A stretch of 25,474 bases of DNA. It comes from a virus. The stretch's first letter is position 1. Each line of letters begins with the position of its first letter. The position numbers and the translations under genes are program-made. The stretch lies in the IMG/VR virus record IMGVR_UViG_3300027749_000452, positions 1 through 25,474 of that record. One strand, given 5' to 3'. The notes under the pieces were generated by a model that saw nothing but the letters and a program-made list of their open reading frames with translations, did not search any database and was not told where the DNA came from. Positions 1 to 25,474 of the stretch are shown in pieces.

Positions 1-125
1 AGGTTCAGGTCAGCTGGAAGCTCTTCGTAGGCCTTCAGCAGGTGGATGACGATCTTGCTCACGGCTGGGGTGACCCTGGCCGCCTTCAGTTGCTCGGTGA
101 TCCACTCTCTTGGTAGCTCTGGCAT
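1..125 (-). CDS. Unknown phage protein, N-terminal part only
   Basis: The ATG at 125..123 opens a frame with no stop to the window edge, giving about 41 residues that begin MPELPREWITEQLKAA. The fragment is mostly helical-looking and charged, with no motif I recognise. Its ATG shares one base with the TAA of the preceding gene (TAATG), the same coupled arrangement seen at other junctions in this window, which is the main reason to believe it is a gene. It follows the NTP pyrophosphatase and the glycosyltransferase-like gene, so it may belong to the same functional group, but nothing in the visible part shows a function. Confidence 0.6.
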   Translation of the reverse strand, partial: MPELPREWITEQLKAARVTPAVSKIVIHLLKAYEELPADLN

Positions 126-625
126 TAGTTCTCCTCCGTGACTGCCGGTACTGTCTGTGGTCCGCACTTGACGCAGTGCGACGGCGCCAGCGGGTTTGCG
201 CCGACGTCGTCGATCGCGCGGGTGCACTGGACGCACTTGACGCCCTCGGCCTTCACGGCGTAGCCGGCCTCCTGGCGCTTGCGGTTCTTCTCCATCTTCT
301 GCAGGTAGAAGCGGTCCAGCTCCTCGTCGGTGCCGCCGCAGGCCACGATGATGTTGGCCACGAAGTGCAGCACGTCGACGGCCTCCTTGATGACCTCCTT
401 GCGGTCCGCGTACGGCTCGTCGGCCTGCCACGGCTTCCACGACAGCGGCTGGCGCATCTCGGCCAGCTCGTCGTCGATGGCGAGCATGTTCCAGCGGATG
501 TACTCGATGAGGTTGTTGATCTTCTCCGGGGCGTCGCCGGTCATGGCGTCGTAGTCGATCTTGTAGACGTTCTCTTGCAGGTCTCGAGTGCGCTTCAGCC
601 ACTCGTTGAACAGTGTGTTACTCAC
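125..625 (-). CDS. All-alpha NTP pyrophosphatase (dUTPase/dCTPase/MazG-like) with C-terminal zinc ribbon
   Basis: This 166-residue protein has the metal-binding pattern of all-alpha NTP pyrophosphatases: E53-x-x-E56 (DELAEM) and E81-x-x-D84 (KEAVDVLHF) on two helices. The family hydrolyses dUTP, dCTP or other (d)NTPs to the monophosphate and pyrophosphate. After the helical domain, Cys131, Cys134, Cys151 and Cys154 form a CxxC...CxxC zinc ribbon, which is an unusual addition. The start is GTG at 625, overlapping the TGA of the glycosyltransferase-like gene (GTGA), with GGAGAG about nine bases upstream. The substrate cannot be read from sequence. The dCMP-type synthase and dNMP kinase at 9062..10914 make a dCTP-removing role like T4 gp56 attractive, but dUTPase or general house-cleaning is equally compatible with the motifs. 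Confidence 0.8.
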   Translation of the reverse strand: MSNTLFNEWLKRTRDLQENVYKIDYDAMTGDAPEKINNLIEYIRWNMLAIDDELAEMRQPLSWKPWQADEPYADRKEVIKEAVDVLHFVANIIVACGGTDEELDRFYLQKMEKNRKRQEAGYAVKAEGVKCVQCTRAIDDVGANPLAPSHCVKCGPQTVPAVTEEN

Positions 626-1659
626 TTGCTGGTCTCTCCAATGTTTATGTTTAGTATCTGCTGCAGCTCCACCGCCGAGTCTTTGACGGTTGAGATGCTG
701 CCCGCGTAGGCGTCGCGCTGCGCCGCCGCCAACTCCGCGCGTTCCTGCTGGCTCATAGCTTCAATACTAGCAGCCAGGTGGGTCCAGGAGTCTCCAAGAC
801 GCACCGTGTCTTGCCAGTAGCTCGCCACCGGCACCTTGGCGACCAGGGCCATCGCGTAGTACGGCGACCACCAGGTTCCGCCCGGCTTCTGCGGCGAGAC
901 CATGACCCCGACGGCCAGGCTGAGCTGCCCGCGTATCTGGGCGTCGGTCCACCCCTTGTGCCACTTCAGCGGGGCGACCTGGGTGTTTAGGGTCGCCATG
1001 GTTGACTTGGACCAGGCTGTTTTAGGCGCGTCAACAAGCCACCGGTTGCCCGTAGGAGCCTCGGTGGCGCCCTGGTCAGCCAGTATTAGGCTGTCCAGGT
1101 TCACGGGCTCCAGACGGCCTCTGGCGCCCTCTGGGAGCATCTTTTCCAGGTCTGCAGTCAGGTTGTTCCAGGGCAGCTCCGGGTACAGGGTAACCGGCCA
1201 CTTTGGGTCCTGCAGGAGTGCCCGGCAGGCACCCCAGACGTAGGTCATCAGCTCGGCGCTCTTGTTTACGACGGCGTACCCGCGGCGGGCGGAGTAGAAC
1301 GACTTGAATAGCGTGTGCTCGTTTATCACCGCGGTCTGCAGCGAGGTCTGGATCTGCCCAGCGTCCGGCGCGTCAAAGAACAGGCGCAGTCTCGGGTCGT
1401 CAAACAGCAGGTGGATCAGCTTCAGTGCGCCGTAGGCGTAGTTGGCGCTGAGGCTGGTGACGGGGGCGATTCCCACGATTATTGAGTCGTACTGCGACAG
1501 GTGCTCGGCGTCCCAGTCGAGCGAGGCGGGCGTCCAGTCTACCGAGTGCCCCCGCAACTCCAGGGACCGCTTCAGCAGCCCCGCGAAGTTTGTGTTTCGA
1601 CTCCCCAGTCTAGCCGAGGCCTGCGGACTGGTCATCCCAGTCAAAAGAACTTTTTTCAT
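622..1659 (-). CDS. Probable GT-B-fold glycosyltransferase, possibly DNA base glucosyltransferase-like
   Basis: The protein has 345 residues. The N-terminal half looks like a Rossmann domain: a beta strand KKVLLTGM, then a helix in the region NFAGLLKRSLELRGHSVDW, strand YDSIIVG (58-64), and strand LRLFFDAP (91-98). The C-terminal half has the usual GT-B donor-site layout: a strand AVGVMVSP (249-256), a Trp-rich loop GGTWWSPYYAMAL (260-272), strand VPVASYW (276-282), then helices with MSQQERAELAAAQRDAY. This order resembles T4 beta-glucosyltransferase as I remember it, including its length (about 351 residues), but the identity is clearly low. The start is ATG 1659 with AAGGAAG upstream; a strong hairpin lies just before it. 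Alternative: a glycosyltransferase acting on another acceptor, or another two-domain Rossmann protein. Confidence 0.55.
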   Translation of the reverse strand: MKKVLLTGMTSPQASARLGSRNTNFAGLLKRSLELRGHSVDWTPASLDWDAEHLSQYDSIIVGIAPVTSLSANYAYGALKLIHLLFDDPRLRLFFDAPDAGQIQTSLQTAVINEHTLFKSFYSARRGYAVVNKSAELMTYVWGACRALLQDPKWPVTLYPELPWNNLTADLEKMLPEGARGRLEPVNLDSLILADQGATEAPTGNRWLVDAPKTAWSKSTMATLNTQVAPLKWHKGWTDAQIRGQLSLAVGVMVSPQKPGGTWWSPYYAMALVAKVPVASYWQDTVRLGDSWTHLAASIEAMSQQERAELAAAQRDAYAGSISTVKDSAVELQQILNINIGETSK

Positions 1660-1682
1660 GTCTCTGCTTCCTTGTGATAGTG

Positions 1683-1718
1683 GTGTGGGGCACCGCTATT
1701 GCTAGCGATGCCCCACAC
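1683..1718 (-). promoter_or_regulatory. Long GNRA-capped RNA hairpin between the SSB-like and glycosyltransferase-like genes
   Basis: In the minus-strand RNA, GUGUGGGGCA and UGCCCCACAC pair perfectly, followed by a U-G wobble, then CGCUA with UAGCG around a GCAA tetraloop. The result is a 16-bp stem with a GNRA loop. It begins 14 bases after the SSB-like stop and ends 23 bases before the ATG at 1659, just above the ribosome site. No U-run follows, so a classical intrinsic terminator is unlikely. An mRNA-stabilising element, a processing site, a partial terminator or a protein-binding site would fit better. Confidence 0.75.
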
Positions 1719-1732
1719 TGGTTGGCGCGCGT

Positions 1733-2281
1733 TTAGAACGGAGCGTCAGGCAACGTTGACGTTGCCGGTGCTGGAGCCGGTGCTGGAGCCGGTGCTGGAG
1801 CCGGCGCTGGAGCCGGTGCTGGAGCCGGCGCTGGAGCAGCGGCGGCAACTGGAGCGGTGGCGGTGTTGCTGCCGGCGAGAACGTAGTACTTCTTGATCTC
1901 GTTGCGCTTTTCACCCTGCCAGACGCGAGAGCCAATCTGGCCGCGGAACGTGCGGTTTAGGATGGCTGACTCAATCTGGGCGTTGCTTGGGTTGGTGGTG
2001 AAGTACTCGCGGTTTAGGCCGAGAGCCGCCATCTTGCCAAAGAAGATCCCCAGCGCGCTGGCGTTCTCCGGTGAGACCACCAGGTTGTCCCAGACGCGGC
2101 GCTTAGCGTGCGCACCGACCTGGACCTCGGTGGTGATCTTGAACATGGTCTTTCCAGACGCAGACACGGTGGCCTTTGCCTCGATTACCTTTAGCTCGTA
2201 GTCACCGTCAGGCAGTGGCTCGTAGCTGTTTGCGCCTTCTCCGGCGTCTTTTACTAGGTCGCCCCAGTTGAGTGAACTCAT
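1733..2281 (-). CDS. Single-stranded DNA-binding-like protein (DUF669-type) with Ala-Pro linker
   Basis: The 182-residue protein has an N-terminal beta-rich domain (about 1-140) of the type found next to phage Sak4/RecA-like ATPases: PLPDGDYELKVIEAKA, then FKITTEVQVG, RRVWDNLVVSP and a helical stretch ALGIFFGKMAALGLN. The tail is a low-complexity Ala-Pro linker (about 147-174) followed by the tip TSTLPDAPF, which recalls the acidic, Pro-Phe-ending tip of bacterial SSB that recruits partner proteins. The likely role is coating single-stranded DNA during replication or recombination together with the next two genes. ATG 2281 is preceded by AAGGAGAACGA. The assignment rests on pattern and neighbours; the family name is tentative. 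Confidence 0.7.
   Translation of the reverse strand: MSSLNWGDLVKDAGEGANSYEPLPDGDYELKVIEAKATVSASGKTMFKITTEVQVGAHAKRRVWDNLVVSPENASALGIFFGKMAALGLNREYFTTNPSNAQIESAILNRTFRGQIGSRVWQGEKRNEIKKYYVLAGSNTATAPVAAAAPAPAPAPAPAPAPAPAPAPAPAPATSTLPDAPF
1765..1836 (-). repeat. Six tandem 12-bp units encoding the Ala-Pro linker
   Basis: On the plus strand the unit is CCGGTGCTGGAG or CCGGCGCTGGAG, repeated six times without interruption. Units differ only at one T/C position (1, 2, 3 and 5 carry T; 4 and 6 carry C). On the coding strand each unit adds Ala-Pro-Ala-Pro to the SSB-like protein. Such a tract can gain or lose units by replication slippage while keeping the reading frame. Confidence 0.95.
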
Positions 2282-2328
2282 AGTTCGTTCTCCTTGTTTC
2301 GTTGTGGTGATCGTCTAACCGGGATTGG

Positions 2329-3096
2329 CTAGGACGACTTCTTGGTTGCGGCTGCCTCGACCTTTTGGCCGAAGATCATGTCGAGCATGCGCTCGATTCC
2401 CAGGTCTCCCTGCTCTACAACGCCGCCGAGGCGACCCTGTACGCGCTCTCCCGCCTCAAAGCGGTCGTTGCGCTCAACGTGCATGCGACGAACGCGGTAC
2501 GCTGGCTGGGTTGGGTCTGGGTTGGGCACTGTCTCGATGTCCAGGTAGCCCAGGACGTCGTAGAAGTACGGGGCCTGCACCGCTAGTTGACCCTGCAGGT
2601 ACGGGCGCAGGCGCCCGTCTTTGTCGGCCTTTGCCATCGCGGTCAGCACTACGGCTTCAAGCGGGGCGGTCGGGTGCATGGTCAGGTCGCGCAGGTCGCG
2701 CAGCAGCGCGCCCATGTGGCGAAGTAGCTCGCCCCACTGCTGCATCTGCATCTGGTTCTTGCCGGCAATCTGGTCCATGCACTTCACCTGGAGCTCCGAG
2801 ATGGAGTCAATGATGAGGGACTTGAACTGGTGCTTGCCCAGCTGTAGCCACTGAAACGCCTTGATGACCACGTCGTAGTCGCGAACGTTTACCACGCAGG
2901 TGTCCCAGGTGCCGTCGGCAACCGGCGGCTCCTCGCGTAGTGGGTCCCAGTACTTGACGTTTATCGGAAGGAAGCGGTGGCCGCCCTCGACGTCGAGCAT
3001 GAGACGTGGGTATGGAGCGGTGACTGCAAGGGTGGACTTACCAACCTTTGACTCGCCGTAGACCATCATGGTCAAGCTGCGTTGTACGTCAGACAT
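2329..3096 (-). CDS. Sak4-like RecA-fold ATPase (recombination mediator/annealing partner)
   Basis: The 255-residue protein has an early Walker A motif GESKVGKS (14-21) and a Walker B strand SLIID (93-97), then a sensor-like strand EAVVLTAMAK (148-156). This compact single-domain RecA core without the DNA-binding additions of RecA is typical of phage Sak4/AAA_24 proteins, which work with a single-strand-binding protein in recombination-dependent replication. The gene sits between a Cas4-like nuclease and an SSB-like protein, the usual setting. Its ATG (3096) shares one base with the TAA of the nuclease gene (TAATG), so the two are translationally coupled. Confidence 0.8.
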   Translation of the reverse strand: MSDVQRSLTMMVYGESKVGKSTLAVTAPYPRLMLDVEGGHRFLPINVKYWDPLREEPPVADGTWDTCVVNVRDYDVVIKAFQWLQLGKHQFKSLIIDSISELQVKCMDQIAGKNQMQMQQWGELLRHMGALLRDLRDLTMHPTAPLEAVVLTAMAKADKDGRLRPYLQGQLAVQAPYFYDVLGYLDIETVPNPDPTQPAYRVRRMHVERNDRFEAGERVQGRLGGVVEQGDLGIERMLDMIFGQKVEAAATKKSS

Positions 3097-4028
3097 TACT
3101 CTGTTCCTTTCTTCTCTTCTTCGTTGTAATAACCGTACGGGTTACCTACCACGTACAGCTGCTCAATGGCTGCCTCTACCGCGCTGCCGTCGTCGATCAT
3201 CGGGCAGATGTTGTAGAACTGGCACTTCCATTTGCAGTCTCTTGACGGACTCGGGTAGGCAATCACCTGGTGCTCTTCCCCCTCGTCCAGGGCCTCCTTG
3301 ACGCGCATCATGTCGGCGATGGTGCCGTGCAGGCGCTTCCAGAAGGACCTCAGTGTAAATACGTTGTGGCGGACCTCGATCTGCTGGTAGAACGGTGGTC
3401 GCGCGTTTGCGGTGCGCTTGACCTTCTTCAGCAGGGTAAAGATGCCGCCCTCCGAGCGCTCGCCGTCCTTGTTCTGGGCAGACTCCAGCAGCATGTACGT
3501 CAGGATCTGCTCGTTCATCTGGGCGGTGGTCTCAAAGTCCGAGAAGCTCGCGGCCGTCTTGAAGTCTCTAAACATTCTCACGCCGTCGCCCTTGCGGCGA
3601 ACGCGCATGTCCAGCTTGCCCTGGAGCTCGACCTTGCCGTCCATCAGTGGCATGCGGATGATCTCCTCGGTAGAGATCATGTCCAGCTCGGCGTCGATGC
3701 CGTTTTCCTCCACCCAGTCGAGGTAGCCCTCGAGCATGATGCGGCCAAGTTCCGCCTCTGAGTCTAGCTCTGAGGTGTCGGAAAAGTCCGCGATCAGGAG
3801 CGCGCGGTCCTTCTCGACCAGCTGGGCGTGCGCCTCTAGCAGCGGGATCTCGGTTGAGTAGTACATGTCGAGCGCCTCGTGGATGCGCGAGCCCAGCGCC
3901 AGCGCGCCTGTCTTGGTCTGCTCGCGCGGCTTGAGGCGACGGTAGTAGTTGAGCCACCACTTGCGGCGGCAGTCCTTGAACACCTGGATCTCCGAGTTGG
4001 AGACCTGGTATGGTGTCACTTCAGTCAT
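3096..4028 (-). CDS. Cas4/RecB-like PD-(D/E)XK exonuclease with iron-sulfur cysteines
   Basis: The 310-residue protein shows the Cas4/AddB-type layout: Cys20 in a helix (FKDCRRKWW), GSRIHEAL with His50, the catalytic GKLDMRVRR (Asp140) and RDFKT (Asp155, Lys157), the Gln motif MNEQILTYML, and a C-terminal cluster Cys265, Cys269, Cys275 (CKWKCQFYNIC). The four cysteines would hold a 4Fe-4S cluster that ties the two ends together. The expected activity is resection of DNA ends to make single strands for the Sak4 and SSB-like proteins encoded next. ATG 4028 has a near-ideal ribosome site, AAGGAGAGACAA. There is no Cas1 or CRISPR array here, so a CRISPR adaptation role is not suggested. Confidence 0.85.
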   Translation of the reverse strand: MTEVTPYQVSNSEIQVFKDCRRKWWLNYYRRLKPREQTKTGALALGSRIHEALDMYYSTEIPLLEAHAQLVEKDRALLIADFSDTSELDSEAELGRIMLEGYLDWVEENGIDAELDMISTEEIIRMPLMDGKVELQGKLDMRVRRKGDGVRMFRDFKTAASFSDFETTAQMNEQILTYMLLESAQNKDGERSEGGIFTLLKKVKRTANARPPFYQQIEVRHNVFTLRSFWKRLHGTIADMMRVKEALDEGEEHQVIAYPSPSRDCKWKCQFYNICPMIDDGSAVEAAIEQLYVVGNPYGYYNEEEKKGTE

Positions 4029-4038
4029 TTGTCTCTCC

Positions 4039-4119
4039 TTAGTTGAGTATCTCTATTATGTCCTGTACTGGCGACATTTGGAGCTGTTTTGCTAAAAATT
4101 CTTCAGTAAGTCTAAAAAC
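4039..4119 (-). other. AT-rich spacer that is open in frame with the helicase after its stop
   Basis: Directly after the helicase TAA (4122..4120), 26 sense codons follow in the same frame before a second TAA at 4041..4039. They read VFRLTEEFLAKQLQMSPV and on to IEILN. The stretch is strikingly AT-rich compared with the genes around it. It contains an in-frame ATG that could start a 12-residue peptide, but I see no ribosome site for it. It may be a former helicase C-terminus cut by a new stop, a read-through tail, or chance. A 6-bp inverted repeat (GTAAGT/ACTTAC) overlaps the helicase stop and is too weak to call a terminator. Confidence 0.4.
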
Positions 4120-5931
4120 TTACAGTTTTCCAGCCTTGTCGTCCTTCAGCAGGGCCAGGAGCTTGTCTTTGTCCCTGACTATCTGCTCGAAGTTGTCGGC
4201 CTTTGTGTCCAGTACCTGGAGCACGCGCTCCTCCACGGTTCCCTCGGTGACGTAGTCCAGGACCACGACTGAGTCGTGAATCTCGGACCCGATGCGGTGG
4301 ATGCGGTCCAGCGCCTGCTTGTGGTCCACCAGTGACCACGGGCGCTGAAGCATGACCAGCCGTCGCGCGGCGGTCAGGGTGATGCCCACGCCGCCGGCCT
4401 GCGCCGTGAACAGGATCCACTTGGTCTTGCCGCTCTGGAAGTTGTCGACCGCCTGCTGGCGCTCGTCCTCGTTCTGCGCTCCGGTGATGAGGCCGTGCTC
4501 GATGCCCTCCTTGGTCAGGCGGGCACTGAGCAGGTCGATGAGCTGGCGCGAGACGGCGCAGACCGCGACCGAGTCGCCGCCAAAGTCTCCGCTCTTGATG
4601 TCGTCCATCAGGGCGTCGACCTTGCACGACGGCTCGGCCAGCACGGTCTTGATCTCGCCGGTGGCCTCGTCGACCACGCTCTCGGCAAACGAGCTGGCAA
4701 ACTGCAGCAGTCTGGTCGTCTGGGTCAGGGCGCTCGACGCCACCAGGGCGTCTCCGTTCTCGAGCTCGGCGATCATGTTGTCGCGCATCTGCTCGTAGGC
4801 CTTCTTCTGCTTGGTGGACATCTCGATGTCGCGGCGCTCAAACATCATCTCCGGCAGCCACGGCAGCACCCTGGCCTTCAGCATGCGGCGCATTCTCGGG
4901 TTGATGGCCGCGTGGAACTCCTGCTCCATCTGCGGCTTGACCCCCATGACCATGAGTCCGCCAAAGGCGTTCAGCATGGTGTCGATCATGCGCTCCATCC
5001 AGCGGGTCTTGCTCGGCCACTCCTCCGGGCTCAGCCAGTGCAGGATCGCCCACAGGTCCATCACGTCGTTGGCGATGGGGGTTCCGGTCAGGGCAAAGCG
5101 GTACCTTGCGTCTCCGGTGGCCGCCCACAGCGCGCGGGTCTGCTTGCTCTTCGGGTCCTTGGAGCGGTGGATCTCGTCGGCTATGACCGTCTTGAACTCG
5201 ATGTCGTTTAGCTCGCGCTTGTGCACCTCGCAGCGTCCCTCGGTCACCTTCTCGTCGTGGCCGCCGCACTCGGAGCAGCGGGCCAGGGCGATGGAGCCGT
5301 ACGAGCCAAGGCGAGAGTGCGTGCGCAGCGACTCCCAGTTGATGGCGTAGACGTGGATGCCTTCTTCCTCAAACTGCTTGCGGCGCTGCGCGGCGGAGCC
5401 CTTGATGACCTGGACCTTTATGCCCGGCCACCACTTGGCAAACTCGCGCTGCCAGTTCTTCTTCAGGGTGTTTGGACAGACCACCAGCGCCGGAAACACG
5501 GCCTCGCCGCGGCTCTGCAGCTCGGCCAGGGCCCGGATGGCCTGGGCGGTCTTGCCCAGTCCCGGCTCGTCGGCCAGTAGCGCGCGCTCGGCGGTGGCTA
5601 GAAACTTTACCCCGGCGCGCTGGTGCGGGAACAGGTCCTGGAAGCCCTCGCCGTCGGGCAGGGTCTCCAGGTCGCGAAGTTCGTTTGCGGGGTTTACGCG
5701 CCTGGCCAGCTCGTCTACCGCCCACTGGGCCAGGCGCGGTCCGATCTGCAGGTCGGTGCGAAAGGTCGAGCGGAGCGCCAGGCAGCCGGCCCAGGAGACC
5801 GGTAGGCGCCAGACGTTGTCCTTGGCGGCCCAGGTCGCGCCCGGGATGCTCTTGCACAGCTCCTTGAAGCGCCAGTCAGTGGTTATGAGGATGTGGGTGC
5901 CGGCTTCGTCCAGCTCTACGCTTACTTGCAT
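4120..5931 (-). CDS. SNF2-family DNA helicase/translocase
   Basis: Taking the second in-frame Met (MQVSVELDEAG) as start gives 603 residues; the ATG at 5931 follows AAGAGAGACGAACAAC, whereas the Met 33 bases upstream at 5964 lacks a good site. The N-terminal 60 residues (WAAKDNVWRLPVSW) resemble the HARP-like domain of annealing helicases. Then come LFPHQRAGVKF, Walker A DEPGLGKT (121-128), a DEIH box, LTGTPIAND, and the C-terminal lobe with TAQAGGVGITL and ALDRIHRIGS. A small cysteine/histidine insertion (CSECGG and CEVH) lies before the DEIH box and may bind zinc. The role is probably fork remodelling or strand annealing in phage replication. It is followed by an AT-rich spacer before the nuclease gene. 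Confidence 0.88.
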   Translation of the reverse strand: MQVSVELDEAGTHILITTDWRFKELCKSIPGATWAAKDNVWRLPVSWAGCLALRSTFRTDLQIGPRLAQWAVDELARRVNPANELRDLETLPDGEGFQDLFPHQRAGVKFLATAERALLADEPGLGKTAQAIRALAELQSRGEAVFPALVVCPNTLKKNWQREFAKWWPGIKVQVIKGSAAQRRKQFEEEGIHVYAINWESLRTHSRLGSYGSIALARCSECGGHDEKVTEGRCEVHKRELNDIEFKTVIADEIHRSKDPKSKQTRALWAATGDARYRFALTGTPIANDVMDLWAILHWLSPEEWPSKTRWMERMIDTMLNAFGGLMVMGVKPQMEQEFHAAINPRMRRMLKARVLPWLPEMMFERRDIEMSTKQKKAYEQMRDNMIAELENGDALVASSALTQTTRLLQFASSFAESVVDEATGEIKTVLAEPSCKVDALMDDIKSGDFGGDSVAVCAVSRQLIDLLSARLTKEGIEHGLITGAQNEDERQQAVDNFQSGKTKWILFTAQAGGVGITLTAARRLVMLQRPWSLVDHKQALDRIHRIGSEIHDSVVVLDYVTEGTVEERVLQVLDTKADNFEQIVRDKDKLLALLKDDKAGKL

Positions 5932-5962
5932 GTTGTTCGTCTCTCTTGGTCGTTGTGTGTAC

Positions 5963-5992
5963 ATACTAGCACAATTTTTGCGCCAGCGTCAT
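5963..5992 (-). promoter_or_regulatory. Candidate promoter upstream of the helicase gene
   Basis: The 86-base gap between the resolvase stop and the helicase ATG holds, on the minus strand, ATGACG (5992..5987), an 18-base spacer, and TGC-TAGTAT (5971..5963), which is an extended -10-like element. Start of transcription would fall about 25 bases before the helicase ATG. Each hexamer matches the sigma-70-type consensus at four of six positions, so this is suggestive only. The gap is AT-rich compared with its surroundings. Confidence 0.3.
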
Positions 5993-6017
5993 AGTTGTCC
6001 AGTATGTTGCTGTCTCA

Positions 6018-6485
6018 CTAGTCCAGTAGGCGTCTGGGAACCCAGCCGCTCTTTACCAGCCGGAGCAGCCCGTGGCGTATTGCATCCAGGGCGTGTCCCT
6101 CACCGCCTCTGTGCCAGTACTCCAGCTTCTTCAGCTTGTCGTTTGGAAAGACCGCCTTCGCGTCGGCCGGGGCCTGGAAGTAGATGTCGTCCGCCGCGCG
6201 ACCGGCGTCCATGAGACACTGCTTCAGGATCCCGATCTGCTCCAGCGAGTAGGGGGCCTGGGCGTTCTTGGCGGTCTGGGCGTTGATGGTAAAGCGCTCG
6301 CAGGCGACCTCCAGCGGCACGCCGGTCAGGCTCGACAGCTGCAGCGCCGCGCGGACCGGTCCGGCAAACTCGTGCTGCTGCACCTCCATCGACCACATGA
6401 GGTCCGGCTCTCCGCCGGCCTCGTACTCGAAGAGGGCCAGTCCGGTGGCCTTGCCCGGGTCCACCGCCAGTATCAGTCTGGTCAT
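6018..6485 (-). CDS. RuvC-like Holliday junction resolvase (RNase H fold)
   Basis: This 155-residue protein starts MTRLILAVDPGKATGLALF, the first strand of the RuvC/RNase H fold with Asp9. Glu63 lies in the second core strand (EVACERF), and the C-terminal helix GHALDAIRH carries His131 and Asp134, completing the metal-binding set. It would cut branched DNA made during replication and recombination before packaging. The ATG at 6485 shares a base with the polymerase TAA (TAATG). A longer reading with an N-terminal extension up to 6761 would lie inside the polymerase gene and gives an Arg/Gly-rich out-of-frame sequence, so I reject it. Confidence 0.85.
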   Translation of the reverse strand: MTRLILAVDPGKATGLALFEYEAGGEPDLMWSMEVQQHEFAGPVRAALQLSSLTGVPLEVACERFTINAQTAKNAQAPYSLEQIGILKQCLMDAGRAADDIYFQAPADAKAVFPNDKLKKLEYWHRGGEGHALDAIRHGLLRLVKSGWVPRRLLD

Positions 6486-8305
6486 TAGTACTTGTCTCCC
6501 CACGTCTCCAGTGGTCCGTCGATGCCCGAGGTGAGCGGGATTGCCCAGCCCTCGGTGGTGGTCATGCACTCCTTGACGGTCCGCATGATCTCCTCCACGT
6601 CGCCTCGCGGCGCGTTGAGGACTATTTCGTCGTGCACCGGCACGATGAGCAGGTCGGTCAGGTCCGCCTGGTCCAGCTTGATGAGGTTGTTCTTGAAGAC
6701 CTCGGCGGCTCCGCCCTGCACCAGGTAGTTCACCAGCGAGTAGACGCGGTCCTCGTCGCACGGCAGCCTCCTGCCGGTCCAGGTGTTCACGTAGCCCTGG
6801 CCCTCGGAGCGGAGGCGGCGCATGCCGATGTCTTCTACCTGCTTCTGGAACAGCGCCATGCCGGGGAAGCGCAGGTCAAACGCGTCGGACACCGCCTGCA
6901 TCTGCGCCTTCGGCACGCCGGCGGTGAGCGCCTGCTTCTCGACCCCCGCGCCGTACAGGCGTCCGTAGACCACTCCCTTGATGAGTCCGCGGCGCTTGTC
7001 GGAGCGCTGCATGGTCGGGTCCTGGTAGATCTCGCGACCGATCTCGGTGAACGGGTCGGAGCCGGTGGCGTCGGCCAGGTTGAACAGCGAGATGAGGTTT
7101 GGGTCCTGCGACAGCGAGGAGAACATGCGAAACTCCACCTGGTCGAGGTCGGAGGTCACGATGACGTGGTCCTCGTCCTTTGGGATGAAGGCGCGGCGAA
7201 CGGTGTCGTCGCCCTTCGGCAGGGTCTGCAGCGCCGGGTTGGTGATGGACATGCGGCCGGTGCGCGCGCCCATGGTCTTGACTGACGGGTGCACGAAGCC
7301 GTTGACGTTGTCGGTCAGGAAGTTCTTGAAGTAGGTGTTGGCCAGCTTGTCCGCCTTGCGCTGCTTCAGCACGATGTCGGCCAGCTGCCGCACCTCCGGG
7401 CGCTCGTCTAGCAGGAACATGGACAGCTGGTCCTTGTTGACCGCCTTCATGCCGGACGCCGTCACTTCGGTGATCTCCGCGCCCATGCGCTCAAACTCGC
7501 GAACTAGCTGGATGTTGCTGGTGATGCCGAGGCCGTTGTAGTTGGCCCTGGCCCAGTCCTTGACCTGCTCGCCGTAGGCGCTCAGCTCGTCAAACTTCTT
7601 CTTCGAGTACTCCAGGTCGATGCGCGCGCCGTTTAGCTCCATGCGGGTCACCACCTTGCGGGCGGCCATCTCCAGGTCGTAGGCTCGGCTGTACTGCTTG
7701 CCCGGCGCGCACTGCTCCCAGAACTTTTCCCACAGGCGCATGGTGATGACCGTGTCCAGCGCGCCGTACGCCCAGTACGGCTGAAAGTTTGTCGGCACGG
7801 TTCCCCAGGTCCAGCCGTTCTCGGCCAGCGACGCGTCGAGCGTCGCCTGCAGGGCGGCGGAGCGGCCGTCGATGTGCAGCGAGGCCAGGCGCTTCAGTGC
7901 CCCGGATCCCAGCGGGTCGATGAGCTGGGCCATGATCATGGTGTCGTGGGCCTTGTGCCACGGCATGCGCCAGCGGGACTGCACCTCGAACCACTTTGCC
8001 TCGAAGGCGATGTTGTGGCAGACGATGGGTCCGTCGTAGCGCTCCATGGCCTGGTAGAACACGCCGGCCCACTCGTCCCACGGGATCGCCCAGCCGTGCA
8101 TGCCGTCTCCGACCTGGACCAGGCGGATGCGACCGTGCCACGGCGACAGCGCGTGGTCTCTGGGATTGCCCGGCAGCTCGCCGGTCTCGATGTCCACCGA
8201 GACGGCGTCGTAGGGGCGGCGCTCTCCCAGCCAGGTTAGGAATCGTTCGGCCTGTTCGACGCTGTCGACTAGGTCCAGCTGGACGTCGTTCATGCTTCCG
8301 GTCAT
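6485..8305 (-). CDS. polA: Family A DNA polymerase (PolA-type, exonuclease plus polymerase domains)
   Basis: From ATG 8305 the protein has 606 residues. The 3'-5' exonuclease domain shows VDIETG (Asp38, Glu40), HNIAFE (97-102) and YGALD (Tyr180, Asp184). The polymerase domain shows motif A DLDQVEFR (386-393), motif B KRRGLIKGVVYGRLYG with Lys443 and Tyr447, and motif C VPVHDEIV (Asp559). There is no 5' nuclease domain. Two details stand out: Exo II has Glu102 where Asp is usual, and motif B has Tyr447 at the position of E. coli Phe762, as in T7 polymerase. The start ATG overlaps the deaminase TGA (ATGA); a second Met four codons later (8293) is possible. Replication of the phage genome is the expected role. 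Confidence 0.93.
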   Translation of the reverse strand: MTGSMNDVQLDLVDSVEQAERFLTWLGERRPYDAVSVDIETGELPGNPRDHALSPWHGRIRLVQVGDGMHGWAIPWDEWAGVFYQAMERYDGPIVCHNIAFEAKWFEVQSRWRMPWHKAHDTMIMAQLIDPLGSGALKRLASLHIDGRSAALQATLDASLAENGWTWGTVPTNFQPYWAYGALDTVITMRLWEKFWEQCAPGKQYSRAYDLEMAARKVVTRMELNGARIDLEYSKKKFDELSAYGEQVKDWARANYNGLGITSNIQLVREFERMGAEITEVTASGMKAVNKDQLSMFLLDERPEVRQLADIVLKQRKADKLANTYFKNFLTDNVNGFVHPSVKTMGARTGRMSITNPALQTLPKGDDTVRRAFIPKDEDHVIVTSDLDQVEFRMFSSLSQDPNLISLFNLADATGSDPFTEIGREIYQDPTMQRSDKRRGLIKGVVYGRLYGAGVEKQALTAGVPKAQMQAVSDAFDLRFPGMALFQKQVEDIGMRRLRSEGQGYVNTWTGRRLPCDEDRVYSLVNYLVQGGAAEVFKNNLIKLDQADLTDLLIVPVHDEIVLNAPRGDVEEIMRTVKECMTTTEGWAIPLTSGIDGPLETWGDKY

Positions 8306-8805
8306 TTGTCTGTCTCGTCTCTGTTGATGGTCAGCACCTCTAGGCCGCAGTCTCGCAGGTAGCTCAGGGCCACCTCGGGGGTGCGGTGCTGGTCGGCCTC
8401 TCCAATCATAGCGACTACTCTGGACAACCCGGAGTTGGAGATCAGCTTGGCGCACTGCATGCAGGGTGGGGCGGTCACGTAGATGGTCCCTCGGAGGACC
8501 TGGGAGCGGTCTACGTACAGAAGCGCGTTTGCCTCAGCGTGGATGCTCGGGCAGCCGTCGTAGGCCCCAGAGAGCCCCGTGGTGCCCCTTGCGCGCTCGC
8601 ACCAGTTGATGCAGTCGCCCTCGCCCCTGAAGGTCGCAGCGGGTCCGTTGTAGCCCGTCGCGCTGATGCGCTGCTCGTGGCTCACGACCACCGCGCCCAT
8701 GCTGGCCCGGGTGCAGCGAGAGCGCAGGCTGACGGCGTGCGCCACCTGCATCCACACCTCGTCCCAGGAGGGCCTAGTAGAGGTCTTGCGGTCCGTTCCA
8801 GTCAT
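8302..8805 (-). CDS. dCMP deaminase
   Basis: The 167-residue protein has the cytidine/deoxycytidylate deaminase zinc site: His89-Ala-Glu91 (IHAEAN) and Pro-Cys115-x-x-Cys118 (PPCMQC), plus the GYNGPA substrate-loop motif (51-56) typical of dCMP deaminases. It converts dCMP to dUMP, supplying the substrate for thymidylate synthesis. The ATG lies inside the preceding acidic ORF, a 32-base overlap; a later start would remove the first helix, so I keep this one. In T4 the same enzyme sits beside dCMP hydroxymethylase and competes for dCMP, and here the Asp180-type synthase is two genes upstream. Confidence 0.92.
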   Translation of the reverse strand: MTGTDRKTSTRPSWDEVWMQVAHAVSLRSRCTRASMGAVVVSHEQRISATGYNGPAATFRGEGDCINWCERARGTTGLSGAYDGCPSIHAEANALLYVDRSQVLRGTIYVTAPPCMQCAKLISNSGLSRVVAMIGEADQHRTPEVALSYLRDCGLEVLTINRDETDK

Positions 8806-9061
8806 CGTCGTCGTCCTCGTCGTTGTTGTAGTTGTCGTTGTTTCCCAGCAGGTCTCCCACCGGAGTGTACTGGATCATGGTGGACAGCATCCCCGTGACC
8901 ATGGTGATGGCCTCGGGAGGGGTGAACCCAGCGCGCTTCAGCGACTCGTACACCTCGTTGAGCTGCACGGTCATGGAGTCTAGGACGCTCATTACCTGCT
9001 CGTTTAGGATGCCGGTCGGGTCCTCGGGGTCCTCGCCTCTGCCGTTGTTGTTCTCTAGCAC
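8774..9061 (-). CDS. Small acidic protein of unknown function
   Basis: This 95-residue protein starts at GTG 9061, directly after the TAA of the synthase gene (TAAGTG). It has a helical middle (EQVMSVLDSMTVQLNEVYESLKRAGF), a segment PPEAITMVTGMLSTMI, and an acidic tail NDEDDDDDWNG. Its last 32 bases overlap the dCMP deaminase start. I recognise no family. The small size, acidic tail and position in the nucleotide cluster are compatible with a regulatory or adaptor protein, but that is a guess. Confidence 0.7.
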   Translation of the reverse strand: MLENNNGRGEDPEDPTGILNEQVMSVLDSMTVQLNEVYESLKRAGFTPPEAITMVTGMLSTMIQYTPVGDLLGNNDNYNNDEDDDDDWNGPQDLY

Positions 9062-9916
9062 TTACTGCTTGCCGGCGTTCTTCTCAACCGCCTTGGCCAT
9101 CGCGTCGCGGTACCAGCGGGCCTCTGGAGACAGCTTCTCCGCCAGCGGCGTTTCCCTGACCGCCTGCAGCGCGGCGAGCGCCTGGACGCTGACGTCCAGC
9201 CAGTCTCTTCCGGTGATGGCTGGCACGTCGACGTAGCTGTCGGTGTACTTCAGCTTGTTTGCCACCTCGTAGTGTTGCTCGTAGATGTGCAGGGAGCCCA
9301 CGTGGTGCACGTAGCTTCCGACGCCGACGCCCAACACCGAGGCCAGCGCGATCTGCACGCGGGTGAACTGAAAGAAGTCGTAGGCCGCTCCCAGCCAGAC
9401 GTCGTTGGAGCGCATGTACACACTCATGTTCAGCTTGTTGTCGCGAATGCGAAACTGCATCAGCGTGGTGCAAGGGTAGTCCTTCTTGCCCGGCAGGAGA
9501 TCCAGCTCCGGGTTCCAGATGACCACCTGCGCCTGCCGGCTGTCCGGGTCGGCCTTTAGTCGTTCAACGATGACCGCAAACTGGCCGTCGGTGCGGGCAC
9601 CGTACGCGCCGTGAAAGGTGACGCCGTCGTCGTTGGTGTAGGCGCTAAACTGGGGAGCGACCTCCAGCAGCAGTCTCGGGGTCGAGACCCCGGCGAGCAG
9701 CTGCATGGCCTCGACGGCCCCGATGCCGGGGACGGTGCCGCGACCCACGTTTAGCGGCAGCGCGTTTGTAGGGTCGGCGATGCGAACCACTGCGTCCTCG
9801 ATCTCGCGGGTCTTCTGCCCGCGCGGCGCGGTCTCCCTGCCGTGCTCCAGCACGTGCCTGACCAGGTCAACGTAGCCGTTGACGCCGTCCTTGATGTTGA
9901 TTACTGCAGAATCCAC
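9062..9916 (-). CDS. Thymidylate-synthase-family enzyme, predicted dCMP-type (hydroxymethylase or methylase)
   Basis: The 284-residue protein aligns by eye with thymidylate synthase: YG (105-106), DPDSR (123-127), catalytic Cys149 (YPCTT), RSNDVWLG (169-176) and LHIY (209-212, His210 and Tyr212). At position 180, in LGAAYD, it has Asp where E. coli ThyA has Asn177 (LPFN). That Asn reads the dUMP base. T4 dCMP hydroxymethylase has Asp179 and Cys148, the same spacing of 31. The C-terminus (EKNAGKQ) lacks the PVAI-like end that closes the synthase active site. The predicted reaction is transfer of a one-carbon group from methylene-tetrahydrofolate to C5 of dCMP. GTG 9916 follows AAGGACGAGAA and overlaps the kinase end by 16 bases. 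An ordinary thymidylate synthase with an unusual residue remains possible. Confidence 0.8.
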   Translation of the reverse strand: MDSAVINIKDGVNGYVDLVRHVLEHGRETAPRGQKTREIEDAVVRIADPTNALPLNVGRGTVPGIGAVEAMQLLAGVSTPRLLLEVAPQFSAYTNDDGVTFHGAYGARTDGQFAVIVERLKADPDSRQAQVVIWNPELDLLPGKKDYPCTTLMQFRIRDNKLNMSVYMRSNDVWLGAAYDFFQFTRVQIALASVLGVGVGSYVHHVGSLHIYEQHYEVANKLKYTDSYVDVPAITGRDWLDVSVQALAALQAVRETPLAEKLSPEARWYRDAMAKAVEKNAGKQ

Positions 9917-10914
9917 TTCTCGTCCTTACTGTCGATCTTCTTACTTATTCTAGCAATGGCCTTGCCGTACTGACCTTTTCTCTTGTTGAAGAAGCGGCGC
10001 ACGAACTGCGGGTGCGGCAGCACCGCGTAGTCGACGTACTCCTTCAGCCCGAGCTTCACCAGCGCCTTCTCGGCCTCGCGGCCCAGGGCCACGATGGTCG
10101 GGTTGCCCAGCTCGGTCCACAGGGACACAAAGGTCTCCGGGGACTCGTTGGCGTTCACTATGCCGACCTCGCGCCAGAAGTTGTCGCGCAGGCTGGACAT
10201 GAGGTAGTTGCCGGAGTTGCCGTCAACGGGGATGAACGGGAGCTTGGTGCTGCTGCCGTACCACGGCTTGCTCGGGCGCTCGTCGCCGACCAGCAGGACC
10301 TTTGGGTTCGCGCCGCCCAGGTAGTGCTTGTACGGGCGCAGGCCCTCGACGCCGCGGGCGGTCAGCTCGGCCCAGTCGACCATCTCCTTGGCGGTCTGCT
10401 GCAGGTCGTCTAGGCTGCTGGCCTTCGGCTTCAGCTTGACGCTGGTAAACGAGTTTCTGTAGGCCTTGCGGCAGAGCTTTAGGATCTTGCCCAGCTCGTT
10501 GACCTTGACGTAGTCGTCGCCCCGCTCGAGCAGGCGCTTCTTGATGACGCCTAGCGGCTGGTAGAGCCAGAAGTGCGCGACGCCGCGGGAGGCCAGGAAC
10601 AGCTCGGTCCAGCGCCAGCCGGCCTCGCCGAGCAGGCCGAAGCCGTCCTTGTCGGTGTGCGGGCGCTTTAGCGGGGCGTAGGTGGCCTCGCCCCAGTGCC
10701 AGCGGTCGGCGATGATGATGTCCTCGTCTAGGTCGATGTCCTCGACGGACAGGACGTAGTCCTTGATGACCCAGCGGCGGGTCTCCTCCTCCGGGCGCGA
10801 CTTGTGCAGGAGGTGGATCTTGCGGTCTGGGTAGCGGCGCTTGGCCTCGGCGCGCACGGCCTCTATCAGGGTGCTCTTGCCGGAGGCGTCGGTGCCCTCG
10901 ATGATGATGAACAT
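9901..10914 (-). CDS. Deoxynucleoside monophosphate kinase fused to a uracil-DNA-glycosylase-like domain
   Basis: Residues 1 to about 190 form a thymidylate-kinase-like P-loop kinase: MFIIIEGTDASGKSTL with Walker A 6-15, the ADRWHWGEATY motif (69-79) and a lid-like LLERGDD (128-134). Residues about 203-325 look like a UDG-superfamily domain: KVLLVGDERPSKPW (205-218), strand IVALG (274-278), and LPHPQFVRRFFNKRKGQY (299-316), where HPQ takes the place of the HPS-type motif. The kinase would phosphorylate a deoxynucleoside monophosphate; T4 gp1 does this for hydroxymethyl-dCMP. The glycosylase-like half may only bind bases. ATG 10914 follows AGAGAGACGAGACAC. The next gene is the dCMP-type synthase, overlapping by 16 bases, so the two are coupled. 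Confidence 0.75.
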   Translation of the reverse strand: MFIIIEGTDASGKSTLIEAVRAEAKRRYPDRKIHLLHKSRPEEETRRWVIKDYVLSVEDIDLDEDIIIADRWHWGEATYAPLKRPHTDKDGFGLLGEAGWRWTELFLASRGVAHFWLYQPLGVIKKRLLERGDDYVKVNELGKILKLCRKAYRNSFTSVKLKPKASSLDDLQQTAKEMVDWAELTARGVEGLRPYKHYLGGANPKVLLVGDERPSKPWYGSSTKLPFIPVDGNSGNYLMSSLRDNFWREVGIVNANESPETFVSLWTELGNPTIVALGREAEKALVKLGLKEYVDYAVLPHPQFVRRFFNKRKGQYGKAIARISKKIDSKDEKWILQ

Positions 10915-10954
10915 GTGTCTCGTCTCTCTGTCGTTGTGGAGTGGTGCTTATTTG

Positions 10955-10975
10955 ATTATAGCGCGCAAACCGGTT
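10955..10975 (-). promoter_or_regulatory. Consensus -10 element and AACCGGTT palindrome before the kinase gene
   Basis: On the minus strand a perfect TATAAT (10960..10955) lies 40 bases before the kinase ATG. It is preceded by GCGCGC and the 8-base palindrome AACCGGTT (10975..10968), which starts directly after the stop codon of the upstream gene. I see no good -35 at 16 to 18 bases, so an activator-dependent or phage-specific promoter is possible. If real, it would drive the kinase, synthase, deaminase and polymerase genes. Confidence 0.35.
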
Positions 10976-11446
10976 CTACGGGATGGTTTCTATGCGGTAA
11001 ATCTGGTCTATTTTCTGGTCCTGCTCCGAGGCGTCCTCCAGTAGGCGCTGGGCGACGTTGGTCAGATACCTGGCGCCACCGTCGTCATACTTGTATAGTG
11101 CGTCAAGCACGGCGTTTGGGTCGTCCGACACCTGCGCCCAGTAGCGGTACTTCTCGGGAAACACCAGCTCGGCGTCCTCGGTCGGGTAGCAGTCCTCGCA
11201 GGGTAGGGCGTCTTGGTGCAGCTGGCTGACTGGCAGCTCCTGCAGGCCGTAGCGCTTGACCAGTGGGCAGGCCGCGCCGTGGAAGACCAGGGACACCCCG
11301 ATCCGAGAGAGGACGTACGAGCCGCTCTCAGTTCTGTATAATTCAAACTCGATCCAGCGGGTGGAGCCGCGTCGGTGTGACGACGACTTGCCCAGTAGGA
11401 TGCCGTTGAACTGGAGGGTCCTGGACCCGTCTTTTACTTCGTACAT
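10976..11446 (-). CDS. Conserved-looking phage protein of unknown function
   Basis: This 156-residue protein begins with a beta-rich segment (LQFNGILLGKSSSHRRGSTRWIEFELYRTESGSYVLSRIGVSLVFHG), has a CEDC motif near residues 82-85, and ends in two amphipathic helices (DPNAVLDALYKYDDGGARYLTNVAQRLLEDA). I do not recognise a family with confidence. It is the first gene of the nucleotide/replication group after the structural genes. ATG 11446 follows GAGAGAGCAACTTGAGAG. Codon use is like that of its neighbours and no frame damage is visible. Confidence 0.75.
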   Translation of the reverse strand: MYEVKDGSRTLQFNGILLGKSSSHRRGSTRWIEFELYRTESGSYVLSRIGVSLVFHGAACPLVKRYGLQELPVSQLHQDALPCEDCYPTEDAELVFPEKYRYWAQVSDDPNAVLDALYKYDDGGARYLTNVAQRLLEDASEQDQKIDQIYRIETIP

Positions 11447-11472
11447 GCTCTCAAGTTGCTCTCTCTGTCTTG

Positions 11473-11509
11473 TTGTCTCTGTGAGACAATTCTACCGGTC
11501 AAACGACCG
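11473..11509 (-). promoter_or_regulatory. Two adjacent short hairpins in the gap between structural and replication genes
   Basis: In the 82-base gap the minus strand carries CGGTC-GTTT-GACCG (11509..11496) and, seven bases later, TTGTCTC-ACA-GAGACAA (11489..11473), both perfect inverted repeats. No U-run follows either. The spot marks the change from tail genes to replication genes, so a terminator, operator or processing role is plausible. TTGACC inside the first repeat resembles a -35 box but has no matching -10 at a normal distance. Confidence 0.4.
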
Positions 11510-11528
11510 CTTGTGCTGCGGAAAACAC

Positions 11529-11864
11529 CTATTCTTCGTCCGGTACCGGCGTCCAGGCAAAGACGTCCACCAGGTCGATCAGCGTGCCGGCCTCGTCGCG
11601 CCACACCTCGCCCCGTCCAATGGCCCTGCGGGCGTTGTTGCTTCGGTCGATCACGTAGACCTCGCTGAGGGTGGTCGGCAGGTTCAGGTTGGCCAGGCTC
11701 TTGCGAGACAGGCGCACCTGCCAGCCCGCCGCCGTGTCCACGTCAAACTGACCGCCGGCGTAGGCGGTGCCGTTGACCGCGGTCACCGTAAACAGCTGCG
11801 ACGCCGCGCTCTGGGTCTCTGGGTCCACGAGGGTGGCCTCGACGACGTCTCCGGGTTGTATCAT
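11529..11864 (-). CDS. Small unknown protein at the end of the tail gene cluster
   Basis: The 111-residue protein is predicted to be mostly beta: it opens MIQPGDVVEATLVDPETQSA and continues through AYAGGQFDVDTAAGWQVRLSR to VYVIDRSNNARRAIGRGEVWRDEAG, with no cysteine. I recognise no family. It follows the large C-terminal minor tail protein and has its own good ribosome site (TAAGGAGCAGACAC before ATG 11864), overlapping the tail protein stop region. It could be a small virion component or the last gene of the late unit. Confidence 0.65.
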   Translation of the reverse strand: MIQPGDVVEATLVDPETQSAASQLFTVTAVNGTAYAGGQFDVDTAAGWQVRLSRKSLANLNLPTTLSEVYVIDRSNNARRAIGRGEVWRDEAGTLIDLVDVFAWTPVPDEE

Positions 11865-11875
11865 GTGTCTGCTCC

Positions 11876-14767
11876 TTAGGCGGTGTAGGTGTAGGTTATT
11901 TCTAGCTTTGGCGGATAGGTCATGCCGGTGCCCACGCCCTGAAAATAGCCGTAGTTAGAGAGGGTGCTGTCGTAGACGTTGGTGCTGGCGGTGCTGGTGA
12001 TGCCCACCAAGATGCCCTTTGACGTGCCGGCCGCAAACCCGGCGTACAGGCTGGACGGCAGCGTGATCCACGCGGCCTCGCCGGACGAGTAGGTGCGGCT
12101 GGTGACGGCCGACGAGGTGATGGCAGCGGGTAGGCTGGTGGATAGCTCCGCGGTCCCGTGCGGCGCCACGTGCACCTGGCAGCTGCCGTCGTACGTCGAG
12201 GTGTTCTTTAGGTAGAGGCGCAGGCCGGTGATGGTAGCGCCGGACGGGAGGCCCAGCGCTGGGAACTCAATGGCCGACTTCTTGGTGCCGCCGGCGGTGC
12301 CGGGGTTACCCTGGTACAGCGAGTACTGGTTGGTGTAGGTGTCGCTGCCGGTGCCGCGTCCGTAGTTGTCAAAGTACCCGGTCTCGGTGGCCGTGATGGT
12401 CTTGGTGGCGGTGTAGGCGGTGGTTCCTGGGCCCCCCGCCGAGGTGAGCGCGCCAACGTAGGTGGCCGACGTGCTCAGTGTGTTGCTGCTGTTCAGCAGC
12501 GACGGCCCGATGTCCTCCACGATCAGCGCGGTGGCCGCGGTCCCGGCTGCGCTGGCGCTGGACGAGACAGTGATGCCTCCCGCCGCGATGGTGCCGCTGG
12601 TGCGCATGATGAACGCCCAGTAAACCTGCGCCGCTGGCAGACGGTAGTTGTCCGTCACGACTGAGACGGCGCTGGTGGCGTGAAAGACCCCGCAGAGTCC
12701 GTCAATGACTGACCAGTCCGTTGAGGACGCGCTGCCGCCGGCAAAGCTGCTCAGGTGGTAGCTGGTGCCGTAGTTACCGGCAGTAAAAGCCGTGGTGCTG
12801 AAGCGCAGGTCGACAAACACCGCCCTGGACGGCGCTTCTACCCGGAGTCCGCCGGTGGTCAGCTCAACCCGGTAGGCCCGGCCGTCCTCCGGCGTGAAGC
12901 TGCCGTGCGCGATGACGTACTCCTGCGCGCCGGTGCCGGCCGAGAGGGTGAGGCTGGCCGGCTGCGTCCAGCGCCCGTGGTACACGATGCCGCGGGGCAG
13001 GCGGTTCAGGAGAGACAGCGCGTCGGAGTAGGCGGCGCCGTTGCGGGTGACCGTGGCAAAGTTGTCCACGACGTTCACGCCGTCAATGTTCACCTCGTCG
13101 CCCTTGAGCAGGATGGCGGAGACGGTGCCGTCGGCGTAGATGGCGGCGTTCTCAACGTAGGTCTTGGTGTCCGCCGAGTACTGCTTGACCACCAGCGTGG
13201 TGTCGACGTCGCTCGCGATGGCGGCGGCCTTGGCCACCGTGCCGGTGCCCACGCTGAGGCCCAGTGGTGACACCTCGGTGGTGGAGCCGGTGGCGGAGCT
13301 GGTGGAGCCGATCACCTCAAAGACGCTGGCCTGGCTGACCAGGCTGGCGGCGCTGTTGGCGGCCAGCTCGACGTAGACAGCGTAGTCGTACACCTCCAGG
13401 CTCGCGCGGCCGACGTTTGCGCCGCCGATCACCAGGCTGCGCGCGGTGGTCGGGGTGCTCTCGGCGGTGTCGTAGCTGACGCTGTACGGAGAGGTGGTGG
13501 TGATCTCGGTGATGACGTACTGTCCGTCAAGCGGGCCGGTAACGCCGGAGACACCAGACGTGCCGGTCACGTTGACCTGCTCGCCCACCTGCATGTCGTG
13601 CGTCGCGGACAGGGTAAGGGTGGCCTTGTTGGTGGCGCCGCCGGTGCCACCGCCCACCGTGACCACGACGGAGCTGGCCTCGTAGACCGTGGACGCCAGC
13701 GTCGTGAGCTGCTTGTTGCTCGGGTAGATGTATCGGTAGTTGGTGGCCAGCTCGTCGGTGGCCCACCACACGACGCGGGTGGTGCCGTACGGCAGTCCGC
13801 CAGCGGTGACGGTGCCGGCGTCGGTAAACGCCGCGTTGGTCCCGATAGACAGCGAGCTGTGGTAGCGAGAGGTCAGCTTGTCGACGTCGATGGTCTGGCT
13901 GCCCACGGCGCGGACGGTGTAGGTGCCGTCCACCCAGCCGCTGGCCAGGGCAATGGTCATGGTGCCGGAGATGCCGCCGCTGGTGCTGGGCGCCGTGCCG
14001 GTGATGCTCAGCTGGGTCGCGGAAACAACCGACGGGACGTACGTCCCGGACGGCAGGCTGCTCGCAATGGTCCCGGTGGTGGTGAGGACCAGTCGCTCGC
14101 TCTGCGCGATACCGTGCCCGGTCGGCACGGTGACGGTAATGACCGGGTTTCCGGTGTTGCCGGTGAAGCCGCCGGTGAGTGAGATGGTGCGGGTGCTGTT
14201 GGTCACGGTGATGGTGTCTCCCGCCACGACCGTGTGGGCTGCCGCGGTGTTTAGGCGCATGTAAGACCCGCTGGTCGTGACGCTGCTCAGGGTGGCTACG
14301 CGGTCGGTGCCGGTCACGTCGGTGAGCAGCTTGCTGCTCTTGGGGCGGCGCAGGCGGCCGGTCAGGTAGAGGCGGGCGGGGTCGGAGGCGGTCGGGGTCA
14401 TGGTCACGCCGGTGAGGTCGGCGGACACGTTTATCATGCTCTCGGTGCCGTGGAGGCCCTCCTGGTGCAGCTTGATGTTTCCGTCGATGACGTCGATCCA
14501 GTAGTTGTAGTCGCGCATTGGGGCCGGCACGCGCTGGATGTTCTCGCCGGTCGGCACCCACGCCCCGACCGCAAACTTCTGCGACGAGACGGCCTGGACT
14601 GCCAGCGAGTCGCTGTTCACGGCCTGCCAGGCCAGCTGGTTGCCGGTGATCTCGCCGGGCTGCACCGGGATGGGGGTGGCGTAGACCTCCGTGGCCGCGT
14701 TGCGAGAGGTGGTGTCTCGCAGGATGCTGACTAGGGAGTCCTTGCTGCGAATTCTTCTAGTTACCAC
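11876..14767 (-). CDS. Large minor tail protein, probable tail tip/fibre with C-terminal jelly-roll-like domain
   Basis: The 963-residue, Ser/Thr/Gly-rich protein begins MVTRRIRSKDSLVSILRD and has an early segment on an attachment-like stretch (LAWQAVNSDSLAVQAVSSQKFAVGAWVPTG). The middle carries the beta modules shared with the two preceding tail genes, for example HDMQVGEQVNVTG followed by LDGQYVITEITTTSPYSVSY. The last 150 residues (IEFPALGLPSGATITGLRLYLKN, then LEITYTYTA) look like a DNRLRE/carbohydrate-binding-type jelly roll, the usual place for receptor contact. GTG 14767 lies inside the end of the previous gene (11-base overlap). Its position after the hub protein and its size suggest a receptor-binding tail fibre or tip protein. 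Confidence 0.75.
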   Translation of the reverse strand: MVTRRIRSKDSLVSILRDTTSRNAATEVYATPIPVQPGEITGNQLAWQAVNSDSLAVQAVSSQKFAVGAWVPTGENIQRVPAPMRDYNYWIDVIDGNIKLHQEGLHGTESMINVSADLTGVTMTPTASDPARLYLTGRLRRPKSSKLLTDVTGTDRVATLSSVTTSGSYMRLNTAAAHTVVAGDTITVTNSTRTISLTGGFTGNTGNPVITVTVPTGHGIAQSERLVLTTTGTIASSLPSGTYVPSVVSATQLSITGTAPSTSGGISGTMTIALASGWVDGTYTVRAVGSQTIDVDKLTSRYHSSLSIGTNAAFTDAGTVTAGGLPYGTTRVVWWATDELATNYRYIYPSNKQLTTLASTVYEASSVVVTVGGGTGGATNKATLTLSATHDMQVGEQVNVTGTSGVSGVTGPLDGQYVITEITTTSPYSVSYDTAESTPTTARSLVIGGANVGRASLEVYDYAVYVELAANSAASLVSQASVFEVIGSTSSATGSTTEVSPLGLSVGTGTVAKAAAIASDVDTTLVVKQYSADTKTYVENAAIYADGTVSAILLKGDEVNIDGVNVVDNFATVTRNGAAYSDALSLLNRLPRGIVYHGRWTQPASLTLSAGTGAQEYVIAHGSFTPEDGRAYRVELTTGGLRVEAPSRAVFVDLRFSTTAFTAGNYGTSYHLSSFAGGSASSTDWSVIDGLCGVFHATSAVSVVTDNYRLPAAQVYWAFIMRTSGTIAAGGITVSSSASAAGTAATALIVEDIGPSLLNSSNTLSTSATYVGALTSAGGPGTTAYTATKTITATETGYFDNYGRGTGSDTYTNQYSLYQGNPGTAGGTKKSAIEFPALGLPSGATITGLRLYLKNTSTYDGSCQVHVAPHGTAELSTSLPAAITSSAVTSRTYSSGEAAWITLPSSLYAGFAAGTSKGILVGITSTASTNVYDSTLSNYGYFQGVGTGMTYPPKLEITYTYTA

Positions 14768-17066
14768 TTACGTCCACCTGCCACTCGGGAACCAGCGTGA
14801 GGGTCACGCTCTCGGGAAAGGTGACGCCGTCCGGGACCTGCACCTCGAAAGCCTGGATCTTGCGGACCAGCGCGGTCTTGCGCACCTCGAGGCTGCTGCT
14901 CAGGCGGGCCTTGATGAAGTCGTCGTCGGCAACGACGCTACACCAGTCTCCCGGCGCGTAGGTGCCGATGACCGGGGCAATGGAGCCGTTGACGCTGACC
15001 TTGAAGTCCGCCACCGGCGGCCGGGCCTCGCGCAGGTAGCGCTCGGCGTAGCTGTAGAGGACGATCTGGTCGCCCTGGTCGCTCTTTGACTGGACGGCGT
15101 CGAGCAGCGGCCAGGCGCGCGAGCCGTCGGTCGGAGTGAGCAGCTCGGTGGCCGAGGCGGCCGCGTAGTATGGATTGGACCCCGTGCCGGCGGTCTGTCC
15201 GGTCACGAACATGCGGGTGGCCGAGTTCTCGGCCGACTCGTCCATGCTGAGGGCGGAGATGTTTCCCGGGTAGGTGAACACCAGCTTGTCCGCGCCGAAG
15301 CGGCTGATTGGAGAGACCTCCCCCGGGTCAGGGGGGTTGGGCACGTCTATCTCCAGCAGCTTGAACGTGCGCTTGAACGTGTCGGTGTCCTGGTCGTAGT
15401 CGCAGTCGATGCGGTACTCGAAGCCGGCGATGCTGTCGGCGTAGCTGGACAGGGCGTCGCCCACGTTGTCGGTCGCCCCGCCGCGGTGCGTCGCGGGGGT
15501 GACGTCGTTGCCGGAGTAGTCGTCCAGCTGCAGGTCGATGCCGATGTTGGCCGACGGCGAGAAGGACCCGGCGGTGCTGACTATCAGCTGCGGGTGGACC
15601 ACCGCGGTGCCGCTGCAGGTCACGCCGGTGCCGGTCTTCTTGCCCTGCTCGTCCTTCTTGGTGTGCACGTTGTTGGGGATCACGTAGCTGAAGCTGTACG
15701 GACTGGTGGAGGTTACGGCGGTCACGGTAAAGGTGCCGTTGTAGGTCGGCACGGTCTTGTAGTCGGCTGGGTCTACGTCGCTGACGGTGACGATGTCCCC
15801 CACGGCGTACTGGTGGTTTGTAGAGGTGGTCAGCGTGGCCGTGCAGGTGACGTTTCCGGCCGAGTTGGTGGAGTTCTTGCGCCGGCGGGTGGTCACGGCG
15901 GCGGTCTTGTCGGAGACCAATGCGCTGCTCACGCTGAGCGCCCCGGGGTTGCTGTACTGCAGCGTGTTCTCGTCTACGACCGCGGACACCTCAAACTGGC
16001 CATTTAGTCTGGTGTCTAGGTTTCGCACGGTGATCTGCTGGCCGACCGCCACCTCGTGGGGCTCCTCGGTGGTCAGGGTGGCGACGCCCGCGGCCTGCAG
16101 CTTCCTGGTGACGGCCAGGGCGTAGCTCACGCCGGGGTCGTTGCCGTACGCAAACTCAACGGTGTTGAAGTCGGTGAAGACGGAGTCCAGCAGGCTCTTG
16201 ACGTAGTCGTAGGTGTTGGTTCGCACGCGGACGGTGACGCCGTAGTAGGTCCCCGGCGTCAGCTTGTTGTACGGCGACACCTTGCCGGTCATCTTCTGCT
16301 TCTTCCAGGTCTTGGTGTTCGTAGTGTCGATCTTGTAGCTGAAGGAGTAGTCGTTCAGCACCTGGCTGACGACGTGCACGCCGTTGTAGGCGTCCTTGGG
16401 GGCGCCCGACACCCGCACTCGAGTGTTCTTCTTGAAGCCGTGCTTGAACCCGGTCCAGACGGTCACGACCTTGCCGGCCAGTCGAATAAAGTTTATCGTC
16501 GTGCCCGCCACGTCGGCCTTTACCTGGATGGTCTTGTTGTTGGACTGGTTCTTCACGACGTACGCCTTGTCGAACATGGTGTCGACCTCCGGGCCAAAGA
16601 ACAGCTGGACCGTTGACTTTGGCGCGATGGTGTCGGCGCTGAGTCCGGTGTCTAGGGTGAGCGTGATGTAGTTTCCGGCGTTGTCCGCCACGGCGGTGGC
16701 GCCGTAGTCACTGGTGAAGGTCTTCCAGATCACGCGGTGGTGGAGGTAGCTGGTGAACTCCTGCGCCGTGACCTGCAGCGCGCGACTGGTGAGGTCGTAG
16801 TTGCGCGTCCAGATGATTCCGCCCCAGACGCAGGTGTTGTTGCGCAGGACGTATAGTCCGGTCTGCCCCGGCATGGTGCTGTCGTACAGGTCGTAGCCGT
16901 TGGTCTTTCCCAGGATCACCGGGGTGCTGCCGGAGAAGCTCCCGGCTGAGTTCAGCGCACGACCGTAGACGACGCCGCTGAAGGGCAGCTCGGCGATGAC
17001 GGTGTTGGTCACCAGGTCGGTGAGCAGGTAGCGGTAGCTGGGGGCAAGGGTCTCTTCGGCGGTCAT
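14757..17066 (-). CDS. Minor tail protein (baseplate hub-like)
   Basis: This 769-residue protein has an N-terminal domain with YRYLLTDLVTNTVIAELPFSGVVYG, then LYVLRNNTCVWGGIIWTRNYD and ALQVTAQEFTSYLHHR. That pattern is common to the hub proteins of actinobacterial siphoviruses (ReqiPepy6 gp37-like). Three copies of the shared beta module are inserted in the middle, for instance FKHGFKKNTRVRVSG, PHEVAVGQQITV and HQYAVGDIVTV with YNGTFTVTAVTSTSPYSFSY. The C-terminal part returns to a hub-like segment (GADKLVFTYPGN, then WPLLDAVQSKSDQGDQIVLYSYAERYL). It would form the tail-tip ring below the Dit-like protein. ATG 17066 is 41 bases after the previous stop. Confidence 0.8.
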   Translation of the reverse strand: MTAEETLAPSYRYLLTDLVTNTVIAELPFSGVVYGRALNSAGSFSGSTPVILGKTNGYDLYDSTMPGQTGLYVLRNNTCVWGGIIWTRNYDLTSRALQVTAQEFTSYLHHRVIWKTFTSDYGATAVADNAGNYITLTLDTGLSADTIAPKSTVQLFFGPEVDTMFDKAYVVKNQSNNKTIQVKADVAGTTINFIRLAGKVVTVWTGFKHGFKKNTRVRVSGAPKDAYNGVHVVSQVLNDYSFSYKIDTTNTKTWKKQKMTGKVSPYNKLTPGTYYGVTVRVRTNTYDYVKSLLDSVFTDFNTVEFAYGNDPGVSYALAVTRKLQAAGVATLTTEEPHEVAVGQQITVRNLDTRLNGQFEVSAVVDENTLQYSNPGALSVSSALVSDKTAAVTTRRRKNSTNSAGNVTCTATLTTSTNHQYAVGDIVTVSDVDPADYKTVPTYNGTFTVTAVTSTSPYSFSYVIPNNVHTKKDEQGKKTGTGVTCSGTAVVHPQLIVSTAGSFSPSANIGIDLQLDDYSGNDVTPATHRGGATDNVGDALSSYADSIAGFEYRIDCDYDQDTDTFKRTFKLLEIDVPNPPDPGEVSPISRFGADKLVFTYPGNISALSMDESAENSATRMFVTGQTAGTGSNPYYAAASATELLTPTDGSRAWPLLDAVQSKSDQGDQIVLYSYAERYLREARPPVADFKVSVNGSIAPVIGTYAPGDWCSVVADDDFIKARLSSSLEVRKTALVRKIQAFEVQVPDGVTFPESVTLTLVPEWQVDVSGN

Positions 17067-17107
17067 GTCCTGGTCCTCTGGCGTCTGTCTCTTGCTCTAA
17101 TTCTACG

Positions 17108-19993
17108 CTACGACATCCAGCCCGAGCGGTACGACGCGGTAGCCGTTCCGTTCCCGAGCAGGTAGACCCGGCCGGCCACTGGCGAGACCGCCGCGCTCCC
17201 GGTGGGGGCGCTGATCGAGCTCTTGACGTAGGACACCGTGTTGGCGGTCGGCACCGCGGAGACGCGGTATACCCGGTAGAGCGTGGCCTCGGTCGGGGCG
17301 TTGGTGGAGGCACTTATGTCCGCGGTGCTCGACGTCACGCTCAGGTGCAGGGTGGTGCCCGACACGTAGGTGATCAAGAAGACGCCGTCAAAGTCTCCGC
17401 CCATGTTGCTCACCTGCACCTCGTCTCCGACCACGTAGTTGGTGGCGGAGTCGGTGACCACCGTCAGCCGGTTTGTGCTCGTGTTCCAGGTGTAGGTGTT
17501 TATCTTCACGGTCGCCCCGGTGGCCGCCGCGACGTCTATGGTGGTGCCCGAGTAGGTGACGGTGGTAAACCCGCCGTCCACCGTCAGGTAGTCTCCCACC
17601 GCCATCCCGTGGTTGAACTCGGTGGTCAGCGTAACGACGTCGCTGGAGCTGTTGTACGCGACGCTGGTGACCACCTGTCCCCGGGTGCTCGTGTAGACGA
17701 CCGGCCCCAGCACGGTGCTGCTCAGCGTGCCCCGCGTGTCCGGCAGGTAGATGTTGTAGCGGGTCGTGGTCGGGTCGGCCACCGCCGAGTAGGACCCCAG
17801 CGTGGTCAGCGCCGGCGGACTGAGCACGATCACGCTGTCGCCCGGGTACACGCCGTGGCTGTCTACGGTGGTCAGGACCAGCTGGGTGGAGTTGCGGCCG
17901 TAGCTCTTGATGAAGTTTACCGTCTGAGAGCTGTCGCTGTAGGTTACCTGGTTGGCTCCCGGCTGGAGGTAGACCCAGTCGACGACGGTGTCCACCATGC
18001 TGCGGCTTCCCTGCACGACCCCGTTCTTTGACACCTCGCGGTCGTAGGTGTCGATCTTGAGGGTGTCGGCGCCGACGGAGAGGGTGCCGGAGAGGCCGGT
18101 GACGGAGCTCTCGGTGAAGCGGCCGGTGTAGTACTGGACCGTGTACGGGCTGGCGTCGGTGGTGACGCCCGTCACGGTGAAGGTGCCGTTGTAGCTGGCG
18201 TCCCCCGCGCTGGCCACGGTGACGCTGTCGCCGACCTGCACGTTGCTGCGCCCGACGCCCAGCGTCACGGTGCTGTAGCCGTCCGCGTCGGTCTTTCGAG
18301 CGGTCACCGGGTAGGAGCGCGCCGGGCGGAGCGCGCCGACCACGGTCAGCGTCTGGTTGGTGGTGGCGTTCTTTACGGTGGCGGTCGGCCCGTACAGCGG
18401 GCCGGTGACGCTGAAGACGGCGGCCACGTTGGCGTCTCCGTTGTTTGCCAGCGTGGTCGCCCCCGGCGAGGCGAGCTTGTTGTTGGTGCTCAGCGCGGTG
18501 GTCTGCTTGCCGTCCACAGAGCCGGACACCCACTCGTACTTGATCGGGTCGGCCGCGCGCAGCTGCAGGGAGAACTCGGTGCGCCCGCGCTGGTTGACGG
18601 TGTCCACGGTCGGCGCGCCGACGAGGCGCACCCAGGCCGCCTTTACCGGCCCCTCGTCCAGGCGCAGCCAGTCGCCCCGGTAGACCAGGTTCGCCGCGCT
18701 GAGCAGTCTGGCGCGGGCGGCCGGCAGCTTGGTCCGGTCCGGCGGCAGGATGACCCCCTTGAGGGTGATGGCGCGCGACTCAAAGCGACCGCGCACGTCG
18801 TAGGAGCCGTCCGCAAAGCCGCGGTCGATGGTGGGCACCTGCGGGGTCGGCAGGTTCCACCAGCCGTCCACCTCGGTCACCACCCAGACCACGCCGTTCT
18901 CGTCGACGGTGTTGAAGACCAGGCTGCCCAGCGCGATGTCCGCGTTGAGCTCCGCGCCGGTGAGGTGGGGAACGGGAACGCGCTTGAGCGCCAGGTCCAT
19001 GGCGGTGTTCTCCTGGCCCTGGTCCAGGTCGTCAAGGTACTCGTTGACGTAGGCGGACTGCTCCAGGAGCGCGCCGTCGACGTAGTGCACCTCGCTGGTC
19101 GCGCCGGAGCCGGAGGACTGGAGTACCACGTAGCAGATGGCCCGGACGGCCGTTCTTGGGGCAGTGGCGACCACCGACGGGCGGACCCAGCCGGTGGTAC
19201 TGGTGGCGATCGTCGAGCCGGTGCTGCTGGAGATGGTGCCGCCGGCCGCGTCGAGCCAGTCGACCTGCACGTACGCCGAGCGGGCGGTGGCCGCGGAGCG
19301 AAAGTACGCACTCAGGGCGTAGCTCTTGCTACCGATGATGTTTCCGGCGTAGGCGTAGGTCCAGGTGCCGGAGGTCGCGGTGGTGGTCAGCTGCAGTGAG
19401 GCGGCGCCGAAGAGGTACTGGTTGGTGGCGCGCCCGACGGTCATGTTCACGCCGGTCCAGCCGGTGACCTCGTAGTACGCGTTGACCAGGGAGGACTGCT
19501 CGAGCATGAAGGCGTCTAGATAGTGCACCTCGCTGGCGGCCGCGGCGCCGCTCACCGTGGCCACCACCACCACCTTGCTCACCGCGCCCGGGGCCGTTGC
19601 GGTGACCGAGATCCTGGTCCACTCGGTGGTGAGGGTCGCGGTGTTGGCGCCGTCGCTGGTGTACATGAGCGTGCCCGCCGAGTCGTACCAGTCCAGGCGA
19701 ACGCGCGCCGTGCGCGCCGAGGCCGCCGAGCGCACGTACGCGCTCGCGGTGTAGGACAGTCCCGCCGTCACCGCCGGTGAGTTGGTGCTGAAGTCCGTGT
19801 TTATCCACACGCTGCCGGCGGCCGCTGATGTCAGTGAGACGGCTCCGGCGCCCTGAGCGGCCACCGCGGCGGTGCGCGCGATGGTGGTGTTTGCGCCGGC
19901 CACCCAGCCGGTGGTGTCTAGCTCGAAGCTGGGGTAGGTGAGTAGGTTGGCCAGGTTGAAGGACGGGTTGCTGATCAGGTTTAGGCGCGGCAC
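17108..19993 (-). CDS. Distal-tail (Dit-like) protein with two N-terminal carbohydrate-binding-like modules
   Basis: The 961-residue protein starts at GTG 19993, sharing a base with the tape measure TAG (TAGTG). Residues about 18-172 and 173-320 are two related beta-sandwich modules of CBM4/9 type; both end with nearly the same text (SEVHYLDAFMLEQSSLVNAY and SEVHYVDGALLEQSAYVNEY), showing an internal duplication. A Dit-like core follows (about 350-490: VVWVVTEVDGWWNLPTPQ, DVRGRFESRAITLKGVI, TEFSLQLRAADPIKYEW). The rest contains beta modules such as VQVGDSVTV with YNGTFTVTGVTTDASPYTVQYY. As the gene right after the tape measure, it should form the ring at the distal end of the tail tube; the extra modules could bind cell-wall sugars. 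Confidence 0.82.
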   Translation of the reverse strand: MPRLNLISNPSFNLANLLTYPSFELDTTGWVAGANTTIARTAAVAAQGAGAVSLTSAAAGSVWINTDFSTNSPAVTAGLSYTASAYVRSAASARTARVRLDWYDSAGTLMYTSDGANTATLTTEWTRISVTATAPGAVSKVVVVATVSGAAAASEVHYLDAFMLEQSSLVNAYYEVTGWTGVNMTVGRATNQYLFGAASLQLTTTATSGTWTYAYAGNIIGSKSYALSAYFRSAATARSAYVQVDWLDAAGGTISSSTGSTIATSTTGWVRPSVVATAPRTAVRAICYVVLQSSGSGATSEVHYVDGALLEQSAYVNEYLDDLDQGQENTAMDLALKRVPVPHLTGAELNADIALGSLVFNTVDENGVVWVVTEVDGWWNLPTPQVPTIDRGFADGSYDVRGRFESRAITLKGVILPPDRTKLPAARARLLSAANLVYRGDWLRLDEGPVKAAWVRLVGAPTVDTVNQRGRTEFSLQLRAADPIKYEWVSGSVDGKQTTALSTNNKLASPGATTLANNGDANVAAVFSVTGPLYGPTATVKNATTNQTLTVVGALRPARSYPVTARKTDADGYSTVTLGVGRSNVQVGDSVTVASAGDASYNGTFTVTGVTTDASPYTVQYYTGRFTESSVTGLSGTLSVGADTLKIDTYDREVSKNGVVQGSRSMVDTVVDWVYLQPGANQVTYSDSSQTVNFIKSYGRNSTQLVLTTVDSHGVYPGDSVIVLSPPALTTLGSYSAVADPTTTRYNIYLPDTRGTLSSTVLGPVVYTSTRGQVVTSVAYNSSSDVVTLTTEFNHGMAVGDYLTVDGGFTTVTYSGTTIDVAAATGATVKINTYTWNTSTNRLTVVTDSATNYVVGDEVQVSNMGGDFDGVFLITYVSGTTLHLSVTSSTADISASTNAPTEATLYRVYRVSAVPTANTVSYVKSSISAPTGSAAVSPVAGRVYLLGNGTATASYRSGWMS

Positions 19994-22900
19994 TAGAAGG
20001 CTCCCTGTCTCATCTGGCGCCCCATCTCAATGGCGACGCGCTTGGCCAGCTCGGTCTCGTTCATGCCCGGTGCCGGGTTGACGATGATCTGCACGCTGCC
20101 GCCGGGGGTGCTGACGGCCTGCGCCGACGGGACGGTGCTGTTCAGGCGGTTGTTGGCCACCGAGGTCTGGTTCATGGCCTGCAGCACCGGCAGGAAGCGG
20201 GAGACGGCGGACGAGTTCACGACGAACTCCCCCGGCGAGAGGTAGGCCGCGATGCTGTCGGACTGCGGCCCGCCGAAGCCCCGGAGGGGGTTCGTGTTGC
20301 CGCTGGCGAGGTGCAGCGGGCTGACCAGTCCGCCGCGGAAGAAGCCGGGGAGGGTCTTGCCGCTCTTGTCCACGCCGTGCAGGACGCCGGACGTGTCGAA
20401 GGAGTACTTGTTCCCCTCCTTGTTGGCGTTGAGCAGGGCCAGGAACTTGGTGCGCGCGGCGTTGAGGTCCTTGGTCGTCATGATGTTGTCGATGAACGAG
20501 GTCATGCCGGCCTCGCCGAGCTTCTTGAAGACCTCCTGCACCGCCGGCTGCGCCTCGGTGAGGCGGCTGGCCATCTCGTCGCTGGTCAGGCTGCCGACCT
20601 GCGCGTACTGCGCCTTCAGCACGGCCAGCTGGTGCGGGCCGGCGGAGGCGAGCGCGGCGGCGGCGGCCGAGCCCTCCTTGGCGCCCATGCCGATGATGGC
20701 GTCGATGACCGGCTGGCCCACGCCCTTGCCCTGGATGATGAGCAGGTTCTTGTAGTAGTTGGCGGCGTCCTGGGCCTGCGCCTTCAGGTTCTCGATCAGC
20801 TTCGTGACGCTGACCTTGCCGTTCTTGTCGGTGGCCTTCTGGACGGCGTCGCCCATGTTGATGACCTCGGCGGCGGCCCCGGCGATCTTTCTCTGGAACT
20901 CCTCGGCCGCGGCGGCGGCGCGCATCGTCGCGATCTGGCCCTCGCCCATCGCGAACTCCAGCTGCTTGACGCCGTTGACGGTGCCGTCGGTGTTCTTGAT
21001 GTTTACGCCCAGCGCGGCGGCCTGGGTGACCAGCGCCTCGCGGTACTTGGGCATCGTGCTCAGTAACTGCCCCATCTGCTCCTTGTTCAGGTGCTGGCTC
21101 CTGGTGATGTCCTTGAAGGCCGCCTGCGCCTTCTCGATGTCGGTGCCGGCCATGTCGGCGAGGGTCTGGCCAAACTGGTCCAGCGCGTTGGTGTACGCGC
21201 CCAGGTGGTTGTAGTTGCTGTACTCGTGGTTTAGCGCGTACAGGACCATTCGCAGGTCCTTCATGCCGTGCGACACGTCGATGGTCCGCTCGTGCGCGAT
21301 GTTTGAGGCGTCCACGTAGTCGACGATGCTCGCGGTCTGGTTGCTGAAGTCGACGCTGGAGAAGGCCGCCTTCAGCGCCGCGGTGCCCGAGGCGCCGGCG
21401 TCAAACGCCCCCTTGGCGGCGTCCTTGATCTTGTTGTTGGCGTCGTCAACTCCCTGCTGCAGCCAGCTGAAGGCCTCGACCAGGGCCATGATGCCGAGCA
21501 TGATGAGGTTGGTGGAGAACGCGGTCTTCATGGCCTTGCCGGTAAACTCCGCATCCACGCCGAGCTTCTGCATGGCCGCGCTGTTCAGGAGGGTCTCCTC
21601 CTTCAGGACGCGCATCTTCAGCCCGCCCGCGACCATCTGTAGAAAGAAGCCTTTGAACAGCAGCATGACTTTTCCGCCCCAGCCGGCCAGCAGTGCCAGG
21701 GCTGAGATAACGCCAAAGATCTGCCCCGCGATGTTCAGCGCCGGCTGGATGGTCTTCAGGATGTTTGCGATGAAGTTCAGGGTGTTGGCAATGGTGTCCA
21801 GGAAGGCGCTGGCCTGCCCGGCGTCGGAGAACGCCGAGAAGAGCTTGACGACGGCTGCCGCCACCCTGCCAAAGGCCTTGCCGGTGCGGACCGCGTTGAT
21901 CAGGATCTCGTGGATGTACGGCGCGGAGCGGGCGATCTCGGTGAAGGCGGCGGTGGCGCCGGTCTCGCCCAGTCCCTTGAAGGCGTGCGCGATCGTGCCC
22001 AGCGCGCTGGACATGGCGATGAAGTTGTCCGTGGACTGCGAGATGTTCTTCTCGTTCAGCAGTCGGCCGCTGAAGGAGGTGCGCGCGTCCTTGAAGCGCT
22101 TGGAGGCGCGCTCAAGCCAGTCGAGCAGCTTCTGCCCGCCCGAGCCCGGTCCGACCGCGGACCCGAACACGGCGCCGAATCCGGCTCCCCAGTTCTTGAA
22201 GATCCGGATAAACTGCCCGGCCATCGCGCCGGCGCGGCTGAAGAAGCCCGCCAGCTGCCCGCTGTTTGCCTTGACGGAGACCACCCGGTCCAGGTGGTTT
22301 GCCGCCTTGGTCAGCCAGCCGACGAACACGTTGGTCAGCGGCGCGGCGGCCTTCAGGACGCTCAGGAACGTGCCGAAGACGCTGCCGAGGACCTTGCCCA
22401 GCTTGGGCAGGATGAGCGAGGTCTCGACGAAGAAGGCCTTCATGTTGGCCAGGTTCTTGCCCTTGGTGAGGGAGTCGGTGAAGTTCTTGGCGGCCTTGCC
22501 GAGCGCGACGCCGACGGTGTTGTAGCCCTGGAGCAGGGTGCCCCACGCCGGCCCCTTGATGATGCGGTCGATCTGCTTCCGGAGCACCGGCAGGAAGCCG
22601 GACGCCGCCGCCTCGTGCAGCTCCTTCATGGTCTTCTTGACGCCGACGAGGTACTGGGCAAACACCTTCTGGCTCTTGGTCAGGTTCCTAAACGGGTCCT
22701 GCGCGCCCCGCTGCTTTGGCGGGTTGGCAATCTGCTTCTGCAGGTCGGAGTTGCGGTCCTTGGCGCGGCGGAAGGCCAGGTCGGCCTCCTCGTATGACAG
22801 CTCCGCCTCGCGGCGCGCGCGGTCGTTGGGCGGCAGGTCCTGCACGCGCATGAGCTCCTCGCGGGCCTTCTCCAGGTTGAGCGCGGCGCGCTTCTCTCCG

Positions 22901-23379
22901 AGGGCGGCGTCCTCCGCGTCGAAGGCCAGCTGCTGCATCTCCTCGCGGACCTGCTGCAGCGTCTTCTTGTAGGCCATGTTTCCGCTGGAGGCCTGGCTCA
23001 CGGCCTGGTTGATGCCGCTGAAGGCGGACTTGGCCACCAGGCTGCCGACCTTGACGGCGGCGAACACGCTGACCAGCGCGACGCCCGAGGTGGCCGCCTG
23101 CCCGAGGGTCCCGATGAGCGGGATGATGCCGCCGGAGACGAGCGCCTGCACGGCGCCCAGGACGGCGCCGAGCCCGCCCTGCATGGTCATGCCGGTGCGG
23201 TTTAGGCTGTGAAACGCCTTGGCCAGGGCCAGCGCCTCGTCGGCGTTGCCGCGCATGGCCTTGGTGTTCTTGTTGATGTTGTCGTTCACGCCCGAGTCGT
23301 TGAACGCGCGCTTGATGTCGTCGCCGACGCCGTCGGTGATGGCGCGAACGATGATGTGGGCCTCGCCTAGAATCGCCAC
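19993..23379 (-). CDS. Tape measure protein
   Basis: The 1128-residue protein is the longest in the window, lies directly after the tail assembly chaperone, and has the expected make-up. It begins with AILGEAHIIVRAITDG, then hydrophobic stretches (about 79-125, and LALLAGWGGKVMLLFKGFFLQMVAGG in the middle), a charged coiled coil (about 137-217, rich in Glu, Arg and Lys), and many Ala/Gly-rich helices. Tape measure proteins set tail length at about 0.15 nm per residue, so a tail near 170 nm is expected. GTG 23379 is supported by GGAGGAGG seven bases upstream; no in-frame ATG nearby has such a site. No lytic transglycosylase or peptidase motif is visible. Confidence 0.93.
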   Translation of the reverse strand: MAILGEAHIIVRAITDGVGDDIKRAFNDSGVNDNINKNTKAMRGNADEALALAKAFHSLNRTGMTMQGGLGAVLGAVQALVSGGIIPLIGTLGQAATSGVALVSVFAAVKVGSLVAKSAFSGINQAVSQASSGNMAYKKTLQQVREEMQQLAFDAEDAALGEKRAALNLEKAREELMRVQDLPPNDRARREAELSYEEADLAFRRAKDRNSDLQKQIANPPKQRGAQDPFRNLTKSQKVFAQYLVGVKKTMKELHEAAASGFLPVLRKQIDRIIKGPAWGTLLQGYNTVGVALGKAAKNFTDSLTKGKNLANMKAFFVETSLILPKLGKVLGSVFGTFLSVLKAAAPLTNVFVGWLTKAANHLDRVVSVKANSGQLAGFFSRAGAMAGQFIRIFKNWGAGFGAVFGSAVGPGSGGQKLLDWLERASKRFKDARTSFSGRLLNEKNISQSTDNFIAMSSALGTIAHAFKGLGETGATAAFTEIARSAPYIHEILINAVRTGKAFGRVAAAVVKLFSAFSDAGQASAFLDTIANTLNFIANILKTIQPALNIAGQIFGVISALALLAGWGGKVMLLFKGFFLQMVAGGLKMRVLKEETLLNSAAMQKLGVDAEFTGKAMKTAFSTNLIMLGIMALVEAFSWLQQGVDDANNKIKDAAKGAFDAGASGTAALKAAFSSVDFSNQTASIVDYVDASNIAHERTIDVSHGMKDLRMVLYALNHEYSNYNHLGAYTNALDQFGQTLADMAGTDIEKAQAAFKDITRSQHLNKEQMGQLLSTMPKYREALVTQAAALGVNIKNTDGTVNGVKQLEFAMGEGQIATMRAAAAAEEFQRKIAGAAAEVINMGDAVQKATDKNGKVSVTKLIENLKAQAQDAANYYKNLLIIQGKGVGQPVIDAIIGMGAKEGSAAAAALASAGPHQLAVLKAQYAQVGSLTSDEMASRLTEAQPAVQEVFKKLGEAGMTSFIDNIMTTKDLNAARTKFLALLNANKEGNKYSFDTSGVLHGVDKSGKTLPGFFRGGLVSPLHLASGNTNPLRGFGGPQSDSIAAYLSPGEFVVNSSAVSRFLPVLQAMNQTSVANNRLNSTVPSAQAVSTPGGSVQIIVNPAPGMNETELAKRVAIEMGRQMRQGAF

Positions 23380-23386
23380 TGCGCCA

Positions 23387-23394
23387 CCTCCTCC
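23387..23394 (-). promoter_or_regulatory. Strong ribosome binding site for the tape measure gene
   Basis: GGAGGAGG on the minus strand, seven bases before the GTG at 23379, is the strongest Shine-Dalgarno match I noticed in the window. It fixes the GTG as the start codon. Confidence 0.85.
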
Positions 23395-23407
23395 GTGTCT
23401 GTGTTCT

Positions 23408-24159
23408 CTAGCCCAGTGGGCTGTCCAGTAGTGCGCCGAACGGCTGCTGCGCGTCCGGGTCTATCGGGGTCGGCGGCGTGTACGGCCGCGCGGGCGCGGA
23501 CTCGCTGTTCTTTGGGTTGAACGGCTCGATGCCGTCTAGCGGGTCGTCCAGCGCGTCTATGTCGCCGCTCGCCGTGTAGCGCTTGTTGCCGACCGGGGTG
23601 TAGTACGGGTACTCGGTGCCGTAGAGCTCCTTGTACAGGTAGTCTCGCACGGCCCCCGGTACGTCCACTCCGCTGTGGTGCTGGCGGATCATCTCCTCCT
23701 CCATGAGGTAGTGCAGGACGTCCAGCATGCTGGACGCCTCCATCTCCCGGAGGTCAAGACCGCTCATCAGCGCCTTTCCGTTTACGAAGTGCCAGAGGTC
23801 AACGCCCCAGCGGGCTATGCCTCTGGCTGCTCTTCCGGGCGGTTTGAGTACTCCCCGATGAGCCAGCCAACGATCTCGCTGAGGGTCTCCACGGTGACCA
23901 CGCGCTCCTTGTCGACCAGCAGGGCGTCAAAGCGCTCCTTGCTCTCCTCGAGCAGCACGTGGCCGAAGAACTCGTCGATGACGCGGGCGGTCGCCGCCCC
24001 GTCCTCGCCGTTCGAGGTCTTGATCAGGTCCAGCATGAACTTACCCTGGATCGCCGGGACGCAGTGGTACTCCTCGCCGTGTAGCTTGAATGATAGGGGC
24101 TCCTTGGTGGTCTCGTTGCCCTTGCCAAAGTCCTTGAATCTGTTCTTGTTGTCTGCCAT
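23408..24159 (-). CDS. Tail assembly chaperone, frameshifted long form (gpG-T type)
   Basis: The downstream ORF (stop at 23408) is in the -1 frame relative to the 24159 ORF. The two frames are both open from about 23928 to 23815. In the -1 frame there is no ATG, GTG or TTG before the conserved-looking text WGVDLWHFVNGKALMSG, which begins right after the upstream stop, so independent initiation would lose it. The fused product would be about 250 residues. Long and short chaperones coat the tape measure during tail assembly, as with lambda gpG and gpGT. The C-terminal part has helices (REMEASSMLDVLHYLMEEEMI) and an acidic, Pro-rich end. The exact slip site is uncertain. Confidence 0.8.
23815..24159 (-). 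CDS. Tail assembly chaperone, short form (gpG type)
   Basis: The 114-residue acidic protein begins MADNKNRFKDFGKGNETTKEPLSFK, followed by a beta segment (GEEYHCVPAIQGKFMLDLIK) and helices (VIDEFFGHVLLEESKERFDALL, then LSEIVGWLIGEYSN). This is the usual form of actinophage tail chaperone N-terminal parts, and its place before the tape measure gene agrees. ATG 24159 follows AAGGAAACAAAACAG. It is made by normal termination at 23815; a minority of ribosomes should shift to the -1 frame to give the long form. Confidence 0.88.
   Translation of the reverse strand: MADNKNRFKDFGKGNETTKEPLSFKLHGEEYHCVPAIQGKFMLDLIKTSNGEDGAATARVIDEFFGHVLLEESKERFDALLVDKERVVTVETLSEIVGWLIGEYSNRPEEQPEA
23833..23857 (-). 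other. Region of the probable -1 ribosomal frameshift
   Basis: No perfect X-XXY-YYZ heptamer is visible in the stretch where both frames are open. The best candidates are C-CCG-GAA (23839..23833, slipping to CCC-GGA) and C-GGG-GAG (23857..23851). Both need mismatched re-pairing in the A site. Either lies 20 to 40 bases before the zero-frame stop, the usual position. Confidence 0.4.
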
Positions 24160-24206
24160 CTGTTTTGTTTCCTTCTGCTGTGTCAGCGTCGTGGGTGTCT
24201 TGTGCC

Positions 24207-24223
24207 TGGTGCCTACGGCACCA
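24207..24223 (-). terminator. Hairpin at the 3' end of the tail completion gene
   Basis: TGGTGCC-GTA-GGCACCA forms a perfect 7-bp stem with a 3-base loop on the minus strand and includes the TAG stop of the gp10-like gene. There is no U-run after it. It could partly end transcription or protect the mRNA upstream of the chaperone gene, 48 bases away. Confidence 0.3.
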
Positions 24224-24626
24224 CAAACAATTTTAGATTGTCCGTTAGGTAGTGATTTGGCTTGGTTCCGGGGTGCCGCACCTCGCGGGTGACCACCGTG
24301 CGGCCGCCGCTGCGAAAGACCAGCACCCCGCCGCGGTCGTGCGGGCGGATGATGTGGGGGCGGGTGCCCTGGTGGTGCAGGAAGGCGTGTCTGACGGTGG
24401 AGCCGACCCGCATGAGCTGGCCGTACGGCTCCGCCTTGTGCTCCTGGACCTTGATGGAGGCGGCGAGTCGTCCGGTCTTCTTTCCGACCTGGGCGCGGGC
24501 GGCAAAGATGAACGCGTCAGCGCGGCGCTGCAGGTGGCGGCCGACCATGCCGCGGGGGCGGCGCAGGTTGTCGTACATGGCCGACTTGTAGAGCGTCAGC
24601 TCGGTGTGGTAGGCGTAGCCGGCCAC
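24213..24626 (-). CDS. HK97 gp10-like tail completion/neck protein
   Basis: The 137-residue basic protein shows the typical series KKTGRLAASI (68-77), a strand with GQLMRVGSTVRHAFLHHQGTRP, GGRTVVTREVRHPGTKPNHYL, matching the HK97 gp10 family by pattern (TGxLxxSI ... GTxPH ... HPGTKPxxFL). These proteins help join tail and head in siphoviruses. GTG 24626 overlaps the TAG of the previous gene by one base (TAGTG), so the pair is coupled. A short hairpin follows at its stop codon. Confidence 0.8.
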   Translation of the reverse strand: MAGYAYHTELTLYKSAMYDNLRRPRGMVGRHLQRRADAFIFAARAQVGKKTGRLAASIKVQEHKAEPYGQLMRVGSTVRHAFLHHQGTRPHIIRPHDRGGVLVFRSGGRTVVTREVRHPGTKPNHYLTDNLKLFVVP

Positions 24627-25132
24627 TACGGCACCGCCATGGTGATCTGCAGCGTCACGGTCTGGAAGCCGCCCTGCGGCTCCGCGGTCTCCGCGGTCGC
24701 GATGACCCCGAGTCCGTAGCCGGTGTCGTCCCAGGTGTCCAGCAGGTTGACGGACTGCATGAGGACCCAGATGTCCACCGCGGACAGCTGAGAGGCAAGC
24801 TCGATCTTGTCGCCGGACGGCGGCCGGCCGTTCGTGCCGACGGTCGGGACGGCGCGCGAGACGGAGACGCTCAGCACCGCGGTGCGCGGCACGTTGCAGC
24901 GCATCGGGCGGGAGGCCTGGTCCCCGGGAGGGCCGAGGTAGAGCTGCGCCAGGAAGACGACCAGCTGCTCGCAGTCGACGGCGGGGGTGCCCAGCGTCCA
25001 GTAGCGGCGCTTCGGCAGCGGCACGCCGTAGGACGCAAAGACGTTCTCGACGCGCTCGAGCACGCCGTCGAGCATGGTCTTCAGGCTGAGGGCGTCCTCG
25101 GAGACGGCCGCCAGGTCTATGGAGTTGGTCAC
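24626..25132 (-). CDS. Probable tail terminator or head-tail joining protein
   Basis: The 168-residue protein starts at GTG 25132, eight bases after AAGGAAG. It has an N-terminal helix (LKTMLDGVLERVENVFASYGV), a DCEQLVVFLAQLYLGPPGD segment, a strand TAVLSVSVSRAVP, a helix SAVDIWVLMQSVNLLDTW, and a final beta strand pair (GLGVIATAETAEPQGGFQTVTLQITM). This helix-strand-helix-strand order, and its position before a gp10-like gene and the chaperones, is common in actinophage tail terminators. No catalytic motif is seen. The name is an inference from layout, not a firm family match. Confidence 0.6.
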   Translation of the reverse strand: MTNSIDLAAVSEDALSLKTMLDGVLERVENVFASYGVPLPKRRYWTLGTPAVDCEQLVVFLAQLYLGPPGDQASRPMRCNVPRTAVLSVSVSRAVPTVGTNGRPPSGDKIELASQLSAVDIWVLMQSVNLLDTWDDTGYGLGVIATAETAEPQGGFQTVTLQITMAVP

Positions 25133-25164
25133 TGTCGCTTCCTTCTTGTCGTCGTGGGTGGCGG

Positions 25165-25474
25165 CTAGCCGGCCAGGTTGATGGTCAGGTTGCCGTCAAA
25201 GAGGTGGGTCACGGTGGTTCCCTTGGTCGCGTAGACGGAGTAGGTGCCCGGGTCGACCATGCCGAGGGTCTTTGCCAGGTCGCTGCTGTACGGAACGGTG
25301 ACCGTCACGGCGGTCTTGGCGCCGTTCAGCGTCGCGGTGGCCTGGGCCCCGGTCCGGGTGCTGGCGTAGTTGTGAACGTCGACGCTCAGTGACCAGCCGG
25401 TCTCGGAGGCCAGGAAGGTGCCGCTGAACGAGGCGGTCGTGGCGGTCACGCTGCCGGTGCCGCGGACCGGCACG
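25165..25474 (-). CDS. Beta-rich structural protein, C-terminal part or small complete protein
   Basis: The frame is open to the window edge. A GTG at 25473 could be a start, but no upstream sequence is available to test for a ribosome site, so I treat the gene as partial. The visible 102 residues are Thr/Ser/Val-rich with an Ig-like or BppU-like pattern: TGWSLSVDVHNY, KTAVTVTVPYSSDL, DPGTYSVYATKGTTVTHLFDGNLTINL. There are no cysteines. Coming first in the tail cluster, it may be a head decoration, head-tail connector or tail tube component; I cannot choose among these. Confidence 0.6.
   Translation of the reverse strand, partial: VPVRGTGSVTATTASFSGTFLASETGWSLSVDVHNYASTRTGAQATATLNGAKTAVTVTVPYSSDLAKTLGMVDPGTYSVYATKGTTVTHLFDGNLTINLAG

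Follow-up and report, generated by a model that had tools for sequence, protein, structure and literature searches.

The window analysed here, a stretch of 25,474 nucleotides that represents a fragment of a siphovirus genome, encodes a set of enzymes by which the phage probably replaces dC in its DNA by a glycosylated 5-hydroxymethylcytosine (5hmC); we put the probability of this reading at about 0.65. The five genes on which a preliminary description had based a T4-like cytosine route are all present and lie in a single leftward run. Their order is identical in the IMG/VR relatives retrieved with the synthase and in the actinophage DSL-LC01. Because this order is kept in relatives and Asp180 of the synthase is invariant (80 of 80 metagenomic relatives in the alignment), the arrangement is not due to chance. 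The window belongs to a large actinobacteriophage lineage, in which its relatives are DSL-LC01 and the Gordonia phages Sixama, GMA2, and Phendrix.

The disguise of cytosine against bacterial defences is known, and so is the idea of such a gene set, since equivalents occur in cultured Gordonia phages and in Microbacterium phage Cheeto1. The present case concerns a little-studied actinobacterial virus lineage with a distinct family of sugar-transfer enzymes. If the reading is true, cytosine hypermodification would not be confined to T4 relatives but would belong, encoded in an operon, to the core traits of a large actinobacterial phage lineage. The lineage would offer a new DNA glycosyltransferase family, in one-enzyme and two-enzyme versions, for DNA-sugar studies, as well as material for studying the evasion of actinobacterial restriction and type IV defences, and "thymidylate synthase" annotations in its phages would probably be wrong. 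As it includes culturable Gordonia phages, of which isolates exist, the reading is directly testable.

The synthase, the kinase, and the replication genes

The synthase gene (9062..9916, on the minus strand like all other features given below) encodes a member of the thymidylate synthase (TS) superfamily (Pfam, 3.5e-26), whose best match in the PDB is the CMP 5-hydroxymethylase MilA (E 6.7e-26). As the preliminary description had noticed, an Asp occupies the position of the dUMP-recognizing Asn. This residue, Asp180 (codon at 9377..9379), aligns with Asp179 of T4 gp42 and Asn177 of E. coli TS and is the predicted determinant of cytosine specificity. The motif Asp146-Tyr-Pro-Cys149 (9470..9481) contains the catalytic Cys and a hydroxymethylase-specific Asp. 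In the alignment Asp146 corresponds to Asp145 of T4 gp42, which is a water-activating residue absent from TS (PMC6400193), and the position is occupied by Leu in E. coli TS and by Glu in RB69-type enzymes. Beyond Asp180, the residues Asp146, Cys149, Thr150, and Met168 complete the hydroxymethylase signature, which is also found in GMA2, Sixama, and Phendrix. Eleven residues (E69, Y105, R127, D146, C149, T150, M168, S170, D172, G176, and D180) are identical in T4 gp42 and invariant in 80/80 relatives. The TS-fold active site is kept, as C149, E69, Y105, R127, R169, H210, and Y212 align with both T4 gp42 and E. coli TS, and the C-terminal segment of TS is absent, as in T4 gp42. S170 and R127 represent the Ser/Arg pair of deoxyribose-type enzymes, as opposed to the Ala/Lys of MilA (rule from PMC5175136). 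In the MetaGPA study, D177 and a residue other than H147 (E. coli numbers) were the top two residues associated with modified-cytosine contigs (PMC8670742). Sequence comparison thus supports the prediction that the synthase is a dCMP-hydroxymethylase-type enzyme.

The gene at 9901..10914 encodes the dNMP kinase fusion noted earlier, in which a P-loop dNMP-type kinase domain (PHROG thymidylate kinase, 3e-14) is followed by a separate C-terminal domain. In the AF2 model (mean pLDDT 90.8), the nearest solved structure to the kinase is YorR (3kb2, E 1.5e-7), followed by TMPKs. Its proposed equivalence to T4 gp1 had to be abandoned, as the hhalign probability is 0.4% and there is no homology beyond the P-loop. 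We propose that it is a putative 5hmdCMP/dTMP kinase. The C-terminal domain gives a weak uracil-DNA-glycosylase (UDG)-superfamily signal, with E<0.1 for 11 of the 33 members. The dCMP deaminase (8302..8805) was recognized correctly in the preliminary description (PHROG 2.2e-40, Pfam 2.1e-18). A small ORF between synthase and deaminase (8774..9061) has matches of 39-44% identity in some relatives and no Pfam match.

The deaminase gene is followed by a family A DNA polymerase with a 3'-5' exonuclease-like domain (6485..8305, start at 8305; Pfam 1.3e-50) and by a RuvC-like resolvase (6018..6485) of the replication/recombination context, with 55% identity to that of DSL-LC01. Further context genes encode an SNF2-type helicase (4120..5964; Pfam 2.5e-41), a PD-(D/E)XK exonuclease (3096..4028; Pfam 5.9e-21), and a Sak4-like RecA-family annealing protein (2329..3096; PHROG 6.8e-34). 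A DUF669 ssDNA-binding protein (1733..2281; Pfam 5.7e-7, PHROG ssDNA binding 2e-11) borders the sugar island. A defence island was considered and rejected, because the PADLOC matches on the SNF2 helicase and the PD-DEXK protein are generic. An Rfam search of the window gave no match, and phages near-identical to the window were not found.

The glycosyltransferase island and the proposed route

The pyrophosphatase at the 3' end of the run (125..625) belongs to the all-alpha NTP pyrophosphatases of the dCTPase/dUTPase-like kind (Pfam dUTPase_2, 1.2e-11) and carries Cys pairs at its C-terminal end. The earlier assignment to all-alpha NTP pyrophosphatases is therefore correct, and the protein is homologous to T4 gp56 (hhalign 97.3%, E 2.1e-11, 34% identity over 94 columns). 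Its family also includes plain dUTPases, which counts against the preferred reading.

The neighbouring gene (622..1659) encodes GTx, the proposed DNA 5hmC glycosyltransferase. Sequence searches of the PDB, Pfam, PHROGs, and NCBIfam gave nothing useful, so that its assignment to the GT-B fold rests on structure prediction. The AF2 model, like that of the kinase built from an alignment of the window and IMG/VR rows, is a confident GT-B fold (mean pLDDT 92.3). The GT-B-like protein of the preliminary description is thereby confirmed, as one that belongs to no Pfam or PHROG family. The top Foldseek matches in the PDB are the RB69-type (HY126) glycosyltransferase structures 9iqz and 9ir0 (9iqz, E 3.4e-4), and T4 AGT (1xv5) is among the top five with a probability of 1.00; TM-scores are modest (0.38-0.52). 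With hhalign there is no detectable homology to T4 AGT, BGT, or RB69 ORF003c (0.9%, 1.7%, and 0.1%, with a single sequence on the compared side each time). "T4-like", as the preliminary description had it, therefore means analogous in the case of the glycosyltransferase, for the similarity to T4 AGT is one of fold and does not extend to the sequence of AGT or BGT. Because GTx shares no sequence with known DNA glycosyltransferases and its TM-scores are modest, DNA as the acceptor is something we infer.

The linkage of synthase and glycosyltransferase is not due to chance. A GTx/GT1 or G_54 glycosyltransferase gene lies beyond the ssDNA-binding gene in all 53 synthase-anchored loci that have at least 700 bp there (46 by direct match to GTx/GT1 and seven of the G_54 family). 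In the opposite direction, the pyrophosphatase is present in 73/73 glycosyltransferase-anchored loci with room for it, and the synthase in 16 of 17; the 17th (L099) begins at the deaminase. In relatives with room, GTx lies between the ssDNA-binding and gp56-like genes. The sampled relatives gave no case of GTx apart from the synthase, and a search of plasmids gave no match to it. Most relatives have two tandem glycosyltransferases, whereas the window has one. The gap between the ssDNA-binding gene and GTx contains a perfect 16-bp hairpin (1683..1718), of which the structure is conserved but not the sequence (z<-3 in 56/56 distinct gaps, mean z -6.5). The parts of the pathway had been described as spread among the replication genes, a detail that needs correction. 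The kinase, synthase, and deaminase open the replication run, and a conserved island at its 3' end, compact and with the hairpin at its border, holds the glycosyltransferase(s) and the pyrophosphatase.

From these genes we infer the following route. The gp56-like pyrophosphatase would remove dCTP (and dUTP), yielding dCMP (and dUMP). The TS-superfamily enzyme would then hydroxymethylate dCMP at C5 with methylene-tetrahydrofolate, using Cys149, Asp180, and Asp146, while the dCMP deaminase may divert spare dCMP to dUMP for dTMP synthesis. The YorR/TMPK-like kinase would produce 5hmdCDP, host kinases would complete 5hmdCTP, and the phage family A polymerase would incorporate it. Finally GTx, whose gene adjoins those of the ssDNA-binding protein and the pyrophosphatase, would glycosylate 5hmC in DNA, and the modified DNA may escape restriction. 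The two tandem enzymes of relatives may build a disaccharide or a mixed decoration, of which the window phage would have a simpler form. The route may be less than complete, and so may the replacement of dC. In 33 of 35 relatives a divergent C5-cytosine methylase (PF00145), with the catalytic Cys and Glu retained, is encoded a short way downstream. It counts against the reading, as a C5-methylase would have little to do with C5 filled at every cytosine.

Alternative explanations

It is also conceivable, if rather unlikely, that 5hmC is made in DNA while the targets of GTx and its paralogues are virion proteins or glycans of the host surface, the 5hmC being bare or otherwise capped. A non-DNA acceptor is supported by the lack of a sequence link between GTx and DNA glycosyltransferases, and glycosylation of virion proteins is reported for mycobacteriophages in work cited by PMC12619734. 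In DSL-LC01 a UDP-galactopyranose mutase adjoins the glycosyltransferases, and those who described the phage tied this enzyme to the cell wall (PMC10611076). This explanation sits poorly with the place of GTx between the ssDNA-binding and gp56-like genes, with its absence elsewhere than near the synthase in the sample, and with its nearest solved folds, which include T4 AGT and the RB69-type phage glycosyltransferase. In RB69-type phages a TS-superfamily enzyme makes 5-hydroxy-dCMP, which is then arabinosylated (PMC13390438), and in Shewanella phage Thanatos, which has a dCTP pyrophosphatase, a dCMP deaminase, and a TS homologue, a pentose is bound directly to cytosine and not to hmC (PMC12838424). 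A 5-hydroxy-dCMP synthase with the sugar on the base oxygen would agree with the finding that, among solved structures, the RB69-type glycosyltransferase is closest in fold to GTx. The residues at T4 positions 145/171/175 make it very unlikely. In the window and its relatives, which fall outside the RB69 clade, these residues are D/D/G, as in T4 gp42, MilA, and Xp15; E/N/V, a signature derived from four sequences, is common to RB69, Ac42, Proteus phage phiP4-3, and Rhizobium phage I46.

Less probable still is a dCMP 5-methyltransferase, an enzyme that phage Xp12 reportedly possesses, which would give 5mC DNA; this and the 5-hydroxy-dCMP synthase were judged by residue signature only. The change of Asn to Asp by itself turns TS into a dCMP methylase, according to literature cited in PMC8670742. 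However, Asp146, Thr150, and Met168 are those of hydroxymethylases and not of TS, the missing C-terminal segment matches T4 gp42, and the adjoining glycosyltransferase would be left without an acceptor. The least probable explanation is ordinary nucleotide supply, with TS, dCMP deaminase, dUTPase, and TMP kinase raising dTTP and an unrelated glycosyltransferase nearby. Deaminase, dUTPase, and TMP kinase are indeed also a standard set for dTTP supply, and the records of relatives are annotated in this way. Yet all relatives have Asp in place of the Asn that gives uracil specificity, in an active site that is otherwise of the hydroxymethylase type. In GMA2, moreover, a separately encoded ThyX makes the TS homologue dispensable for dTMP synthesis. 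Plain dTMP supply was rejected on the Asp/Asp signature and this ThyX.

Related systems

The proposed route to glycosylated 5hmC resembles the T4 glucosyl-5hmC pathway in the catalytic residues of the synthase, the homologous all-alpha dCTPase/dUTPase, the dCMP deaminase, a monophosphate kinase, and a GT-B glycosyltransferase. To this extent the T4-like cytosine route of the preliminary description stands, while a gp1-type kinase and homology to AGT/BGT do not form part of it. Unlike in T4, the kinase is of the YorR/TMPK family and fused to a UDG-like domain, and the phage is a siphovirus with a family A polymerase and a compact operon in a different order, in which a single glycosyltransferase family is represented by one gene or by two in tandem.

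Sixama, GMA2, Phendrix, and DSL-LC01 share the gene set of the window and the residues of its synthase. They also agree with it in the pyrophosphatase, in a C5-cytosine methylase close by, and in having homologues of GTx, and they are clearly of one lineage with it. In the Gordonia phages a greater distance separates the glycosyltransferase genes from the kinase/synthase block, a third glycosyltransferase family (G_54) occurs, and the kinase aligns with only the N-terminal half of the window fusion. DSL-LC01 differs in its extra UDP-galactopyranose mutase, which lies between two glycosyltransferases. A more far-reaching reading joins 5hmC DNA throughout the lineage, much of which, though widespread, is known from metagenomes only, with a new DNA glycosyltransferase family acting singly or as tandem paralogue pairs, a sugar new to DNA, and a C5-methylase-like enzyme in hypermodification and not in plain methylation. 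In this combination it is improbable. The mutase is the basis for thinking of a furanose such as galactofuranose; a literature search for galactofuranose on DNA found nothing relevant, and DNA chemistry for any member of the lineage, including the Gordonia phages and DSL-LC01, was not found in the literature searched.

The arabinosyl-5-hydroxy-dC pathway of Mosigvirus (RB69) is alike in its TS-superfamily synthase, a nearby gene annotated as thymidylate kinase, and the GT-B fold, and RB69 has two glycosyltransferases. It differs in the E/N/V of its synthase, and its arabinose-supply genes were not seen in the window. Cheeto1 (Ilzatvirus) is likewise actinobacterial, and its genes for a D-type synthase, a glycosyltransferase, a kinase, and a MazG-like pyrophosphatase lie together, but its glycosyltransferase is a TAGT (PF20691) without sequence relation to GTx and its synthase is very divergent. 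The Xp15-type pathway to 5-carbamoyloxymethyl-dC, known from MetaGPA, shares the siphovirus-size genome, the D-type synthase, and the dCMP deaminase, whereas its capping enzyme is a carbamoyltransferase and not a glycosyltransferase (PMC8670742).

Gene order and lineage

The window is the entire IMG/VR record (25,474 bases, 65% G+C) and is probably a genome fragment. Its left half is a leftward replication run, and its right half carries structural genes with PHROG matches to tape-measure and minor-tail proteins. The five route genes that the preliminary description had claimed were all found. The phage collection searched held no close relative; among named records the nearest is Actinomycetia phage DSL-LC01, an assembly from a lake metagenome with Actinomycetia as predicted host (PMC10611076), and the Gordonia phages GMA2, Sixama, Phendrix, and GodonK come next. 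The gene order of DSL-LC01 is that of the window, starting with the kinase fusion, thymidylate synthase (TS) homologue, dCMP deaminase, polymerase A, RuvC, helicase, PD-DEXK, and RecA-like genes, and ending with the DUF669-position gene, a glycosyltransferase, UDP-galactopyranose mutase, the homologue of the window glycosyltransferase (GTx), and MazG/dUTPase. This order is kept, within the reach of each contig, in 80 IMG/VR relatives recovered with the synthase as query.

Synthase and nucleotide enzymes

The best solved match of the synthase (9062-9916, minus strand) is the CMP 5-hydroxymethylase MilA, which outranks every thymidylate synthase. Aligned residue by residue with T4 gp42, E. coli ThyA, SPO1 gp29, and MilA, the window synthase shows Cys149, Glu69, and Tyr105, and its Asp180 occupies the position of T4 D179 and ThyA N177. 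Asp146, Thr150, and Met168 correspond to T4 D145, T149, and M167 (L143, H147, and Q165 in ThyA), and Ser170/Arg127 are of the deoxyribose type; all of these are invariant in 80/80 relatives. T4 D145 activates the water that ends up as the hydroxyl (PMC6400193), and positions 177 and 147 (E. coli ThyA numbering) were the top two residues distinguishing modified-cytosine contigs in MetaGPA (PMC8670742). A recently described alternative is the 5-hydroxy-dCMP synthase of RB69-type phages (PMC13390438). However, at T4 positions 145/171/175 the enzymes of RB69, Ac42, Proteus phiP4-3, and Rhizobium I46 have E/N/V, whereas the window lineage has D/D/G, as do T4, MilA, Xp15, and phage G. Phylogenetically, the window synthase clusters with IMG/VR, DSL-LC01, and Gordonia enzymes (98/94), apart from T4 gp42 and the RB69 clade; deep in this tree, several branches are long or open. 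Five named actinophages each have a single PF00303 match. GMA2 encodes ThyX besides its TS homologue, which is thus dispensable for dTMP.

The preliminary description had proposed a T4-like route. The likeness holds at the synthase and pyrophosphatase steps by tested homology and at the deaminase step (8302-8805, minus strand) by family match only, whereas the kinase and glycosyltransferase are analogous and belong to other families. T4 gp56 was matched by the pyrophosphatase profile (125-625, minus strand) at a probability of 97.3%, the two being 34% identical across 94 columns, in a family that also includes dUTPases. For the kinase (model mean pLDDT 90.8), homology comparison rejected the T4 gp1 family, the nearest structures being YorR and thymidylate kinases. 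The C-terminal ~140 residues of the kinase fusion (9901-10914, minus strand) form a UDG-superfamily-like domain conserved throughout the lineage, its superfamily signal being weak and seen in 11/33 members. The polymerase A gene starts at position 8305, directly adjoining the stop codon of the deaminase gene.

Glycosyltransferases and the sugar island

None of the libraries searched named a family for GTx (622-1659, minus strand). An AlphaFold2 model built from 32 window and IMG/VR sequences (mean pLDDT 92.3) best matched the phage HY126 glycosyltransferase structures 9iqz (E 3.4e-4) and 9ir0, and T4 alpha-glucosyltransferase 1xv5 was in the top five (probability 1.00, TM 0.52). A full-length match (E 5e-249) links the HY126 chain to RB69 ORF003c, the candidate arabinosyltransferase (PMC6024577). 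Sequence homology of GTx to AGT, BGT, or ORF003c was not detectable. From the model and the solved-fold matches, GTx is thus predicted to be a GT-B glycosyltransferase leaning moderately towards DNA glycosyltransferases. That DNA is its acceptor we infer mainly from gene linkage.

Where at least 700 bases lie past the ssDNA-binding gene, 53/53 synthase-anchored loci have a glycosyltransferase-family gene there: 46 match the family of GTx and its tandem paralogue GT1 directly, 4 match the G_54 family directly, and 3 cluster with G_54. In an independent sample anchored on the glycosyltransferase, the pyrophosphatase was present in 73/73 loci long enough to show it, and 16/17 had the synthase, the 17th (L099) beginning at the deaminase. 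Linkage of synthase, glycosyltransferase, and pyrophosphatase is far above chance. A tandem pair of paralogous glycosyltransferases (roughly 403 and 340 residues) occurs in most relatives; only the shorter one is present in the window and in loci L006 and L053.

An alternative island (L050:18131-20657; also L056, L057, L071, and L026) replaces the tandem GTx-family pair with a G_54-family glycosyltransferase, after which come an APH-type phosphotransferase and, on contigs that extend far enough, a HAD hydrolase. In DSL-LC01, a UDP-galactopyranose mutase (L082:26324-27421; PF03275, 5e-30) is flanked by the two island glycosyltransferases. Its describers interpreted it as a cell-wall gene (PMC10611076), but this location suggests furanose-donor supply. 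The same phage has a tryptophan-halogenase homologue (L082:34222-35793; PF04820, 5.5e-50) adjoining a family-2 glycosyltransferase/TPR protein.

A perfect 16-bp hairpin (1683-1718, minus strand) separates the ssDNA-binding gene (1733-2281, minus strand) from GTx. A strong hairpin lies at this spot in 56/56 distinct relative gaps (mean z -6.5 relative to mononucleotide shuffles, with an average MFE of -33 kcal/mol); by the same measure, none was seen in the similarly sized RuvC-helicase gap (mean z -0.75). Structure is conserved but sequence is not, being mostly unrelated across 12 gaps inspected by eye, none of which has a U-tract directly after the hairpin. Rfam gave no match.

Predicted route

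The best-supported route is the classical scheme with a glycosylated, hydroxymethylated cytosine: dCTP would be removed, dCMP hydroxymethylated, the product phosphorylated and incorporated, and glycosylation would follow. Thanatos, with a dCTP pyrophosphatase, a dCMP deaminase, and a TS homologue, attaches a pentose directly to cytosine (PMC12838424) and is a precedent for such an inference chain failing in detail. The pathway class is already known, and culturable actinophages carry the same or parallel sets: the Gordonia phages have the window's gene set, and Microbacterium phage Cheeto1 has a parallel one, but with a TAGT glycosyltransferase. Interest lies in the lineage, the glycosyltransferase family without library assignment, the variation between one and two such enzymes, and a C5-methylase puzzle. 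Downstream of the pyrophosphatase, at a site that the window ends short of, 33/35 relatives have a divergent C5-cytosine methylase homologue (PF00145; for example L082:30375-31619 and L083:8464-9762). It retains the PCS motif (catalytic PC) and the Glu, and its motif I is unusual. Its presence is puzzling, as it adjoins a route expected to fill cytosine C5 already.

Follow-up and report, generated by a model that had tools for sequence, protein, structure and literature searches.

The window analyzed here is a virus record of 25.5 kb, in which the likely genes all lie on the minus strand; those for the tail and tape measure occupy the high coordinates, and a module for replication and nucleotides occupies the low ones. 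In this module, positions 9062–9916 (minus strand) encode a 284-residue member of the thymidylate synthase superfamily with a GTG start codon (Pfam Thymidylat_synt, PF00303, E = 3.5e-26), a predicted dCMP 5-hydroxymethylase. The earlier note on these positions had the open reading frame and its active-site residue right and omitted only the strand; the plus-strand frame contains stops. The start of this gene is overlapped by the gene for a 337-residue P-loop protein resembling dNMP kinases (9901–10914, minus strand; phrog_761 thymidylate kinase, E = 3e-14), a proposed hmdCMP kinase present in 82 of 83 loci. The extra C-terminal half of the kinase-like protein has an invariant His-Pro motif and a weak likeness to uracil-DNA glycosylase (Pfam UDG, E = 0.016, below the cut-off); such a fusion adjoining a hydroxymethylase gene is unusual. 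On the other side lie a 95-residue acidic protein (8774–9061, minus strand) without a family match, a dCMP deaminase (8302–8805, minus strand; PF00383, E = 2e-18; phrog_174, E = 2e-40), and a family A DNA polymerase, PolA, with a 3′-5′ exonuclease (6485–8305, minus strand; PF00476, E = 1e-50). The acidic protein has an Asn/Asp run close to its end, its gene overlaps the start of the deaminase gene, and it has only faint matches in relatives.

The genes for the kinase-like protein, the hydroxymethylase, the dCMP deaminase, and PolA are consecutive in about 80 of the 83 loci, followed beyond PolA, where the contigs reach that far, by RuvC-like, SNF2 helicase, Cas4-like, RecA-like, and SSB-like genes. 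The SSB-like protein of the window (1733–2281) contains a long run of alternating Pro and Ala residues close to its C terminus. At the low end of the window are a 345-residue protein of a phrog_14998-like superfamily (622–1659, minus strand), which we consider a candidate transferase acting on 5-hydroxymethylcytosine (5hmC; a furanosyl- or other glycosyltransferase), and an all-alpha NTP pyrophosphohydrolase of the dUTPase_2/MazG type (125–625, minus strand; PF08761, E = 1.2e-11; phrog_18650 dUTPase, E = 7e-21). Judged from their fold families, the kinase-like protein would be a dNMP kinase and the pyrophosphohydrolase a candidate dCTPase/dUTPase; we take the T4 dCTPase-dUTPase gp56 to belong to the same broad superfamily as the latter. 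The hmdCTP set of T4 consists of gp56, gp42, and the gp1 kinase (PMC2993671). The nearest named phage, the metagenome-assembled Actinomycetia phage DSL-LC01, shares 61% identity in the thymidylate synthase homologue and has an identical gene order.

Retrieval of 80 environmental loci from IMG/VR provided 56 distinct relatives of the 9062–9916 protein at about 59–72% identity. The catalytic Cys, Glu58, Tyr94, Arg166, Asp169, His207, and Tyr209 of the thymidylate synthase fold are all found in the window protein and in 56/56 relatives. Its best PDB match was the CMP 5-hydroxymethylase MilA (PDB 5b6d, E = 7e-26), and the nearest solved structures are hydroxymethylases. The earlier note had proposed an alignment with E. 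coli ThyA and T4 gp42, and the MAFFT alignment placed Cys149 (TGC, 9470–9472) at ThyA Cys146 and T4 Cys148, and Asp180 (GAC, 9377–9379, minus strand) at ThyA Asn177 and T4 Asp179, the position of cytosine recognition; the spacing of 31 residues between the two agrees with that in both reference proteins, as had been claimed. Thr150 (ACC), which with Cys149 occupies 9467–9472 on the minus strand, replaces ThyA His147 and is Thr in gp42. Asp146 (GAC, 9479–9481, minus strand) aligns with Leu143 of ThyA and with Asp145 of T4, the residue that activates the substrate water. Asp at column 177 (E. coli numbering) was found in 56/56 distinct IMG/VR relatives and also in Gordonia phages and phage G at 34–42% identity, and this conservation excludes chance or a sequencing error as the source of Asp180.

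Comparison of whole sets of proteins indicated that this residue does not stand alone. The viral ThyA proteins retrieved by a search with the E. coli protein uniformly have Asn177, Leu143, His147, Gln165, and Trp80 (76/76 distinct), and the relatives of the window protein uniformly have Asp177, Asp143 (three residues before the catalytic Cys, or C-3), Thr147, Met165, and Phe at the Trp80 position (56/56 for each). Proteins of the T4 gp42 type (56/56 distinct) share Asp177, Asp143, Thr147, and Met165 with the window family and retain Trp80. From these column counts, Asp177 is part of a co-changing set rather than a lone substitution. A single exchanged residue in a thymidylate synthase does not account for the window protein, which departs from ThyA at five or more active-site columns at once; in place of Asn177, Leu143, His147, Trp80, and the C-terminal closing peptide it has Asp, Asp, Thr, Phe (Phe90), and no such peptide. 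The missing closing peptide and the non-conserved Trp had both been reported in the earlier note, and both observations held. The dCMP specificity proposed there also gained support, as Asp180 is accompanied by Thr150, Met168, Arg127, and Ser170, all as in T4 gp42, and by nearest structures of the MilA kind, which together point to cytosine as the likely base.

The position three residues before the catalytic Cys bears on the product. In the window protein this residue is Asp146 (motif GKKDYPCT), and Asp is found there in 56/56 relatives, T4 gp42, MilA, and the SPO1 dUMP hydroxymethylase. In T4 gp42 the equivalent Asp145 activates the water that becomes the hydroxyl, and the D145N variant yields no product; Leu occupies this position in thymidylate synthases, and the position has been proposed as a hydroxymethylase signature (PMC6400193; PMC6841964). 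Leu143 of ThyA shields the methylene intermediate from nucleophiles (PMC4342783).

A methylase of the Xp12 kind, which would form 5-methyl-dCMP by hydride transfer, provides the contrasting case, as all cytosine in Xp12 DNA is replaced by 5-methylcytosine. We used the relatives DLP4, PaMx74, and AXL1, which share one genus with Xp12, as methylase controls standing in for Xp12 itself; AXL1 DNA resists restriction enzymes much like Xp12 DNA, and all eight members of the genus carry dihydrofolate reductase (DHFR) (PMC9206674). The thymidylate synthase homologues of these three phages possess Asp177 (GLPYDV), Asn at C-3 (KNVPC or RNVPC), Trp80, and Pro147, and the DHFR gene lies one gene beyond them, past a dCMP deaminase gene. 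The Asn at C-3 is the same change that abolishes hydroxymethylation in T4 (D145N) and so points to methylation, which the DHFR gene also fits because methylation by an enzyme of this type yields dihydrofolate. The view in the earlier note that sequence does not allow methylase and hydroxymethylase outcomes to be separated was not supported: the window protein has Asp146, matching T4 Asp145, where the Xp12-genus enzymes carry Asn. Asp177 and an adjoining dCMP deaminase gene are common to the Xp12 genus and the window family, and Asp177 by itself can redirect a canonical thymidylate synthase to dCMP, so that 5mdCMP is formed, as cited in PMC8670742. We nevertheless regard a methylase as unlikely, since the window family has Asp rather than Asn or Leu at C-3, has lost Trp80 and the C terminus that seals tetrahydrofolate, does not have the Pro147 of the controls, and yielded no DHFR (PF00186) in 14 records of 64–136 kb, in a search that recovered DLP4 with a score barely above the cut-off. 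The sequence therefore points to a hydroxymethyl rather than a methyl product, and the two positions, Asp177 and the C-3 residue, should together tell dCMP hydroxymethylases from dCMP methylases.

Two further readings start from the neighboring dCMP deaminase. In one, the protein would use dUMP supplied by the deaminase, acting either as an ordinary thymidylate synthase or as a dUMP hydroxymethylase: its relatives are annotated as thymidylate synthase, the SPO1 dUMP hydroxymethylase also has Asp at C-3, and ThyX was not found in most relatives, so that a phage source of dTMP could be wanted. We judge this to be very unlikely, because every member has Asp177 and shares Thr147 and Met165 with the cytosine enzymes; the corresponding residues in SPO1 and PaMx11 are Asn177, Asn147, and Asn165. 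The Gordonia phage GMA2 encodes ThyX (NC_070761.1:44111-44686) besides its Asp177 homologue, which is consistent with the latter not being the source of dTMP. Alternatively, hmdCMP might be deaminated to hmdUMP by the phage deaminase, placing a hypermodified thymine rather than a modified cytosine in the genome. The T4 deaminase accepts hmdCMP, and a dCMP deaminase gene nearly always lies close to that of the hydroxymethylase. This route seems extremely improbable, however, given that SPO1, and PaMx11 with the same residues, use Asn177 enzymes, and that relatives of the 345-residue gene adjoin TET dioxygenases, which act on cytosine. We therefore predict that the 9062–9916 product is a dCMP 5-hydroxymethylase, with a probability of roughly 85%.

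Known hydroxymethylases place this prediction in context. The CMP enzymes MilA and BcmA carry Ala and Lys where deoxynucleotide enzymes carry Ser and Arg (PMC5175136). MilA from Streptomyces rimofaciens shares Asp186 and the Asp at C-3 with the window protein but carries Ala176 and Lys133, which suit ribose; at the Ser167 and Arg126 positions the window protein has Ser170 and Arg127, and its substrate is accordingly read as dCMP and not CMP. T4 gp42 matches the window protein at Asp179, Asp145, Thr149, Met167, Ser169, and Arg123, likewise has no C-terminal tail sealing tetrahydrofolate, and is accompanied by kinase, dCTPase-like, and candidate transferase genes. It differs in forming a distant, separate clade, in residues corresponding to Gly103 (Ser94 in T4), Phe90 (Trp82), and Tyr93 (Val85), and in its C-terminal region from Tyr212, which comprises 29 residues in gp42 and 73 of a different kind in the window protein. 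Ser94 belongs to a signature of Ser/Thr two residues before the catalytic Tyr, where Gly was found in 56/56 relatives and Ser in 56/56 proteins of the T4 type; SPO1 gp29 has Ala at this position, and the T4 S94A variant retains about 25% activity according to the literature. SPO1 gp29 resembles the window protein in its Asp at C-3 and altered Trp80, yet its Asn177 and Asn147/Asn165 are those of a uracil enzyme; used as a seed against viral contigs, it retrieved no relatives.

In a maximum-likelihood tree, the Xp12-genus (Bosavirus/Pamexvirus) enzymes joined ThyA (98/92), a union that may be a long-branch effect, and the window clade lay among the hydroxymethylases away from ThyA, with gp42 and Xp15 on one side and the window clade on the other. 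The tree without ThyA gave no firm deep branching order of the hydroxymethylase clades, and any such order was dropped. For these reasons the tree serves as support only. Based on Gly103 in place of Ser94 and on the tree placement, we do not file the window protein in the gp42 clade, but we hold that it would work like gp42, going by its active-site residues.

The enzyme belongs to a kind that is already known, because MetaGPA had shown that phage contigs with modified cytosine are marked by two positions in their thymidylate synthase homologues, Asp177 and residue 147 (PMC8670742). The thymidylate synthases of those modified contigs resemble the window protein in Asp177, the changed residue 147, and the co-occurrence of dCMP deaminase and pyrophosphohydrolase; the contigs followed up there encode a carbamoyltransferase, and the window has a phrog_14998-type gene instead (PMC8670742). 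The present analysis adds a product assignment based on the C-3 residue, with the Xp12-genus enzymes as the control, and a connection to the 345/410-residue family described below. The same Asp177/Asp C-3 pair occurs in AXL3, HTVC200P, and phage G gp319, which are labeled thymidylate synthase, and in PW916 (L088:1483-2301) and AB434P2 (L262), which are annotated as deoxyuridylate hydroxymethyltransferase and for which the pair predicts a dCMP enzyme. In the Gordonia phages Phendrix, Sixama, and GMA2, the thymidylate synthase homologue has the Asp/Asp pair in each case, and its gene stays grouped with those for the kinase and the dCMP deaminase.

The 345-residue protein encoded by 622–1659 had no Pfam, PHROG, or PDB match of weight, and PDB profile searches with two family alignments (A1 and A3) also returned nothing meaningful. 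Its profile did match a family of 410-residue paralogues (hhalign E = 2e-25), the gene for which lies directly upstream in most relatives and which in turn matches phrog_14998, listed with unknown function. Several homologues have been named 'glycosyltransferase' by their depositors. A relationship to T4 beta-glucosyltransferase was dropped, as there was no profile match to T4 b-gt (hhalign probability 1.6%), and a Maribacter 'beta glucosyl transferase' did not match the 345-residue profile. The 345-residue gene was found in 14 of 50,697 phage records, all from DSL-LC01 and Gordonia phages and all also among the thymidylate synthase homologue matches; the representative carriers DSL-LC01, Phendrix, Sixama, and GMA2 have the Asp/Asp pair in that homologue. 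In 4 of 38 relatives whose contigs reach far enough (L051:18095-20657, L057, L058, and L072), another cassette takes the place of the 345/410-residue genes; it consists of a 428-residue gene distantly resembling those of Gordonia 'glycosyltransferases' together with one APH-type kinase gene and one HAD-type gene. Contig L027 likewise has the 428-residue glycosyltransferase-like gene and the APH-type kinase (plus the HAD-type gene where the contig reaches) in place of the 345/410-residue genes; this cassette is reminiscent of RB69 genes proposed for UDP-arabinose supply.

The 410-residue gene matched 56 phage records, including Aeromonas T4-like phages and Erwinia phage FBB1. In phiAS4, phage 25, and FBB1 the family gene comes immediately after one for UDP-galactopyranose mutase (PF03275, E = 6e-54, 5e-54, and 9e-49, respectively), and these phages also encode a dCMP hydroxymethylase bearing Asp/Asp/Thr. 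In DSL-LC01 the 345- and 410-residue paralogues flank a mutase gene; it was the only case among the actinophage records searched, and the mutase was not retained as a constant component of the actinophage operon. Phage C48C1, in which no thymidylate synthase homologue was found, has a TET/JBP dioxygenase gene (PF12851, E = 3e-17), a family gene, and a UDP-galactopyranose mutase gene in a row. Among 29 further viral contigs, the 19 of the C48C1 type had TET upstream in 17 (the other two start in or at the family gene) and the mutase downstream in 17, and the 10 of the FBB1 type all had a dCMP hydroxymethylase with Asp/Asp/Thr upstream, with the mutase in 4. These loci are related among themselves and do not represent 29 independent events; they and the actinophages cover at least three separate settings (actinophage, T4-like, and TET type) that do count as independent. 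The contigs with consecutive TET/JBP dioxygenase, phrog_14998-family, and mutase genes are cyanophage-like (L270:1028-4475 and L282-L300). One record, Vibrio 6E35.1a, with an ordinary ThyA alone, matched the family over 20% of the query only.

The row of TET, family gene, and mutase is probably a post-replicative route to sugar-decorated hmC. By linkage to genes for 5hmC-making enzymes (dCMP hydroxymethylase or TET) and to the mutase, 622–1659 encodes a candidate hmC glycosyltransferase, and the protein probably decorates hydroxymethylcytosine further. The linked transferase family looks new; our literature search found no paper combining UDP-galactopyranose mutase, hydroxymethylcytosine, and phage. 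More tentatively, the 345-residue protein and its 410-residue paralogues may be transferases that add a furanose such as galactofuranose to 5hmC in phage DNA, an idea that we put forward as possible though somewhat doubtful. The hydroxymethylase assignment is itself backed by the conserved kinase-hydroxymethylase-deaminase-PolA order together with a gene family that is otherwise tied to 5hmC.

From the residues, synteny, and gene linkages observed here, we infer the substrate, the product, and the roles of the neighbors as follows. Cys149 would attack C6 of dCMP, with Asp180 contacting N3 and the 4-amino group of the cytosine, and one carbon would pass from methylene-tetrahydrofolate to C5. 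Instead of a hydride, water activated by Asp146 would then attack the exocyclic methylene, yielding 5-hydroxymethyl-dCMP and tetrahydrofolate. The kinase-like neighbor (9901–10914) may phosphorylate hmdCMP while the dUTPase_2/MazG-type hydrolase (125–625) removes dCTP and dUTP, the phage PolA would incorporate hmC into the genome, and the 345-residue protein (622–1659) may go on to modify this hydroxymethyl group, with a sugar as the likeliest addition.

These results correct a widespread 'thymidylate synthase' label on a clade of actinobacterial-type phages, and the whole clade, whose members turn up in many environmental metagenomes, is predicted to incorporate 5-hydroxymethylcytosine into its DNA. 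They also tie one gene family to three different hydroxymethylcytosine settings, and through this family the fate of hmC in Aeromonas T4-like phages, a long-standing question, becomes directly testable. The Aeromonas phages 44RR, 31, and 25 possess genes 42 and 56 and no known glucosyltransferase, as described by Petrov and colleagues (PMC2993671). If the proposal of a furanose transferase family is true, it would also account for the sugar transferase that is missing in Aeromonas phage 25 and its relatives.
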